A stretch of DNA of 64,000 bases, from positions 1-64,000 of the forward strand of contig JAFUPC010000025.1 of NCBI GenBank assembly GCA_017481495.1, written 5' to 3'. The stretch comes from Clostridia bacterium. GTDB lineage: Bacteria > Bacillota > Clostridia > Oscillospirales > CAG-272. The notes below the pieces were generated by a model. It was not told where the DNA came from. It worked only from the letters and a program-made list of their open reading frames with translations, and made no database searches. The position numbers were made by a program, and so were the translations under genes. Positions 1 through 64,000 of this stretch are shown in pieces. Position 1 is the stretch's first letter. Every line of letters begins with the position of its first letter.

Positions 1-93
1 ACCAAAACAGTACCAAACGGGCTGAGAACACAGAGAATACAGAGAAAAACGAAGCAAAACGAGAGAAAACTCACGGAAATTAGCCCAAAATAA
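1..93 (+). CDS. 3' end of a probable tyrosine-recombinase (integrase) gene, partial
   Basis: An open frame enters the window at base 1 and stops with TAA at 91-93, giving 30 residues that begin TKTVPNGLRT and are rich in Lys, Arg, Gln and Thr. A near-identical frame ending in a stop at the same point recurs at 1190-1366, and a strong intrinsic terminator follows at 156-191, so this reads as the true 3' end of a gene that starts left of the window. Basic tails of this kind occur at the C-terminus of integrases of clostridial mobile elements; that assignment is inferred from context, because no catalytic Arg-His-Arg-Tyr residue is inside the window. Confidence 0.4.
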   Translation, partial: TKTVPNGLRTQRIQRKTKQNERKLTEISPK

Positions 94-140
94 GGCGAAA
101 AGTAACTGTGGGAAAGAACTCGTAAGCGAGTGGGAATAAT
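1..140 (+). repeat. Direct repeat copy 1 (pairs with 1274-1412)
   Basis: About 140 bases are shared, with few differences, with 1274-1412. The repeat covers the last codons of the probable integrase, its stop codon and about 45 bases beyond it. The two copies flank the HAD phosphatase gene and could be attachment-site or recombination scars. Confidence 0.85.
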
Positions 141-155
141 ATCTATTGGCTTGCA

Positions 156-191
156 AGTGCCCGAAAATCACTGTGTTTTCGGGCACTTTTT
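156..191 (+). terminator. Intrinsic terminator after the partial integrase gene
   Basis: A perfect 12-bp stem (AGTGCCCGAAAA at 156-167, TTTTCGGGCACT at 176-187) with an 8-base loop is followed by a run of T. It lies 63 bases after the stop codon at 91-93. Confidence 0.85.
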
Positions 192-288
192 GAAAATATC
201 ATCCCGTTGATACCAAATTGATACCGTTTATCTGTTCGAAAAACGAATACCAATGGATGATTTATTAATTTTTCACAGGAGGTGGCAT

Positions 289-1050
289 ATGAAGCTGATT
301 ATTACAGACCTCGATAATACTCTGTTGCGAAGCGATAAAAGCATTTCGGAATACACCGTAAAAGTGTTTGAGAAGTGCCGAACGCAAGGATATTTAATTG
401 CTTTTGCTACTGCGCGTGCTGAAAATGCTATGGCCCGATTTGTTGAAGAAATCAAGCCGCATATTATCGTTTCTGACGGTGGTGCCACGATAAATGTCAA
501 AGGCGAAATAATATATAGAAATCTGATGGCACAGGATGATGTTGCTACTATCGTAAAGATGTGTCGTCAGTTTACAAACGACACAGGCTTAATTACCGTG
601 GAATGCGATGAAGGTTATTTTTGCAATTTTGTTCCAAGTGACCCTGATCGCCATGCAGCTTTTACTTATTCTGATTTTAAGAATTTCAGAACTCCTGCCT
701 ATAAAATAACATCGGAACTTGAAAATGACGAGTGGGTTGAAGAAATCAGCAGAACCTGTCCCAATTGCACGGTAATTAATTTTACTGGTGAAAAGTGGCG
801 TAGATTTGCTGCAAGAAATTCCGAAAAAGAAACCGCTTTGCGGATACTTGCAGATTATATAGGCATAAACATGATTGATATTATTGCATTCGGGGATGAT
901 ACTAACGATTTAGGTATGTTAAGACTTGCCGGTACGGCTGTTGCAGTTTCTAGTGCAATTGATGAAGTAAAGACGGTCTCAGATTACATTGCTGACAGTA
1001 ATGACCGAGACGGTGTTGCAAAGTTTCTAGAAACTACAATACTCACATAA
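289..1050 (+). CDS. HAD-superfamily (Cof-type) phosphatase
   Basis: A 253-residue cytosolic phosphohydrolase of the Cof/YidA-like branch of the HAD superfamily, which removes phosphate from small phosphorylated metabolites; the substrate cannot be told from sequence. The nucleophile motif is DLDNT at residues 7-11, and the C-terminal metal-binding motif is GDDTNDLGML near residue 205. The start is ATG at 289 because AGGAGG lies at 277-282; an in-frame ATG at 253 has no ribosome binding site. The gene has lower GC than the chromosome to the right and sits alone between two copies of an integrase-tail repeat, which suggests it was carried in by a mobile element. No promoter was convincing upstream. 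Confidence 0.9.
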   Translation: MKLIITDLDNTLLRSDKSISEYTVKVFEKCRTQGYLIAFATARAENAMARFVEEIKPHIIVSDGGATINVKGEIIYRNLMAQDDVATIVKMCRQFTNDTGLITVECDEGYFCNFVPSDPDRHAAFTYSDFKNFRTPAYKITSELENDEWVEEISRTCPNCTVINFTGEKWRRFAARNSEKETALRILADYIGINMIDIIAFGDDTNDLGMLRLAGTAVAVSSAIDEVKTVSDYIADSNDRDGVAKFLETTILT

Positions 1051-1085
1051 GAGGACAAGATTGCAAACCCAACAACCTAAGATAA

Positions 1086-1114
1086 TTGTTATCTTACCAA
1101 ACATGTGATATAAT
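1086..1114 (+). promoter_or_regulatory. Orphan sigma-A-type promoter
   Basis: TTGTTA (1086-1091), 17-base spacer, TATAAT (1109-1114). A purine-rich AAAAGGAG lies about 25 bases downstream, but no open frame follows; the sequence runs into the integrase-tail remnant at 1190. It probably served a gene since deleted. Confidence 0.55.
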
Positions 1115-1189
1115 GAATATGCTCTAAAAAAGGAGCACGACCTTTACATCCACCTTTGTATTCAAACATCAAAGCCAGTTGAACTGTAG

Positions 1190-1366
1190 AACAGGGCCAC
1201 GTATCAATTACTCAAAAAGAATAACGGAATTTTTCTCCGCCGATTTTTCAGAAAATTGATACCAAGCTTTGATACCAAAACAGTACCAAACGGGCTGAGA
1301 ACACAGAGAATACAGAGAAAAACGAAGCAAAACGAGCAAAATCACCGAGAAATTCGCCCAAAATAA
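1190..1366 (+). pseudogene. Integrase 3'-end remnant
   Basis: A frame of 58 codons runs from just after an in-frame TAG (1187-1189) to TAA at 1364-1366 and has no credible start codon or ribosome binding site. Its last ~30 residues match the frame at 1-93 almost residue for residue (TKTVPNGLRT and onward), and it adds an upstream stretch rich in Lys, Arg and Phe. It looks like the C-terminal tail of a phage or ICE integrase whose body was lost. The integrase identity is inferred. Confidence 0.4.
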
Positions 1367-1412
1367 GGCGAAAAGTAACTATGGGAAAGAACTCGTAAGC
1401 GAATGGAATAAT
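1274..1412 (+). repeat. Direct repeat copy 2 (pairs with 1-140)
   Basis: Repeats 1-140 with a handful of substitutions, including the same in-frame stop position and the same trailing segment ending in GGAATAAT-like sequence. The two copies are about 1.27 kb apart. Confidence 0.85.
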
Positions 1413-1803
1413 TTCGCAGGAGCAAATCTTGATTTGCTTTTGGCACATTTCCCGGCTGTAGAGCCGTAAAAGTCGTGTTTTGGCGAAGTTGTGGCAACGA
1501 TTTGGCAACAAAATTTCATTATTCATAAGTAAAGAGCTAACTGATTTAGATTAAGTCAGTTAGCTCATACAAATTAATTCCACAAAAAGAAACTCTGTTA
1601 TCTTCAAAGTTATCCTCACACAGAATTTAAGATAAAAGTATAGCTTCCTGTTCAGTATTCGTATAACCACCTCCTTAAAGCAGTTAGGCGCAGCTAACCA
1701 CTATCATACTATTTATTTTCGTCAAAATCCAGAACATATTGTAACTTTTCAAAAGAATAAGCCGATAACCCAACAGCTTTAGATTATGGGTTCTCTCTTT
1801 TGA
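1367..1803. other. Gene-free, low-GC stretch of the mobile-element scar
   Basis: No open frame with a start and ribosome binding site was found on either strand. It holds the end of direct repeat 2, a hairpin at 1534-1566, and a weak AACCCA/TGGGTT inverted repeat near 1767-1792. Base composition is AT-rich compared with the sequence right of 1992. Confidence 0.5.
1534..1566. terminator. Hairpin, possible terminator
   Basis: An 11-bp perfect stem (GAGCTAACTGA at 1534-1544, TCAGTTAGCTC at 1556-1566). Neither side has a clean T-run, so its role as a terminator is uncertain. Confidence 0.4.
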
Positions 1804-1980
1804 CTACTTAATCATCGTAACATTCAGTTGTTTTACAGCGATAAGTGATTCTTGTTTGCATTTTGGGCAATATAGCGGAAAGTTCTGTAACACGGTATCT
1901 GTTCGTATCTTCAAGCGGATTTTATTATCACACGCAGGACAAAGAACCCATTCGTAAAAACACCGCTTCTTTTTATTATG
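1804..1980 (-). pseudogene. 5'-truncated cysteine-rich KTR-domain protein
   Basis: The minus strand encodes 58 residues containing WVLCPACDNKIRLKIR and, later, FPLYCPKCKQESLI, ending in TAG at 1804-1806. Two CPxC knuckles around a KxR(L/I)KIR core are the signature of the small cysteine-rich KTR proteins carried by Tn916-like conjugative elements, often near tet(M). The frame has no ATG, GTG or TTG before the first knuckle and is closed by TAA just upstream, so the original start is gone. The truncated 5' side lies 12 bases from the stop codon of the ACT-domain gene, which marks the junction between scar and chromosome. Confidence 0.7.
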
Positions 1981-1991
1981 TTACGTTTTGC

Positions 1992-2441
1992 TTACAGCGC
2001 ATTGACCTCTTCCTGAGTCAAGAGGCGGACACCGTTTTCGGTCAGATTCCGGATAATGGCCTTGTTGTCCATTTCGTCGGAGTTGAGACGGAGGATCATC
2101 AGCGCGTTGCCGTCCAGACTGTAGTTGAACGAATACATATATTCAATGAACAGATGCTGTGCATCAATGACGGCAAGAACGCTGTCGAGTCCTGCGGGTC
2201 TGTTCGGAACGGCGGCGCAGAGCACCTGGTTCTTCATTGCCATGTAGCCTGCATCGATCAGTGCGGCGATGGCGGCGGAGAAGTCCTTTTCTCTGACAAC
2301 GATGCGTGCGATGCCGAAATTGGAGGTATCGGCGACGGAAAGTCCGAGCATATCAATGCCGGCGGAAGCCAGGACACCGGTCAGTTTGCGCAGGGTACCG
2401 CGGTTGTTTTCAAGATAAACGGAGATCTGGGTGATAAACAT
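1992..2441 (-). CDS. ACT-domain protein, partner of a phenylacetate-CoA-ligase-like enzyme
   Basis: A 149-residue cytosolic protein made of two ACT repeats: residues 1-70 (ITQISVYLENNRGTL, then the second strand around IARIVV) and about 72-145. ACT domains bind amino acids or related ligands and regulate a partner enzyme. Small ACT proteins are regularly found right after paaK-like genes in anaerobic clostridia, which suggests ligand sensing in aryl-acid metabolism. Here paaK ends 30 bases upstream on the same strand, and AAAGGAGG sits at good spacing before the ATG. The gene ends directly against the mobile-element scar. Confidence 0.88.
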   Translation of the reverse strand: MFITQISVYLENNRGTLRKLTGVLASAGIDMLGLSVADTSNFGIARIVVREKDFSAAIAALIDAGYMAMKNQVLCAAVPNRPAGLDSVLAVIDAQHLFIEYMYSFNYSLDGNALMILRLNSDEMDNKAIIRNLTENGVRLLTQEEVNAL

Positions 2442-2471
2442 GGCAGAATGCCTCCTTTATAGTTATGGAAA

Positions 2472-3794
2472 TTATTCGGTCAAACCGCGTTTGTCGATGG
2501 TGCGCTTTGCTTTGCCCTCGGAGCGCTGGATGGACTTCGGCGGGACGAGCTTGACGGTCGCGGAAATACCGACGACGGACTTGATCTGTTCCTTGATCTC
2601 GTCGCGGACACGTTCGAGGTCGGCAACTTTGTCGGAGAACATTTCATCCGTCAGCTCGACCTGGACTTCCAGCGTATCGGTGGAGTTGACACGGTCAACG
2701 ATGAGCATATAGTGCGGTGCGACACCGGAAACGCGCAGAAGTGCGGATTCGATCTGGCTCGGGAAGACGTTGACACCGCGGATGATGAGCATATCGTCGG
2801 TACGGCCCGTGATGCGGCCCATACGGACATGGGTTCTGCCGCAGGAGCAGGGTTCTTCTGTCAGAACACAGATGTCGTGCGTGCGGTAACGGATCATCGG
2901 CATACCCGTTTTGGTGATGGTCGTGAAGACAAGCTCGCCGCGCGTACCGTAGGGGAGCGGCTCTCCGGTCTCGGGGTCGATGATCTCGGCGATGACATGG
3001 TCTTCGCAGATGTGCATACCGTCCTTTGCCGGGCATTCGTAGGAAACGCCGGGGCCTGCGATCTCGGTCAGACCGTAGATATTGTATGCGTTGATGTCAA
3101 AGAGTTCTTCCAGTTTGTCACGCATTTCTTCCGTCCACGGTTCCGCGCCGAAGCATCCAGATTTCAGCTGGAATTCGCTTAAATCATAACCGAGCTCCTT
3201 GAGCGATTCACCAAGGAAAATGGCATAAGAGGGTGTGCAGCACAACATCGTTGCGCCGAGGTCGTGCATCATCATCAGCTGTCTCTGCGTGTTGCCGGAG
3301 GACATCGGAACGGTCATTGCGCCGATGCGGGTCGCACCCTGATGCGCGCCCAGACCGCCAGTGAACAGACCGTAGCCGTATGTGACCTGAACGATGTCAT
3401 CCTTTCCGCCGCCGGCTGCCGCGAGTGCGCGCGCAACCATTTCCGTCCAGACCTCAACATCGTTTTCGGTATAACCGGAGACGATCGGCTTGCCGGTTGT
3501 GCCGGAGGAACCCTGGATACGGACAATTTCGGATTTATCTGCCGCGAGCAGACCGAAGGGGAACTGGTCGCGCAGATCGGATTTGTTGGTAAACGGAAGC
3601 TTGGAAAGGTCTTCAAGCGTCTGGATGTCCTCAGGCTTCACACCCTTTGCATCCATGCGTTCCCGGTACATCGGCACCTTGTCATAAACAAGCTTTACGG
3701 TTTCTTTGAGCCTCTCGAGTTGGATTCTGTGAAGCTCGTCACGGTCCATACATTCCACGGCGGGATCATAAATTCTGGAATCGTTCTTTTTCAT
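2472..3794 (-). CDS. paaK: Phenylacetate--CoA ligase family protein
   Basis: A 440-residue member of the AMP-forming acyl-CoA ligase superfamily. It activates phenylacetate or a similar aryl acid with ATP and CoA; in anaerobes the paralogues often work with indolepyruvate:ferredoxin oxidoreductase, running in the ATP-forming direction. The P-loop-like adenylate motif is IQGSSGTTGKP near residue 94, and the C-terminal lid carries the conserved GRTDDMLIIRGVNVFPSQIE. Length is normal for PaaK. It is the first gene of a two-gene operon with the ACT protein and has its own strong promoter at 3861-3889. The iorAB genes that often accompany this pair are not in the window. Confidence 0.93.
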   Translation of the reverse strand: MKKNDSRIYDPAVECMDRDELHRIQLERLKETVKLVYDKVPMYRERMDAKGVKPEDIQTLEDLSKLPFTNKSDLRDQFPFGLLAADKSEIVRIQGSSGTTGKPIVSGYTENDVEVWTEMVARALAAAGGGKDDIVQVTYGYGLFTGGLGAHQGATRIGAMTVPMSSGNTQRQLMMMHDLGATMLCCTPSYAIFLGESLKELGYDLSEFQLKSGCFGAEPWTEEMRDKLEELFDINAYNIYGLTEIAGPGVSYECPAKDGMHICEDHVIAEIIDPETGEPLPYGTRGELVFTTITKTGMPMIRYRTHDICVLTEEPCSCGRTHVRMGRITGRTDDMLIIRGVNVFPSQIESALLRVSGVAPHYMLIVDRVNSTDTLEVQVELTDEMFSDKVADLERVRDEIKEQIKSVVGISATVKLVPPKSIQRSEGKAKRTIDKRGLTE

Positions 3795-3860
3795 GATAAT
3801 GCGGTTTCCTTTTCTGTAGCAATCGTTTTGATGAATGGGATACGTTATCCTGTTGGTATC

Positions 3861-3889
3861 ATTTTACCATATTTTATCGGTTTTGTCAA
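3861..3889 (-). promoter_or_regulatory. Promoter of paaK-ACT
   Basis: On the minus strand TTGACA (3884-3889), 17-base spacer, TAAAAT (3861-3866), ending 66 bases before the paaK start. Confidence 0.85.
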
Positions 3890-3942
3890 TGTATTTTTTG
3901 GAACTTTCCGCAGAAATTCCCGAAAATTGCAAAATAAAAGCA

Positions 3943-3986
3943 AAACCGCCCGGACAGAGGTCATGAAAATGCGTTCCGGACGGTTT
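3943..3986 (-). terminator. Terminator after ybaK
   Basis: Inverted repeat AAACCGCCCGGA / TCCGGACGGTTT with one mismatch and a 20-base loop; on the minus strand it is followed by a broken T-rich tract. It closes the ligA-obg-...-ybaK unit. Confidence 0.65.
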
Positions 3987-4029
3987 TTTATATACAAAAA
4001 TGATCGTACAAGGGCAGAATGCTCCGGTG

Positions 4030-4497
4030 TTACAGCAGCCGGCAGACATCGACCCATGCGCGGGGCGAAGCATACATATCCAGCTCCGCCGGGGTCAGCT
4101 CAATTGCGGAATTGGACGACCCGCAGGCAGGGAAGACGGTCTCAAAGCGTTTGAGGGAGTCGTCAAGATAGACTGTGACACCGTCGTTGACTGCGAACGG
4201 ACACACGCCGCCGACAGCATGACCGATGTACTGTACGACCTCCTCGGGGGTGAGCATTTTCGCTTTGACACCGAAATACGTTTTGTATTTTGCATTGTCG
4301 ACCTTGGCATCTCCGGCGGCGACAATGAGGATGGGGCCGTCCGAGGTCATGAACGACAGCGTTTTTGCGATGTGTGCCGGTGAACAGTGCAGTGCTTCTG
4401 CGGCAAGGGCAACGGTCGCGGAAGATTCGTCCAGAATCCGGATGCGGTCGGCGATGCCTTTTTCTTCAAAAAATGCGATGACTTTTTCTAGTGCCAT
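4030..4497 (-). CDS. YbaK/EbsC-family aminoacyl-tRNA deacylase
   Basis: A 155-residue protein of the YbaK/ProX editing family, which hydrolyses mischarged aminoacyl-tRNA (classically Cys- or Ala-tRNAPro). The conserved core is visible: AKTLSFMTSDGPILIVAAGDAKVD, with the Lys-Thr pair near residues 45-46, followed by GHAVGGVCPFAV, the glycine-rich substrate loop near residues 92-103. Length is typical of free-standing editing proteins. It follows the large lipoprotein gene by 72 bases on the same strand; a weak 5-bp hairpin between them is unlikely to stop transcription. Which mischarged tRNA it acts on cannot be read from sequence. Confidence 0.88.
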   Translation of the reverse strand: MALEKVIAFFEEKGIADRIRILDESSATVALAAEALHCSPAHIAKTLSFMTSDGPILIVAAGDAKVDNAKYKTYFGVKAKMLTPEEVVQYIGHAVGGVCPFAVNDGVTVYLDDSLKRFETVFPACGSSNSAIELTPAELDMYASPRAWVDVCRLL

Positions 4498-4569
4498 AAT
4501 GATATCGGTTTCCTCTGAAACGATGAGGAAGCATACTCCTTTCTTTTGCGACCGCGGGGTTGTGCGGTT

Positions 4570-6813
4570 TTAATCCTGCTGTTCTGCAAGATAAATAGAG
4601 ATCTTCGACTGCGCGATATCGAGCATATCAGAGAGCGGACGGTCGGTCATTTCAAAATAAGTCTCCCAGAACAACCGATTGACGGGAGCACCGTCGTTGA
4701 CCCTGCGGGTGACGGAATCAAGCAGTTCGATCAATGCCTGTGCATCCCCCTCCGTAACTTTCAGATGCGTTCCGTCGGCATTGGCAAGAGCAGGGTCATC
4801 GTCTTCAAACAGACGGTAAAGCGATCCCTGCACGACGACCGTATACCCTTTGAATTCCTCCGCCTGTGCAAGAAGGTCTGATCTGTAATAGGTATAACCG
4901 AACGGAATGGTGACGTATTGATATTCGCGCGACATTTCCGACAGCGGGATCGGCGTCATATCCTCCATCAGCGACTGCAGAAAATCAACGGCGATGTCTT
5001 TTGCGGAGCACGTTTCTGTGACCGCATAAAAATCCGACAGAACTGCACCCATGCAGAGCTCCCGTTCCGCATTCGGATATCCGACCGCTGTGAAGCGGTC
5101 GTAACCGCCGTACACGTTTGTCTGCTCCACAAAGGAAAATACCGTTGTGTACGGCAGATAAAGCCCGGACAGCAGGGAAGACCCCGTATTGTCCTGCATG
5201 GATTCGGAACGGGTCATCTGCTTCTCCAATGTTCCGTCATCAAACGTCGCGGTTGCCGTCGATTCATCGTAATGATCGTCCACCGCGGCAGAAAACAGCC
5301 GTTTTCCTGCAAGCGGGAGTCCGCCGGTCTCCTCGCACAGATCCAGATATTCATCCACGGTGACAGGCCCGGAAAAGACCGCCGCATCGCCGACATAACA
5401 GGTGAAAGACGGTGTCAGCGGAAACAGATATTGCGTTCCGTTCAGAAGATACGGTGTTGTGACATATGACAGAAGATCGTCATACCGGAAATCCGCATCC
5501 GACTGCATCAGCGGTGTCAGATCGCAGAACAGTCCCGACCGTTCGTAGACCGACAGCGCGGTGTCAATCGTAGAATACTGCGGCATAATGACGATATCCG
5601 GAATGTCTCCTGCGGCAATATCGGCATTGAGCGTGAGAACCCGTTCATCTTCGTCATACATCGAATAATCGCGGATGACGATCTCATGCGTTTCACACGT
5701 CCGGTTGAAGTAGAAAACCGGAAGCTGATACGAATTGCGCGTTTCAAACAGAGCAAGGACGACCTGCTCCTTTTGTATCAGCTCGTCTTTGGGGATCATC
5801 GTATAACGGGACAGCGTATGACCGCCGCCGTTTCCCGACAGATCGTCCGTGACAAGGAATGCGGTTTCGGCGTCCATCATGCAGATATTGTGAACGGAAC
5901 CTGGCAGAATGCCGGAGGAAAGCCAATCCATGATGTGCGTGACGTGTGCGGTGAGCGCGTCTCCGTCTTCCGTAAAATCAAGCGCGTACAGACCGCCGAT
6001 GGTGGTGGCGTACAGGTCGTGTCCGCCGCCCGTGAACAGGGCATCATTGTCACCGGTCGCACAGAAATCAGCTGTTTCGTCCGGATACGGGATCTTCGAT
6101 CTCGCTCCGTCTGCCGGGGAAATGCGGTACAACGCTTGTCCTGCTTCATCATAGGAGAGAAGCAAGAGTCCCGCGTCACAGACAACAATGTCGGAACCGG
6201 TCTCCCCACGCTGTGTCCAGATAAGAGACCCGTCCGCGCGGTAAGCGCAAAGACCCTCGGATGTCAGAAGTACATAGACTGTGCCGGTTTCCGCTGCAAG
6301 CGAAACCGCATCCTTGATGAGAAAGGTTTCGCCCGCCGTGGGATCGTCGGTGCGCAGGTCGTATCCGAGGTCTGCGGCTGGGGAGACGGAAAAGAGGACA
6401 TTGCTGCCTTGGCGCAGAACCGCCCAGACATCCGCATCGGTTTCGGTATACTTGGTTTCAAAGGTGATCCTCTCGCCGGTATCCAGATAAAAGGTATCCG
6501 ACACACGCGCACCGCCGTGGTACGGGTTATATAGACCTCTTTGCGGTGCCAGAGTGCTGTCCGTTTTGTGATTACCGTCCGCATCCAGCGTAAGAGGTGC
6601 ATACACATCCGAGGAGCTCTGGACAAGAATACAGAGATTCGTTCCATCCGACACCATGCCGGACGGCTCCGCCACATCCTGTCCTCTGAGGTCAATGACT
6701 TCTCCGCGGAAGATGGTGGAGCGATCGTCTTGATTGTCCACTGTTTCATCTCGGCACGACACTGCCATGCAGAGAAACAGCACCAGAATACCGATGAACA
6801 GGGAGCGCTTCAT
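4570..6813 (-). CDS. Large solute-binding lipoprotein with N-terminal beta-rich domain (paralogue A)
   Basis: A 747-residue secreted lipoprotein. A signal peptide ends in the lipobox AVSC with the lipidated Cys at residue 20. Residues ~21-345 form a beta-rich, propeller-like region with repeated LTSEGLCAYRADGSLIW-type blades; residues ~348-747 resemble the extracellular solute-binding proteins of sugar ABC transporters (IVIRDYSMYDEDE, then AADIAAGDIPDIV-type and FRYDDLLSYVTTPY segments, C-terminus SIYLAEQ). Three paralogues lie in tandem at 16399-23608 with the same order. It follows a GH99-like hydrolase by 28 bases and has no permease gene beside it. A sensing or capture role for a sugar is inferred; the ligand is unknown. 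Confidence 0.8.
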   Translation of the reverse strand: MKRSLFIGILVLFLCMAVSCRDETVDNQDDRSTIFRGEVIDLRGQDVAEPSGMVSDGTNLCILVQSSSDVYAPLTLDADGNHKTDSTLAPQRGLYNPYHGGARVSDTFYLDTGERITFETKYTETDADVWAVLRQGSNVLFSVSPAADLGYDLRTDDPTAGETFLIKDAVSLAAETGTVYVLLTSEGLCAYRADGSLIWTQRGETGSDIVVCDAGLLLLSYDEAGQALYRISPADGARSKIPYPDETADFCATGDNDALFTGGGHDLYATTIGGLYALDFTEDGDALTAHVTHIMDWLSSGILPGSVHNICMMDAETAFLVTDDLSGNGGGHTLSRYTMIPKDELIQKEQVVLALFETRNSYQLPVFYFNRTCETHEIVIRDYSMYDEDERVLTLNADIAAGDIPDIVIMPQYSTIDTALSVYERSGLFCDLTPLMQSDADFRYDDLLSYVTTPYLLNGTQYLFPLTPSFTCYVGDAAVFSGPVTVDEYLDLCEETGGLPLAGKRLFSAAVDDHYDESTATATFDDGTLEKQMTRSESMQDNTGSSLLSGLYLPYTTVFSFVEQTNVYGGYDRFTAVGYPNAERELCMGAVLSDFYAVTETCSAKDIAVDFLQSLMEDMTPIPLSEMSREYQYVTIPFGYTYYRSDLLAQAEEFKGYTVVVQGSLYRLFEDDDPALANADGTHLKVTEGDAQALIELLDSVTRRVNDGAPVNRLFWETYFEMTDRPLSDMLDIAQSKISIYLAEQQD

Positions 6814-6841
6814 GGGAATCTCTCCTTTTTTATTATGTAGT

Positions 6842-8437
6842 TTAACGTTTCATGACCGCATACAGCCGTCCTGCGGGGAGAGTGTCGCCCTTGTCATAAA
6901 AATCCTCGGGGGATGTGACCTCCTCCGTGCTGTCACAAACCTTGAACCACTGTGCGGAAAGGGAGGATGTTGGCAGATCGTAGGTGACGGAATCTTCTCT
7001 AACTGTGACTGGAACTGTCGTTACACGCTTCCGCTTTGTAAAGTCGTTTATATCGGTCAGACAGTACATTTCGGCGGTCGTCCCGTCTGCGTTCGGTATC
7101 ACGGTATAGTTCCACACCTGATCTTCCTCGGTGCGCAGAAACAGCTGCAGAAAACTGCCGGTACGGTCATGGGACAGTGGTGCGTGCGTGGTGACGGTGA
7201 CGAGGGTATGACCGCCCTCTGCGTAGGTGACGGTCAGGGATCGCAGGGCATTTCTGCCGGTGGTGTTCGTGTAATGCGTGCCGTAGCCGTCATTGTCGCG
7301 GTGGAAATTGCCGCCGGGGACATGATACCAGGTGCGCTCGCGTTCCGCGGGCAGGGAAGACTGACCCTTGTAGCGGCGGATGCAGTCGATGAACTGCAAG
7401 TAATAATTGTCAAAGTAACCGCCGCGCATCATTTCAAGGTCACGGCTGTATTCGTAGTTGGCGCAGTCCACGAACATGATGGGACGTTCGGGAATCCCCT
7501 GCCAGCGGCCGGCGATCCATTCGTTCCAGCCGGTGACGAGCACGACGGGCGGGTCGCATTCGATGGCGCGGTCAAACTGCTCGGCGAAGTTGTAGCCGTG
7601 AATGTAAGCATCCGGTGCGGGATCGTTTTCGCCGTTGTGGTATGCGCGGCCGCAGTTGGTCGTTTCACCGTACAGAACGGAGTCGCCGAAGCGGAGCTGG
7701 GGATGCTGTGCAACAGAGCAGTTGATGACCTCCGGAACGCCGCCCAGATTTTCAAACACGCGCTGGGGACGGGTGAAGTCCATCCACGGCCAGCCGCCGC
7801 GCTTGTCGGGTTCGTTCGGCCACTGGGACATTTTGATGTTGAAAAATGCTTTTGTTTCCTCGGAGCATTCCTCTTTCACGGCGATGATCAGCGGTTTGCC
7901 CTCATAATAATACCAGGTATCGGGGCAATAGCCGGGCTTGTAGATGGTCTCATAAATGTTCTGCACGGTTTTTCCGGAATGGGTGTTGGTGTAGAACATG
8001 ATTTTCGGAATCCGGTAGCCAGCATCGTGGTATTCCTGCAGAACGCGCAGGACGATTTTGACATTCTTTTCGTAAATGGCGGCATTGGTCGTGTCGAAGA
8101 ACAGGAAATCAATATCCGCATCGCAGAACAGCTGCATATGGCGGCGGATGACCCATTCATCGTCGGAATAATAGTACCCGTAGAACGGCTCTCCCCAGTG
8201 GTGATACGTTCCGATACCGCCCCATGCGGGGGAATCGGTGTGGTGTCCGGCATCAGGGTCAGCGGCGACGATCTTGGAAACGTCGTAAGGCTTGTGTCTG
8301 CCGTGCTCGCCGCACCAGAGGAAGTAGAAAAGTCCGACCTGGCGCGCTTTTGCGGGACGGTCAACAGCGGATGTGGTCAGGGCGCGTCCGAGTGCATCAA
8401 CGGCACCGAGCGCGGCGGGATGGTTGTAAAGTTCCAT
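6842..8437 (-). CDS. GH99/WbsX-like glycoside hydrolase-fold protein
   Basis: A 531-residue protein without a signal peptide. It resembles the GH71/GH99-WbsX-like (beta/alpha)8 group: an early VGLFYFLWCGEHG strand, a GIGTYHHWGEPFYGYY segment, IDFLFFDTTNA, and the characteristic VTGWNEWIAGRW near two thirds of the chain. Members act on mannose-containing glycans or on cell-surface polysaccharide; the substrate here is unknown. The start is ATG at 8437 with GGAGG just upstream; the frame stays open further back only by reading through the end of obg in another frame. It starts 13 bases after obg and ends 28 bases before lipoprotein A, so the three are probably cotranscribed. Confidence 0.65.
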   Translation of the reverse strand: MELYNHPAALGAVDALGRALTTSAVDRPAKARQVGLFYFLWCGEHGRHKPYDVSKIVAADPDAGHHTDSPAWGGIGTYHHWGEPFYGYYYSDDEWVIRRHMQLFCDADIDFLFFDTTNAAIYEKNVKIVLRVLQEYHDAGYRIPKIMFYTNTHSGKTVQNIYETIYKPGYCPDTWYYYEGKPLIIAVKEECSEETKAFFNIKMSQWPNEPDKRGGWPWMDFTRPQRVFENLGGVPEVINCSVAQHPQLRFGDSVLYGETTNCGRAYHNGENDPAPDAYIHGYNFAEQFDRAIECDPPVVLVTGWNEWIAGRWQGIPERPIMFVDCANYEYSRDLEMMRGGYFDNYYLQFIDCIRRYKGQSSLPAERERTWYHVPGGNFHRDNDGYGTHYTNTTGRNALRSLTVTYAEGGHTLVTVTTHAPLSHDRTGSFLQLFLRTEEDQVWNYTVIPNADGTTAEMYCLTDINDFTKRKRVTTVPVTVREDSVTYDLPTSSLSAQWFKVCDSTEEVTSPEDFYDKGDTLPAGRLYAVMKR

Positions 8438-8450
8438 GTCCTGTGCCTCC

Positions 8451-9728
8451 TTATTCAATGAAATCAAATTCAAAATCGTAAATATTGACGGTATCGCCGT
8501 CGCGGACACCGCCCTCGCGCATCTTCTGGAACACGCCGGAATTGCGCAGAGTGCGGTCGAAGTAATTGAGCGATTCGCGATCCTCGAAGTTGACGGAGCC
8601 GACCAGATTGTAAAGCCAGTCCGCCTCGACCATCCAGACCTTGCCCTCGCGGCGCAGGGTGATGTCGTGGTTGCCAGGCTCGATCTCGGGCATCGGTTCC
8701 ACATAATCGGCATCGTAGACGGTGAGCGGAGGCAGTTCCCGCAGAAGCTCTGCCGCCATGTAGACCATCTGTTTGACATTTTCGCCGGTTGCGGCGGAAA
8801 CATAAATGAGCGGATACCCGAGCGACGCGACAAAGTCCTCAAATGCGGACAGATCGGCATCCGGCGGCAGAAGATCGCGCTTGTTTGCAACTACGATCTG
8901 CGGGCGCGCGGCGAGATCCTCGGAATAGCGGGAAAGTTCTTCGTTGATGAGACGGATGTCCTCGATGGGATCGCGCCCCTCACTGCCCGCAACGTCCACG
9001 ACATGGAGCAAAAGCCGACAGCGGTCGACGTGGCGCAGGAAATCATGGCCGAGTCCCAGACCGTCCGATGCGCCTTCGATCAGACCGGGAATGTCCGCCG
9101 CGACAAAGCCGCCGCCCTCTCCGCCGGTCGAGACAACGCCGAGCACCGGGGACAGCGTGGTGAAGTGATAATTGGCGATCTTCGGTTTTGCGGCGGAGAT
9201 CATCGAAAGGATGGACGATTTTCCGACGTTCGGCAGACCGACAAAGCCGACATCCGCGAGCATTTTCAGTTCCAGCGTGACTTCCATTTCCTTGCCGCGG
9301 ATACCGGACTTGGCAAAACGCGGAATTTGGCGGGTCGGGGTCGCAAAATGCCGGTTTCCCCAGCCGCCGTTGCCGCCCCGCAGACACACGAATGGCCCGC
9401 AGTCGGACATATCCTTGATGATGGCACCGGTCTGGGCATCGCGGATGACGGTTCCTGCGGGAACGGGGATGATGAGATCTTCCGCCGTTGCGCCGTGCAT
9501 CTTGCCGCCTTTGCCGTTTTCGCCGTTCTGTGCGACGAATTTCCGGTGATAACGGAAGTTGAGCAGGGTATTGGTGCCCTCATCGATGACGAAGACGATA
9601 TTACCGCCGCGGCCGCCGTCACCGCCATCCGGACCGCCTTCCGCAACGTATTTTTCCCGGTGGAACGACACGGCACCGTTGCCGCCGTCGCCTGCCTTGA
9701 TATAAATTTTGACCTGGTCGATAAACAT
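8451..9728 (-). CDS. obg: Obg GTPase (ribosome assembly/stress)
   Basis: A 425-residue Obg/CgtA GTPase, which binds the 50S subunit and couples nucleotide levels to ribosome maturation. The glycine-rich Obg fold fills residues 1-158 (GDGGNGAVSFHREKYV at the start), the G domain follows with G1 GLPNVGKSS, G3 DIPGLIEGA and G4 NKRD, and a C-terminal OCT domain of ~80 residues ends the protein. All key residues are present. It lies 16 bases after ligA, a linkage not typical of well-known genomes, where obg usually follows rpmA. Confidence 0.97.
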   Translation of the reverse strand: MFIDQVKIYIKAGDGGNGAVSFHREKYVAEGGPDGGDGGRGGNIVFVIDEGTNTLLNFRYHRKFVAQNGENGKGGKMHGATAEDLIIPVPAGTVIRDAQTGAIIKDMSDCGPFVCLRGGNGGWGNRHFATPTRQIPRFAKSGIRGKEMEVTLELKMLADVGFVGLPNVGKSSILSMISAAKPKIANYHFTTLSPVLGVVSTGGEGGGFVAADIPGLIEGASDGLGLGHDFLRHVDRCRLLLHVVDVAGSEGRDPIEDIRLINEELSRYSEDLAARPQIVVANKRDLLPPDADLSAFEDFVASLGYPLIYVSAATGENVKQMVYMAAELLRELPPLTVYDADYVEPMPEIEPGNHDITLRREGKVWMVEADWLYNLVGSVNFEDRESLNYFDRTLRNSGVFQKMREGGVRDGDTVNIYDFEFDFIE

Positions 9729-9744
9729 ATGATAAATTCTCCTG

Positions 9745-11841
<2,097 letters not shown>

Positions 11842-11860
11842 GGTTTTTTGAAAAGAAAAA

Positions 11861-11892
11861 GACAGCGCGGCGTGTTTTCCGTCCGTGCTGTC
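11861..11892 (-). terminator. Terminator after the XRE/membrane regulator gene
   Basis: Inverted repeat GACAGC... / ...GCTGTC with a ~10-bp imperfect stem; on the minus strand it is followed by TTTTTCTTTTC. Confidence 0.8.
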
Positions 11893-11915
11893 CGAAGTCT
11901 TATGCAGTTTTTCGT

Positions 11916-13376
11916 TTATGCTTTGCGTTTACGCAAGTACCAGATCCATGCCGCGCCGCATTCCATGATGGAAATGAATGTGAAAACCGTGCCGATCAGC
12001 GACAGCATCCGCCGTCCCTCACCCAGTGCATCGTGCGTGATGACGGTGATGGGGAGAATGTCCGCGCCGTATTCAATGACCGAAACCGTTTCGTTGCGGT
12101 GCAGATAGGTGCAGACCACGTTCCCGTCCCGGTCAAGAATCTCCCGCTTCAACGCTTCTTCCTCGGAGATCATATTTCCGTACTGATCGTAGTACACGGT
12201 GTCAGACATCGTGTATTCCTCAAAAGCGAGACCGAGAGCCTCCGCCAGCGCACGCGCTTCCTCCTCGGAAATTTCGTTTCCGTCGGCATCGTAGTAGATG
12301 TGTGTTCCGTCCACCTCCTGCGGCAGGGAAACCGGCTCCTCTGCCTGTCCGGCATACGACGATGCCGATTCATACGGAATGTCCTGTTCCATGTACGCGG
12401 TGAAGTCCTCGAAATTGTCAAATGTGATCTTCGGTGCGAACGCCGCCGCACTCTGTCCCTGCGTGATAACGTAATAGACGATGAGCGTCAGTCCGAGCAC
12501 CGCGGCAAGCGACAGCGAAACGGTCTTTTTCAACTTGTGGCGGTAACGGAACACCGTTTCTTCCTTTTCGTCAAGCGAAATATACCCGCAGTCCAGCAGA
12601 TGTCCGTTTATGAACCAACAGACCACGCACACAAGCACGAGTGCTGCAAGTCCGTATCCGCAGACCCCGGAGAGAAACCACGATTTCGCGGTCAGTCCCA
12701 TATAGGTATCGGTCGGGAAAATGATGAGTGGGAGTGTGATCGCAAACAGGATGGCGGTGATCCCGAGCGCGTATTCCGTCTGGCGGACGATCCTGAAACG
12801 TAGACTTCCCAGTTCTGTACCGGAAACTGTATCCGCATCGGAAAATGCGTTTTCCGTGTACCGGAAAAACATGATCTGCAGGAATATCGCCGAAAGGAAG
12901 AAGATCAGTCCGACGAAGAAACCGATGTACGCGCGGTTGAAGCCGAGATTGCAGATCATCGCGGCGATGAAGCCGCAGAAGGCATCGGCAAGCGTTACGA
13001 GTGCGCCGTTTGTGTGTTGGTCAAGTGTAGTTTTCATTAAATGACGGCGCTGTTTTTCCGCTTTTGTGGACAGGGGCGGTGCGGCGGCGGTGTCCTCCGT
13101 GGAGGTTTCGCCCGGTGTCTGGGGGTTCAGTACGGCATTTGCCGCCGGGAGCTGTTCGCTTTGCGGTTTCCGTTCTCCGCGGAGAAGCTCGTCGCAGGTC
13201 ACGCCGAAGATTTCGGCGATTACGGGGATCAGCGAGAGGTCGGGTGCGGCGTCGTCACGTTCCCAGCGGCTGACCGATTTGTCGGAGACGTTCAGGCGTT
13301 CCGCAAGCTCTCTCTGGGTCATACCGTTTGCACGGCGCAGGGCGGCGATGAAGCTGCCGATGGTTTTGGGTTCCAT
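11916..13376 (-). CDS. XRE-family DNA-binding protein fused to a multi-span membrane domain
   Basis: A 486-residue one-component regulator. Residues 4-66 are a Cro/C1 helix-turn-helix (RRANGMTQRELAERLNVSDK is the scanning and recognition region). A charged linker follows, then about six hydrophobic spans from residue ~125 to ~310, an acidic segment of ~150 residues likely outside the membrane, and a last hydrophobic helix near the C-terminus ending in RKRK. Such fusions usually repress their own operon and respond to membrane or envelope signals, but the signal and targets are not evident. It is monocistronic, with a terminator at 11861-11892; no convincing promoter was found upstream. Confidence 0.85.
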   Translation of the reverse strand: MEPKTIGSFIAALRRANGMTQRELAERLNVSDKSVSRWERDDAAPDLSLIPVIAEIFGVTCDELLRGERKPQSEQLPAANAVLNPQTPGETSTEDTAAAPPLSTKAEKQRRHLMKTTLDQHTNGALVTLADAFCGFIAAMICNLGFNRAYIGFFVGLIFFLSAIFLQIMFFRYTENAFSDADTVSGTELGSLRFRIVRQTEYALGITAILFAITLPLIIFPTDTYMGLTAKSWFLSGVCGYGLAALVLVCVVCWFINGHLLDCGYISLDEKEETVFRYRHKLKKTVSLSLAAVLGLTLIVYYVITQGQSAAAFAPKITFDNFEDFTAYMEQDIPYESASSYAGQAEEPVSLPQEVDGTHIYYDADGNEISEEEARALAEALGLAFEEYTMSDTVYYDQYGNMISEEEALKREILDRDGNVVCTYLHRNETVSVIEYGADILPITVITHDALGEGRRMLSLIGTVFTFISIMECGAAWIWYLRKRKA

Positions 13377-13590
13377 ATCTGTGTTTTCCTTTCTTTTCCG
13401 GGGTTTTTGTGGAGCTCCGTCCCGGTCTGTGCTTCTATTCTACCATATCGGGGGAGAGATTGGAACCCCGCGGACAGAGAATGTCTCTCGGATTCCGGGA
13501 ATTTGCGGTTTTGGGGGGATCTTTCTTCTGTGAAAACGGTTTTTATATAAGAATACTACCATAAAACGGAGAAATTGTCAAGATAAAAAA

Positions 13591-13616
13591 CATCCCCCGG
13601 CAAAAACCGGAGGATG
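13591..13616 (-). terminator. Terminator after the P-type ATPase gene
   Basis: CATCC-CCCGG / CCGG-A-GGATG stem around a CAAAAA loop; on the minus strand it runs into GTTTTTTATC. It lies 8 bases beyond the stop codon. Confidence 0.85.
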
Positions 13617-13623
13617 AAAATGG

Positions 13624-16239
13624 TCAATGACGGTGCTTGATAAGCCCTGCAAGCTTCGACAGCTCCATGACGACAAGCGGCACGAGGATCAAACCGAGAC
13701 CCAGCAGGTACAGCTTTGCGGGCAGGGTGACGAGACCGAAAACCGTACCGATCGGCGTGAGCAGCAGCAGACCGACGAGAACGACGGATGCCAGTGCGGC
13801 AAGGTTCAGCGTGCGGTTGGTAAAGAAGCCGACTTTGAACAGGGAACGGTCGGAGCGCATATTGTACGCCTGTACGATCTGGGACAGTGCCAGAACCATG
13901 AACGCCATTGTCTGACCGCCCTCGATAAGACCCGTGACGGTTTCACCGACTTTGTAGCCGATGAGAGTCAGAACGGCGAACATAAGCCCCTGGAGCACAA
14001 CGCGGACACCGAGACCGTGCGCGAAGATGCCCTCATCCTTGGGCTTGGGCTTCTGGTTCATGATGCCGTCTTCCACGGCTTCCATGCCGAGCGCAATGGC
14101 GGGGAGACTGTCGGTCACAAGGTTGATCCACAGAAGCTGCATGGAGAGCAGGGGAGATTTATGCCACAGGAGCATCGCGGCAAAGACTGTGATGACCTCA
14201 CCGATGTTCGTACCGAGCAAAAAGCCTACGACTTTGCGGATATTGGAATAGATACCGCGGCCCTCGCGGACGGCATCGACGATGGTCGCAAAGTTATCAT
14301 CGGTCAGGGTCATGTCGGCGGCACCCTTGGCAACGTCCGTGCCGGTGATGCCCATTGCACAGCCGATGTCAGCCGCTTTGAGCGCAGGTGCATCGTTGAC
14401 ACCGTCGCCGGTCATCGAAACGACCTGGTTCTTTCTCTGCCATGCCTTGACGATGCGGATCTTGTTTTCGGGGGAAACGCGGGCATAAACGGAGATCTGT
14501 TCGACCGATGCATCAAGCTCGGAATCGTTCATTGCATCCAGCTCCGCACCGGTGATGGCACGGTCGCCCTCACGCAGAATGCCGAGATCGCGCGCAATGG
14601 CGGAAGCGGTGACAACGTGGTCGCCCGTAATCATGACAGGACGGATACCGGCGCCGCGGCAAACCGTGACAGCATCGCGTGCTTCGGGACGCGGCGGGTC
14701 GATCATACCGACAAGACCTACGAATGTCAGTCCGTTTTCCAGTTCCTCGGAGGTCGGGTTTGCGGGGATTTCGTCGATTTCCTTATAAGCAACAGCGAGC
14801 ACGCGCAGGGCGTTTTCGCTCATGGATTCGCACATGATGCGCGCCGCTTCCATGTCGCCTTTGATACAGCGGGGAACCATCATGTCAAACGCGCCCTTGA
14901 CGATGACGATGTTCTTGCCGTCCATTTGGTTGACGGTCGTCATCAGCTTGCGGTCGGAGTCAAAGGGGATGCCGGCAAGGCGCGGATAGCGGGCATTCAG
15001 GTCGTCCTTGGGCATTCCGTTCTTGTGTGCGGCATAAACGATCGCCGTTTCGGTCGGGTCGCCGATGTGTTCTTCCCGGTCGTCATGGAACACGACGGAA
15101 CCGTCACAGCACAGGGTACCCAGGGTCAGAAGGTCTTTGATTTTATCGGAATTGTGATCGGAAATGTCCTCGGTAACATTTCCCTCATCGAGATATGCGC
15201 GGACAAGGGTCATGCGGTTCTGCGTGAGCGTACCGGTCTTGTCGGAGCAGATGACGGAGGCGGAGCCGAGCGTTTCGACGGCGGGAAGACGGCGGATGAG
15301 CGCGTTCTTCTTTACCATGCGCTGGACACCGATGGAAAGCACGACCGTGACGATGGCGGGTAACCCCTCCGGAATGGCGGAAACGGCAAGGGAAACGGCG
15401 GTCATGAAGATCTCCATGACCGGAATGCCGTTTGCGACACCGACGACAAAGATGATGGCGCAGGCAAGCAGAGCCATGACACCGAGATATTTGCCAAGCT
15501 GTGCAAGCTTCTGCTGCAAGGGGGTCTGGCTGTCTTCCTCGCTGTCAAGCAGATTGGCGATCTTACCCATTTCGGTGTTCATACCGGTTCCGGTGACAAC
15601 GGCGGCGGCAGTACCGTAGGTGACGGAACAGCCGGAGAAGACCATATTGTTTCTGTCGCCGAGCGGTGCATCGGCTTTGACTTCAGCCGCGGCATCCTTT
15701 TCGGACGGGACAGATTCGCCGGTCAGCGCGGATTCCTCACTTTTCAGGCTGACGGAGGTGAGCAGGCGCGCATCTGCCGGAATGAAGTCGCCGGCTTCCA
15801 GCTTGATGATGTCGCCGGGGACAAGGTCAGCGGCGTCAATGACCGCTTCCGCACCGTCGCGGATGACACGGGCATGAGGTGCCGAAAGATTTTTCAGCGC
15901 ATCCAGTGCTTTTTCGGCTTTGGATTCCTGCATGACACCCATGACGGCATTGAGCACGACGATGAGCAGGATGAGGATCGGTTCAAAGAATTCCTTCCGT
16001 TCGCCCTCCACGCACGCAACGACAAACGAAACGATTGCCGCGGCGATGAGGATGAGGATCATCGCATCCTTGAACTGGTCAATAAACCGCTGGAGATTCG
16101 TTTTCTTCTTCTTTTCTTTCAGTTTGTTTGCGCCGTATTTCTCCCGGCGGGCGGAAGCCTCGGCTGACGTCAGACCGCGGATCTCATCCGCGGAAAGCGC
16201 CGTGAGCAGGTCTTCCTTTTTGGTGTTGTGGGGTGACAA
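13624..16239 (-). CDS. Calcium-translocating P-type ATPase (SERCA/PMCA type)
   Basis: An 871-residue membrane pump of the P2 class that exports Ca2+ (or possibly a related cation) at the cost of ATP. Seen in order: N-terminal cation-ATPase domain, actuator motif LTGES, PEGLPA in transmembrane helix 4, phosphorylation motif SDKTGTLTQNR, KGAFD in the nucleotide domain, TGDH and GDGVNDAPALK in the hinge, and helix-6 NLVTDSLPA. About ten membrane spans and normal length for bacterial calcium ATPases. It has its own promoter at 16308-16336 and terminator, and is not linked functionally to its neighbours. Confidence 0.95.
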   Translation of the reverse strand: MSPHNTKKEDLLTALSADEIRGLTSAEASARREKYGANKLKEKKKKTNLQRFIDQFKDAMILILIAAAIVSFVVACVEGERKEFFEPILILLIVVLNAVMGVMQESKAEKALDALKNLSAPHARVIRDGAEAVIDAADLVPGDIIKLEAGDFIPADARLLTSVSLKSEESALTGESVPSEKDAAAEVKADAPLGDRNNMVFSGCSVTYGTAAAVVTGTGMNTEMGKIANLLDSEEDSQTPLQQKLAQLGKYLGVMALLACAIIFVVGVANGIPVMEIFMTAVSLAVSAIPEGLPAIVTVVLSIGVQRMVKKNALIRRLPAVETLGSASVICSDKTGTLTQNRMTLVRAYLDEGNVTEDISDHNSDKIKDLLTLGTLCCDGSVVFHDDREEHIGDPTETAIVYAAHKNGMPKDDLNARYPRLAGIPFDSDRKLMTTVNQMDGKNIVIVKGAFDMMVPRCIKGDMEAARIMCESMSENALRVLAVAYKEIDEIPANPTSEELENGLTFVGLVGMIDPPRPEARDAVTVCRGAGIRPVMITGDHVVTASAIARDLGILREGDRAITGAELDAMNDSELDASVEQISVYARVSPENKIRIVKAWQRKNQVVSMTGDGVNDAPALKAADIGCAMGITGTDVAKGAADMTLTDDNFATIVDAVREGRGIYSNIRKVVGFLLGTNIGEVITVFAAMLLWHKSPLLSMQLLWINLVTDSLPAIALGMEAVEDGIMNQKPKPKDEGIFAHGLGVRVVLQGLMFAVLTLIGYKVGETVTGLIEGGQTMAFMVLALSQIVQAYNMRSDRSLFKVGFFTNRTLNLAALASVVLVGLLLLTPIGTVFGLVTLPAKLYLLGLGLILVPLVVMELSKLAGLIKHRH

Positions 16240-16307
16240 TGTACGTGTTCCTCCTGAATTACGGTATTGCCTTAAACGGTCAGTTGACTGTTTATTGGGT
16301 ACATAAG

Positions 16308-16336
16308 ATTATACACCAGAACATGGAAAAAATCAA
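16308..16336 (-). promoter_or_regulatory. Promoter of the P-type ATPase gene
   Basis: On the minus strand TTGATT (16331-16336), 17-base spacer, TATAAT (16308-16313), 69 bases upstream of the start. Confidence 0.8.
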
Positions 16337-16379
16337 GTGGTTTTCTCCAATCGTTACAGAAAAGACACATTTATTTTAT

Positions 16380-16396
16380 CGGAATGTAAAATTCCG
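16380..16396 (-). terminator. Short hairpin ending the lipoprotein operon
   Basis: CGGAAT / ATTCCG 6-bp stem with a 5-base loop, 3 bases after the stop of the last lipoprotein gene; AT-rich but not a pure T-run downstream on the minus strand. Confidence 0.55.
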
Positions 16397-16398
16397 CT

Positions 16399-18780
16399 TT
16401 AGTCCAGCTGCTCGGACAGATAAATGGACACCCGCGACGTGAGCACATCGAGCATTTCCGCCGTGGTACGGTCGGGATTGGCGCGGTATTCTTCCCAGAA
16501 CAGGATGACTGGCGTGCGGTTGCCGTCCACGCGGGAGACGATGGAATCAAGATACGCACGGTAGGCTTCGGCATCCTCCGCCGTTACCTTGTATTTTTTT
16601 CCGGAACCGGAATAGAGATCGGCTTCTTCGTCATCCACAAGGCGGGTCGAGCGGTTTTCAAGGATGACCGTTTTGTCTTCCAGAAACGCAATCTGTGCAT
16701 CAATGTCGGAGGAATAGAATGCGGGGCATTCGGTCAAAAGAGAAAAGTCCACCCGGGTGACCATTTCAAGATATGCCTGTAAAATGTCCACGCACACCGC
16801 CTTGTGCGCGCTGGTCTCCATGACTGCAAAATAGGACTGATTGACGTCTCCCATGCAGAGTTCCCCGTCTGCATTCGGGAATCCGACAAACGACACGGTA
16901 TCCCTGCCGCCCCAGTTGTCCGTTTGCTCGACAAAATCCCACAGTCCGCTGAAGGTGACATCCGTCAGAAAATGCAGATCTCCGCCTGTGAACAGCTCGG
17001 ACGCTTTCGCATCATAATTGTCATTGGCGCGGTCGGCGGCAACGGCTTTGGCGCGGTCAATGAGGGATTCCAGTGTGCCGTCATCAAAGGTGCAGACCGC
17101 AGTTTCCGTGTCAAACCGCTCCTCCACCGCGGCGGAAAGGGCAACATATTCCGTTTGACCCCAAAAGAACAGCGGCGCATCATCGGTAAGCGATTCCGCA
17201 AAGGAAAGAAATTCTTCTGCGGTCTGGGGTGCTATGATCTCGTCTTTTCGTGCGACGATCATGCTCTGCATCCCGGACATGGGGAACAGAACCTGTTTTC
17301 CGTTTTCATCCTGATACGGCTTTGTGACATAGGAAAGCAGGTTGTCATAACGGAAATCCGCATCTGCCCGGAGATGTGGTGTCAGGTCGCAGAAAATACC
17401 TGCGTTTGCATATGTCTCCACGGTCGTATCGGTGACATTGTTGTTGGAATACGCATCCGTGTCGGCAAGCAGTACGATGTCCGGCAGTGCTCCCGCGGCA
17501 AGGTCGGTATCAAAGGCAAGCTTGCGGGTCTCCACGTCGTCGTACTTGGTATAATCGCGCAGAACGAGGCGGTAGTCCTCCGAGGATGCGTTGAAATCGC
17601 GGATGAGATACTGTAAATAGAAATTGCCGCACAGTCCCGCGATGACGATCTCCTCTTTATCGGCGAGAGCATCGACAGAGAGCATCGTGTGCAGGTACAG
17701 CGTATTCACCGTGACGTCATCAAAGAAATCCGTTTCTGCGGTCATGAATGCCGTGTCGTCAATGATGCAAAGGGAATGAATGTCGTGATATGCGATGCCG
17801 GAGGACAGAAAGTCCGTGACCGGTACAGCTTCTCCCATCAGAACACCCTCCGCATCGGTGACAAGATCCATTCCGTACAGTCCGCTGTTGTTGCGGACAT
17901 AAATGTCGTAGCCTTTGCCCGCGTACAGCTTGACGGAACCGGATGCGGCAAGGGATTCCGGAATTGTGACCCGCGCCCCCGGTTTTCCCGCATCGGTGTC
18001 AAGGACACACAGCAGTTGCTCTCCGTTTTTGTTCTGATAAAGATAGAGCAGACGTTCCCCGGCGGCGATGAGTGCGGTCGGCGTATCGCTTGTATTTCCG
18101 TAGGACCACAGCGTTTCCCCGGTTTCCGAGACGGCACACAGTCCTTCGGTCGTCAGAATGCAGTAGGCGGTTTCCTCGCCTGCGGGATAGGAGAGGATGT
18201 TTTCCACGGAAAACACATCCCCGGTCAGATTCCCGACGTCACGCGATAAATCATATCCTTGAATCTCCGCCGGGGAGACGGAGAAAAGCAGTTCTCCGTC
18301 TTCATCATACAGGTTTGCCAGAACTGTGTATTCATATTCGGTGGAAAGCACTTCTTCGGCGGCAAATGTGCCGTTTCCGGGAGAAAAAACGGCGGCAAGA
18401 ACGGCATCGGCGTTCCCGGGGGCAAGAGATACCGCATCGGTGTCCCCTGTACCCGCACCGTATTCCGGATATCCGGCGATGGAGAGCAGGGTTCCGTCAC
18501 GGCGGAACATGGCAGTAGAGAATTCGTAGGTTTCCCGTCCGTCCTCATCGACGGAGACCGGGCGGCGAACGTCCACCGTCACCGTGTCACCCGAGCAGGT
18601 CATGGCGGGGAAGCTGTCGCACTCCCATCCGTCGGGGAGCGGCAGCTCCGTGCGGGAAAAGATAGTGGAACGGGGAATGTCCGCCTGCTCCTGCTCCTTT
18701 TGTGTTTCGTCCCGGTTGCAGGAGGACAAGAGGACCGGGAGAAGGAGAAGCGCGGCGAGGAGGGAAGCGTTTTTTTTCAT
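16399..18780 (-). CDS. Large solute-binding lipoprotein (paralogue B)
   Basis: A 793-residue lipoprotein with the lipobox LSSC, Cys at residue 21. The N-terminal half is the same beta-rich region as in paralogue A (CILTTEGLCAVSETGETLW, then GYDIYVRNNSGLYGMDL); the C-terminal half is solute-binding-like (LVLRDYTKYDDVETRKLAFD, RYDDLLSYVTKPY, C-terminus SIYLSEQ). The start is ATG at 18780, where AAGGAG precedes by 8 bases; an upstream ATG at 18804 overlaps the previous gene and has no site. Last gene of the sigma/anti-sigma/lipoprotein operon, 20 bases after paralogue C, with a hairpin right behind it. The ligand is not known. Confidence 0.8.
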   Translation of the reverse strand: MKKNASLLAALLLLPVLLSSCNRDETQKEQEQADIPRSTIFSRTELPLPDGWECDSFPAMTCSGDTVTVDVRRPVSVDEDGRETYEFSTAMFRRDGTLLSIAGYPEYGAGTGDTDAVSLAPGNADAVLAAVFSPGNGTFAAEEVLSTEYEYTVLANLYDEDGELLFSVSPAEIQGYDLSRDVGNLTGDVFSVENILSYPAGEETAYCILTTEGLCAVSETGETLWSYGNTSDTPTALIAAGERLLYLYQNKNGEQLLCVLDTDAGKPGARVTIPESLAASGSVKLYAGKGYDIYVRNNSGLYGMDLVTDAEGVLMGEAVPVTDFLSSGIAYHDIHSLCIIDDTAFMTAETDFFDDVTVNTLYLHTMLSVDALADKEEIVIAGLCGNFYLQYLIRDFNASSEDYRLVLRDYTKYDDVETRKLAFDTDLAAGALPDIVLLADTDAYSNNNVTDTTVETYANAGIFCDLTPHLRADADFRYDNLLSYVTKPYQDENGKQVLFPMSGMQSMIVARKDEIIAPQTAEEFLSFAESLTDDAPLFFWGQTEYVALSAAVEERFDTETAVCTFDDGTLESLIDRAKAVAADRANDNYDAKASELFTGGDLHFLTDVTFSGLWDFVEQTDNWGGRDTVSFVGFPNADGELCMGDVNQSYFAVMETSAHKAVCVDILQAYLEMVTRVDFSLLTECPAFYSSDIDAQIAFLEDKTVILENRSTRLVDDEEADLYSGSGKKYKVTAEDAEAYRAYLDSIVSRVDGNRTPVILFWEEYRANPDRTTAEMLDVLTSRVSIYLSEQLD

Positions 18781-18800
18781 GATGAGACTCCTTGTGATTT

Positions 18801-21185
18801 TCACGACTGCTCCGACAGATAAATGGACACCCGTGACTGCACCACGTCAAGCAGGGTATTCCAATCCCGCTCAATGCCCGAAAAATATTCATTGTAATAA
18901 ATATCTGCCCAGACGGTGTTGTTATCAATGCGGCGGACGATGGAATCGAGATACGAGCGGAATTTTTCGGCATCTTCCTTTGTCAGTTTGATATGCGTAC
19001 CGGGGACGCCCACGGCCTCCTCGTCTGTATAGATGTTGGACTGCTTGCCGTTGACGATAATGGTCTTGCCCTCAAAATACGCAAGCTGTTCGTCAATGTC
19101 GGAGGAATAATAGGTATATCCGCCGGAACGGATGGAACCGATGGTTTTCGCACGTTTGATGTCAATGATGTTTTGCAGGACATCCGCACACGCGGCTTTG
19201 GCATCGGAGGTCTCCGTAATGGCAAAATACACGCCGAGCTGTGAGCCCATACAGATCACGCCGTCGCGATTGGCATAACCGACGGGAACCGCATCACCGC
19301 CGAGCGTCAACATTTCCATCACATAATCCGAAAGGTTGGTATAACCGTTATAGGTGGAATACAGCTTGACCTGCCCCGTGCGGAACAGCTCTGCCGCTTT
19401 GATGGAGGTGTCGATGCCGGATGTGTCCCATGTGATGGCTTCCGCCCGGGTCATCAGAGAAGCAAAATAACCGTCATCATAATTGCAGACCGCGTTTTCC
19501 TCATCAACACAGTCGTGTACCGCCGCATTTTCAAGATACGTAGCCACGGTCGTTTTTCCGAAGATGGGTGTATCCCACGATGCGGCAAGAGCGAGAAATT
19601 CCTCGGAGTTCACCGTACCGTCGGGGAAGTCGGCGGCATGACCGAAGACCATATCCTGGGAGGGGTTTAAAGGGAACAGATACTGTTTTCCGCCGATCTT
19701 GAACGGTTCCGTAACGTAGGATAACAGATCGTCATACTGGAAATCCGCATCCGCCGCCAGCACTTCACCAAGGTTACAGAAGAGTCCGGAACGCTCATAG
19801 GTCGGAACGAATGTGTCAAAATGACTGGAAAACGTGCCGAGCAGAACCATGTCGGGGATATTCCCGGCGGCAATGTCGGTATCAAAGGCAAGCTTCATGG
19901 ATTCCGTATCGGCATACTGCGTGTAATCGCGGATGACCACACGGTATTCGTCCGATGATTTATTGAAATCCCGCACGGCAAACTGCATATAATAGTCTTC
20001 GGCCAATTGGGCAAGCACGACCTCCTGCTTCTGCGGAATTTCGTCTACCGGGAGCATCCGGTACAGGGAGAGGACGTTTTCCGAATTCAGGAAATCGAGA
20101 CCGTTTCTTGTCGCGATCGCAAATGCAGTATCGTCGAGAATGCAGATGGAATGGATGTCGGACGGTGCAATGTCGGACATTGTCCAGTCGCACACCTGCG
20201 TGGGATGCGCGGTGAGAATTCCGTTCTCTGCCGCTGTCAGCGTCAGACCGTACAGTCCGCGCCCGGAAGACACATACAGGTCATATCCCGCACCGACGAG
20301 AATTTCCGTGCCGTTCCCGGCGATGGTATCATCGTTCAGTTCTTCCGGCAGGGGAACGGTTCCGCTGACGGTGCCGTCTTTTGTGCTGACAACGGAAAGC
20401 GTCTGCGCACCGTTTCTGTCTTCGTGGAGATATAACAGCTCTCCCCCGGCATACAGAACCGCAGTCGGCGTGACACCGTTGTCAAGAGACCACACGACCG
20501 TTCCGTCGGCGGCATAAAAGACCAGTCCCTCGGTCGTCAGAACCGCGTATCCATCTGTACCGTCTTCTGTATCGCTTGGAACGCGTACCGCGGACAATAT
20601 TGTGAACACTTCGCCGGATGCATTTCCGACATCGCGCGACAAGTCATAACCGAACACCTCCGCCGGGGATGCGGTAAAGAGGGCATTGCCCTTTTTGTCA
20701 AAGAGTGTGACCCACACGTTGGCTTCATAATCGGTATACAGGGTTTCATAAGTCATGGCAAAGCCGTTGTCAAACGGATATGTCCGGATGATCCGCCCGT
20801 CATGCTGGGGGGGATACGATACGGTGTCGGAAGCTTCATCGGAGCCGTCCGCGGTAAGATCCGTATATGTTTCAAACCCGACCACGGACAGAACCGTGCC
20901 GTCGGCGGAAATCCGTGCCTGGGACTTGTCATATTCACTCCAGCCGTCGCCGTTTTCGTCGATGCCGGTGTCGCGCCACACGTCCACGGTCAGGATCTTG
21001 CCGTCAAAGGTCATCATGGGAAAATTCGTCGCTGTCCAGCCATCGGAAAAGGAGACGATCTCCTCCCGGAACACAACGGAGCGGGTTTCGTCTGTCGTAT
21101 CCGGCTGCTCCGGGTCGGCGTTATTGCAGGAGAGGAGGAACAGCAAGGGAAGTGCAAGTGTCAGGAAAAATCGGGTGGTCTTCAT
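18801..21185 (-). CDS. Large solute-binding lipoprotein (paralogue C)
   Basis: A 794-residue lipoprotein, lipobox LLSC with Cys at residue 20. It shares every landmark with its neighbours: SPAEVFGYDLSRDVGN, AVLTTEGLVFYAADGTVVW, FNKSSDEYRVVIRDYTQY, NIPDMVLL, YERSGLFCNL, FQYDDLLSYVTEPF and a C-terminal SIYLSEQ. GAAAGGAG precedes the ATG. It lies 14 bases after paralogue D and 20 before B, so all three are read from one message. The family has the domain order beta-rich region then binding-protein fold; the first half may gate or sense, the second bind a sugar. This is inference from fold resemblance. Confidence 0.8.
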   Translation of the reverse strand: MKTTRFFLTLALPLLFLLSCNNADPEQPDTTDETRSVVFREEIVSFSDGWTATNFPMMTFDGKILTVDVWRDTGIDENGDGWSEYDKSQARISADGTVLSVVGFETYTDLTADGSDEASDTVSYPPQHDGRIIRTYPFDNGFAMTYETLYTDYEANVWVTLFDKKGNALFTASPAEVFGYDLSRDVGNASGEVFTILSAVRVPSDTEDGTDGYAVLTTEGLVFYAADGTVVWSLDNGVTPTAVLYAGGELLYLHEDRNGAQTLSVVSTKDGTVSGTVPLPEELNDDTIAGNGTEILVGAGYDLYVSSGRGLYGLTLTAAENGILTAHPTQVCDWTMSDIAPSDIHSICILDDTAFAIATRNGLDFLNSENVLSLYRMLPVDEIPQKQEVVLAQLAEDYYMQFAVRDFNKSSDEYRVVIRDYTQYADTESMKLAFDTDIAAGNIPDMVLLGTFSSHFDTFVPTYERSGLFCNLGEVLAADADFQYDDLLSYVTEPFKIGGKQYLFPLNPSQDMVFGHAADFPDGTVNSEEFLALAASWDTPIFGKTTVATYLENAAVHDCVDEENAVCNYDDGYFASLMTRAEAITWDTSGIDTSIKAAELFRTGQVKLYSTYNGYTNLSDYVMEMLTLGGDAVPVGYANRDGVICMGSQLGVYFAITETSDAKAACADVLQNIIDIKRAKTIGSIRSGGYTYYSSDIDEQLAYFEGKTIIVNGKQSNIYTDEEAVGVPGTHIKLTKEDAEKFRSYLDSIVRRIDNNTVWADIYYNEYFSGIERDWNTLLDVVQSRVSIYLSEQS

Positions 21186-21199
21186 TGGAGTGCTCCTTT

Positions 21200-23608
21200 C
21201 TATTTCTGTTCTGCAAGATATATTTCGGCGCGCGACTGCACTGTGTCGAGCATTTCCCGGTACGATTTCGTTCCGCGGGATTCGTATTCTTCCCAGAAAA
21301 TATCTGAAACCGCCGTGTCGGACGGCGTACGCCGTGTGAGAGAATCGAGAAACGCCTTGTATGCGGCGACATCGTCATCGGTCAGCTTGTATTTGAAGCC
21401 CGGCATCTCCTCCGCTCGTGCATCATGGACGACACCAGACTGCGTGCCGTTGACAACAAAGGTCTGACCGGCATAATACGCGGCGGAGGCATCAATGTCT
21501 GATTTGTAAAATGGGATAATGTCATATCCTTTGCCGGAATTGTTCGCAAGATAATGACCAAGCAGCTTCACCGCTTCTGCCTTATATTCGCTGACCGAGG
21601 AAACGGCAAAGCTGGAATAAGCATTGATGCTTGCCGTTAAAAAACCGTCATCGTTTGGCGTTCCGAGAAAAACCGTATCCTCCCCGAGCTTGTAACCGAG
21701 ACTTGCAAATGTGGTAAGAGAGGAGAGAGATGCAGTTGTCACACGCATCGTACCTTGGCGGAACAGGTCGTTTTTGTCGGCGGTGGTCGCAATCGTTCCG
21801 CTTGCCGGATAGGTGAGTGTGGCGCAGACGGTGTCCAGTTCCAGAAGAAACGCTTCCATTCTGCCGTCATCAAAGGTACAGATGCCGCTTTCCATATCAT
21901 AGCATTCCGCAATCAGCGCATCAAGCAGTTCATTCCTCATGGATTTATCATTTGTGGCGACATACTGCCCCGGCAACAGGGTCTTGCAGAACGCCAGATA
22001 TTCCTCTGCGGTCGGAATGCCGTCCTCGGGCGGGAAATCAGCACTGTGACCGACTTTACAGCTAACGGTATATTCGAGCGGAAAACGGTACTGTTTTCCG
22101 TCCGCTGTTTCAAATGCAGTCGTCACACAGGAAAGCAGATTGTCATACCCGAAATCCGGGTCGGCGGAAAACAGTTCTTTGAGGTCGCACAGGGCACCGG
22201 CGGATGCGTAGGTTTCGATGAGCAGGTCGGTAGAATACACGCCGCTTCCGCCGCCGAAAATGTAGATATCGGGAATGTTCCCGGCAGCAATGTCGGTGTC
22301 CAGGCGCAGTTTCTGCGTTTCGGCATCGTCATACTGCGTATAATCGCGGATGACGATTCTGTGCGTGTCGGAATGCTTGTTGAAATCGCGGACGGCAAAT
22401 TGCAGATTGAAATTCGCTTGGAGCTGGGCAAGGACGATCTCCTTATTTTGTATGACATCTTCCGGATTTACATACGTACACCGGTAAAACGACGCCCAGT
22501 CGTTATCTTTATACATATCAGATACCGCAAGGAACAGGGTGTCCTCGTCGATGACCGCCATGCCGTTAATTTCATCCGATGCCATCTCACACGCCGCCCA
22601 GTCGGCAAGAAGCACGGCAGTCATGGAAAGCGTGCCGTCCTCCCCGACTGTGGGGGTCATACCATACAGTCCCGTGCGGTTTTTAACATACAGCGGATAC
22701 TGCCCGCCGCCGGTCAGAAGCGTCAGCGTTCCGTTGTTTGTGTTCAGCTCTTCCGGAAAAGAAACGGCTTCGCCCAATGTTCCGGCAGTCGTGTCAACGG
22801 TGCGCAGGCTCTGTTTTCCGCCCGCATTTGACAGAAACAGTACTGTATCGGCACCCGCATCAGCAACCGCATCGGCGCCCGTGTCGGGTGTAACCCATAT
22901 GACCGCCGCCGGCGCACGGTCGGAGATGGCCCACGCGCAACGGCTGTCTGCATACAACGCGCACAGCCCCTCGGTCGTCAGCACACAGTACACAGGTGTC
23001 CCGTCCGCACCACGGATTTTGAGAACGTCGGTCACGGAAAAGAAGTCTCCGCCGTTCGCCGCCGCACCGATGTCGCGCGACAGATCATAATCAAAGCAGT
23101 CAGATGGGGAGACTGTGAAGCGCAGGGTGCCGTTTTCGTCGAACAGATTCAGCCAGACACCCGCTTCGTGGTCGGAATACAGGGTCTCATACGTCATGGC
23201 AGTCCCGTCGTCAAAGGGATACACCGCTTGGACGATTGCCCCCGGATGCTGCTCCGGATAGGCGGAATTGGTCTGCACGGCAGATGCTGTGTCCGCTGCG
23301 AACTCGGAGTATCCGTTGATGGAAAGTAGTTCTCCTGATATGTCAAAGGTCGCCGTCGTGTATTCCGACGGAACAAAACCGTCCGCAAGCGGTTCCAGAT
23401 CACGGTAGACGTCCACAGTCACGGTCTGCGCGTGTGCATCATACGAAACCTTTGGAAGTGCCGTCACGCGCCAGCCGTCCGGCAGGGTGATCTCCTCCTG
23501 TGCATATATCATGGAACGCGCCGCAGAGTCGGTCGTTTCCGCATGGCAGGCACAAAGGAGGAAAAGACAGAATGTTGATAATATAATAAGGAAAGAAAGT
23601 CGTTTCAT
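21200..23608 (-). CDS. Large solute-binding lipoprotein (paralogue D)
   Basis: An 802-residue lipoprotein, lipobox LLCAC with Cys at residue 21. It has the same two-part build: beta-rich N-terminal half (VSPSDCFDYDLSRDIG, CVLTTEGLCALYADSRCAW) and solute-binding-like C-terminal half (FNKHSDTHRIVIRDYTQY, NIPDIYIFGG, FGYDDLLSCVTTAF, C-terminus AEIYLAEQ). It is the most divergent of the tandem three. First lipoprotein of the operon, 18 bases after the putative anti-sigma gene, with AAAGGAAG before the ATG. Confidence 0.8.
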   Translation of the reverse strand: MKRLSFLIILSTFCLFLLCACHAETTDSAARSMIYAQEEITLPDGWRVTALPKVSYDAHAQTVTVDVYRDLEPLADGFVPSEYTTATFDISGELLSINGYSEFAADTASAVQTNSAYPEQHPGAIVQAVYPFDDGTAMTYETLYSDHEAGVWLNLFDENGTLRFTVSPSDCFDYDLSRDIGAAANGGDFFSVTDVLKIRGADGTPVYCVLTTEGLCALYADSRCAWAISDRAPAAVIWVTPDTGADAVADAGADTVLFLSNAGGKQSLRTVDTTAGTLGEAVSFPEELNTNNGTLTLLTGGGQYPLYVKNRTGLYGMTPTVGEDGTLSMTAVLLADWAACEMASDEINGMAVIDEDTLFLAVSDMYKDNDWASFYRCTYVNPEDVIQNKEIVLAQLQANFNLQFAVRDFNKHSDTHRIVIRDYTQYDDAETQKLRLDTDIAAGNIPDIYIFGGGSGVYSTDLLIETYASAGALCDLKELFSADPDFGYDNLLSCVTTAFETADGKQYRFPLEYTVSCKVGHSADFPPEDGIPTAEEYLAFCKTLLPGQYVATNDKSMRNELLDALIAECYDMESGICTFDDGRMEAFLLELDTVCATLTYPASGTIATTADKNDLFRQGTMRVTTASLSSLTTFASLGYKLGEDTVFLGTPNDDGFLTASINAYSSFAVSSVSEYKAEAVKLLGHYLANNSGKGYDIIPFYKSDIDASAAYYAGQTFVVNGTQSGVVHDARAEEMPGFKYKLTDDDVAAYKAFLDSLTRRTPSDTAVSDIFWEEYESRGTKSYREMLDTVQSRAEIYLAEQK

Positions 23609-23626
23609 ATGGAACTTCCTTTCGTT

Positions 23627-25021
23627 TTACGATTCGTTTACGGTAAACAGACAGCTGACCGCACCGTTCTCCACAACTTCTTCCACAAGGTCGTATTCAA
23701 CGGTTTCATTAGCATACGCATCCCGGACGGAGATCAGCTTCTCCAGCATCACGCGGTAAATGCCCGCGGTGAGTGGGGGGATGTTCAAAGTAAGCGTCGG
23801 GGTGAGATCGGGGTCTTCCCAGCCGATCCAAAAGTGCAGTTCTCCCGCCATCAGCATTGCTTTCGGTCTGTTGAAAATCGTATCGCCGGAAACATAGTCC
23901 CAGGTCTCATTTTCCGCGTTCCAGCGTTCCAGGCGCATCGTGTTGTAGTACACCACATAACCGGAAATGTCGTCGTGAATGCCATTCAGCGTGACGGAGA
24001 TCTGCGTTTCGTTGATGGCGGGTGTATTGTCAAGCGACAGGGTCAGCGTATCGGATTCGTTTTCCGCTGCACGGGATGCATACGGAACTTCCTGTATATC
24101 ATAGGTCTGTGGGGTATCCGAAGTCACGGTGGTCTCAAATACCGTGCTGACATATCCGGACACATCGGTTTCCAGTGTGATGACTTTATCGGTCTCTGTG
24201 TACCGTATCATCCGCAAGCCGTACAATTCCAGCTTCCACTGCCATGGGCCGTTCTGGTCAAGGCGTTGATCTACATAGAGAAATGCTTCCGTACCACCCC
24301 CTGAAACGTTTTCCCCGGTGGCGGAAAAGATAAGCTCGGACACCCTTTCGTACTGTATGTTCAGAAACGATTCCGTAAGGTCGATCTTGGTCAGCCAGCG
24401 CCTCCGGCTTTCATCATAAAGGGAAAGAACATAGCGGTCACAGCGGATCTCATCATAAGGTTCGGTGTTTGAGTTGTCCGTCAGACGGAGCACGAGTCCC
24501 GTCTTGTCATCATCATAGGAAAGTGCTTCTACCGACAGCGTGAACAGGTCGGTTTCCATTTCCGGCTCTTTTATGAGGGCGGTGGTATCCTCCGCCGGTG
24601 TTGTGACAACACTGTCCGGCTGACCGTCCTGTTCTTCAAATACCGATGCAAGATACGCACCGATGTCCGCGCGGAAATAAACGCCCGCACCGACCAGGCA
24701 CACGACCAGCGCAATGCACACCGCCGCGTTCAGAAGTGTTTTTTTCCACGTTACGATTTCAAATTCCGCACCCTCGCCGCCGAAATCGCGGAGAGAGACG
24801 GGTTCCGGTGTGTTCCGGGGATTCGTTCGGTGTATATTATCCCCCGGGACATACCCCGGTGTGTTCAGCCGTTGTTCGACCATGTTCAAAAGACGTTTCT
24901 GTGTCCGGCGAGAAAGATGCGGCTCGCCGATGCGCGGAAGCTCGTCGGGGGTGAGCGCGCGCAGAACGGTCAGAAAACAGGATGTTCTGTATGGTTTGCG
25001 ATTGGTATAGGAGCGATTCAT
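23627..25021 (-). CDS. Putative anti-sigma factor: single-pass membrane protein with Ig-like extracellular part
   Basis: A 464-residue protein with ~90 cytosolic residues, one membrane helix (about 95-116, from LLNAAVCIALVV) and ~345 residues outside. The 4-base region around its start overlaps the sigma gene, and AAAGGA lies 8 bases before ATG 25021, so that start is preferred over the ATG at 25030, which touches the same AAAGG. Tight coupling to an ECF sigma gene and this topology are what is expected of an anti-sigma factor, but no ASD/zinc motif was recognised. The extracellular end has strands ending in TAGIYRVMLEKLI, like bacterial Ig-like (Big_14-type) domains. It may sense a ligand or the lipoproteins encoded next. 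Confidence 0.65.
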   Translation of the reverse strand: MNRSYTNRKPYRTSCFLTVLRALTPDELPRIGEPHLSRRTQKRLLNMVEQRLNTPGYVPGDNIHRTNPRNTPEPVSLRDFGGEGAEFEIVTWKKTLLNAAVCIALVVCLVGAGVYFRADIGAYLASVFEEQDGQPDSVVTTPAEDTTALIKEPEMETDLFTLSVEALSYDDDKTGLVLRLTDNSNTEPYDEIRCDRYVLSLYDESRRRWLTKIDLTESFLNIQYERVSELIFSATGENVSGGGTEAFLYVDQRLDQNGPWQWKLELYGLRMIRYTETDKVITLETDVSGYVSTVFETTVTSDTPQTYDIQEVPYASRAAENESDTLTLSLDNTPAINETQISVTLNGIHDDISGYVVYYNTMRLERWNAENETWDYVSGDTIFNRPKAMLMAGELHFWIGWEDPDLTPTLTLNIPPLTAGIYRVMLEKLISVRDAYANETVEYDLVEEVVENGAVSCLFTVNES

Positions 25022-25026
25022 TGCAT

Positions 25027-25599
25027 TCATCCTTTCTTTGCGTTGTTTGCGGCGGAATCTCCAGGGCGGACAAGGTCATGTCCGATGCCATGCGCCAGAA
25101 GCTGTTCTCTTATCTTCTTTTTGCCGAGATACAGCCGGTTTTCCACGGTTTTGGCGGGCAGGTGCATGGCGCGGGCGATCTCTTTTACCGGCTGGCAGTA
25201 ATAGTACCGGCGCACGAAAATTTCATTGTCCGGCGGTGTCAGACCGTCGATGACGGCGCGGATGGTCTGCCGGTCGATGGATGCGGAAATATCATCCTCC
25301 CACAGACCCCCGTCGGCAAGCTCCGCATCGAGCAGCTCATCTGAGACGATCTCGTCGTTGTGCCGTGCGATGACACGCAGACGATTGATCGCTTGTCTGC
25401 GCGCGATCGTCAGAAGCAGATTCCGCGTACCGGTCTCGCTTTCATCATATTTTTCCGCACGCCAGTATAAAAAGAAAACATCTGCCGTGACTTCCTCCGT
25501 GTCCCGTCTGTGCCCGCGTCCGAGCATACCGGAAACAACGGCAGTCACCATCGGCGCGTACTGTTCCATCAGACGCGCAAGCGCGGCGTTGTCGTCCAT
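25027..25599 (-). CDS. ECF-type RNA polymerase sigma factor
   Basis: A 190-residue sigma-70-family factor with only regions 2 and 4. Region 2 covers residues ~5-80 (DTEEVTADVFFLYWRAEKYD is the core-binding/-10 helix, then ARRQAINRLR), and region 4 covers ~125-175 (PPDNEIFVRRYYYCQPVKEI, AKTVENRLYLGKKKIR is the recognition helix). The ATG at 25599 has AAGGAGG 9 bases upstream; an ATG at 25650 lacks one. It heads an operon with the membrane protein overlapping its stop and three large lipoproteins, which are likely members of its regulon. It probably also directs its own transcription. Confidence 0.9.
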   Translation of the reverse strand: MDDNAALARLMEQYAPMVTAVVSGMLGRGHRRDTEEVTADVFFLYWRAEKYDESETGTRNLLLTIARRQAINRLRVIARHNDEIVSDELLDAELADGGLWEDDISASIDRQTIRAVIDGLTPPDNEIFVRRYYYCQPVKEIARAMHLPAKTVENRLYLGKKKIREQLLAHGIGHDLVRPGDSAANNAKKG

Positions 25600-25721
25600 A
25601 TCGGGATTCCTCCTTGAAAGGTCATGATCATGGTCTCCGGTGATGCGCACCGGATTCCTCTCTGCTGTATGAATCAGTCGAAATTGCAGTTTTCACTAAC
25701 GATTTCCGGAAATTTTAGAAA

Positions 25722-25762
25722 AAAGGCCTTCGCAGACCGGAAAACGTCTGAAAAAGCCTTTC
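25722..25762 (-). terminator. Terminator after the esterase gene
   Basis: Outer stem AAAGGC / GCCTTT with an inner CAGAC / GTCTG stem; on the minus strand GGCC is followed by TTTTTTCT. It separates the esterase from the sigma-factor operon. Confidence 0.75.
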
Positions 25763-25791
25763 TCAATTTGTGTTCTGTGTTAATTGAATTT

Positions 25792-26622
25792 TTATGCTTC
25801 GTATGCAAACCGGACAGCCTTGTCAATCCACTCCGAAACCTCATGCGGTTCGGTAAACGGACGGTCATCAGTCACGCAGGTTCCCAGACACAATCCGTGT
25901 CCGCCATGCAGATAAATGTGCATTTCCACGGGAATGCCGCGCGTTGCAAGACCGGTGGCGAAATCAAGGGAATTGCGGATCGGAACGCCGGTGTCCTCGG
26001 AGGTGTGCCAGATGAATGATTTCGGTGTTTCATCGTCGATCTGTTCGTCAAGCGAGAGAAGATGCCGTAATTCTTCGTTTTCCACATCGTCGCCGAGCAG
26101 GTTCACAAAGGAACCGTGATGGTGGAACTGCGTGAACGCTTTGATGACGGGGTAGCAGAGAATCAGCTTGTCGGGGCGGTAGATCTCCGGCTGGCAGTCA
26201 GTCATGCCTGCTGCTTTCAGATACGGACGGAACTCCGGCTTGTTCCAGAGCGTTCCCGTACAGGCGCACAGATGACCTCCGGCGGAAAAGCCGCTGGTCG
26301 CAAGGTTGTCTGCGCGGATGCCGAAGTCCTCTGCGTGTTCGCGGACATAACGGATCGCTGCAAACGCTTGCAGCTGCGGGAGCGGGAAGTGTTCCGGCGC
26401 ACAGCTGTAGTCGAGAATGAATGCGCAGATACCCTCGGCAGCATATTGCAGGGCAATCGGCTCCGCTTCGCCGGAATAGGTGAAGCTGTAACCTCCGCCC
26501 GGAAAGATGATGACGGCGGGGCGCTTTCCCGCATACGCGGTTTTGCCGCAGACATCGGGAATGTAGCAGCGCAGGGGAACGGTCACGTTCTGTATTGTGA
26601 TTTCATGTGTGAAAAAGTTCAT
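25792..26622 (-). CDS. Alpha/beta hydrolase (BD-FAE/acetyl-xylan-esterase-like)
   Basis: A 276-residue cytosolic serine esterase. The oxyanion segment FPGGGYSFTYSGE lies near residue 40, the nucleophile elbow GFSAGG near 118, an acidic loop WHTSEDTGVPI near 212 and the catalytic-His strand HIYLHGGHGLCLG near 245. This layout is typical of short esterases that remove acetyl or feruloyl groups from hemicellulose fragments; the substrate is inferred from relatives. A promoter with a cre-like element lies at 26739-26780, giving a leader of about 120 bases. Monocistronic, transcribed away from the esterase-family gene at 26904. Confidence 0.85.
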   Translation of the reverse strand: MNFFTHEITIQNVTVPLRCYIPDVCGKTAYAGKRPAVIIFPGGGYSFTYSGEAEPIALQYAAEGICAFILDYSCAPEHFPLPQLQAFAAIRYVREHAEDFGIRADNLATSGFSAGGHLCACTGTLWNKPEFRPYLKAAGMTDCQPEIYRPDKLILCYPVIKAFTQFHHHGSFVNLLGDDVENEELRHLLSLDEQIDDETPKSFIWHTSEDTGVPIRNSLDFATGLATRGIPVEMHIYLHGGHGLCLGTCVTDDRPFTEPHEVSEWIDKAVRFAYEA

Positions 26623-26738
26623 GTCGGGATTCCTTTCTTATATAGCGTTTATGAATGATGATGCTATTATTTTGCTCTGTTTATTATTTCTGTTTTCGTT
26701 GGAGGTAAATGTAATCATTGTCTCCATACACGTTTTTT

Positions 26739-26752
26739 CATTTACGCTTTCA
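26739..26752 (-). promoter_or_regulatory. Possible cre (CcpA) site
   Basis: The minus strand reads TGAAAGCGTAAATG directly after the -10 box; it agrees with the TGWAARCGYTWNCW consensus at 11 of 14 positions. A site here would block transcription in the presence of preferred sugars. Confidence 0.3.
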
Positions 26753-26780
26753 TTATATCAGATTTTTACGAATTTTGCAA
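26752..26780 (-). promoter_or_regulatory. Promoter of the esterase gene at 25792
   Basis: On the minus strand TTGCAA (26775-26780), 17-base spacer, TATAAT (26752-26757). Divergent from the promoter at 26832. Confidence 0.85.
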
Positions 26781-26831
26781 GAGGGCAGAGCGGTTTTTAA
26801 AAAAATTTTCCCAAAAATTTCCGGAAACCTA

Positions 26832-26860
26832 TTGCAAAAATCCGCGTTATCGGTTATAAT
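26832..26860 (+). promoter_or_regulatory. Promoter of the esterase-family gene at 26904
   Basis: TTGCAA (26832-26837), 17-base spacer, TATAAT (26855-26860), 44 bases before the TTG start. Confidence 0.85.
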
Positions 26861-26903
26861 GGTTTCATATAAAGCCATTTGCGCTGTCCCGGAGGTGCCG
26901 CTA

Positions 26904-27632
26904 TTGTATTCAGAGATGGAACATCGCATCCGACTGTACCCGCCGCAGTCATCCCCCATGTCCTCGCCCACATCCCTGCAGGCAGGGAACCGATGCGGCA
27001 CGGTCTGCGCCGTTCTGCCCTGTGCACGGGAAACGGAGGGGAGGGCTGTTGCGGATATTCTCGCCGTTCTTTCGCCGGAAACTGTCCTGTGTACCGTTGC
27101 GGTCGACTGGAACCGGGAACTATCTCCGTGGCAGGCACCGCGTGCCTTTTCCGGTGGGGAGGATTTCGGGGGCGGCGGATCTGAATTTCTTGCGTTTCTC
27201 ATCGGAACGCTTCTGCCGTATCTGTCAAAGACATACGGATTTGCGCAGTATGCACTCTGCGGTTATTCGCTTGCGGGACTGTTTGCGCTCTGGGCGATGA
27301 TGGAGACCGATGCGTTTGCCGGCATCGCTTCCATGTCAGGATCGCTCTGGTATGACGGATTTCTAACGTGCCTTGAAAAATACGGTTCTGCACACCGGAT
27401 ACCGGGTTTTCCGGTCTATCTTTCGCTTGGTGACCGGGAATCTGCGGCACGGAACCCGCATCTGGCATCGGTCGGCGTGTGTACGGAACGCGCGGCGGAC
27501 ATTCTGTGTGCATCCGGATGCTGTGTGAAGCGGGCATCCAATCCCGGAAACCATTTTGCCGATGTCGCGCAGAGATGTGCGGACGGCATCGCATGGATTT
27601 GCGGTGAAATCAAAAATAAACAGCATTTATAA
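26904..27632 (+). CDS. Putative esterase (alpha/beta hydrolase) with TTG start
   Basis: A 242-residue alpha/beta hydrolase related to the esterase D/enterochelin-esterase group (PF00756-like). The nucleophile motif is GYSLAG, followed by SMSGSLWYDGF, an acidic strand FPVYLSLGDRES and a late His in NHFADV. The start is TTG at 26904: GGAGG lies at 26891-26895 with 8 bases between, whereas the next in-frame ATG at 26916 is too far. It probably removes an acyl group from a sugar or peptide; no signal peptide. Followed after 16 bases by the uridine-kinase-like gene. Confidence 0.75.
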   Translation: MYSEMEHRIRLYPPQSSPMSSPTSLQAGNRCGTVCAVLPCARETEGRAVADILAVLSPETVLCTVAVDWNRELSPWQAPRAFSGGEDFGGGGSEFLAFLIGTLLPYLSKTYGFAQYALCGYSLAGLFALWAMMETDAFAGIASMSGSLWYDGFLTCLEKYGSAHRIPGFPVYLSLGDRESAARNPHLASVGVCTERAADILCASGCCVKRASNPGNHFADVAQRCADGIAWICGEIKNKQHL

Positions 27633-27648
27633 TAAAAAGGAGAACATT

Positions 27649-28203
27649 ATGAGCCACAAACCTTATCTTGTCGGCATCGCCGGAGGAACGTGCTCCGGAA
27701 AATCGACACTGACCACAAAGTTGGAGGAGCTCTTTTCCGATGTGTCGCCAGTCGTCATTCACATGGATTCCTACTACATCCGCCCGCTGAAAAACACGAT
27801 CGCACCGATCACCGGAAAGGAATACTGCGAAATGAACCATCCGGATGCACTGGATATTCCGAAGATCATTGAGGATTTCAATTCCGCCGCAGACGATCCG
27901 GACAACCGTCTCGTTATTGTTGAAGGATTGTTTGCCCTGTATGTGCCGGAAATTGTCAAACGGCTTGACCTGAAGGTGTTTGTCGATCTGAAAAGCGATG
28001 AACGTCTTGTCCGGAGAATCAAGCGGCACATGAACTGGGGCGATACCTTTGAAGCGGTGACGGACCGGTATCTTGACACGGTACGTTTCCGTCATGACGA
28101 ACTCATCGAGCCGACTCGCTGGCGCGCCGATGTTGTTTTCAACGGAATGCTTGCGGGGAAAGAGACCGAGATCCTGTCCACATACATCCGTTCCAATCTG
28201 TAA
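27649..28203 (+). CDS. Uridine kinase-like P-loop kinase
   Basis: A 184-residue P-loop phosphotransferase of the uridine kinase/phosphoribulokinase family. Walker A is GGTCSGKST at residues 12-20; the acceptor-binding strand VVIHMDSYYIRPL and the EGLFALY segment follow, then a lid containing RLVRRIKRHMNW. It probably phosphorylates a nucleoside or a sugar; without biochemical data the acceptor is open. AAAAAGGAG precedes the ATG at 27649. It sits in a short operon between an esterase and a DUF4091 protein, which favours a carbohydrate over a nucleoside substrate, though weakly. Confidence 0.85.
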   Translation: MSHKPYLVGIAGGTCSGKSTLTTKLEELFSDVSPVVIHMDSYYIRPLKNTIAPITGKEYCEMNHPDALDIPKIIEDFNSAADDPDNRLVIVEGLFALYVPEIVKRLDLKVFVDLKSDERLVRRIKRHMNWGDTFEAVTDRYLDTVRFRHDELIEPTRWRADVVFNGMLAGKETEILSTYIRSNL

Positions 28204-28242
28204 ATACCATTTAGAAATTTATACCGATGGAGGTACCTACAT

Positions 28243-29778
28243 ATGCGTTACACCTGTGTTGATGTATCGGAATTCCTGTATCCTGACATCACCGATTATG
28301 AAAGCGGAACAAAAGAGATCAGAATTCTCGCAGTCCGCGGAAGTTATGCTTGTGCGCAGATCTTACTGTCCGACGTGAAAACGGAAACCGTCAGCATCAA
28401 GGCCGAGGGCTGGAATCCGGAACTGTACGAAATGGTTCCGGTTCACGTCGAACGCAATCACGGCCTGGACGAAAACAACTCCGGGCCGCACATCCCCGAG
28501 CGCATCGCGCCCTACGACCTTTATGACTGCCTGAAACCCTCAGACGGAACTTTGCCGGTCAATGAAAACGGCATCTGTGCCGTCTATCTGTCCGAATGGA
28601 TTGCAAAGGATGCACCGGTCGGTACGCGGACGGCGGCGATTGTTGTCGGAGATGAGAAAATTCCGGTCACAATCGAGGTCAGTGCCGTCGTCGTCCCCGA
28701 CGAAAGCCTGACTATGATCGTCGGTTACAACCGCGGATGCGTGTGCAGATATCACGATGTCGAGCAGGGAACACCGGAATTTGATGATCTTGATACCAAA
28801 TATCTCACGATGCTGCGCCGGATGCGCCAGAATATGCTCTATTGTCCGGGGCCTGTCGGGAAACCGCTTGGCGACAATAAATGGGAAATTTCCTTTGATG
28901 CGATGGAAGCATTCCTGTCGAAAGCAATGTCGCTCGGATATACGAAATTCAATTTCGGTCTTGGCTTCCGCCGCAGCTGGAGCGAATCAACCATTCTCAT
29001 CAACGGCATGGAGTCGATGAGCTTTGAATGCTATTGTTATCTGGCGCAGATGCTGCCTGCGATGGTGAAATTCTTAAAAGAACGCGGATGGCTGGATGCA
29101 CTTTTGCTCGGCATTGCCGATGAGCCGAACAACGCAAACGCAATGGAATATCGCGCACTGTGCGGTCTTGTCCGCAAACTCGCACCGGAGTTGAAGCTGA
29201 TCGATGCGATGTCGTTCGGTCCGGTTCACGGCGCCATTGACATCTGGGTTCCGCTGAACGCCGAATACCAGAAGCACAGAACAGAGATCGAGACATTCCG
29301 CACCTACGGCGATGAAATCTGGTACTACGACTGCTGCGGTCCGCGCGGAAACGGCACCATCAACCGTTTCATGGACTACCCCCTGCTTGCGACCCGCTAC
29401 CATTTCTGGGCAAGCTACCGCTACAACCTGACCGGGTATCTGCACTGGGCGGCGAACTTCTACCAGCCGGGGCAGAATCCGTTTGAGCAGAGCTGTCCCG
29501 AACACCACAACGCAGACTCTGTCTGTTATCTGCCGGCGGGTGATACGCACATCATGTATCCCGGCGACGGCGAGCCGTGGATGTCTGTCCGTCTGGAAGC
29601 ACAGCGCGCAAGTGCTGAGGAATATGAGATGCTGAAAGCGCTTTCTTCCGTGGACAAGACAACGGCAGATGAGATCTGTATGTCAGTCTGCCGCGAATTT
29701 GACGATGTGGATTATCATCCCGCTCATTTCCGTGCGGCAAGAACGGCGCTCATCCGTGCGTTGGAAAACACACTCTGA
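28243..29778 (+). CDS. DUF4091 glycoside-hydrolase-like protein
   Basis: A 511-residue protein with no signal peptide. The first ~150 residues are a beta-sandwich; from ~165 onward is a (beta/alpha)8 barrel of the DUF4091 type, related to GH123. The barrel shows GLGFRRSWSE, LLLGIADEPNNANAMEY (Asp-Glu pair likely catalytic), IDIWVPL and a strand WYYDCCGPRGN, with GYLHWAANFYQP near the end. GH123 relatives are beta-N-acetylgalactosaminidases with substrate-assisted catalysis; whether this one shares that activity is unknown. GGAGG precedes the ATG; a good terminator follows at 29816-29853. Confidence 0.85.
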   Translation: MRYTCVDVSEFLYPDITDYESGTKEIRILAVRGSYACAQILLSDVKTETVSIKAEGWNPELYEMVPVHVERNHGLDENNSGPHIPERIAPYDLYDCLKPSDGTLPVNENGICAVYLSEWIAKDAPVGTRTAAIVVGDEKIPVTIEVSAVVVPDESLTMIVGYNRGCVCRYHDVEQGTPEFDDLDTKYLTMLRRMRQNMLYCPGPVGKPLGDNKWEISFDAMEAFLSKAMSLGYTKFNFGLGFRRSWSESTILINGMESMSFECYCYLAQMLPAMVKFLKERGWLDALLLGIADEPNNANAMEYRALCGLVRKLAPELKLIDAMSFGPVHGAIDIWVPLNAEYQKHRTEIETFRTYGDEIWYYDCCGPRGNGTINRFMDYPLLATRYHFWASYRYNLTGYLHWAANFYQPGQNPFEQSCPEHHNADSVCYLPAGDTHIMYPGDGEPWMSVRLEAQRASAEEYEMLKALSSVDKTTADEICMSVCREFDDVDYHPAHFRAARTALIRALENTL

Positions 29779-29790
29779 AACGTAAAAGCA

Positions 29791-29803
29791 TATTTATAAA
29801 TAG
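29791..29803. repeat. Intergenic TATTTATAAATAG motif
   Basis: A 13-base motif right after the DUF4091 stop codon, repeated exactly at 39227-39239 after the ZIP gene; the next ten bases also nearly match. Shorter forms occur at other gene boundaries (see findings). Confidence 0.5.
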
Positions 29804-29815
29804 CGCATAAATTCG

Positions 29816-29853
29816 CAGACCGCCCGATGGAGTATTTTCTGTCGGACGGTCTG
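29816..29853 (+). terminator. Terminator after the DUF4091 gene
   Basis: CAGACCGCCCGA / TCGGACGGTCTG, 12-bp stem with one mismatch, then TATGTTTTTGTTTTT. The convergent GH43 gene ends just beyond. Confidence 0.9.
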
Positions 29854-29877
29854 TATGTTTTTGTTTTTATATACAGT

Positions 29878-30846
29878 TTAATATTTCTCTCCGCTCGGTG
29901 GGACAAGATCAGTTTCATAACCGACCGCCGTCGCGGGAACAGGGAAATCCTGCTCGTCGAACGTCATTTTCTGAATGTTGAAATACCGGGGCGCACAGAC
30001 GGCGTGCTCATTATGTTCTTTCATTCCGTGATACGCGCACCACACCTCTGTTCCGTCGGGAGATGCGAAAAACGATGCGTGGCCGGGACCGTATACGCCG
30101 TTTCCTTTGGTGAATACCGGAACCTCGTGCTTTTTCCAGTTGTCGGCAGACAGAAGATCGCCGCCGGTATGCTCCAGAAGTCCAAGACAGTAGTCATCCG
30201 ACCAGCAGCCATTACCGGAATACAAAATGTACAGACGTTTTCCGCGCTTTACAAAGAACGCGCCTTCATTGATGCGGCTTTTGTCGTATGGCGGAACCAG
30301 TTCCCAGTCATATTCCGCTTTTGCAATCATGACCGTTTTTTCACCGAATGTAAACGGCGTGACAAGCTCCCGGATGTCGAGAACCTGACCGTATTCCCGG
30401 TCAACGCGGGAATAACAGATATACTGTCGTCCGTCCTCATCGGTATACACCGTCGGATCAATGGCGAAGAGGTTGGGCGCAGGCAGTCCGCGGAAATTCC
30501 ATGCACCGAACGGATCCTCCGTTTCGGATTCCATGATGAACAGCCGCTTTTCACCGGGTTCCGGCGTGACACGGCCGCTTGTGTAGATGTACCATTTCCC
30601 GTTCGGCGCGCGATGCATTTCGGGTGCCCAGATGTCACCGAAGATACCGTTTTTCCCATCTGCCAGGAACAAGATCCGGGAATCCACATCCGTGACAATG
30701 TTTGCCGCATGACGGGAACGGAACAGCTCCAACCGTGAACCGCGCGTAAACAGGGAATAGTAGTATCCCGTCACACCGTCCCAGGTCATGAACGGATCCG
30801 GCGCATCAAAGGGAGACACCGGGTTGCGAAAGGTTTGCATGTTCAT
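29878..30846 (-). CDS. Glycoside hydrolase family 43 protein
   Basis: A 322-residue five-bladed propeller enzyme of GH43 (arabinofuranosidase/xylosidase group). The three catalytic acids are visible: the base Asp in FDAPDPFMTWDG near residue 17, the modulating Asp in AIDPTVYTDEDG near 130, and the acid Glu in INEGAFFVKRGKRLYIL near 190; GPGHASFF follows. It has no signal peptide, so it acts on imported oligosaccharides. Length fits a single-domain member. It follows the acetyltransferase gene by 28 bases on the same strand. The precise substrate in this large family cannot be fixed. Confidence 0.92.
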   Translation of the reverse strand: MNMQTFRNPVSPFDAPDPFMTWDGVTGYYYSLFTRGSRLELFRSRHAANIVTDVDSRILFLADGKNGIFGDIWAPEMHRAPNGKWYIYTSGRVTPEPGEKRLFIMESETEDPFGAWNFRGLPAPNLFAIDPTVYTDEDGRQYICYSRVDREYGQVLDIRELVTPFTFGEKTVMIAKAEYDWELVPPYDKSRINEGAFFVKRGKRLYILYSGNGCWSDDYCLGLLEHTGGDLLSADNWKKHEVPVFTKGNGVYGPGHASFFASPDGTEVWCAYHGMKEHNEHAVCAPRYFNIQKMTFDEQDFPVPATAVGYETDLVPPSGEKY

Positions 30847-30874
30847 ATCCTCCTTTTATAAATGATATTTAATT

Positions 30875-31702
30875 TCATTTTTTGACCGTGCACAGATGAC
30901 CGACCTCGCGGTATCCGATTTTCGCATAACAGGCGTTGGATGCGGCATAACCGCCATCTGTGTAGAGGATCGGCACAAGACCGTCGCGGAGAATGGTCTG
31001 TGTGACATAATGCACCAGATTGATGGCATAGCCGCGGCGGCGATATGCGGGTAAGGTGTAGACGGACGAAACTTTTCCGTAAGTGTTTGCATACGTCCCG
31101 CGGGAGGTCAGCGCCGTGATCTCGCCATCACCGTTGCGCCAGACATACAGCGAACCTGTTTCCATCAGACGGCACACCTTGTCCCGGCAGAAGTCTTCTG
31201 GATGGTCAAATCCCTCCATTTCCATCGAAAGGTCGTGCCAAAGCCTGGTGAGATACGGAATTTCGTCCTCCCGCGGACGAAAAACACCGCCGTCACAGGG
31301 ATGAAGGATGTCGTTTATCGCATCGAGCCGGTGAGAAATTAACTCCATTTTGACATGGGAAGATGCGATCCGGGAGTCGGCATCGCAGAGCGTGCGGTAA
31401 AGGGTGGAGGTGAGATTGTAGTGGAATCCCTCGGAAAGCGGAAAATACTTTTCAAGGCAATCGGCGATCACAGAAGCAGTTTCCGCCGTACAGGGTTCCT
31501 TTGCGTAGACCCAAACTGGGAACGGATTTCCGGAATGGCAGATGAGGATCTCCTCGCCGTCCGAAAATGTCGCGGCACAGGGATGCGCGATGATATTGAT
31601 CAGAACGGAAAAATTGATGGCAGTGTCAGGTGCTGCGTGTTCTGTCAGAATCGGCAGAAGATGTGGCGTCGCTGTGTTACGATATTCGGTTAAGGTTTTC
31701 AT
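30875..31702 (-). CDS. GNAT-family acetyltransferase with N-terminal extension
   Basis: A 275-residue protein. The last ~140 residues are a GNAT fold: VSSVYTLPAYRRRGYAINLV carries the acetyl-CoA loop (RRRGYA), and the fold ends with LYTDGGYAASNACYAKIGYR. The first ~130 residues, with FPVWVYAKEPC, are a second, divergent domain seen in many clostridial GNATs. It transfers an acyl group to an unknown amine. Immediately upstream of the GH43 gene and likely cotranscribed, though no shared function is apparent. Confidence 0.85.
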   Translation of the reverse strand: MKTLTEYRNTATPHLLPILTEHAAPDTAINFSVLINIIAHPCAATFSDGEEILICHSGNPFPVWVYAKEPCTAETASVIADCLEKYFPLSEGFHYNLTSTLYRTLCDADSRIASSHVKMELISHRLDAINDILHPCDGGVFRPREDEIPYLTRLWHDLSMEMEGFDHPEDFCRDKVCRLMETGSLYVWRNGDGEITALTSRGTYANTYGKVSSVYTLPAYRRRGYAINLVHYVTQTILRDGLVPILYTDGGYAASNACYAKIGYREVGHLCTVKK

Positions 31703-31793
31703 CGGAATCCTCCTTTTTCATTCGGTTGTAATTATAAACTGCGTATAATAATGTTTTCTTCATATTATCTATATGTTCTCGAAAACATCAGAG

Positions 31794-31828
31794 AAAAGCG
31801 CATCAATTTTGAATTTGGTTACGCTTTT
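31794..31828 (-). terminator. Terminator overlapping the stop of the GyrI-like gene
   Basis: AAAAGCG / CGCTTTT 7-bp stem with a long AT loop; the 5' arm includes the last Lys and Ala codons of the gene, and TCTC follows on the minus strand. Confidence 0.5.
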
Positions 31829-32451
31829 TTGATCGGATGTCTGATAACAGTTTTCCACTGATCGGGGGCGACTTTTCTGGCATCGGACATATAAATTTCG
31901 TGATGGAATCTGTTATTATTAAAGTCGTTTACATATCCGTTCTGCGCAAGGTAAGCATCCATCAAAGCCACTGTTTTCGGCTCCTCGTCAAAGGAGCCCA
32001 GGTGCATGATCTGAACGCATAAGCCTTCCTCGACGGTTAAAAATTCCGCCAAAGAACAATCCATCCTTTTCTTTTTCGTTGCTGTTTCCACAGCCCACGC
32101 AAAATCCGTTTTCGAGACAAAATCGGGCAGACGAAGAACAGAGATCCAGTTGAAAGAGGACTTGGTTGTACAATCCACCCCGACAACCCCATCCTGCCAC
32201 CAAAATCCTTCAAGCGGCGGGACGACGTATTCAAAGAATCCCTCTATTTTGTAATCTGTCTTGTAACTCATTTTCAAAGTGTATGCAACAGCATATAACA
32301 CAGCGATCGCTTGCTGATATGCGCCGCCTTCTTGATTGGGGTCGCCTTTGCCTCTTACCGCAATAAAATTTGCTTTCGGAACATTTATGATCTGCGGTTT
32401 GTCCTTGGGCATATAGAATTCTTTGTATTCTTTTTTGAAATCAAACGGCAT
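31819..32451 (-). CDS. GyrI-like small-molecule-binding protein
   Basis: A 210-residue free-standing GyrI-like (SHS2-type) domain, the same fold as the effector-binding part of AraC/MerR regulators. It has the early IINVPKANFIAVRGKGDPN strand, the KIEGFFEYVVPPLEGFWW middle and a C-terminal NNRFHHEIYMSDARKVAP typical of the family. Such proteins bind hydrophobic drugs or act as cyclopropanoid hydrolases; no DNA-binding part is present. Base composition is noticeably more AT-rich than the neighbouring glycosidase genes, which may indicate recent acquisition. Confidence 0.85.
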   Translation of the reverse strand: MPFDFKKEYKEFYMPKDKPQIINVPKANFIAVRGKGDPNQEGGAYQQAIAVLYAVAYTLKMSYKTDYKIEGFFEYVVPPLEGFWWQDGVVGVDCTTKSSFNWISVLRLPDFVSKTDFAWAVETATKKKRMDCSLAEFLTVEEGLCVQIMHLGSFDEEPKTVALMDAYLAQNGYVNDFNNNRFHHEIYMSDARKVAPDQWKTVIRHPIKKA

Positions 32452-32491
32452 AACTGTCTACGTGAAATTATACAAGCATTTATTAAACAGA

Positions 32492-33793
32492 TTATAAAAT
32501 TCCCCGTTCCAGTGCCGATTCGATAAATTCGGCAAACAGAGAGTTCGACCACGCAAACCAAGCGCGCGTAAATTCCGCGGGATCGTTTGCATCAAAGCCT
32601 TCGTGCATATAGCCGGTATCCGCATCGGTGGAAACCAGCGTGTCGATGAGGGAACGGATCTCGTTTTCGTCAAGCGCGGTCAGCCCCTGCATCGAAAGTG
32701 CAATGTGCCAGATATAGCCCTCCGGCGTGTGCGGACTGCCGACGCCGCTTGCGGCTTTTCCGGAATAGTAGAACGGATTGTCCTCGCTCAGAATGAAGCG
32801 GCGGGTGTTGAGATAGATCGGATCATCGGGCGCGCAGAAGCCAAGATATGGCGCGGACAGGAGGCTCGGAACATTGGCGTCGTCCGCCAGAATGTGATTG
32901 CCGAAGCCGTCGGTCTCGCAGGCGTACATTTTTCCGTATTTCGGATGATAAACGACTGCGTACATCGAAATGCCGTGTTCGATCTCCTCGCACAGGGTGT
33001 TAATTTTTCCAAGCAGTTTAGAAATGCGTTCGGCGTTGCCGCCTGCCGTGGGATATGCCGTGAAAATTTCATGAAGCTGCCGCAGGGAAACGACGGCGAA
33101 CATATTGGATGCGGTCGGATAACCGAACGTACAGCTGTCATCGCTCGGACGGAATCCGGACCAGGTCATGCCGGTGTAGTTGACCGGATAACCGCGGCCG
33201 TCGTTGTGAAGCGTATCGATCCAGCGGCAGTCGGGGCGCTTGAAATAATACGCGGATCTCTCCATGTGATGCTGTTCGGTGATCCAGAGATCAACGACCG
33301 TCTCCATGCTCGCGACGAATTTTTCGTCGAAAATCGTATCGTCGCCGCAGGCTTTCCAGTACAGATATGCAAGACGGATGGGATAGCAAAGGGAATCCAC
33401 CTCGTATTTGCGCTCCCAGACCCAGTCGTTTGCAACGGGACGGTCGTCCGTGTAATGATGTCCGACCGGTTCTAAATTGAACGAGTTTGCATACGGGTCA
33501 CAGCGGACATAAAACAGCTGTCTTGTAATCAGTCCGCGTAAAATCGAACGGATTTCGGGGTCGTCCTTCGTCAGCGGAAGATACTGCGTGACCTGCGCGG
33601 TGGAATCCCGCAGCCACATGGCGGGAATGTCGCCGGTATAAAGGAAGGTCGAGCCGTCGGGAAGAACCTCTGCGGTCGTTTCCAGGGTGTTGGGGTAGCA
33701 GTTGCGGTAGAGTTTTTCCAGTTTCGGGTATTTTTTCAGTTTTGCCGCGGTTTCCTCAATGTGTGCGCGGACGGATGCGGGAATATTTTTCAT
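32492..33793 (-). CDS. Glycoside hydrolase family 125 exo-alpha-1,6-mannosidase
   Basis: A 433-residue (alpha/alpha)6 inverting enzyme of GH125, which removes non-reducing alpha-1,6-mannose and does not need metal. Family hallmarks are TGDIPAMWLRDSTAQVTQYL near residue 52, MTWSGFRPSDDSCTFGYPTA near 208 (contains an acidic pair), and TPEGYIWHIALSMQGL near 363. Length is as expected. No signal peptide, so it acts on imported mannosides such as host N-glycan or yeast mannan fragments. It starts 34 bases after the DUF3267 gene on the same strand. Confidence 0.93.
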   Translation of the reverse strand: MKNIPASVRAHIEETAAKLKKYPKLEKLYRNCYPNTLETTAEVLPDGSTFLYTGDIPAMWLRDSTAQVTQYLPLTKDDPEIRSILRGLITRQLFYVRCDPYANSFNLEPVGHHYTDDRPVANDWVWERKYEVDSLCYPIRLAYLYWKACGDDTIFDEKFVASMETVVDLWITEQHHMERSAYYFKRPDCRWIDTLHNDGRGYPVNYTGMTWSGFRPSDDSCTFGYPTASNMFAVVSLRQLHEIFTAYPTAGGNAERISKLLGKINTLCEEIEHGISMYAVVYHPKYGKMYACETDGFGNHILADDANVPSLLSAPYLGFCAPDDPIYLNTRRFILSEDNPFYYSGKAASGVGSPHTPEGYIWHIALSMQGLTALDENEIRSLIDTLVSTDADTGYMHEGFDANDPAEFTRAWFAWSNSLFAEFIESALERGIL

Positions 33794-33827
33794 TTGATAT
33801 AGGATCCTTTCAAATATTATATAGTAT

Positions 33828-34661
33828 TTATAAATGGAACTGCGTTTTGAATTCCTCGATCAAGACACGACCGGGAGCGGACAGCGGCGGTGTCGGAATT
33901 TCCTCCGCCGTGCAGCCTCGCCATGTTGGGAAGCCACGCCATGCCGGTATGCCGCGCCGCTCGGTTGCCTTTCTGCGCGCGAAACGGAACGCCTGATACT
34001 GCACGGCCTTGTGGTCGGGCGTCAGTCGAAAGCGGCAGATCACAAACGGCGCATCGTCTGCGGGCTGATACCATGCACCGCCGATCCAGACGGCGCCGCG
34101 CGGCATCAAAAGGGCTGCCGCCGCGTAACAGATATCATAACTTGATCCGCCCAGATTGGTGATTGCCAGCAGAAACAGCGCAGGTTGGTGTTCCGGAAGC
34201 GCAAGACACAGCACAAGCAGCAGAACCGTCAGAAGCAATAGCGGAAACAGGCGTCCCATGACCACCTCCGCACGCGAAAATGCCGCAAGCAATGTGTACA
34301 CGGAACCGCCCAGGCGTTGGAACAGCGGCTTTTTGGAACGCACGTCTGGAAAGAAGCGCACGGTATCCACACCGTAACCCGCCAGAACGTAAAACAGCAC
34401 ATGAGAAAATTCGTGAAGCGGCAGATAAAGCAGCCACAGAATGAGAATCGCAGCGATATCCGCCGCGCCGAAATCCGGCTGATTCACGACATACCTAAAA
34501 TACAGCACCAAACTCACCGCAACCAACACGGTAAACAGGATACCGACCCGCTCCGCAATCTTCCACACCGGAAATGGCGCCGAAAGCCACGTTCCGCGCT
34601 CTTGCAGATACGAAATGCGCGGGTGAACGGTGTCTTCGCTTTCAAAAAATGTAATCTTCAA
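33828..34661 (-). CDS. DUF3267 membrane protein (putative site-2-type metalloprotease fold), TTG start
   Basis: A 277-residue membrane protein with four to five spans. The second span carries LHEFSHVLFYVLAGYG, an HExxH zinc-protease-like motif, and LGGSSYDICYAAAALLMP later gives a D in a membrane context, as in DUF3267/YhfC-like metalloproteases. GGAGGAG stands 5 bases before the TTG at 34661; the frame's ATG codons at 34679 and 34703 lie upstream of that site, so TTG is preferred. Substrate unknown. It has a strong promoter at 34721-34749, divergent from the amidohydrolase gene. Confidence 0.8.
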   Translation of the reverse strand: MKITFFESEDTVHPRISYLQERGTWLSAPFPVWKIAERVGILFTVLVAVSLVLYFRYVVNQPDFGAADIAAILILWLLYLPLHEFSHVLFYVLAGYGVDTVRFFPDVRSKKPLFQRLGGSVYTLLAAFSRAEVVMGRLFPLLLLTVLLLVLCLALPEHQPALFLLAITNLGGSSYDICYAAAALLMPRGAVWIGGAWYQPADDAPFVICRFRLTPDHKAVQYQAFRFARRKATERRGIPAWRGFPTWRGCTAEEIPTPPLSAPGRVLIEEFKTQFHL

Positions 34662-34720
34662 CGGTACTCCTCCTGACATTGAAACGGTCGTTTTTGCGGA
34701 CATGGATTGCTGTTTCTGAT

Positions 34721-34749
34721 ATTATACCATATTATCAGAAAAAATACAA
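34721..34749 (-). promoter_or_regulatory. Promoter of DUF3267-GH125
   Basis: On the minus strand TTGTAT (34744-34749), 17-base spacer, TATAAT (34721-34726). Confidence 0.8.
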
Positions 34750-34780
34750 TAACTTTTTCATCTGTTTTTCGCATCTGCTC

Positions 34781-34809
34781 TTGCATTTTTTCCGGAAATA
34801 TTGTATAAT
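34781..34809 (+). promoter_or_regulatory. Promoter of the amidohydrolase gene
   Basis: TTGCAT (34781-34786), 17-base spacer, TATAAT (34804-34809), 41 bases before the ATG; back-to-back with the promoter at 34721-34749. Confidence 0.85.
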
Positions 34810-34849
34810 GGGATACAGATGTTATGTACTTGCGAAGAAAGGAACCATT

Positions 34850-35665
34850 ATGAAATATCATATGCCGATCGTTGACTGCCACTGTCATATTTACCCCGAC
34901 AAAATCGCCGCGCGTGCGGTTGCCGGAATCAGCCGGTTTTATGACCTCGATATGCGGGAAGACGGGACGAAAGCCACCTTGCAGAGAGAATCCGCCGAAG
35001 CAGGCGTGACGCACAATCTCATTTTTTCCGTTGCAACAAAGCCGGGACAGGTGCAGTCCATCAATGAATTCATCGCCGCAGAAGTGCAGAGCAGCGGCGG
35101 AACCATGACGGGTCTGGGCGCCATGCACCCCGAATCCGAAAACCCGGAAGAAGACATCCGTCATCTGATGTCGCTCGGTCTGCGCGGGGTCAAGCTTCAT
35201 CCCGATGTGCAGGGGTTCAAAATCGATGATTACCGATGTCTGAAAATCTATGAGCTGTGCGAAAAATACCATCTTCCACTCCTGCTTCACACCGGGGACT
35301 ACCGTTACGATATGTCCAACCCCAACCGTCTGCGCCCGATCATGGAAATTTTCACCGATCTCACCGTCATTGCGGCGCATCTCGGCGGCTGGTCCGTCTG
35401 GGACGAAGCTGTGCTGGAGCTTGGCGGATTTGATAATCTCTATTTTGATACATCGTCGTCGCTTGCGTTCATGCCGGCAGAAAAAGTCCGGCAGATCATC
35501 CGCTGTTACGGGGCGGAGCACGTTCTGTTCGGCACGGATTATCCGATGTGGATTCCGGAAAGGGAACTGGAACTGTTTTCCGTGCTCGGTCTGACACTGG
35601 AAGAGGAAGAAAAGATCCTCTGGAAAAATGCCAATGCACTCTTTTCGCTTGGATTATCTGATTAA
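34850..35665 (+). CDS. Amidohydrolase family protein (TIM-barrel metal hydrolase)
   Basis: A 271-residue metal-dependent hydrolase of the amidohydrolase-2 (decarboxylase-like) branch. Metal ligands: DCHCHIYPD at the N-terminus, a barrel His in MHPESENPEE or LLHTGDY, the His in AHLGGW and the Asp in FGTDYPMW. AAAGGAA precedes the ATG at 34850. It probably hydrolyses or decarboxylates a small cyclic or aromatic compound; substrate unknown. Monocistronic, with a promoter 41 bases upstream and a terminator at 35695-35726. Confidence 0.87.
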   Translation: MKYHMPIVDCHCHIYPDKIAARAVAGISRFYDLDMREDGTKATLQRESAEAGVTHNLIFSVATKPGQVQSINEFIAAEVQSSGGTMTGLGAMHPESENPEEDIRHLMSLGLRGVKLHPDVQGFKIDDYRCLKIYELCEKYHLPLLLHTGDYRYDMSNPNRLRPIMEIFTDLTVIAAHLGGWSVWDEAVLELGGFDNLYFDTSSSLAFMPAEKVRQIIRCYGAEHVLFGTDYPMWIPERELELFSVLGLTLEEEEKILWKNANALFSLGLSD

Positions 35666-35694
35666 AACCTATTTATAAAACCAATATAAAATTA

Positions 35695-35726
35695 ACCCGC
35701 CCGGACACAGGACAGACCGGACGGGT
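35695..35726 (+). terminator. Terminator after the amidohydrolase gene
   Basis: ACCCGCCCGG / CCGGACGGGT with one mismatch, followed by GTTTTGATTT. It can also serve the convergent SGNH gene. Confidence 0.75.
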
Positions 35727-35764
35727 GTTTTGATTTCTGTATGCTGCGGAATCGACTCCGTTTT

Positions 35765-36781
35765 TCAGCAAAGAAATTCGTTCAGATACGGTGTCAGCGC
35801 ATCCGCCATCATCAGAAAACCGGTATCGTTGGGATGCACCGTGTCAAGGGAGCAGACCGCGGTGAGATGATCGGGGAAAAATTTGCCGCCGTCCACGAAT
35901 CTCACGAGCTTGTCACCGGATGCCACGGCATCGTCATATGTCTTTTTAATGATCGCACGGCGGCGGGCGGCATCCTCATCCCGCAGATAATCCGGGCGCG
36001 ACATCATGATAATAGGCAAGTGGGGCAGTGCGTTTCTCACACGCCAGAAGAACGGTGCATGGGTATCGGCAAGAAATTCCGGTGTCGGCGCGTTGTGGTC
36101 GTAATCGTAAACAAATATGGACGGATTCTGCGCAATGATGTAATCGGCAAATGCCAGATCTCCGCGCGCACTGCCGGAAAAACCGTAGTTGAGAACGTCA
36201 ATGTTCAGACGGTTTGACAAGATGGAAATATAATTGCATCCGACACGTGTGGAGCATCCGCCCTCGGTGATGGAGGAGCCGTAGAATGCGACAGGGTGCG
36301 CGTTGCGGTAGGGTGTCGGTGCTTCCAATACGGCATCGTCGTCGATCTCGACAGAAAACGCGGTGACGGTTTCGTTGCGCGGCAGAAAAACGGTGACATC
36401 CTCCATTTCGCCGGATTTTACAAAAGTCCGTTCTGCTGTCACGTTGTCCTTTTCGCGCATCTCACCAGGCGGGTTGAGCAGTCCGGCAAAGAACGATGTC
36501 GGGCGCGCGCCGATGTACACATCCGCGGACGAGCAGGAATACGTGGACATTCCGATGTCGTAACACAGATGGGCGATGGTCATGCGCAGGGTGAAGGTGT
36601 GTGCATTGGTACGGAAGCAGATTCTGCCGCCGCAGCTGCGGACACCGAACGGCGCGATGTGACGGATCTCGTCACGGATGGCTTTGTGACACTTGGAAAA
36701 GCCCTCGCCGTCGTAATACGGATTCAGACCGAACACGCGCAGAGGATTTTCCTTGTCGGGGGTACAATGGAATACTTTCAT
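35765..36781 (-). CDS. SGNH/GDSL-family hydrolase
   Basis: A 338-residue two-domain esterase. Residues ~1-155 form a beta-sandwich; the SGNH domain follows with block I FYGSSITEGG (nucleophile Ser), Gly in NYGFSGSARGDL, Asn-containing YDYDHNAPTP and the Asp-His pair in SLDTVHPND near residue 320. No signal peptide. Relatives deacetylate sugars, so a role in processing acetylated glycans is plausible. It follows the BrkB-type gene by 36 bases and ends 39 bases from the convergent terminator. Confidence 0.85.
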   Translation of the reverse strand: MKVFHCTPDKENPLRVFGLNPYYDGEGFSKCHKAIRDEIRHIAPFGVRSCGGRICFRTNAHTFTLRMTIAHLCYDIGMSTYSCSSADVYIGARPTSFFAGLLNPPGEMREKDNVTAERTFVKSGEMEDVTVFLPRNETVTAFSVEIDDDAVLEAPTPYRNAHPVAFYGSSITEGGCSTRVGCNYISILSNRLNIDVLNYGFSGSARGDLAFADYIIAQNPSIFVYDYDHNAPTPEFLADTHAPFFWRVRNALPHLPIIMMSRPDYLRDEDAARRRAIIKKTYDDAVASGDKLVRFVDGGKFFPDHLTAVCSLDTVHPNDTGFLMMADALTPYLNEFLC

Positions 36782-36817
36782 TTTGGGACATCCTTTCTTA
36801 TCTGGTATTTATAATTT

Positions 36818-37690
36818 CTATTTATGATTATCGAGACGAAAAACCGTATTGACCGCCACGCCGATGAGCACCAGATTTCCGCAGACAAAAAGCCACATCA
36901 GAAGAAGTACCATCGAAGCAAGCGAGCCGTAAACAAGGGAATATTTCGCGCTTCCGCGGACAAACAGGGAAAAATAGACCGTCACAATGCCCATACCGAC
37001 AGAACAAAGCAGTGTTCCGGGCAGAAGTGCACATCCGGCTGTGTTTTTTGGCTGTAAAATATACTGTAAAGCATAACAGATCAAGAAAAAGAGCAGAAAC
37101 AACAGCAGAAAACGCAGTTTTCCAAGTAAAGTTACAAATGCGGGAATGACAAGAAAATGCGATGCAAACGCGGTCAGCTCCTCCCAGAGCACCAGAACGA
37201 AAACAGACAGATAAATCGCAAAAAACAACAGAACCGCAAACAGATAACTGAATACGGTGCCGAAAATTCCGCCGAAACGATGGGAATGAACGGGATTCGG
37301 CATTGCGGCGCGATGGATGTCGTCGGCGGTCTGCGCAAGACAGCGGAACGCACCCGCAGATGCCGATAAAAGCAGGGTCAGAGATACCAGAAAAATCAGA
37401 GTGGAGGACACCGCATCCGGATTCTGCCACTCAAATGCGGCAAGCGCATCGAGGTCATCCGCAATCCACGATTCCAAAAGCCGCAGAATATCGCCTTCAT
37501 TGAGCTGAAACTGTGTCAGTAGAATCGAAAAACAGACAATCAGCGGAAACAGCGCAAGCAAAAAATAATAGGACAGTCCCGCGGCACTGCGGGAAAGACG
37601 GCAGGTGTTATACAGATGAACAACCGTCCGCCCGGTTTCATAAAGCCGTTTCAGCTGTGTCGGAAGACGGCGCCTGAGAGAGTTCCGCAT
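36818..37690 (-). CDS. YihY/BrkB-family inner-membrane protein
   Basis: A 290-residue membrane protein with six spans. The family signature is near the N-terminus: LSRSAAGLSYYFLLALFPLIV. It was once annotated as ribonuclease BN; the real role, possibly envelope transport or virulence-related, is not settled. The preferred start is ATG at 37690, with AAGGAG 10 bases upstream; an in-frame ATG 21 bases earlier includes that site inside the coding region. A promoter at 37914-37942 leaves an untranslated leader of about 215 bases. Confidence 0.87.
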   Translation of the reverse strand: MRNSLRRRLPTQLKRLYETGRTVVHLYNTCRLSRSAAGLSYYFLLALFPLIVCFSILLTQFQLNEGDILRLLESWIADDLDALAAFEWQNPDAVSSTLIFLVSLTLLLSASAGAFRCLAQTADDIHRAAMPNPVHSHRFGGIFGTVFSYLFAVLLFFAIYLSVFVLVLWEELTAFASHFLVIPAFVTLLGKLRFLLLFLLFFLICYALQYILQPKNTAGCALLPGTLLCSVGMGIVTVYFSLFVRGSAKYSLVYGSLASMVLLLMWLFVCGNLVLIGVAVNTVFRLDNHK

Positions 37691-37711
37691 CGCATGGTTT
37701 CTCCTTTGCAT

Positions 37712-37984
37712 ATGATTTCAAAACACAGTTTAGAATTCCTCTTTGTGCTTTATCATATGCACCCGGCGGAAATTTATGTCAGATGCCGCCAAAGGGACAA
37801 CCGTTTGGTTCTTTCTTTGGAGGAAATGCCGGGAATGTGCGTGGAATGTCCGATGGTGTCGTCCTGCCTGTCCTCAAAGCCGTGCAAGTTTCCGGAGTTG
37901 GAGCGGATACTTTATTATAACACAGAACGTCGGAAATGTAAAGAGATAACGCGGGATATAAAGTATAATAAGGAAGAAATATGA
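37712..37984 (+). CDS. Possible small cysteine-rich protein
   Basis: A 90-codon frame opposite the BrkB leader. Its middle, from codon ~38, has strongly GC-biased third positions and a Cys cluster CVECPMVSSCLSSKPCKF (C-x2-C-x5-C-x5-C), like a small metal-binding protein. Against it: no good ribosome binding site before the ATG at 37712 (GGAGG is only 2 bases before an internal ATG at codon 39), no promoter was seen on this strand, and a strong minus-strand promoter lies inside it. It was not recognised as any family. Confidence 0.3.
   Translation: MISKHSLEFLFVLYHMHPAEIYVRCRQRDNRLVLSLEEMPGMCVECPMVSSCLSSKPCKFPELERILYYNTERRKCKEITRDIKYNKEEI
37914..37942 (-). promoter_or_regulatory. Promoter of the BrkB-SGNH pair
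   Basis: On the minus strand TTTACA (37937-37942), 17-base spacer, TATAAT (37914-37919), about 225 bases upstream of the BrkB start. Confidence 0.7.
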
Positions 37985-38305
37985 AGGAAACGTAAAAAAT
38001 CGTGTATTGCGATGCAGGTGAACGGCTGATTTTTGGCAGAGAAGTGCTATACTTCCATACATCGAACTATTAAATAAATTCCGATTTAAATGAATTAAAT
38101 TCAAATTTCATTCATTACAGGTTCATATCCGACCCGGATACACGAAATCACAGGTATCGGAAATCTCCTTATATCCTCCCATCGCGGCACACCGTTTTCC
38201 GTTCTCCGGCATATACCGATAACAGCGCATCTTAACAGATGCTGAATCGCGTTTCTTCATAGACGTTAAATCCAATTCCAGGCAATGAAAGGATGAAATT
38301 CCAGT
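37985..38305. other. AT-rich intergenic region before the ZIP gene
   Basis: About 320 bases with no gene found on either strand. The composition changes to AT-rich around 38060-38115. No clear sigma-A promoter was found for the ZIP gene; AAAGGATG at 38287-38294 is its ribosome binding site. Confidence 0.4.
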
Positions 38306-39217
38306 ATGAACTTCACACAGACCATATTTCTCACCGCGCTCGGCTGTGCCTTTCCGTTTCTGATGACGGTGCTCGGCTCCGCGGCGGTGTTCTTTTTCCG
38401 ACGGCAGATGAAGCCTGTATGGAAGCAGGTTTTTCTCGGTTTTGCGGCGGGCGTGATGCTGGCGGCATCAGTATGGAGTCTTCTGACACCGGCGATTGCG
38501 GCTGCCGAAGACAGCGGACTTCCAGGATGGCTTCCGGCCGCCGGCGGGCTTGCGGCAGGCGTTCTGTTTCTTCTTTTGTCTGATATTGCGGTATCCCGTC
38601 TTGCCGGGCGTCGTCTCGCCGGATGCCGCGGCGAAAAACCTGTTTCTGGACCGCATAATGGCTCCTCCCGCCGCTCGTTTTTGCTTTGGCTCGCCATGAC
38701 GGTACACAACATTCCCGAAGGCATGGCGGTCGGACTGTCGTTTGCGCTGATTTCAGGAATACAGGATGGCGGCGCGGTGTCTTCGGAATCGATCACCGAT
38801 TCCGCCGCTTTTTGTACTGCCGCCGCGCTGTCCCTCGGTATCGGCATCCAGAATCTCCCGGAGGGGGCCGCCGTTGCGCTTCCGCTTTTACAGAACGGAA
38901 TACCGCGGCACCGTGCGTTTTGGCGCGGATGTCTGTCCGGACTGGTCGAACCGGTTTCCGGCATTCTCGCCGCGCTTCTGTTCCGCGGAATTACATCTGT
39001 CATGCCGTGGCTGCTGTCGTTTGCGGCAGGCGCGATGCTGTATGTGGTTGCGGAGGAACTGATTCCTGCGGCAAATCATCCAGACAGCTGTCATAAAGAT
39101 GACACGGCTGATCATGCCACCCCCGATGATTGCGAGGACGGTGCTTCCTTTGTCGGAACACTCAGCATCATGTCGGGTTTTCTTCTGATGATGGTGTTGG
39201 ATGTCGCACTCGGTTAA
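38306..39217 (+). CDS. ZIP-family metal transporter
   Basis: A 303-residue permease that imports Zn2+ and possibly other divalent metals. About eight spans; the fourth carries the metal-site motif TVHNIPEGMAVG and the fifth IGIQNLPEGAAVALPLL. A His/Asp-rich loop (SCHKDDTADHATPDDCED) near residue 265 probably binds metal. Length is normal for gufA/ZupT-like members. It is alone on its strand, with a TATTTATAAATAG motif 10 bases after its stop. Confidence 0.93.
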   Translation: MNFTQTIFLTALGCAFPFLMTVLGSAAVFFFRRQMKPVWKQVFLGFAAGVMLAASVWSLLTPAIAAAEDSGLPGWLPAAGGLAAGVLFLLLSDIAVSRLAGRRLAGCRGEKPVSGPHNGSSRRSFLLWLAMTVHNIPEGMAVGLSFALISGIQDGGAVSSESITDSAAFCTAAALSLGIGIQNLPEGAAVALPLLQNGIPRHRAFWRGCLSGLVEPVSGILAALLFRGITSVMPWLLSFAAGAMLYVVAEELIPAANHPDSCHKDDTADHATPDDCEDGASFVGTLSIMSGFLLMMVLDVALG

Positions 39218-39226
39218 ACGAAATTA

Positions 39227-39239
39227 TATTTATAAATAG
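39227..39239. repeat. Intergenic TATTTATAAATAG motif
   Basis: Exact second copy of the 13-base motif at 29791-29803, here between the convergent ZIP and RsmF-like genes. Confidence 0.5.
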
Positions 39240-39248
39240 CAGATAAAT

Positions 39249-40649
39249 TCAAATCCCCTGAATACGCAGTCCTTTCGGATAATGATTTTTCAGCGTATCT
39301 CCGACCCGTTTGGCACCGCCGAGCGCACAACCGTCCACCATCACGCAACCGAAGCCGTCGCCGCTCTCGCCGCCGGAATCCTCCCCGGAAACGGTGATCG
39401 TCTCCCCATGCAGATACCGCAGAACCCGCGGATCCGCCGATGAAAGATTCCATTTCCGCCGCATCTGCCCGCCATATGCCGAAAACAGCTGATGATGCGG
39501 CGCGATGCGGCTCCCCTTACTCTCGCCTAGCCGGACACCGAGTGAAAAGCAGTTCCCGCTGACCGCCATCTGCTCCGGAACCGCATACAAAATGCCGCCG
39601 CGTTTTTTGATCTGCGGTATCTTTTCCGAAAACAGCTCCCGCAGAAGTGCTGTGGACATGGCAGTTTCCTCTTTTGTCATTTTTTCCCAGTTGGACGGAA
39701 TGGTTCTGCGCGGCGCATCACCGTCTTTGCGCAGAATGCACACAAACTGTCCCTCACCGCCCGTGATGTGCGGGTAACAGCGTGCAGAACGGCTCAGATC
39801 GGCGGAACAGCCCGCGACCGGAAGCCCGGGGGATGTCACGCGCCGCACGCATTCCGGCAGAATCTCCACGGTATAACCGGGGTACTGCATGAGAAACCGC
39901 GCGATCAGCTCCTCGTTTTCCTCCGGTGCAAAGGTGCAGGTGGCATACACAAGAATCCCGCCGGGCCGCAGACAGTCCTGTGCATCCGACAGAATCCCCA
40001 AAGAGCGTTCGGCACACATCCGCACGTTGTCCTCCGACCATTCGGCGATCGCCTGAGGATTTTTGCGGAACATTCCCTCCCCGGAACACGGCGCATCCAC
40101 AACAACGCAGTCAAAGCATCCGGCGTACCACATCCGCAAATGTGCGGCATCCGTGTTTGTGACAACGGCGTTCGGAATCCCGAGCCGCTCGATGTTGGAA
40201 AGCAGAATTTTTGCGCGGGACGGGACGAATTCATTGGAGACCAGAAGCCCGCCGGCGCCGATTTTCGCCGCAAGCTGGGTGCTTTTTCCGCCGGGTGCGG
40301 CACAGACGTCCAGAACGAAATCGCCTGGTCGGAGAAACGCACCCGCCGCCGCTATGGGAAGCATTGCCGCCGGCTCCTGCAAGTAAAATGCGCCCGCATG
40401 ATGCAAGGGGTGATTTCCCGTTCCCGCTTCCGTGCAGTCGAGGTAAAATCCGTTTTCCTCAAACGCCGTCGGGCGGAGCGGAAACGCATTCAGGCCAAGA
40501 AAACGCGCGGTATCACATTTATAGGGATTGACCCGCAGCCCGCGCTGGGCATCGTTATTGTACGCGGAAAGGAACGCATCGTAATTACTGCCGAGCAAAT
40601 GCTTCATGTGTTCGCAGAACGCGGCGGGCAAGGTTGGGATCACAGACAT
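39249..40649 (-). CDS. RsmB/RsmF-type 16S rRNA (cytosine-5) methyltransferase
   Basis: A 466-residue SAM-dependent RNA methyltransferase of the NOL1/NOP2/sun family. Motif I VLDVCAAPGGKSTQLA lies near residue 104, motif IV VVVDAPCSGEG with one catalytic Cys near 180, and the second Cys in LVYATCTFAPEE near 232. The C-terminal ~150 residues form the extra RNA-binding part typical of RsmF/YebU. ATG 40649 has AAGGAG at 9 bases; the ATG 21 bases before has none. Probably modifies a 16S rRNA cytosine in assembled 30S subunits. Shares its upstream region with the divergent oxidoreductase gene. Confidence 0.93.
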   Translation of the reverse strand: MSVIPTLPAAFCEHMKHLLGSNYDAFLSAYNNDAQRGLRVNPYKCDTARFLGLNAFPLRPTAFEENGFYLDCTEAGTGNHPLHHAGAFYLQEPAAMLPIAAAGAFLRPGDFVLDVCAAPGGKSTQLAAKIGAGGLLVSNEFVPSRAKILLSNIERLGIPNAVVTNTDAAHLRMWYAGCFDCVVVDAPCSGEGMFRKNPQAIAEWSEDNVRMCAERSLGILSDAQDCLRPGGILVYATCTFAPEENEELIARFLMQYPGYTVEILPECVRRVTSPGLPVAGCSADLSRSARCYPHITGGEGQFVCILRKDGDAPRRTIPSNWEKMTKEETAMSTALLRELFSEKIPQIKKRGGILYAVPEQMAVSGNCFSLGVRLGESKGSRIAPHHQLFSAYGGQMRRKWNLSSADPRVLRYLHGETITVSGEDSGGESGDGFGCVMVDGCALGGAKRVGDTLKNHYPKGLRIQGI

Positions 40650-40695
40650 ATCGGAAAATCTCCTTTGCAAATTGTATGGTATCGGATAAATCTAC

Positions 40696-40724
40696 TTGAC
40701 AAAATATCGTTTCTGTGGTATCAT
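40696..40724 (+). promoter_or_regulatory. Promoter of the Gfo/Idh/MocA gene
   Basis: TTGACA (40696-40701), 17-base spacer, TATCAT (40719-40724), 87 bases before the ATG. Confidence 0.85.
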
Positions 40725-40811
40725 GGTACTGTATCGGGTATGGAGAACCGCACATATCACGGTGTACTATAAATAAACAGACTTTATAAAAAGAAAGGAA
40801 TTTCTAAAATC

Positions 40812-41813
40812 ATGTTAAAAGCAGGACTTATCGGCTGCGGCAGTATGGGCGGCGGCCATCTCGGCAATTATTACCGGTTCAACCGGGAAAACGATCTTCT
40901 GCGGCTCGTCTGTGTCTGCGACATCCGCGAAGAACGGCTGAACATCGTCAATCAGTCAGAGGGCGAAATCCGTCTGTATCAGGACATTGACGAAATGCTT
41001 GCAAAGGAAGACCTCGACATGGTGACCATTGCCCTGCCGACATATCTGCACCACGATGCCGCCATCAAATGCCTGGAACACGGTGTCAACGTCCTCTGCG
41101 AAAAGCCGATGGCACTGACGGTCTCCGACTGCGACGAAATGATCGCCGCGGCAGAAAAGGCGGGAAAACTGCTTCTCATCGGTCAGTGCCTGCGGTTTGC
41201 AGGAAATTATGTATATCTGAAAAAGCTGGTCGAAGAAAAGACCTATGGAGACGTCATTGCGGCGCATTTCATCCGCTGTTCGTCCTGCCGTCCGCCGTTC
41301 GGCTGGAACAACTGGTTCATGAAAAAGGAGCTGTCCGGCGGCGGTCTTTACGACCTGCACATCCATGATGCAGACATCATGCGCGCAATTTTCGGCAATC
41401 CGACCGCCGTTTCCGCTGTGACCCGTCCGGTCTTTGAGGATTCGGTCAACGACAGCTTCGCGGGACTGTATCATTATCCCAGTATGGTAATTTCGGCGGA
41501 AAGCGATTGGTCGCGCAAGCACTTCCCGTTCACCGCCGACTATACAGTCAATTTTGAGCGGGCAACGCTAAATCTGCACGGCGATGTTCTGACCCTTGCA
41601 ACGACGGAAGAGCCGATGCACACAGTGAATCTGAATGATATTCCCGGCATTCCGACCGATGATCCGTATTATCTGGAAACGAAATACCTCGCCGAGTGCA
41701 TCCGCGACGGAAAGCCGAATACTTATAATCCGCCGTTTGAGAGCCGCGAGACCATCCGTCTTCTGAATGCGGCAAACGAAAGCGGTATGACCGGCGTGAC
41801 CGTAAAATTGTAA
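40812..41813 (+). CDS. Gfo/Idh/MocA-family NAD(P)-dependent oxidoreductase
   Basis: A 333-residue sugar or inositol dehydrogenase-type enzyme. The Rossmann domain starts at once (LIGCGSMGGGHLGNYY, with GxGxxG at residues 7-12), the canonical catalytic lysine lies in CEKPMALT near residue 96, and the substrate domain has GGGLYDLHIHDADIM with the paired Asp/His near 175-182. AGAAAGGAA precedes the ATG. It oxidises a sugar-type substrate that cannot be named. Monocistronic with a strong promoter and a perfect terminator. Confidence 0.93.
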   Translation: MLKAGLIGCGSMGGGHLGNYYRFNRENDLLRLVCVCDIREERLNIVNQSEGEIRLYQDIDEMLAKEDLDMVTIALPTYLHHDAAIKCLEHGVNVLCEKPMALTVSDCDEMIAAAEKAGKLLLIGQCLRFAGNYVYLKKLVEEKTYGDVIAAHFIRCSSCRPPFGWNNWFMKKELSGGGLYDLHIHDADIMRAIFGNPTAVSAVTRPVFEDSVNDSFAGLYHYPSMVISAESDWSRKHFPFTADYTVNFERATLNLHGDVLTLATTEEPMHTVNLNDIPGIPTDDPYYLETKYLAECIRDGKPNTYNPPFESRETIRLLNAANESGMTGVTVKL

Positions 41814-41831
41814 TTATAATTGCCTTCATCA

Positions 41832-41862
41832 CCCCATCGCATGAGATTCATATGCGATGGGG
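41832..41862 (+). terminator. Terminator after the oxidoreductase gene
   Basis: CCCCATCGCAT / ATGCGATGGGG, a perfect 11-bp stem with a 9-base loop, followed by ATTTTTTAA; the T-run reaches the stop codon of the convergent acetyltransferase gene. Confidence 0.93.
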
Positions 41863-41867
41863 ATTTT

Positions 41868-42455
41868 TTAAAGTTTTTTCCGCATAACGACCCGCCCATC
41901 CTGTGCGGCATAACGGCAGAATCCGCATTTTTCATACATGGCGACCGGACCGCGAAAATCGTGGTCTTCATAAGAAAAAACCTCGTTTGCGTATGCTTCC
42001 ACATAGTCATACCCCTCCGCGGCGGCATCGCGGACGACGGCTTCCAGCAGCTTTGTCGCAATTCCTCTGCGCTGCATCTGCGGCGCGATGACGAAGCAGA
42101 ACACAGATTTCACACGGACAGCCGCATCCTCCGCCGGAATCGGCCAGAACATCCGCAGATAATCGACACAGCGGCGGCAGTCTCCGTTTGCATTGCACCA
42201 GCCGACGATTTCCCCATCGCGAAAGGCAAGATACCCCTGCAGACTGCCCTCCCGGACAAAGCGGATCGCCTTTTCCCGCCGCTCTTCCCTTGTCGGAAAC
42301 CAGTGATTTCCGTCGGCTTCATAAGAGGCATCACTGCGCCACGTCACACAGTAGCATTTCTGTTCCTCAATGTTGACATCGTGCGGTGTAACGTCAAAGA
42401 AATGCGCGTATTCTTCTGCTAGCGCAGGTGTCAGTTTCCTGATCTCAAGTTCCAT
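41868..42455 (-). CDS. GNAT-family acetyltransferase
   Basis: A 195-residue N-acyltransferase. Acetyl-CoA binding is shown by FCFVIAPQMQRRGIATKLLE (QRRGIA loop near residue 136), and the fold ends with the typical AMYEKCGFCRYAA. Its N-terminal segment HFFDVTPHDVNIEEQKCYCV is shared with many clostridial GNATs of unknown acceptor. It is the last gene of a minus-strand run with the P-loop protein (75 bases upstream) and the nucleotidyltransferase; such mixtures of small-molecule modifying enzymes often relate to antibiotic tolerance, but no resistance class was recognised. Confidence 0.88.
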   Translation of the reverse strand: MELEIRKLTPALAEEYAHFFDVTPHDVNIEEQKCYCVTWRSDASYEADGNHWFPTREERREKAIRFVREGSLQGYLAFRDGEIVGWCNANGDCRRCVDYLRMFWPIPAEDAAVRVKSVFCFVIAPQMQRRGIATKLLEAVVRDAAAEGYDYVEAYANEVFSYEDHDFRGPVAMYEKCGFCRYAAQDGRVVMRKKL

Positions 42456-42530
42456 TGAATATAATCACCTATAACAAATATTTTATATAATTGATCTGTC
42501 TGATCACCGATCTCCCATTGGCATGACAGG

Positions 42531-43187
42531 TCATCCGACCGAATCCAGACCGAATAGCGCCGCAGCATCCCGGGCGGTTTGTTCGGGTGTCGTCGTATCG
42601 TCCCACGCAATGACCGGAATGCCGAGCCGTGTCACCCAGTCCGGCAGACATTCCTCGTTGACAGCGACCGCCTGATACGCCTGTTCGATCAGATGCGCTT
42701 TTTCGTCTTCCCCGATGTCGGTACGGTTCCGGATGGAATCCAGCGCATCCGCATGATCGGGACGGTCAAACCAGTCAAAGTGCGATGCGCGGTTCCACAG
42801 ATACACCATGTGGGTCGCCGCCTTTGCCGCGGCATCATAGTCGATGTCCCCCTCGCAGAGAATGCAGTCGTGCTGTCCCGCAAGCACCAGAAGATCGGCG
42901 ATGATCATCGGTGTCATCTCAGATAACCAGTGCGCTTCCCGTTTCGCGATGACTTCCTTTGGAAGCTCCCAGAACGTCACCCCGTATTCCGCTTCAAAAT
43001 CACGGCACATATATGGCTCGTCCGCCGGGTCGGCTTCTTCGCGGTGCGGGTCGCGGCTGTCGTCGGTGCTGTAAACGGCACAATGATATTGCGCCCGGAG
43101 CAGATCGGCAACCGTCGTTTTTCCGCGTCCCCAGATGAAATATACGTTTTGCAATCTTTTTTTCAGTACTTTGTCCGGAATGTTCAT
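42531..43187 (-). CDS. P-loop NTPase/kinase-like protein with unusual Walker A
   Basis: A 218-residue protein resembling small uridylate/chloramphenicol-type kinases. Near the N-terminus, NVYFIWGRGKTTVADLL has GKTT but lacks the usual glycine five residues before the GK, so the phosphate loop is shorter than GxxxxGK(S/T). A later CILCEGDIDYDAA may be the Walker B-like strand. The frame is open further back, but ATG 43187 has GGAGG 14 bases upstream inside the end of the nucleotidyltransferase gene, which suggests translational coupling. Function not known. Confidence 0.65.
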   Translation of the reverse strand: MNIPDKVLKKRLQNVYFIWGRGKTTVADLLRAQYHCAVYSTDDSRDPHREEADPADEPYMCRDFEAEYGVTFWELPKEVIAKREAHWLSEMTPMIIADLLVLAGQHDCILCEGDIDYDAAAKAATHMVYLWNRASHFDWFDRPDHADALDSIRNRTDIGEDEKAHLIEQAYQAVAVNEECLPDWVTRLGIPVIAWDDTTTPEQTARDAAALFGLDSVG

Positions 43188-43191
43188 AATG

Positions 43192-43869
43192 TCAGATTTT
43201 TCCTCCAAATTCCAGAATTCTGTCCCGGCACCATGCAAACACCTCCGCAAATGCCGCATCGAAGTCGTATTCCGCACCCCGTGCATCTTCTATGACGATA
43301 CGGTAAACCGTGCGGTCCTCCTCGTTCAGTGAGGACACCAGTGCCGCGCGGTTTTCCGGGAAATTTCCTGTGCGTAATAAGGCAATATCCTGCAAAAGGA
43401 AAAACAGCTCCTTTGCGTGAGAGGACAGCTTTTCGGCACTCCGCTGTGCGCCGCGGTGAACATACCGGTGAACCAGCGCGTGATACAGATTGCCAAGCGA
43501 CAGAAGCACATAATTTCTGTGGTCAACAGGCGAATACGGCGGAACAAAATCGGAAAGCGTTCCGTAGTGATCCCGTGTGCTGTATAAAAGATGCAATATC
43601 TCCTGGGGGTTCCACGCGGCAAATTCTTCCGTGCCGCAGAGAAAGCCGCAGGAGTGCTCCGCATCGTCCAGCTGCTTGACGATGTTCCGGTATACCGCCA
43701 TGTCGGCCGGTGTGAGACCGTTTATCAGCACCATGATGTCAATGTCGCTGTTCTCCGTCTGCTCGCCGCGCAGATAACTGCCCTGCAGTCCGACGTAGGC
43801 AAGGCGGGCACCGAATGCGCTTTGCAGTGCGGCGGTGAGGGCTCCGAGATAGGAATGGATTTGTACCAT
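43192..43869 (-). CDS. Nucleotidyltransferase-domain protein
   Basis: A 225-residue protein of the polymerase-beta-like nucleotidyltransferase superfamily. Its GSYLRGEQTENSDIDIMVLI is the classic GSxxxGxxxxxSDID motif with two metal-binding Asp, near residue 31. A helical C-terminal half (residues ~110-225) resembles the substrate domains of aminoglycoside adenylyltransferases and MNT-HEPN-type proteins, but no known resistance enzyme was identified. ATG 43869 has AAAGGA 9 bases upstream. It starts 15 bases after the gene at 43885 and ends 4 bases before the P-loop gene. Confidence 0.85.
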   Translation of the reverse strand: MVQIHSYLGALTAALQSAFGARLAYVGLQGSYLRGEQTENSDIDIMVLINGLTPADMAVYRNIVKQLDDAEHSCGFLCGTEEFAAWNPQEILHLLYSTRDHYGTLSDFVPPYSPVDHRNYVLLSLGNLYHALVHRYVHRGAQRSAEKLSSHAKELFFLLQDIALLRTGNFPENRAALVSSLNEEDRTVYRIVIEDARGAEYDFDAAFAEVFAWCRDRILEFGGKI

Positions 43870-43884
43870 GATAAACAATCCTTT

Positions 43885-45003
43885 CTACAACATATTGGAA
43901 TAATACAAAATCAGCAGTGCCCGGAATGTTACATCACACAGCTGTTTTGTTTCAGTTTTCCAATCCGTTTCCAACTGTTGACCGCCATAAGTGCTGATGC
44001 CTCGAAGTGTATCTTCCAAAAACGGAATACGGCAGATTCCATTCTCATCAAAGGAATCACGGATGTCCTCTGCGGCGGACTTCAATACGGGAACATACGG
44101 AACAATGCCGCATCGCGCAAACCATTCCATATATTCCAGATGATATACCGCTGCCTGCTTGTTTCCATCGGGAGATTCTGAACACGGAAGCAGCTGGGTT
44201 TCTTTTACCGTCAGTCCCTGTGACGGGAAACAGCCGAGTGTTCCGAGCGGATATCCCACCCAAGAATCTGCGGCACGACCGATGAGTGTCGGGTCATCAT
44301 GCCGCATCATCTTCTCCACCGATGCCGCCAGTGTCCGTACCGTTTCTTCGTTTTTCCATGATGCGGTGTGTGCAAGAATGTCGAGATGATACCGACACGG
44401 CCATTTTTCATAGTCATTGAATACATATATCATCCCGCTCGGATTGCTTCTGCTTGGTCTGCCTTTTCTCTGCCGTGTGACCTCCAGAATCGAATCCACC
44501 TCAAGCACCCGTCTGAAAGATTCCAGCGAAAGTCCGATTTGCGGAAGAATATTGATTTTATCATCATATCCCGCCCGCGCAATACACGCACAACGAATGA
44601 GGTTCTGTCCGTTGGCGGCATAACGGAATTCATCGTAATACTTCCCTTTTGTCCTGTAACAGGGGTCATCGAGCGGTATGGTGACAAATGCATCCATCGC
44701 ATGCTTCAGAACAGGGTCTTCTTTTCCGACGGCTTTTTCAGCGAGATATTTTATTCCCACCTCCTGATTTTCATACGGTCCTGCATCCCGGTTCGGCCCG
44801 TGAAAGCCATTACCGAGCCAACCGTTTTCTTTCTGGCAAGCGGCGATTTTCTGATAAATCGGTTCGGTGGTGATCTGCTTTCTGTAATCCTGTTCTTCCT
44901 CCTGCGTGATTGTATGGAAAAGTTCCTTTTTTATCCGCAGTTTTGTCGATGGATTGGCATTTTCCAAAAGAAAGCCAACAGCTTTCTGAAATCTGATTTC
45001 CAT
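43885..45003 (-). CDS. Hypothetical protein, possible alpha/alpha-toroid fold
   Basis: A 372-residue cytosolic protein with no recognised family. It begins FQKAVGFLLENANPSTKLRI and has alternating helical pairs with WLGNGFHGPNRDAG and GYPLGTLGCFP turns, suggesting an alpha/alpha-barrel like that of prenyltransferases or some glycosidases; this is an impression only. ATG 45003 with GGAG upstream is chosen over a longer frame that begins within the promoter. GC content is lower than in neighbouring glycosidase genes. First gene of the run through the nucleotidyltransferase, P-loop and GNAT genes. Confidence 0.6.
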   Translation of the reverse strand: MEIRFQKAVGFLLENANPSTKLRIKKELFHTITQEEEQDYRKQITTEPIYQKIAACQKENGWLGNGFHGPNRDAGPYENQEVGIKYLAEKAVGKEDPVLKHAMDAFVTIPLDDPCYRTKGKYYDEFRYAANGQNLIRCACIARAGYDDKINILPQIGLSLESFRRVLEVDSILEVTRQRKGRPSRSNPSGMIYVFNDYEKWPCRYHLDILAHTASWKNEETVRTLAASVEKMMRHDDPTLIGRAADSWVGYPLGTLGCFPSQGLTVKETQLLPCSESPDGNKQAAVYHLEYMEWFARCGIVPYVPVLKSAAEDIRDSFDENGICRIPFLEDTLRGISTYGGQQLETDWKTETKQLCDVTFRALLILYYSNML

Positions 45004-45043
45004 TTCATATCTCCAAACAGTCTCAATTGTCAATGTATCTATT

Positions 45044-45072
45044 ATTATACCAGAAAATCCCTCCAAATGCAA
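45044..45072 (-). promoter_or_regulatory. Promoter of the 45003-41868 operon
   Basis: On the minus strand TTGCAT (45067-45072), 17-base spacer, TATAAT (45044-45049), 41 bases before the start. Confidence 0.85.
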
Positions 45073-45272
45073 GAGCCAGTTTGATTATAACCGTTCTGCT
45101 TCTCAAAATCCGATTGCTAAAGCCTGTATAAAATTGAAATTCCAGCGGCTTCATAAAACTGTAACAATTTATCCATACCCTGTTCTTATTGTTTGTGTAT
45201 CATGAATGTAATTCGAAATGCGGCATCACTTCCGCAGAAATAAAGACCGATATCACCGAAAGGAAACACACA

Positions 45273-47246
45273 ATGAAAGCCCAAAATCTCCGTTACCGTC
45301 AGGTTCACCTTGACTTCCACACCTCTCCCGCCATCCCGTCTGTCGGCGAACGCTTCTCCCGCGAGCAGTTTGCAGAAGCGCTGAAACGCGGACACGTTGA
45401 TTCCATCACCGTGTTCTCAAAGTGTCACCACGGCTATTCCTACCATCCGACCAAAGCCAATGTCATGCACCCGGGTCTGAAATTCGACCTGCTCGGCGAA
45501 GAGCTTGCGGTGTGCCGGGAGCTTGGTGTCAATGCACCCGTTTACATTTCCGCCGGTCTTGACGAAAAGGAAGCGAACCTCCATCCGGAATGGCTCAACC
45601 GTCCCACCCCGAACGCCGGCCCCGATTTTCTGAACAATGCCTATTACAAGCTGTTCTGCTACAACACCCCGTACATGGACAAGCTGGAGGCGCAGGTCGA
45701 GGAAGTCATGGAACGCTACAATCCCATCGGTGTTTTCCTTGACATTTCCGCCGTGCGCACCTGCTACTGTCAGAACTGTCTGAAATCGATGCGTGATAAG
45801 GGACTTGATCCGCACAATCCCGCAGACGTTGCAAAGCAGGGCGAGGATGTCTATGCGGAATACTGCCGCCGCGTGGAGCGCGCTGTCCGCAAGTACAATC
45901 CCAATACCTACATCTTCCACAACGCCGGCAACATCACGCGCGGCCGCCGCGACATTGCGGACTTCGACACGCATCTGGAATTGGAATCACTCCCGACCGG
46001 CGGCTGGGGATATGACCATTTCCCGATGAGCGCGGCATATGTGCGCAATCTCGGCATGGAATATCTCGGCATGACCGGCAAGTTCCACACCACATGGGGC
46101 GAATTCGGCGGCTTCAAGCATCCGAACGCACTCCGCTACGAAACCGCGCTGTCCATCGCACTCGGTGCAAAATGCTCCATCGGTGACCAGATGCACCCGT
46201 CCGGAGAAATGAATCTCTCCACCTATGACCTGATCGGTGCGGCATACAAGGAAGTGAAAGAAAAGGAAGCGTTCTGCCGGGACGCAAAAGCCGTTTCCGA
46301 CGTCGCCGTTCTGTCCGTGGAAGCGGTCGCAAAGACGAATGACCGCAATGCCAAGCCCGACATCGGTGCGTGCAGAATGCTGCTGGAAGGCAAATATCTC
46401 TTTGACTTAATCGACTTGGAAACCCCGTTTGACGGCTACAAACTCGTCATTCTCCCCGATGCGGTTCCGGTAGATGAAGAACTGCTCGCCCGTCTGAATG
46501 TATATCTCGCCGCCGGCGGCAAGATTCTTGCAACCGGTAAGTCGGGCTTAAATCCCGCAGGCGATGCGTTTGCGCTTGACCTCGGTGTGACCTATGAGGG
46601 TAAAAACGACTACCGTCCGTCCTACATGGTTCCCGCGGAAAACACGAAGATGGTCAACGGCATCACCTCCTATGTCATGTACTCCGAGGGACAGAACATC
46701 GTGCCGAAGGACGGTGCCGAAGTCTTTGCATACCTTGCAGAGCCGTACTTCAACCGGACACCGGAGCATTTCTCCTCCCACCAGCACACCCCCGACAAGC
46801 CGGATTCCCGCCGTCCCGCCGCCGTTTATACGGAAAACACCGCCTACATCGGCTGGAACATCTTTGAGGACTACGCGACCAAGGGCAGTCTGTGCTTGAA
46901 AGAACTATTTTTGAATGCCATTGAGACCCTCATTGGAGATGAGAAGACCGTCACAGTCAAGGGTCTTCCCGACCGCGGCGTTGTCACGGTCACAAAGTCT
47001 CCCGACGGCGGCAAGCTGTACGTCCATCTGCTCTTTGCGCACACCTGTGTCCGCGGTACGGGCATTGAAGTCATCGAAGATCTTGTTGACCTGCACGACC
47101 TGTCTGTCTCCTTGCGCGGTGTGAACGCAAAATCCGTTGTGTCCCGTCCCGATGGTGCGGACATGGCATTCACGCAGGCCGGCGATATCGTGACCGTGGA
47201 TGTCCCGGTTTTGTCGATGCACAAGATCATCGAAATCACACTGTAA
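45273..47246 (+). CDS. GHL6-type glycoside hydrolase with beta-galactosidase trimerisation domain
   Basis: A 657-residue protein without signal peptide. It opens with RQVHLDFHTSPAIPSVGERF and SITVFSKCHHGYSYHPT, the start of the hypothetical glycosyl hydrolase 6 (GHL6) barrel that is related to alpha-fucosidases and alpha-amylases; GVFLDISAVRTCYCQNCLK is the conserved Cys-rich strand. Residues ~365-560 (DVAVLSVEAVAKT, KLVILPDAVPVDEELL, GGKILATGKSGLN) resemble the trimerisation domain of GH42 beta-galactosidases, and a short beta C-terminal part follows. The start is ATG 45273 after AAAGGAA. The substrate of this family has not been defined to my knowledge. Confidence 0.8.
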   Translation: MKAQNLRYRQVHLDFHTSPAIPSVGERFSREQFAEALKRGHVDSITVFSKCHHGYSYHPTKANVMHPGLKFDLLGEELAVCRELGVNAPVYISAGLDEKEANLHPEWLNRPTPNAGPDFLNNAYYKLFCYNTPYMDKLEAQVEEVMERYNPIGVFLDISAVRTCYCQNCLKSMRDKGLDPHNPADVAKQGEDVYAEYCRRVERAVRKYNPNTYIFHNAGNITRGRRDIADFDTHLELESLPTGGWGYDHFPMSAAYVRNLGMEYLGMTGKFHTTWGEFGGFKHPNALRYETALSIALGAKCSIGDQMHPSGEMNLSTYDLIGAAYKEVKEKEAFCRDAKAVSDVAVLSVEAVAKTNDRNAKPDIGACRMLLEGKYLFDLIDLETPFDGYKLVILPDAVPVDEELLARLNVYLAAGGKILATGKSGLNPAGDAFALDLGVTYEGKNDYRPSYMVPAENTKMVNGITSYVMYSEGQNIVPKDGAEVFAYLAEPYFNRTPEHFSSHQHTPDKPDSRRPAAVYTENTAYIGWNIFEDYATKGSLCLKELFLNAIETLIGDEKTVTVKGLPDRGVVTVTKSPDGGKLYVHLLFAHTCVRGTGIEVIEDLVDLHDLSVSLRGVNAKSVVSRPDGADMAFTQAGDIVTVDVPVLSMHKIIEITL

Positions 47247-47304
47247 TATCCTTTTCCGGCATTCATGGGAGAGGGTAAAAACCGTTTCAGAAAGGAGTCC
47301 CCTC

Positions 47305-48603
47305 ATGCTTTCAAGACGTTGTGCCGCAGCCGTGTTCGCCGTTGTTTCCGCAATCTGTCTTCTGCTCGGTGTCGCATCCGGCGGACTCCCCTCTGCATAC
47401 GGTGATCTTTCCGCTGTCGGCACTGACGGCATCGTCATGGAAATACAGTACCCCGTCTATTCCCGTGATGTGGAACAGATCTGGTATGTCATCCGCAACA
47501 GTTCCGGCACACAGGCGGAATTCGGTCAGGAATGGTGTCTGGAACGCAGAATGGGCGATACCTGGGTACAGTGTCCCTTGCGTGACAGCGGCTGGGAATC
47601 CATTCTCTACGGTATTGCCGACGGCGGTGCCCACGCGTACAGCTTTAATCCCCAGCGCATCCAAGGAGTACTTTCCGATGGTGTTTACCGCATGGTAAAG
47701 GAAATTAACGGCACGCCTTATGCCGCAGAATTTTCCATCGGCACTTCCCCCATCACGCGGGATACCCCGAACGGCTACGCACCGCTTTCTTCCCTGCCCG
47801 CAGATTATACGGCGGAAGATGCGGCGGCGGACGGCGTGGTTTTCGCAGGCGGGGATGAGGACCGGGTGACGGACTTCTTTTCGTCGATGATGCTCGGTAT
47901 GCGGGATCAGCTCCGTGTCGGCGTGACCGGGGCGGACGGTTCCTTTGTCCTGCACGACCTCCAAATGGAAACGCTCTTCGGCAGTCTGCGCATCCGGTAT
48001 TCCGTTTGGCAGGCGGGGGAAACAACGGAAACGCTTTTCAGCCATTTTGTCCCGGCGGGTGTCATACCGGCACTGTCGGACACGGTGACCGTTACGGAGA
48101 GCACCGTGCCGCTTGCGTTCTTTTCCCTCTTTGACGACGAAACGGAAAACGCGGTTCTCGAAATGATCCCGGAATATCTATCTGTCCGCGGAACGTGGTC
48201 TTCCGTCACAGCCGTCTTCTGGTCAGCGGACGGAAACCGCAATCTCTCCCTATACGATGAACCGCTTTCGTTCGGTATCAACATCCGGGAAGCGGAAACC
48301 GGCGGCGAACGGGGCTATTCCGCCGCAGTCCCGGACGACATCGGCATGACGGAAATCCGCTCCGCCGTCTGGCAGGACAGTACCACCGTCATGCTCATCT
48401 GTGATACAGAATCGGGCGGCGATATGCTCGGATACGTCTTCTTTGACACCGAAACGGGTGAAGTCGGCAGTTATACTTTCTCCGCCCACAGGTACACGCA
48501 AGTGGACGGGTACACGCAAGTGGACGGGTACACGCAAGTGGACGGGTACACGCAAGTGGACGGGTATACGCAAGTGGACGGGGAGATCTTCATTCCCGAA
48601 TAA
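47305..48603 (+). CDS. Secreted Ig-like (Big_14-type) protein ending in a hexapeptide repeat
   Basis: A 432-residue exported protein. A signal peptide (AAAVFAVVSAICLLLGVAS) has no lipobox. Residues ~30-160 look like a bacterial Ig-like domain: MEIQYPVYSRDVEQIWYVIR, FGQEWCLERRMGDTWVQC, SDGVYRMVKEINGTPYAAEF. The middle is beta-rich and unrecognised. The C-terminus carries five exact YTQVDG repeats (from 48493) followed by EIFIPE. GAAAGGAG precedes ATG 47305. It sits directly before the ABC operon but has its own terminator; an accessory role at the cell surface is possible. Confidence 0.75.
   Translation: MLSRRCAAAVFAVVSAICLLLGVASGGLPSAYGDLSAVGTDGIVMEIQYPVYSRDVEQIWYVIRNSSGTQAEFGQEWCLERRMGDTWVQCPLRDSGWESILYGIADGGAHAYSFNPQRIQGVLSDGVYRMVKEINGTPYAAEFSIGTSPITRDTPNGYAPLSSLPADYTAEDAAADGVVFAGGDEDRVTDFFSSMMLGMRDQLRVGVTGADGSFVLHDLQMETLFGSLRIRYSVWQAGETTETLFSHFVPAGVIPALSDTVTVTESTVPLAFFSLFDDETENAVLEMIPEYLSVRGTWSSVTAVFWSADGNRNLSLYDEPLSFGINIREAETGGERGYSAAVPDDIGMTEIRSAVWQDSTTVMLICDTESGGDMLGYVFFDTETGEVGSYTFSAHRYTQVDGYTQVDGYTQVDGYTQVDGYTQVDGEIFIPE
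48493..48582 (+). repeat. 18-bp tandem repeat x5 in the Ig-like protein gene
   Basis: Five consecutive copies of TACACGCAAGTGGACGGG; only the last differs (TATACG). They keep the reading frame and encode YTQVDG five times. Copy number is likely to vary between strains by slippage. Confidence 0.97.
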
Positions 48604-48614
48604 AAAAATACCGT

Positions 48615-48645
48615 AAATCGCCGGAATCCATTTTTTCGGCGATTT
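48615..48645 (+). terminator. Terminator after the Ig-like protein gene
   Basis: AAATCGCCG / CGGCGATTT, a perfect 9-bp stem with a 13-base loop, followed by TTCTATTG. Confidence 0.85.
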
Positions 48646-48650
48646 TTCTA

Positions 48651-48679
48651 TTGCTATTTTTTGTTGGATGTGGTATAAT
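48651..48679 (+). promoter_or_regulatory. Promoter of the sugar ABC transporter operon
   Basis: TTGCTA (48651-48656), 17-base spacer, TATAAT (48674-48679), 39 bases before the ATG. Confidence 0.8.
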
Positions 48680-48718
48680 TTTCTATATACAAATCCCACT
48701 ATAAAGAGGAAATCCATC

Positions 48719-49828
48719 ATGAAAGTGATTTTACAGAATCTGACCAAAACCTTCCCCGCCCGCGGCAAAAAGGCATCTGCGGACGTCACGGCTGTCGATA
48801 ACTTTTCGTTTGAAATTCCGGATGGAAAGCTCATCGGTCTGCTCGGCCCCTCCGGCTGCGGAAAAAGTACCACGTTGAGCCTCATCTGCGGCTTGCAGAA
48901 GCCGACCTCCGGAAAAATTTTCTTCGGTGAGGACGATGTCACCGACCTGCCGCCCGAAAACCGCGGTGTCGGCATGGTGTTCCAGAATTATGCGCTCTAC
49001 CCGCACCTGACCGTTCTCGGGAACATCACGTTCCCATTGGAAAATCTGCGCGGCAAAGACAAAATGTCCCGCGAGCAGATGAACGCAAAGGCAAAGGAGG
49101 TCGCCGCACTTGTGCAGATCGAGAACCTGCTCGACCGGAAACCCAGTGAACTGTCCGGCGGTCAGCAGCAGCGTGTCGCCATCGCACGGGCACTGGTCAA
49201 AATGCCGCGCGTGCTTCTGCTTGACGAACCGCTGTCGAACCTTGATGCCCGTCTGCGGCTTCAGACAAGAGAGGAGATCCGCCGCATCCAGAACGAGACT
49301 GGAATCACGACCGTTTTTGTCACCCACGACCAGGACGAAGCCATGAGCATTTCCGACATGATCGTCGTCATGAAATCGGGTGTCGTCCAGCAGATCGGCG
49401 CGCCGCAGGCGGTCTACAACGACCCTGCCAACCTTTTCGTCGCAAAATTCCTCGGAACCCCGCCCATCAACGTCTTTGACGGAACCGTCAGAGACGGAAC
49501 GCTGTACATCGGCGATGCGGCTGTTCTGTCCGCGCCCGGTATCAAAGACGGGGAGGTCACAGTCGGTGTCCGTCCGGAGGGATTCATTCCCGACGGAAAC
49601 GGTGCCCTTGTCTGCCGGCAGAACCGCGTGGAGGTCATGGGACGGGATGTCAGCGTCATCGCTTCCCATCCGGCGTGCAGAACAGAGTCCGGCGTTATCC
49701 GCGCCATCATCAGTGCGGAGAGTGATATTTCCGCTGTCGCCGACACCGTGTCCTTCTCCCTGAAACCGAACAAGGTCTTCCTCTTTGACCGGGAAATGGA
49801 AGAACGCATTCCCTGCAAGCTTTCATGA
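48719..49828 (+). CDS. Sugar ABC transporter ATP-binding protein (MsmX/UgpC type)
   Basis: A 369-residue ATPase of the CUT1 carbohydrate uptake family. Walker A GPSGCGKST lies near residue 40, the signature LSGGQQQRVAIARAL near 146, Walker B VLLLDEPLSNLD near 166, and the switch His in VFVTHDQDEAMS. A C-terminal TOBE/regulatory domain (VTVGVRPEGFIP) is present. Unlike many Firmicutes, where one MsmX ATPase serves several transporters from elsewhere, here it lies in the operon with both permeases and a binding protein, so the set is complete. RBS is AGAGGAAA at good spacing. Confidence 0.95.
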   Translation: MKVILQNLTKTFPARGKKASADVTAVDNFSFEIPDGKLIGLLGPSGCGKSTTLSLICGLQKPTSGKIFFGEDDVTDLPPENRGVGMVFQNYALYPHLTVLGNITFPLENLRGKDKMSREQMNAKAKEVAALVQIENLLDRKPSELSGGQQQRVAIARALVKMPRVLLLDEPLSNLDARLRLQTREEIRRIQNETGITTVFVTHDQDEAMSISDMIVVMKSGVVQQIGAPQAVYNDPANLFVAKFLGTPPINVFDGTVRDGTLYIGDAAVLSAPGIKDGEVTVGVRPEGFIPDGNGALVCRQNRVEVMGRDVSVIASHPACRTESGVIRAIISAESDISAVADTVSFSLKPNKVFLFDREMEERIPCKLS

Positions 49829-49839
49829 GGTGAATGACA

Positions 49840-50730
49840 ATGGAAAAAAACAACGCAAAAGCGTGGCTGTACCTGCTCCCGGCGATCCTGTTTCTCGGCG
49901 TGTTCATGGTATACCCGCTCATTGATGTCTTCATTTATTCGTTTGAGGAGGGCTACAATTCCGCTTCCCAGACCTATTTCGGCATCGGTACCTACAACTA
50001 TTCCTATGTCCTGCACGACCCGTACTTTTTGCAGGCGGTGAAGAATACATTCATTCTGGTCGTCATCACCGTACCACTGTCCACGGGACTGGCGCTCCTC
50101 ATCTCGGTCGGACTGTCGTCCATCAAAAAACTGCGCAATCTGTTCCAGACGGTCTATTTTCTGCCGTATGTGACGAACACGCTCGCAGTCGGTCTCGTTT
50201 TCATGGTGCTGTTCAAGAAAACCGCCTATACGGACGGTCTTGCGAATCTGATATTGAGCATCTTCAACGCAGGCCCCATTGACTTCATCGACGGCCCATA
50301 CTGGGCAAAGATGTTCGTTCTGTGCTTCTACACCGTCTGGGTCGTCATGCCGTTCAAGATCCTCATTCTGACAAGCGCGCTGGCTTCCGTCAATCAGGAT
50401 TATTACAACGCGGCACGCGTGGACGGCACATCCCGGTTCCGGATGTTTTACAAGATCACGCTCCCGATGATCTCCCCGATGCTCTTTTATCTCGTCATCA
50501 CCGGCTTCATCGGCGCGTTCAAGGCGTATTCCGATGCGGTCGCGCTGTTCGGCACGAATCTGAACGCCGCGGAAATGAACACGATCGTCGGTTATGTCTA
50601 CGATATGCTCTACGGCGATTCCGGCGGGTATCCGTCCTACGCATCCGCCGCGGCGATCCTTCTGTTTGCCATCGTTCTGACCATCACGACCATCAATCTG
50701 CTGGTCAGCAGAAAGCACGTTCATTATTGA
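49840..50730 (+). CDS. Sugar ABC transporter permease (MalF/UgpA type)
   Basis: A 296-residue membrane protein with six spans, the first after WLYLLPAILFLGVFMVYP. The cytoplasmic EAA loop that contacts the ATPase is YYNAARVDGTSRFRMFYKI, followed by LPMISP. The start is ATG 49840, with GAGGTG 7 bases upstream; the ATG at 49834 touches that site. It pairs with the MalG-type permease 17 bases downstream. Sugar specificity cannot be read from sequence. Confidence 0.95.
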   Translation: MEKNNAKAWLYLLPAILFLGVFMVYPLIDVFIYSFEEGYNSASQTYFGIGTYNYSYVLHDPYFLQAVKNTFILVVITVPLSTGLALLISVGLSSIKKLRNLFQTVYFLPYVTNTLAVGLVFMVLFKKTAYTDGLANLILSIFNAGPIDFIDGPYWAKMFVLCFYTVWVVMPFKILILTSALASVNQDYYNAARVDGTSRFRMFYKITLPMISPMLFYLVITGFIGAFKAYSDAVALFGTNLNAAEMNTIVGYVYDMLYGDSGGYPSYASAAAILLFAIVLTITTINLLVSRKHVHY

Positions 50731-50747
50731 GGAGGTGTGTTTACAAC

Positions 50748-51623
50748 ATGGACAACAAACAAACCTACGAGGTAATCGAACGCCGCGCCCGCCGCAGAAC
50801 GACCGTCCGGAATGTCATCGTGTATCTGTTCCTCGGTCTGTGGGCGCTGATGGTGCTGTTTCCGTTCTACTGGATGGTTCTGACCTCGTTCAAGGACTAC
50901 GGCTCCTACAACGCTGAATATATCCCGAAATTCTATACCCTGTCGCCGACCTTGCAGAACTACGCGGATGCGTTCACAACGGTCGATCTGGCGCAATATT
51001 TTCTCAATACCCTGATTTTCACCGTCATCACAACGGCGCTGATGCTCGTTGTCATCATCCCGGCGGCATTTGCCTTTGCACGACTCAATTTCCGGGGAAA
51101 GAATCTGCTGTTCACCCTGTTTCTGGCGCTGATGATGATTCCCAACGAGCTTGTTATCATCACCAATTACACAACGGTTACAAATCTGGATTTACGCAAT
51201 ACCTTCGCCGGACTGATTCTGCCGTCCGTGGCATCAGTGTTTTACCTTTATCTGCTCAAAGAAAATTTCGCGCAGATTCCGGACGAGCTGTATTATGCGG
51301 CAAAGGTGGACGGCACCTCGGATCTCCGGTATCTCTGGAAGGTCATGATGCCCATCTGCCGGCCGACCATCGTCACCGTCACGATCCTGAAAGTCATCGA
51401 ATGCTGGAACTCCTATGTCTGGCCGCGGCTCGTCACCGATGACCCCGCTTATTATCTTGTGTCGAACGGCATCCAGGAAATCCGCGAAAACGGCTTCGGC
51501 CGGGAAAACATTCCCGCCATGATGGCGGCAGTCGTCGTCATTTCCGTGCCGCTGGTGGTATTGTTTTTACTGTTCCGCAAGAAAATCATGGCAGGCGTTG
51601 CAAGAGGAGGTACCAAGGGATGA
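50748..51623 (+). CDS. Sugar ABC transporter permease (MalG/UgpE type)
   Basis: A 291-residue membrane protein with six spans. It begins with a basic cytosolic tail (ERRARRRTTVRN), then LFPFYWMVLTSFKD, and carries the EAA loop YYAAKVDGTSDLRYLWKVM with MPICRP. GGAGG precedes the ATG at 50748. Its stop codon overlaps the ATG of the binding-protein gene by 4 bases, so the two are translationally coupled. Confidence 0.95.
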   Translation: MDNKQTYEVIERRARRRTTVRNVIVYLFLGLWALMVLFPFYWMVLTSFKDYGSYNAEYIPKFYTLSPTLQNYADAFTTVDLAQYFLNTLIFTVITTALMLVVIIPAAFAFARLNFRGKNLLFTLFLALMMIPNELVIITNYTTVTNLDLRNTFAGLILPSVASVFYLYLLKENFAQIPDELYYAAKVDGTSDLRYLWKVMMPICRPTIVTVTILKVIECWNSYVWPRLVTDDPAYYLVSNGIQEIRENGFGRENIPAMMAAVVVISVPLVVLFLLFRKKIMAGVARGGTKG

Positions 51624-53245
51624 AGCTTTGGAAAATGAAAATTGTTTCTCCGGTTCTGTGTGTTCTCTGTTTTTTACTCCTCCTGCCGTTTGTGCTTTCC
51701 GGCTGTCACGGCTCCCGCGGCATGGCGGAATTTGTCATGCCGGAGACTTTTGATACGACACGGAATTATGAGATCACATTCTGGGCAAAAAATGACACCA
51801 ACAAGGCACAGACAAAAGTCTACGAAAAAGCCATTGCCGATTTTGAGGAACTGTATCCGAACATCACGGTCAATCTGCGCCTGTACACCGACTACGGCAA
51901 GATTTACAATGATGTCATCACCAACATTTCTACCGGCACCACGCCGAATGTCTGCATCACCTACCCCGACCACATCGCAACGTATTTGACCGGCACGAAT
52001 GTCGTTGTCCCGCTCGATACGCTGATGGCGGACACGGAATACGGGCTCGGCGGCTCCGCCTTGCTCTTTGATGGGCCGGCGCAGGACGAGATCGTCCCGC
52101 AGTTCCTTTCGGAGGGCATCATCGGTGGTACGCAGTACGCACTTCCTTATATGCGTTCCACGGAGGCGTGTTATGTCAATAAAACTTTTGTGGAAAAGCT
52201 CGGCTATACCCTGCCCGATGCGCTGACCTGGGACTTCATCTGGGAGGTTTCCGCGGCGGCGGCAGAGCAGGATGCGGACGGCACCTATTTTGTCAATGGA
52301 CAGAAGGTCATGATCCCGTTCATTTACAAATCGACGGACAACATGATGATCCAGATGCTCCGTCAGCAGAACGCGGATTACTCCACGGAAGCGGGCGAGA
52401 TTCTTCTGTTCAACGACACGACCGAAGCGATTCTGTACGACGTTGCCGCGGCAACGGGCAAGGGTGCGTTCTCCACGTTCAAGATTTCCAGTTATCCCGC
52501 GAACTTTCTGAACGCCGGACAGTGTATTTTTGCCATCGACTCCACCGCCGGCGCGACGTGGATGGGCACCGATGCTCCGCTGTGCGACATCGCCGAGGAG
52601 AATCTGGTCTCGTTTGAAACGGTTGTCATGGAGATCCCGCAATACGACACGGAAAACCCGCAGATGATCTCCCAAGGCCCGTCCGTCTGCATTTTCAACA
52701 AGGACGACCCACAGGAGGTGCTGGCATCGTGGCTCTTCATGCAGTTTCTTCTGACAGATGACGTGCAGATCGGCTACGCACAGACGGAGGGGTATGTTCC
52801 CGTCACAACAAAGGCGCAGGATTCCGATGTCTATCAGGATTACCTTTCCCGCGCGGGTGAGGACAACGAGACCTATTACAAAACGAAGATCGAAGCGTCC
52901 AGGCTGCTTCTTGACAACATTGACAACACGTTCGTGACCCCCGTGTTCAGCGGCTCCGCTTCCCTGCGCGATGCGGCGGGACAGCTCATTGAATCCGTCA
53001 CGAAATCCATTCGCCGTAAGGAGACCGTGGACGATGCCTATATGGAAAAGCTGTTTGCCGATACCGCATCGCTCTATCGGCTTGACAGCGCGGGCGGCGT
53101 TTCTGTCAGCGGGGACGGCGAGGATCTCGGACCGCTTCCGACGGCATCCGTCATTTTGCTGTCGGTACTCGGCGGAACTTGGGTCTGTATTCTCGCATAT
53201 CTCGTCCGGCAGAAAATAAAAACGCGCAAAAAATCAGAAAATTAA
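51620..53245 (+). CDS. Solute-binding lipoprotein with extra C-terminal membrane anchor
   Basis: A 541-residue substrate-binding protein of the CUT1 transporter. A signal peptide ends at VLSGC (Cys residue 29), so it is lipidated. The binding fold (ITFWAKNDTNKAQT, then FEELYPNITVNLRLYTDYG) takes ~40-490. After it comes a linker and a hydrophobic helix at about 508-530 (ASVILLSVLGGTWVCILAYL) with a basic end RQKIKTRKKSEN, predicted to cross the membrane. Binding proteins with a second, C-terminal anchor are uncommon and may stay close to the permease. It is the last gene of the operon. Confidence 0.9.
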   Translation: MKLWKMKIVSPVLCVLCFLLLLPFVLSGCHGSRGMAEFVMPETFDTTRNYEITFWAKNDTNKAQTKVYEKAIADFEELYPNITVNLRLYTDYGKIYNDVITNISTGTTPNVCITYPDHIATYLTGTNVVVPLDTLMADTEYGLGGSALLFDGPAQDEIVPQFLSEGIIGGTQYALPYMRSTEACYVNKTFVEKLGYTLPDALTWDFIWEVSAAAAEQDADGTYFVNGQKVMIPFIYKSTDNMMIQMLRQQNADYSTEAGEILLFNDTTEAILYDVAAATGKGAFSTFKISSYPANFLNAGQCIFAIDSTAGATWMGTDAPLCDIAEENLVSFETVVMEIPQYDTENPQMISQGPSVCIFNKDDPQEVLASWLFMQFLLTDDVQIGYAQTEGYVPVTTKAQDSDVYQDYLSRAGEDNETYYKTKIEASRLLLDNIDNTFVTPVFSGSASLRDAAGQLIESVTKSIRRKETVDDAYMEKLFADTASLYRLDSAGGVSVSGDGEDLGPLPTASVILLSVLGGTWVCILAYLVRQKIKTRKKSEN

Positions 53246-53254
53246 CGAAATCTC

Positions 53255-53282
53255 TTGACTTTACCGAAAATTTGAGTATAAT
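53255..53282 (+). promoter_or_regulatory. Promoter of the OB-fold lipoprotein gene
   Basis: TTGACT (53255-53260), 16-base spacer, TATAAT (53277-53282), 71 bases before the ATG. Confidence 0.8.
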
Positions 53283-53353
53283 ATATAGTGAACATAATCG
53301 CAAAAAACATGACGGTTATGTGAAGAATTATTCCATTAAAGGAGATCATTACA

Positions 53354-54094
53354 ATGAAGAAGATTCTTGCTCTTCTGCTCGCGTGCGTTCTCGCATTCGC
53401 GTGCGTCGGCTGCGGCGGCTCTGATGAAGGTGCTGCGGATGTCAAGTCCGAGGGTGTCATGACCTACGCGGAATACACTGCGGCTGCGCTCGATACCCAG
53501 GTCGTCATCGAGGCATATGTTCAGGCAAAGCAGTCCTGGTGGGAAAATCAGGCAACTGTCTACGCACAGGACAAGGACGGCGCATACTTCCTCTACAACA
53601 TGGCTTGCTCTGAGGAGGATTATGCAAAGCTGACCCCCGGCACCAAGATCAAGGTTACCGGCTACAAGGCTGAATGGTCCGGTGAAGTTGAGATCATCGA
53701 CGCGACCTTTGAAATTCAGGAAGGCAGCTACATCGCAGAAGCACTCGATGTTACCGCACTGCTTGGCACCGATGAGCTCATCAAGCACCAGAACGAATTC
53801 GTTTCGTTCAAGGGTCTGACCATCGAAGCCATTACCGATGCAGACGGTGTCGAACACGACTTCCTCTATAACTGGGACGGTTCCGGTGAAGACGGTAGCG
53901 ACCTGTACTTCAACGTTTCCGTCAACGGCGCAACCTACCAGTTTACCGTCGAATCCTATCTCTGCGGCGCAGGCACCGAAGTTTATGAGGCTGTCAAGGC
54001 ACTCAAGGTCGGCGACAAGATCGACGCAGAAGGCTTCCTGTACTGGTATGAGGGTGTCAACCCCCACATCACCAAGGTTACTGCCGCACAGTAA
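53354..54094 (+). CDS. Lipoprotein with two OB-fold-like domains
   Basis: A 246-residue lipoprotein, lipobox ACVGC with Cys at residue 20. Two similar beta-barrel halves follow: ~45-125 (TQVVIEAYVQAKQSWWENQA, KIKVTGYKAEWSGEVEI) and ~145-245 (NEFVSFKGLTIEAITDADG, LKVGDKIDAEGFLYWYEG), each with the strand pattern of OB-fold proteins such as tRNA-anti-like domains. AAAGGAG precedes the ATG. Codon choice is more uniform than in the neighbours and promoter and terminator are both strong, which points to high expression. No ligand is known. Confidence 0.8.
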   Translation: MKKILALLLACVLAFACVGCGGSDEGAADVKSEGVMTYAEYTAAALDTQVVIEAYVQAKQSWWENQATVYAQDKDGAYFLYNMACSEEDYAKLTPGTKIKVTGYKAEWSGEVEIIDATFEIQEGSYIAEALDVTALLGTDELIKHQNEFVSFKGLTIEAITDADGVEHDFLYNWDGSGEDGSDLYFNVSVNGATYQFTVESYLCGAGTEVYEAVKALKVGDKIDAEGFLYWYEGVNPHITKVTAAQ

Positions 54095-54151
54095 CCGATT
54101 CCGGTCAGACATCTGATTTTTATCAGGCATCTGATTTTTGAATGGCCAAAG

Positions 54152-54174
54152 ACCGCTTCCGGCATGGGGGCGGT
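54152..54174 (+). terminator. Terminator after the OB-fold lipoprotein gene
   Basis: ACCGCTTCC / GGGGGCGGT (two G-T pairs), 5-base loop, followed by TTTTTTT. Confidence 0.85.
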
Positions 54175-54244
54175 TTTTTTTCGGTCTTTTTGAGAAAATT
54201 CGTGGAGAAATTGTCCGGATTTTCGTATTTTTAGGGTTTCCCGC

Positions 54245-54273
54245 TTGCCAAAACCGGAAAAATATAGTATAAT
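54245..54273 (+). promoter_or_regulatory. Promoter of the AraC-family gene
   Basis: TTGCCA (54245-54250), 17-base spacer, TATAAT (54268-54273), 38 bases before the ATG. Confidence 0.8.
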
Positions 54274-54311
54274 GGTTATACAGAATCCATGGGAAGAAAG
54301 GAGATGCGGAC

Positions 54312-55067
54312 ATGATACACACAGAGGTCGCATTTCTGCACGGCGCGGGAGCCGTCCGACCGGCGCCGGACCCATGGCCGATTACAGATACCAAGGAAAC
54401 CTGCCGCATCTATTATATCCACGAGGGACACGCGACCTTTCAGCCGCAGGGCGCACAGGTGGTGCTCTCGCCCGGATACTTTTATTTCTTTCCGCCGAAT
54501 CTGCCGTTTTCCATTGAAAACGATGTCAGTCACCCGCTTGTCCATACCTATTTCGATTTTATCATGAAACCGCCCATCATCCTTGACCGCTGTATTGCCG
54601 TCGATACCGCAGAGCACCCTGCCCTGCACCGCCTGATTGATGCGGCGGTGGAACTTCTGCGGCAGTCCGATGCCCCGCGTTATGCCGATGCCCTGTTATC
54701 CTGCATCAACACGATGCTCGCCGTATTCACCGCCATTCGGGACGATCTGCAATATGTCAGCGATCCGGCGATCCTTGCGGCGCTTGACCTCATTCACTCC
54801 CATTATTCCGACGGCATCGGTACACAGGACATTGCGCGGGTTCTCGGATACCAGGAGGACTATTTCATAAGCAAATTCAAAGCGGTGATGAAGATCACGC
54901 CGTATGCTTATATCAAATCCATCCGCCTGCACGAAGCACGGCGTCTCCGTACCCTAGGTATGCGGTATGAAGAAATTGCCGCGCAGGTGGGATATGCGGA
55001 TGCGTCGAGTCTCTGTCACGCGATGAAGAAACTGGCGGCGACGGAAAACCACGGTTTTGAACAATAA
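54312..55067 (+). CDS. AraC-family transcriptional regulator
   Basis: A 251-residue regulator. Residues ~10-95 form a cupin sensor (TCRIYYIHEGHATFQPQG, LSPGYFYFFPPNLPFSIEND); the last ~100 residues are two helix-turn-helix units, GTQDIARVLGYQEDYFISKF and YEEIAAQVGYADASSLCHAM. It most likely senses a sugar and activates the GH29-GH28 pair that begins 93 bases downstream on the same strand and has its own promoter. AAAGGAGA precedes the ATG. Confidence 0.93.
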   Translation: MIHTEVAFLHGAGAVRPAPDPWPITDTKETCRIYYIHEGHATFQPQGAQVVLSPGYFYFFPPNLPFSIENDVSHPLVHTYFDFIMKPPIILDRCIAVDTAEHPALHRLIDAAVELLRQSDAPRYADALLSCINTMLAVFTAIRDDLQYVSDPAILAALDLIHSHYSDGIGTQDIARVLGYQEDYFISKFKAVMKITPYAYIKSIRLHEARRLRTLGMRYEEIAAQVGYADASSLCHAMKKLAATENHGFEQ

Positions 55068-55084
55068 GACTCGGGTTTTGCACA

Positions 55085-55113
55085 TTGAAAAAACAGGGGA
55101 TTCCGATTATAAT
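55085..55113 (+). promoter_or_regulatory. Promoter of the GH29-GH28 pair
   Basis: TTGAAA (55085-55090), 17-base spacer, TATAAT (55108-55113), 47 bases before the GH29 ATG. A site for the adjacent AraC regulator would be expected upstream but was not recognised. Confidence 0.75.
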
Positions 55114-55160
55114 TATAACAATGACAACCATACAGAACAACGGAAAGGAACAATCTCTTT

Positions 55161-56129
55161 ATGGACAACAAAACCTGGTTCAAAAACGCAAAATACGGCA
55201 TGATGATCCACTGGGGTCTCTATTCCCTGCCCGCAGGCGAGTGGAGGGGCGAACGGATGGAATACATCGGTGAATGGCTGCAATCCCGGTTCCGCATTCC
55301 GAATGCGGAATACGGACAGCTGGCGCGCATTTTCAACCCGATCCTGTTCAACGCAGAGGAATGGGTGCGTCTTGCCAAGGATGCCGGAATGGAGTATCTC
55401 GTTTTCACATCAAAGCATCACGAGGGTTTTGCGATGTTTCACTCGGAATACGACAGCTTCAACATCGTGGACGGCAGTCCCTTCGGACGGGATGTTCTGG
55501 CGGAACTGGCGGAAGCGTGTTACAAGCACGGTCTGAAGCTCGGACTGTACTATTCACAGGATCTGGACTGGCACGAACCCAACGGCGGCGGCTACACCCG
55601 CGGACACACCAACCACGGCCCGGACGGCATCAACATGAGCTGGACGAACGACTGGGATTTCCCGGACAACGAACACAAGAACTTCACGCAGTGCTTTGAA
55701 TCGAAGATCAAGACGCAGGTCAGGGAGATTCTGACGAAATACGGCGATCTGTGCCTCATCTGGTTCGACACGCCCTGCACCCTGTCCTCGGAGCAAAGCG
55801 ATGAGCTGTACCGGATGGTCAAGACCTATCAGCCCGACTGTCTTGTCAACTCCCGCATCGGCAACGGCCGCGGCGACTATGCTTCTGCCGGCGACAACGA
55901 GATTCCGGACGACAACAAGGGCACGATGCTCTTTGAAACGCCCGCGACCCTCAACGACACCTGGGGCTACAAATCCTTTGACAACAACTGGAAATCCCCG
56001 GAAAAGGTGCGCCAGATCAAGGAACACCTGAATGCCCGCGGCATCAACTACCTGTTGAACGTCGGCCCCGATTATCTCGGACGCATTCCCGCACCCGCCG
56101 CAGACATCCTTCGTAAAGTCAATCAGTGA
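55161..56129 (+). CDS. Glycoside hydrolase family 29 alpha-L-fucosidase
   Basis: A 322-residue retaining fucosidase. It opens with WFKNAKYGMMIHWGLYSLPA, includes YLVFTSKHHEGFAMFHS (paired His near residue 92), and the nucleophile Asp lies in CLIWFDTPCTL near residue 199. The enzyme is shorter than the common 430-500 residues because the C-terminal beta-sandwich is absent; the frame ends cleanly after INYLLNVGPDYLG, so it is not a frameshift. No signal peptide: it acts on imported fucosides. GGAAAGGAA precedes the ATG, and the GH28 gene follows after 27 bases. Confidence 0.93.
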   Translation: MDNKTWFKNAKYGMMIHWGLYSLPAGEWRGERMEYIGEWLQSRFRIPNAEYGQLARIFNPILFNAEEWVRLAKDAGMEYLVFTSKHHEGFAMFHSEYDSFNIVDGSPFGRDVLAELAEACYKHGLKLGLYYSQDLDWHEPNGGGYTRGHTNHGPDGINMSWTNDWDFPDNEHKNFTQCFESKIKTQVREILTKYGDLCLIWFDTPCTLSSEQSDELYRMVKTYQPDCLVNSRIGNGRGDYASAGDNEIPDDNKGTMLFETPATLNDTWGYKSFDNNWKSPEKVRQIKEHLNARGINYLLNVGPDYLGRIPAPAADILRKVNQ

Positions 56130-56156
56130 TTCCCAATCCCGGAAAGGAATTTTCTC

Positions 56157-57323
56157 ATGAATATTTATATTCTGACCGATCACGGCGTCAAAGCCGATGT
56201 CGATTATCTTCAGACCAAAGAAATCCAAAACGTGTTTGACCTGTGCCGGGAGCACGGTGGTAAAGTCGTTTTTCCGCGCGGAACGTATCAGGCCGCCAGC
56301 CTGCGGATGTGGTCGGACATGACGCTGTATTTTGAAAGCGGTTCTCGTCTGCTCGGCAGCGAGGAATGCACCGATTACGAGGTTTACGATGTCCCCGACG
56401 GCGTGGAGCTTCGCACGGATATGGAAATGATCACGCAGTATTACGGAACGCCGTGGAAAGAATACCGCCGCGCGATGATCTCCGCTTACGGTGAGAAAAA
56501 CATCAGCATCATCGGTGAGGAGGATTCTTTCATCGACGGCAGAAACTGCTACGACCCGGACGGCGAGGAGGGCTACCGCGGCCCGCACGGCATTTTCATC
56601 ACCAACTGCGAAAATGTTGTTCTGCACGGCTACACCGTCGGCCATTCCGGCAACTTCATGCATCAGCTTGACAACTGCAAAAACACGAAGATGACGAACG
56701 TCACCTGTCTCGGCGGTTCGGACGGCATTCACCTGCACTGCTGTGAGGATACGCTGATCGAGGACTGCGTGTTCCACACCGGCGACGACTGCATCGCGGG
56801 TATCAACGTCCGGAATCTCCATGTCAACCGCTGTGAGCTGAACACGTCCTGCAACCTGTTCCGCATGGGCGGCGTCCATATTCTCGTTGAAAACTGCCGG
56901 ATGTGGGGCCCCGGTATTTATCCGCACCGCATGACGATTGTCAAGAGCCGCGATGAGATCCTGCCGCAGGAGGCGGGACGGCACAACATGATCACGCTCG
57001 TGGACTATTTCGCAAGCTCCAATTATCCAGATGAAGCATCCCGCGACTTTGTGTTCCGCAACGTCACCATCGAAAACCTGGAGCATCTGCTCTGGTATCA
57101 CGCCGATGAAGGCCCGCTGCAGACCGGCACGCATCTCGCCGAAATGACGCTGGAAAACGTCACCCTGACGGGTCTGAACTACCCGTCCCCCGTTAAGGCA
57201 TCCACCGAGGAGCCGTTTACGCTGATCCTCAAAAACGTGCAGTATTCGTTCCGCGAGAAAGCCCTTGCTACCGGCGGCCTGACCGACGGAACCGACCTTA
57301 ACACCAAGGTCATTGTGCTGTAA
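56157..57323 (+). CDS. Glycoside hydrolase family 28 (polygalacturonase-like) protein
   Basis: A 388-residue right-handed beta-helix enzyme. Turns such as TKMTNVTCLGGSDGIHLHCC and TLIEDCVFHTGDDCIAG contain the GH28 catalytic aspartates (GSDG and TGDD). No signal peptide, so it works on imported oligosaccharides; family members cleave galacturonan or release related sugars, and intracellular ones with GH29 partners may act on rhamnogalacturonan or other fucosylated chains. It ends the AraC-controlled operon, before a terminator at 57336-57374. Confidence 0.88.
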   Translation: MNIYILTDHGVKADVDYLQTKEIQNVFDLCREHGGKVVFPRGTYQAASLRMWSDMTLYFESGSRLLGSEECTDYEVYDVPDGVELRTDMEMITQYYGTPWKEYRRAMISAYGEKNISIIGEEDSFIDGRNCYDPDGEEGYRGPHGIFITNCENVVLHGYTVGHSGNFMHQLDNCKNTKMTNVTCLGGSDGIHLHCCEDTLIEDCVFHTGDDCIAGINVRNLHVNRCELNTSCNLFRMGGVHILVENCRMWGPGIYPHRMTIVKSRDEILPQEAGRHNMITLVDYFASSNYPDEASRDFVFRNVTIENLEHLLWYHADEGPLQTGTHLAEMTLENVTLTGLNYPSPVKASTEEPFTLILKNVQYSFREKALATGGLTDGTDLNTKVIVL

Positions 57324-57335
57324 TTTTATAAAATG

Positions 57336-57374
57336 AAATCCCGACGCGCGGCAGAAAACCGTGTGACGGGATTT
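57336..57374 (+). terminator. Terminator after the GH28 gene
   Basis: AAATCCCG / CGGGATTT, 8-bp stem with a GC-rich loop, followed by TTATTACC. Confidence 0.75.
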
Positions 57375-57393
57375 TTATTACCTGTTTATAAAT

Positions 57394-57774
57394 TCAGCCA
57401 ACGATACATTGAACCGCCAGCGCAACAAGATGCAGAATAACCGACAGATACAGCGGTCGCTTTTTCCCACCCGGAATCCACACACCGGCCGTTTTCACCT
57501 GTTTCAGATACCGGAGATCCCAGATCCACGAAATCAGCCACAAAATCGCCACGCAGAACGCCCGGAAAAAGGCGCCGTAAAACATGGCATAAGTAAATGC
57601 AGGCCCTTCTTGGATATAGATGATCATGGAATCATCCGAAAACAGGTCACCATTGATGAAACCGTGCAGTAATGCCACGAAAGAGAGTACGACAAAAACC
57701 GCGCAAATAAGACAACCAAAGATTGCGAGTGCTTTCCATAAAGCGTACAGAAATTTTGATAAAGTCTGTTTCAT
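57394..57774 (-). CDS. Small membrane protein, unknown function
   Basis: A 126-residue protein with three predicted spans: ~14-36 (IFGCLICAVFVVLSFVALL), ~65-86 (FRAFCVAILWLISWIWDL) and ~108-125 (YLSVILHLVALAVQCIVG). The loop after the first span is acidic (NGDLFSDDS) and the one before the third is basic (GGKKRP). No family was recognised. It is monocistronic and convergent with the GH28 gene; no clear promoter was identified upstream. Confidence 0.7.
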   Translation of the reverse strand: MKQTLSKFLYALWKALAIFGCLICAVFVVLSFVALLHGFINGDLFSDDSMIIYIQEGPAFTYAMFYGAFFRAFCVAILWLISWIWDLRYLKQVKTAGVWIPGGKKRPLYLSVILHLVALAVQCIVG

Positions 57775-57937
57775 AATGTCTTCTCCGTTTTTATATGCTG
57801 TTTATAATCAGGTTTCTGAAAATCTGCAATCTTTTTTGTAGCAAAACAGATGCCGCTTTCATCTCCTTTGAAGCCCCAAACGGCACCTTCAATATTAAAT
57901 GCTATTTATGATTATGCACCTGCACACGTATGCTTCT

Positions 57938-58009
57938 GCGCATTTATGCGCGTGCGTATTTATACGCGTGCGTATTTATACGTGTGCGTACTTATACACA
58001 TTTATGCGC
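57938..58009. repeat. 16-bp tandem palindromic repeat at the end of argD
   Basis: About 4.5 units at a 16-base period, each built on a palindrome with a TT centre: GCGCATTTATGCGC (57938-57951), GCGTATTTATACGC (57954-57967), GCGTATTTATACGT (57970-57983), GCGTACTTATACAC (57986-57999), then a partial copy that includes the TAA stop and last Ala codon of argD. Confidence 0.9.
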
Positions 58010-59168
58010 GTTCGCACGCCGCCATCAGCACGGCGATCGCCTTTTCCAGCAGTTCCATGGGAATGTTCAGTGCCGGAAGCAGACGCACCTTGTCCTTAGC
58101 CGTCAGGCAGAGAACACCGTGCTCCATGCAGTATGCAAGCACTTCACCGGCAGGCTTTGTCGTTTTGATGCCAATCATCAGACCCATACCGGTGACACTT
58201 TCGACACCGGGTGCTCGGGACAGTGTCTCAAACACATAGGCGCTCTTCCGTCTGACATCCGCAAGCAATTCGTCGTTAAGGCGGTCGATGACTGTCTGAG
58301 CACCCGCACAGCAGACGGGATTGCCGCCGTAGGTGGAGCCGTGGTCGCCGTAGCCGAGAACCGCTTCGACCTTTTCTGCCATCAATGCCGCACCGAGCGG
58401 CAGTCCGCCGCCAAGTCCCTTTGCCGTTGTCACGACGTCCGGCTGAATGCCGTAATTCATATAGGCATACAGCGCACCGCTTCTGCCGTTGCCGGTCTGC
58501 ACTTCGTCGACGATCACAATGATGTCGTGGGCGTGGGCGTATTCATAAAGACCCTTTACAAATTCTGAATCCAGCGCATTGACGCCGCCCTCACCCTGCA
58601 CCATCTCGATCATGATGGCGGCAAGCTTGTTCTGCTCCGCCGTTTTGATCAGTGCATCCAGGTCATTTGCCGGGGTGTGGACAAACCCGGGGGTCAGCGG
58701 CTGGAACAGTTCGTGAAAATGATCCTGCCCTGTTGCCGCAAGGGTCGTCAGCGTTCTGCCGTGGAAGCTGTTGAGAAGTGTCATGATGGTGTAATACTCC
58801 GCACCTTTATGCTCCGCCGCATACTTTCTTGCGACCTTGATGGCACATTCATTCGCTTCCGCGCCGGAATTGGCAAAGAAGACCTTCTTCATGCCGGTGC
58901 GCTCACAGAGCGTTTTTGCCAGTTTTGCACAGGGTTCCGTGTAGTACAGATTCGACATATGCTGGACTTTCCCGAGCTGCTCTGTGACCGCGGCAGTCCA
59001 GACATCGTCCGCAATGCCGAAGCTGTTGACCGCAATGCCGGAACCCATGTCGATGTAATCTTTTCCCGTTTCGTCATACACAAGCGAACCCTTGCCGGAA
59101 ACAATTTCCACCGGGAAGCGCTTGTAGGTATTTGCCACATATTCTTTGTCTATCTGTTTGGTATCCAT
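58002..59168 (-). CDS. argD: Acetylornithine aminotransferase
   Basis: A 388-residue PLP enzyme that converts N-acetylglutamate semialdehyde to N-acetylornithine. FFANSGAEANECAIKVARKY is the N-terminal cofactor region, IVIVDEVQTGNGRSG the Asp-Glu-containing strand, and the lysine that binds PLP lies in TTAKGLGGGLPLGA. Full length. Fourth gene of argCJBD on the minus strand, 11 bases after argB. The gene's stop codon lies inside a tandem palindromic repeat. Confidence 0.95.
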   Translation of the reverse strand: MDTKQIDKEYVANTYKRFPVEIVSGKGSLVYDETGKDYIDMGSGIAVNSFGIADDVWTAAVTEQLGKVQHMSNLYYTEPCAKLAKTLCERTGMKKVFFANSGAEANECAIKVARKYAAEHKGAEYYTIMTLLNSFHGRTLTTLAATGQDHFHELFQPLTPGFVHTPANDLDALIKTAEQNKLAAIMIEMVQGEGGVNALDSEFVKGLYEYAHAHDIIVIVDEVQTGNGRSGALYAYMNYGIQPDVVTTAKGLGGGLPLGAALMAEKVEAVLGYGDHGSTYGGNPVCCAGAQTVIDRLNDELLADVRRKSAYVFETLSRAPGVESVTGMGLMIGIKTTKPAGEVLAYCMEHGVLCLTAKDKVRLLPALNIPMELLEKAIAVLMAACERA

Positions 59169-59179
59169 GATGTTTTCCT

Positions 59180-60049
59180 TTATTCTTCGTCTGCCATAAC
59201 TTCCGTGCCTGCACCCTCGTCGGTGAGCAATTCCATCAAAATGGAATGCGGTACGCGGCCGTCCATGATGGTGACCTTCCGCACGCCCTTTTCGATCGCC
59301 TCAATACAGCAATCCACTTTCGGGATCATGCCGCCGGAAATGACACCTTCCTCATACAGCTTCTTTGCGCCGCTGACGGTCATTGCCGGAATCAGCGTGG
59401 TCGGGTCATCCTTGTCGCGCAGAATGCCGGCGATGTCGGTCATCATGATCAGTCGCTCTGCATTCATTGCACCTGCAACATACGCCGCTGCAGTATCGCC
59501 ATTGATATTGTAAGTATTGCCGTCTTCATCACAGCCGACCGTGGAAATGACTGGGATATAGCCTTTTTCAAGCAGGTCCGTGACCGGTGCAATATTGATA
59601 TTGGTAATCTTTCCGACATAGCCGAGACGTTCGTCCTTCATCTTCGCTTCAATCAGACGACCGTCCATGCCGGAAATGCCGATGGCTTTACCGCCCTGCT
59701 TTTCCAGAAGATTGACGAGTGTTTTGTTGACCTTGCCCGCAAGAACCATCTGCACGATATCGACGGTTTCCTTGTCCGTGACACGCAGACCGTCCACAAA
59801 TTCCGGCTTCTTGCCGAGTTTTCCCATAATATCGGAAATTTCTGGGCCGCCGCCGTGAACCAGCACGACCTTGACACCGATGAGCCACAGAAGTACAATA
59901 TCCTCCATGACCTGCTGTTTCAGCTGTTCGTTGATCATCGCATTGCCGCCGTACTTGATGACGACGATCTTGCCGTTGTACCGCTTGATGTACGGAAGCG
60001 CCTGTGTCAGCACCTCTGCGCGCTGTGCGTTGGAATAGTTGTTTTCCAT
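59180..60049 (-). CDS. argB: Acetylglutamate kinase
   Basis: A 289-residue amino acid kinase making N-acetylglutamyl phosphate. The glycine loops are KIVVIKYGGNAM and VVLVHGGGPEISDIMGKLG; the substrate and ATP-binding DIAGILRDKDDP and GGMIPKVDCCIEAI follow. Start ATG 60049 has GGAGG 10 bases upstream; a longer frame would run into argJ. Sits between argJ and argD in the arginine operon. Confidence 0.95.
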   Translation of the reverse strand: MENNYSNAQRAEVLTQALPYIKRYNGKIVVIKYGGNAMINEQLKQQVMEDIVLLWLIGVKVVLVHGGGPEISDIMGKLGKKPEFVDGLRVTDKETVDIVQMVLAGKVNKTLVNLLEKQGGKAIGISGMDGRLIEAKMKDERLGYVGKITNINIAPVTDLLEKGYIPVISTVGCDEDGNTYNINGDTAAAYVAGAMNAERLIMMTDIAGILRDKDDPTTLIPAMTVSGAKKLYEEGVISGGMIPKVDCCIEAIEKGVRKVTIMDGRVPHSILMELLTDEGAGTEVMADEE

Positions 60050-60077
60050 GCTGTTCGTTCCTCCAAAGTCCCGGTAA

Positions 60078-61301
60078 TCAGGTTCTGTAATCGCCGTTGA
60101 TCTTGACATAATCGTAGGTCAGATCGCATCCCCATGCAGATGCGCTGTAATCACCGTTCCCGACGGAAATGAGAATCTCGATTTCCTTTTCGAGCAGAAT
60201 TTCCTTTGCAATTTCCTCCGAGAACGGAATCCCCGCGCCGTTTTCACAGACGGAAATCGTTCCTTTCGCGGAACGGAACGCGACATCGACTTTCGTAACA
60301 TCAACATCCGCGCCGGAATAGCCGATGGCACAGAGAACCCGTCCCCAGTTGGCATCCGCGCCGAACATTGCCGCTTTCAGAAGACTGGAACAGATGACGC
60401 TCTTTGCAACTGTCTTTGCGGTCTTCTCGCAGTTCGCGCCCGTGACTGTGCATTCCAGAAGCTTGGTCGCGCCTTCCCCGTCACCTGCAATCATTCTGCA
60501 CAGCTGTACCGTGACGGAGTTGAGTGCCTTTGCAAATTCTCTGTAAGCTTCCCCGTCTTCCGTGATTTCCCGGTTTCCTGCCATGCCGTTTGCCAGAATG
60601 GCGACCATGTCGTTGGTCGAGGTGTCACCGTCGATGGAGACCATGTTGAAAGTGTTTCGGATGTCGCCGGAAAGGGCTTTTTTGAGCATTTCCGCGGAGA
60701 TCGCACAGTCGGTCGTGAGGAACACAAGCATGGTTGCCATGTTCGGATGAATCATGCCGCTCCCCTTGGCAATGCCGCCGAGTCTGCATTCCTTTCCGTC
60801 CACGGTAAAGGAAACCGCGACTTCCTTTGCGACGGTGTCGGTCGTCATGATGGCTTCCGCCGCATTTGCGCCGCCGACGGATTCTGCGGTCAGCTCCGCT
60901 TTCAGCTGCGGAAGACCGTTTTTGATCGGCGTGACGTCAAGCGGCTGACCGATGACGCCGGTGGATGCGACGATGACGTCCTCCGCGCGGATGCCGAGCG
61001 TTTCTGCGGTCAGTGCCGCCATTTTTTCCGCAACTTCAATGCCGTCCGCATTGCAGGTGTTTGCGTTGCCGCTGTTGCAGATGACCGCCTGCGCGATACC
61101 GTTTGCGATATGGTTCTTTGTGACCGTCAGCGGAGCGCCCTTGACGAGGTTGGTTGTGTAGACCGCCGCCGCGGATGCGGGAACGTCGGAGCAGATGAGC
61201 GCAACATCACGCTTGGTGCGGTTTTTCCGGATGCCGCAGTGAACGCCGGATGCTTTATAGCCTTTTGCGGCAATGACACCGCCGTTGATATACTGGATCA
61301 T
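60078..61301 (-). CDS. argJ: Bifunctional glutamate N-acetyltransferase/acetylornithine acetyltransferase
   Basis: A 407-residue ArgJ, which recycles the acetyl group from acetylornithine to glutamate and may also use acetyl-CoA. The self-cleavage site and nucleophile Thr is residue 190 in MIHPNMATMLVF, splitting the chain into alpha and beta parts. Other conserved stretches are NSGNANTC and DANWGRVLCAIGYSG. Length is typical. Transcribed after argC with a 22-base gap. Confidence 0.96.
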   Translation of the reverse strand: MIQYINGGVIAAKGYKASGVHCGIRKNRTKRDVALICSDVPASAAAVYTTNLVKGAPLTVTKNHIANGIAQAVICNSGNANTCNADGIEVAEKMAALTAETLGIRAEDVIVASTGVIGQPLDVTPIKNGLPQLKAELTAESVGGANAAEAIMTTDTVAKEVAVSFTVDGKECRLGGIAKGSGMIHPNMATMLVFLTTDCAISAEMLKKALSGDIRNTFNMVSIDGDTSTNDMVAILANGMAGNREITEDGEAYREFAKALNSVTVQLCRMIAGDGEGATKLLECTVTGANCEKTAKTVAKSVICSSLLKAAMFGADANWGRVLCAIGYSGADVDVTKVDVAFRSAKGTISVCENGAGIPFSEEIAKEILLEKEIEILISVGNGDYSASAWGCDLTYDYVKINGDYRT

Positions 61302-61323
61302 GTTGATGATATTCCTTTCACAT

Positions 61324-62256
61324 TTAACCGGTTACAAGACCGGTGGTCTCGTCCGCGCCCATGCGGATGTTCATATTCTGGATTGCCGCACCGGATGCCC
61401 CTTTTCCGAGATTGTCGTATCTCGCGCAGAGCAGAATGCGGTCTCCATTGCCGAAAACGGAAATCTCCATATCGTCCCGTCCGCTGAATGCTGCGGCCGA
61501 GAGGAACCCGCCTTCGTCGGCACCGTCCCGGTATCGGACAAGCCCGGTCTCATACGCTGCACGGTAGATGTCCCGTACATGGTCTATGTTACCCGCAAGC
61601 TGTTCCTTTGCCAGCGTGACCGTCACTTCCATACCGGAATAGAAATCCGCGACGATCGGGCAGAACAGCGGCAGACATTCGATTCCCGTCATGGCTTTCA
61701 TTTCTTTGAGATGCTTGTGCTGCTGTGTCAGACCGTACTGTCTCGGTGCGGACAACAAGGGGTCGCGGTCAGGGGCTTCATATGCCGCGATCATGCTTTT
61801 GCCGCCGCCAGAATACCCGGTTAAGGAGAAGCAGGACAGCATTTCGTCTTTTTGAATGAGTCCCGTTTTCACCAGCGGTGCGATGAGTGCAATGAAGCCG
61901 GATGCGTGACAGCCGGGATTTGCAATGCGGTTCGCAGATGCGATCTGTTCTCTCAAGCCGTCAAGCTCCGCAAAGCCGTACACCCAGCCCGCGTCCTGTG
62001 CGCATCGGTGCGCTGTGGAGGTGTCGATGATGCAGGTATCCGCATCCCCTGCAAGCGCCACCGCTTCCACTGCCGCCGCATCGGGCAGGCAAAGGAATGC
62101 GATATCCGCGCGGTGCAGGGCATCCGCTCTTGCCGTGGGGTCTTTTCTTGTTTCATCGGGCAAAATCAGGAGGGAGATGTCCCGCCGTTCCGCCAGTCTT
62201 TCCCGGATCCGCAGACCGGTCGTTCCGGCACTGCCGTCAATAAATACGCTTGTCAT
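61324..62256 (-). CDS. argC: N-acetyl-gamma-glutamyl-phosphate reductase, short form
   Basis: A 310-residue reductase of the second, short type (about 310 rather than 340-350 residues). It begins with the NADP loop DGSAGTTGLRIRERL; the catalytic Cys lies in ANPGCHASGFIALIAPL near residue 112, and the His in the C-terminal part. The start is ATG 62256; the frame is open further upstream but crosses the promoter. First gene of argCJBD, with promoter at 62329-62357 and an ArgR-like operator just upstream. Confidence 0.93.
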   Translation of the reverse strand: MTSVFIDGSAGTTGLRIRERLAERRDISLLILPDETRKDPTARADALHRADIAFLCLPDAAAVEAVALAGDADTCIIDTSTAHRCAQDAGWVYGFAELDGLREQIASANRIANPGCHASGFIALIAPLVKTGLIQKDEMLSCFSLTGYSGGGKSMIAAYEAPDRDPLLSAPRQYGLTQQHKHLKEMKAMTGIECLPLFCPIVADFYSGMEVTVTLAKEQLAGNIDHVRDIYRAAYETGLVRYRDGADEGGFLSAAAFSGRDDMEISVFGNGDRILLCARYDNLGKGASGAAIQNMNIRMGADETTGLVTG

Positions 62257-62328
62257 TTCTGATGATAACTCCGTGTTCTGTCTGTTGGGGATTTCATTAA
62301 AATGGAAATTTTCATAAAGTATGCGTAT

Positions 62329-62357
62329 ATTATACACGATATTCCCGGATTTGTCAA
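62329..62357 (-). promoter_or_regulatory. Promoter of argCJBD
   Basis: On the minus strand TTGACA (62352-62357), 17-base spacer, TATAAT (62329-62334), 73 bases before argC. Confidence 0.88.
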
Positions 62358-62363
62358 GGGGGT

Positions 62364-62381
62364 ATCGCATTTTTATTCATA
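62364..62381 (-). promoter_or_regulatory. Possible ArgR/AhrC operator
   Basis: The minus strand reads TTATGAATAAAAATGCGA, close to the Bacillus ArgR box (CATGAATAAAAATTCAA type), 7 bases upstream of the -35 box. A weaker partial match (TTATGAAAATTTCC) lies downstream of the -10 near 62300-62315. Confidence 0.55.
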
Positions 62382-62432
62382 ATATTTTGCATATACGCGG
62401 TTTTATGCAGTATATTCGATGCTTTTATGCAT

Positions 62433-63659
62433 TCATCGGCGCATCAGATTCTCAAAGACCGCCATTTCTCCGGCGTTGCCGTGCTTCTGCTCCGTCAGCC
62501 GGTCGGAATAGCACTCGCACAGAAACGGGCTGTCGAGCATCTTTTTCAGCCCCTCATAAATGCCGTCAACGGAAATCGGGCAGATTTCCCCCAGATTGCC
62601 GTTGTCCAGCTGTTCTCGGGCAGAAAGATACTCGGTCGCCAGAATCGGTTTGTAGAGGATCTTCGCTTCCTCGACGGCGATCGGCTTGCCCTCATGCCGG
62701 GACGGTTGTGCATAAATGTCGCAGTCGCGCATATAGGTGTACGGATTCATCGTGTTTCCGAGCAGGATCAACAAGTCCGCCACACCTTTTTCGACCGCCA
62801 GGACTTTCAACGCATCCACATCCGCTTCTTCCCCGCCGCCGACGATATACCAGCGTACATCATATCCATCCTGCCGCAGACGCGCGAGAACCTCCACCGC
62901 CATGTCATAACCTTTTTGTTCTGCGATCCGTCCGACGGTCAGGATGCGTTTTCCGGTAAAATGCCGGTCGGAGAACGTATCGCCGCGCAGTGCCATGTCC
63001 CAGATGAATTTCGGGTCAACAATGTTTTCCATGCAGACGATTTTGTGTTCCAGATCCGGAAAATGCGCTTTCAACGAAGTTTCAATCGGCTTTGAGACCG
63101 TGACAATGCTGTCGCACGCGGCAAATGCCGGATGATACAGCGCATCGTCCCGCGGCGGTTTGGTATAATCAAAATGAAGCCACGCAATTTTTCTCTTTGC
63201 TTTTACATGGTCGAGAAGATAAAACATCGTCTTGTCGCCCCAGTACGCGACCGCCGCATCGAATTCCCCCAGTGCCGGGGAAAGGTCGGGAAACCGTTTT
63301 TCCAAGGTACACCACATTCCCATCGCAAGGTCGGCACGGTTTCCTCTGTGCAGTGCCATTTTCACGGCAAACGGCAGAATGTCGAACAGCACCGCAGGAT
63401 GCTCTTTCACCATCGTATTCCAGATGACCTTCATTGCGTTTCCGCCGTTTAAGGTGAACATTTCCGCGTATTTTTCCATTTCGATGACGTGAATCTGCTT
63501 CGGAATCAGGGGCAGGAACATTCCCTCTTTTTTTGCAAGCAGAAGTGTGACATCGTATTTTTCATAATCCAGGCATGATGCAAACGACAGAAAGGATTTT
63601 TCCGTTCCCGCCGGCTGCATCGTGATGCCGATGATGAGCAGTCTGATTTTATTATTCAT
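62433..63659 (-). CDS. Group 1 family glycosyltransferase (GT4 type)
   Basis: A 408-residue GT-B glycosyltransferase that adds a sugar from a nucleotide donor in polysaccharide or glycolipid synthesis. N-terminal fold: LLIIGITMQPAGTEKSFLSF; C-terminal donor fold: RILTVGRIAEQKGYDMAVEV, RWYIVGGGEEADVD and the acidic motif YAQPSRHEGKPIAVEEAKIL with its Glu pair. Start ATG 63659 with GGAGAAAAGG upstream lies inside the last codons of the preceding transporter gene. Acceptor unknown. Confidence 0.9.
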   Translation of the reverse strand: MNNKIRLLIIGITMQPAGTEKSFLSFASCLDYEKYDVTLLLAKKEGMFLPLIPKQIHVIEMEKYAEMFTLNGGNAMKVIWNTMVKEHPAVLFDILPFAVKMALHRGNRADLAMGMWCTLEKRFPDLSPALGEFDAAVAYWGDKTMFYLLDHVKAKRKIAWLHFDYTKPPRDDALYHPAFAACDSIVTVSKPIETSLKAHFPDLEHKIVCMENIVDPKFIWDMALRGDTFSDRHFTGKRILTVGRIAEQKGYDMAVEVLARLRQDGYDVRWYIVGGGEEADVDALKVLAVEKGVADLLILLGNTMNPYTYMRDCDIYAQPSRHEGKPIAVEEAKILYKPILATEYLSAREQLDNGNLGEICPISVDGIYEGLKKMLDSPFLCECYSDRLTEQKHGNAGEMAVFENLMRR

Positions 63660-64000
63660 TTCCTTTTCTCCATTCGGGTGAGGGATCGCGGAACACAAAG
63701 AGCAGGCAGAACAGTACCGCCGCGCCGAGCATCCCGCCAAAGAGGAACATCCCGCCGTCTGTACCGGATGCCGTGCTGATGACACCGCCGATCACGCCGC
63801 CGAAAACCCGTGCGATTCCCTGTCCGATGCAATACATGAGATTCTGTCCCGTCGCCTGAAGACCGGGGGCAATGTAGCGGATGATGTAAGTCGCGCCACA
63901 GTATGTGACAACGGTGACAAGGAATCCCGTGAACAGATTGATGAAAAACAGCATCCAGACGGAATTGCACACACCGAGCAGACAATACCGCACCGTACTG
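63652..64000 (-). CDS. MFS transporter, C-terminal part (cut by the window edge)
   Basis: The last ~115 residues of a major-facilitator permease; the gene continues beyond 64000. Three spans are visible, with IRYIAPGLQATGQNLMYCIG and GVIGGVISTASGTDGGMFLF, the repeat-loop pattern of LacY/nucleoside-symporter-like MFS_1 proteins. Its stop lies 7 bases inside the start of the glycosyltransferase gene, so the two are likely cotranscribed, suggesting export or import of a sugar or glycoconjugate. Confidence 0.85.
   Translation of the reverse strand, partial: STVRYCLLGVCNSVWMLFFINLFTGFLVTVVTYCGATYIIRYIAPGLQATGQNLMYCIGQGIARVFGGVIGGVISTASGTDGGMFLFGGMLGAAVLFCLLFVFRDPSPEWRKGNE

Follow-up and report, generated by a model that had tools for sequence, protein, structure and literature searches.

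Background

Short repeats inside genes have been described in several forms. Rickettsia palindromic elements are palindromic, lie in frame within protein-coding genes and occur as dispersed families about 100 bp or longer; compared with these, the array studied here, which encodes (YTQVDG)5, has no second copy in its own assembly. An overview of prokaryotic satellites requiring at least four copies (Subirana and Messeguer 2019, PMC6749651) covers bacterial intragenic minisatellites, which, as far as its available text describes them, resemble our array in being short multiple-of-three units inside genes. PARCELs (PMC2996958) share with the class of 15- and 18-bp repeats reported below the combination of in-frame coding tandem repeats and dyad-symmetric DNA, and are characterised in the accessible part of that work as one 25-residue motif, detected through a hidden Markov model, whose spread was probably horizontal. 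In Escherichia coli, quasipalindromes (hairpin-forming imperfect inverted repeats) are described in the accessible text as hotspots of template-switch mutation at replication (PMC7202029).

We analysed an array of five 18-bp units in a draft genome of a Clostridia bacterium (Oscillospirales, CAG-272; GCA_017481495.1), within a window of 64,000 nt (contig JAFUPC010000025.1, positions 1 to 64,000), together with tandem repeats elsewhere in the same genome. Taken singly, the array is an ordinary coding minisatellite whose origin is unusually clear. The repeats of this genome differ from the minisatellites of the satellite overview, within the text available, in that short periods are almost only 15 or 18 bp, the sequences are varied and several of the hosts are housekeeping genes. 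Dyad symmetry, a feature of the 15/18-bp class here, finds no mention in that same text (PMC6749651), and because of the requirement for at least four copies the densities given there are not comparable with our counts. Unlike PARCELs, the units here are 5-6 residues long and mostly unrelated among loci, and two of them (in the YTQVDG tail and in MutY) come from the host gene's own sequence; identity of the array with a PARCEL was rejected, its unit having 6 residues and not 25. Among the satellite and PARCEL literature covered, most subscription papers being outside its scope, no dyad-rich set of 15/18-bp repeats in housekeeping genes was found in the text available.

Sequence and frame of the array

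The array (Table 1) begins with four identical copies of TACACGCAAGTGGACGGG, starting at 48493, 48511, 48529 and 48547. Tandem Repeats Finder reports it at 48491-48582 with period 18, 5.1 copies, 98% match and a score of 177, the highest of 38 rows in the window. At distance 18 the exact match extends over 58 bases, which excludes chance, given that runs of only 14 bases occur at 0.10-0.38 per distance (121-400 bp) in the sampled genome. The translation of the 1,299-bp gene ends in SAHR(YTQVDG)5EIFIPE, the array being in frame and ending 6 residues short of the C-terminus. Adjacent near-identical copies in an open frame, with a unit that is a multiple of three, are what defines an intragenic tandem repeat (minisatellite). 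The earlier note had described four identical units and a fifth differing at one base, and both sequence and Tandem Repeats Finder agree; its view that the array is recent accords with the near identity of the copies, and its expectation that an 18-bp unit preserves the reading frame is confirmed by the translation.

Table 1. Features of the array-bearing gene (window coordinates) and in-frame 15/18-bp arrays in other sampled stretches (L-numbered coordinates).
Feature	Position	Strand	Basis or remark
Gene for a 432-aa, probably exported protein: signal-like N-terminus, Big_14, beta-rich C-terminal part	47305..48603	+	ORF, translation, relatives
N-terminal hydrophobic segment, probably for export	47305..47382	+	read by eye
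Big_14 bacterial Ig-like domain, residues 41-143	47425..47733	+	Pfam PF20251, E 4.7e-17
In-frame tandem array, 5 x 18 bp, encoding (YTQVDG)5	48493..48582	+	sequence, Tandem Repeats Finder, translation
Fifth and last unit, TAT replacing TAC	48565..48582	+	sequence; with EIFIPE corresponds to the relatives' single-copy tail
Terminal EIFIPE and stop	48583..48603	+	I, P and E nearly invariant (at least 90%) among 15 aligned sequences
Intrinsic-terminator-like hairpin and T run 3' of the gene	48615..48645	+	12 pairs
In-frame 15/18-bp array, read as UvrA	L061 4486-4554		
In-frame 15/18-bp array, read as topoisomerase I	L110 19045-19118		
In-frame 15/18-bp array, read as MutY	L125 1749-1803		
In-frame 15/18-bp array, read as methionine synthase	L124 6450-6508		
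In-frame 15/18-bp array, read as CCA-transferase	L055 15853-15936		

The assembly is a fragmented draft (3,231,435 bases in 126 contigs, 86% complete), and fragmentation of this kind is the one point that would favour an array made by misassembly. However, the 92 bp are shorter than common read lengths, assembly errors would usually collapse arrays and not expand them, and one unit carries a base change of its own, which makes an artefact very improbable. Searching the 3.23-Mb assembly with the DNA unit and up to 3 mismatches returned the array itself and two single matches elsewhere, against 3 for the reversed-pattern control, and the 30-residue array used as a protein query gave no second match in the assembly up to E 10. 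Tails resembling YTQVDG in other proteins, for which the earlier note had proposed a search, were found in the assembly by neither route.

The array ends 33 bp before the terminator-like hairpin, one of 5 such sites in a region where shuffles predict 2.0, and this position might suit a 3'-terminal RNA or DNA element of the gene, such as a set of repeated binding sites. Folding against shuffles gave no signal for the array as RNA (z 0.04) or as DNA (z -0.49 and 1.45 for the two strands), although one unit alone reached z -2.29, and the reading frame and the relatives described below both favour protein coding. A regulatory role is therefore hardly plausible.

Host protein and genomic surroundings

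As the earlier note had proposed, the host appears to be an exported protein with an Ig-like domain. Export is probable from the hydrophobic N-terminal segment, and the match to PF20251 (62.3 bits, gathering threshold 27) places the protein in the Big_14 family. An AlphaFold2 model built from an 8-sequence alignment has a mean pLDDT of 81.5, with residues 402-422 of the array below 50. Foldseek of this model against the PDB returned partial matches only, with query-normalised TM-scores of 0.15-0.20 among the 50 rows listed, from which no function was inferred, and no match to the protein was found in phages.

Inspection of the alignment by eye revealed a lipobox-like Cys at the N-terminus of 13 of 14 relatives, which is missing from the array protein and from L023. 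In the array protein, positions 47305-47394 encode no canonical lipobox Cys of the kind that marks a lipoprotein. Because this Cys is missing here and present in nearly all relatives, the array protein may have lost a lipid anchor and be free instead of lipid-anchored. Loss of the Cys by a single base change was considered and dropped, as the alignment does not place this residue unambiguously.

The gene upstream has Pfam matches to GHL6, Glyco_hydro_42M and Alpha_L_fucos, and the ORFs downstream resemble a sugar ABC transporter by eye. When window ORFs of at least 100 aa from about 36-62 kb were compared with loci L031-L038, the host gene and its antisense frame being set aside, an ABC-transporter ATPase alone was matched, in one locus (L038); on the strength of a single neighbour in one locus we do not claim a conserved operon.

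Relatives and origin of the array

Relatives of the array protein occur in 10 of 98 related genomes and in 19 of 395 genomes of the family, the own genome being included in both counts. Eight named relative loci are MAGs: three from goat, one each from roe deer, water buffalo and chicken, one Oscillospiraceae and one Bacilli (short match only). A scan of contigs of genomes with the array protein alone found no relative, and the same scan with a 5-row alignment yielded 8 loci, of which L031-L036 are genes already recovered in the family and related-genome searches. Partial sequences (L015-L017, L025-L028), short frames (L022, L029, L030) and second occurrences of a gene present in two loci were dropped, leaving 14 full-length relatives that bear the tail; a fifteenth, L037 from chicken, stops before it.

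In the alignment, all 14 tail-bearing relatives have a single segment of 5-7 residues at the position of the array, closing with G in 12 and opening with Y in 9 (by eye). With one segment in every tail-bearing relative, the array is best read as the expansion of an ancestral piece, and YTQVDG, judged from these alignments, is a tail segment duplicated in situ and not an inserted element. A local-duplication origin, as in intragenic minisatellites, is thereby traced at the protein level; the ancestral nucleotide unit is not visible, the relatives (26-39% protein identity) having diverged too far in their DNA.

Tandem repeats of 15 and 18 bp across the genome

Repeats were surveyed in 141 stretches of the own genome, 2,175,268 bases including 97,007 N (2.08 Mb), or about two thirds of the assembly. 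Tandem Repeats Finder returned 25 arrays that reach 2.9 copies, 85% match and a period of 9, of which 10 have period 18 and 7 have period 15; none of this set has period 9, 12, 21 or 24. An exact-repeat count (runs of at least 14 at distances of 2-120) over the same 2.08 Mb gave 80 repeats, 12 at 15 bp and 22 at 18 bp (34/80), with one each at 12 and 24 bp and none at 21 bp. Distances of 121-400 bp in the sampled genome show a background of 0.38 repeats per distance where the distance divides by three, and of 0.10-0.14 where it does not. Open frames of at least 200 codons contain 31 of the 34 repeats of 15 or 18 bp and 3 of the 7 whose length in the range of 14-20 bp does not divide by three, an open frame here being the longest in any of six frames and not a proven gene. 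With its period of 18 and its place in an open frame, the YTQVDG array fits this class. E. coli K-12, counted over 350 kb, had no repeat at 15 or 18 bp, although the rate of the own genome predicts about 5.7. The family loci (181,606 bases, with L009-L013 and L023 left out as duplicates) had one repeat at 15 and none at 18 bp against about 3 expected, a small count from a non-random and partly overlapping sample.

A Pfam scan (E up to 1e-10) of ten chosen array-bearing frames matched nine, L169 having no match. From their domains and sequences the nine are read as UvrA, methionine synthase, a MutY-type adenine glycosylase, topoisomerase I, CCA/poly(A) transferase, a nucleotidyltransferase, a sulfatase, a protein kinase and a polysaccharide deacetylase. 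The putative MutY reads DFVRAT-NFVRAT-NFVWAT-KEEI, where each of 9 orthologues, drawn from 8 genus genomes, carries a single copy (distant matches L190 and L191 were dropped); on this comparison its array is, like the YTQVDG array, a local duplication. In the predicted CCA-transferase, a stretch of about residues 82-127 that includes a KETVS array is skipped in the matches from 7 of the other 8 genus genomes, and G007, the remaining one, had no match; by alignment this stretch is a segment absent from the others.

Other repeats were seen along the way. In the window, a tandem array of period 16 (3.8 copies, 91% match) occupies 57937-57997, immediately beyond the stop of a minus-strand ORF (58002-59168), and its unit contains a perfect inverted repeat of 6 bp. 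An 18-bp unit in 1.9 copies at 54105-54139, with the dyad TCAGA-CA-TCTGA and a T run, lies just downstream of ORF 53354-54094 and looks by eye like a duplicated terminator. Elsewhere in the genome, 46-bp units (L103 1854-1990; 3.0 copies, 98% match) overlap no open frame of at least 90 codons.

Is the array a surface tail?

The earlier note suggested that the array could form a variable stalk or binding tail. Taken as a selected, length-variable surface tail, it would tune adhesion, ligand binding, or evasion of immunity or phages through changes of copy number. This idea draws on a host protein that is probably exported and has an Ig-like domain, and on the array being the highest-copy exact 18-bp array in the sample. 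However, the array is a five-fold copy of a single segment that is an ordinary part of the ancestral tail, sits at the extreme C-terminus and is disordered in the model, and only EIFIPE follows it, with no LPXTG or other anchor seen by eye. In a length-variable surface adhesin the stalk lies between an anchor and a binding domain; here the array is C-terminal, and inspection by eye showed neither an anchor after it nor a lipobox Cys. The predicted disorder and the lack of anything anchor-like after the array make a stalk function unlikely. Similar arrays also lie in repair, tRNA and metabolic enzymes, and as arrays of the same period occur in predicted intracellular enzymes of the same genome, no surface-specific role is needed. 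The array thus looks more like the outcome of an unspecific error in copying than like a device made for the surface, and a selected surface tail seems improbable.

A probable near-neutral slippage duplication

We consider the array to be a near-neutral slippage duplication, built by successive in-place copying of one 18-bp segment and one product of a genome-wide process, with a probability of about 0.7. The starting point would have been an 18-bp segment for the hexapeptide that directly precedes the final conserved residues in an exported Big_14 protein. A replication error, namely slippage, possibly across the GG at both unit ends, may have produced the first duplication, and ordinary slippage between units the later copies. 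The array would then have persisted by being in frame in a tail that tolerates changes of length, as one of the genome-wide set of 15/18-bp duplications. Its effect is likely to be a flexible tail 24 residues longer, with little functional consequence. A point against near-neutrality is that the unit sequence is intact across five copies, in the array with the highest copy number among exact 18-bp arrays of the sample; both features could also be explained by selection.

Dyad symmetry and SbcCD

A narrower form of the slippage explanation, compatible with it, supposes that the nascent strand folds at dyadic segments of 14-20 bp during replication and that these are copied again, giving duplications of about the length of the hairpin, with the array as one product. 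Such a reading shares the idea of hairpins as hotspots with the work on quasipalindromes, whose accessible text does not describe tandem duplication of whole segments (PMC7202029). In its favour, the perfect inverted arms of the 15- and 18-bp units exceed those of random units drawn from this genome (mean 4.26 vs. 3.03, n = 34), with 41% in the top 10% of controls, and none of 5000 random sets reached the mean arm of the 15- or the 18-bp units. Arms of at least 5 occur in 50% vs. 4.5% of 15-bp units (n = 12) and in 36% vs. 7.8% of 18-bp units (n = 22), whereas for repeats of at least 21 bp the difference is small (4.84 vs. 4.39, n = 32, 9% in the top 10%). However, the YTQVDG unit shows no significant dyad symmetry of its own, with a perfect arm of 3 (P 0.74) and 5 of 7 dyad matches (P 0.34), just 15% of the 34 units reach the top 5% of controls, and the test, applied to a single genome, is post hoc, having been devised after dyads had been spotted by eye in some of the tested arrays.

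The distribution of SbcCD, which cuts hairpins, offers a further point of contrast. In the own genome SbcD has three weak partial matches (best E 3.4e-9), none over the cut-off, and the best SbcC match is weak (3.1e-4), whereas 4 of 9 genus genomes (G002, G003, G005 and G008) have SbcD over the cut-off along with strong SbcC segments (best E 4.5e-43 to 1.0e-46). Against this, SbcD over the cut-off is also absent from four other genus genomes (G001, G004, G006 and G007), and the SbcC cut-off is passed by 0 of 9 genus genomes, 13 of 14 control genomes failing as well. The lack of sbcCD could be a gap in the draft and, with the assembly 86% complete, its absence from the own genome is only suggestive. 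Loss of mismatch repair as a cause was likewise considered and is unsupported, MutS being present over the cut-off. Weighing these points, we treat hairpin-directed duplication as a tentative possibility. Doubtful, in our judgement, is a fuller scheme in which a distinct mutational process of this genome generates tandem duplications 14-20 bp long, with a preference for sites able to form hairpins. Selection on the reading frame would spare the products of 15 and 18 bp, which would have placed arrays of 5-6 residues in repair, tRNA and surface proteins, and these would persist because the SbcCD hairpin nuclease has been lost. On this scheme the YTQVDG array would be the exact 18-bp product with the most copies in the sampled part.

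Two palindromic motifs are also over-represented in the sampled 2.08 Mb, GAAAC-N-GTTTC (29 occurrences vs. about 4.7 expected) and TTCGC-NNN-GCGAA (44 vs. 2.5 expected), and are possible dispersed palindromic repeats.

Implications

The array itself is best explained as a local in-frame duplication, most likely near-neutral. If the wider pattern of 15/18-bp repeats holds, a bacterium whose essential genes keep receiving short tandem duplications of nearly fixed length would lend itself to studying the part of hairpins, SbcCD and replication slippage in the creation of new protein segments, and sister genomes with and without SbcCD make the idea that connects hairpins and this nuclease testable.
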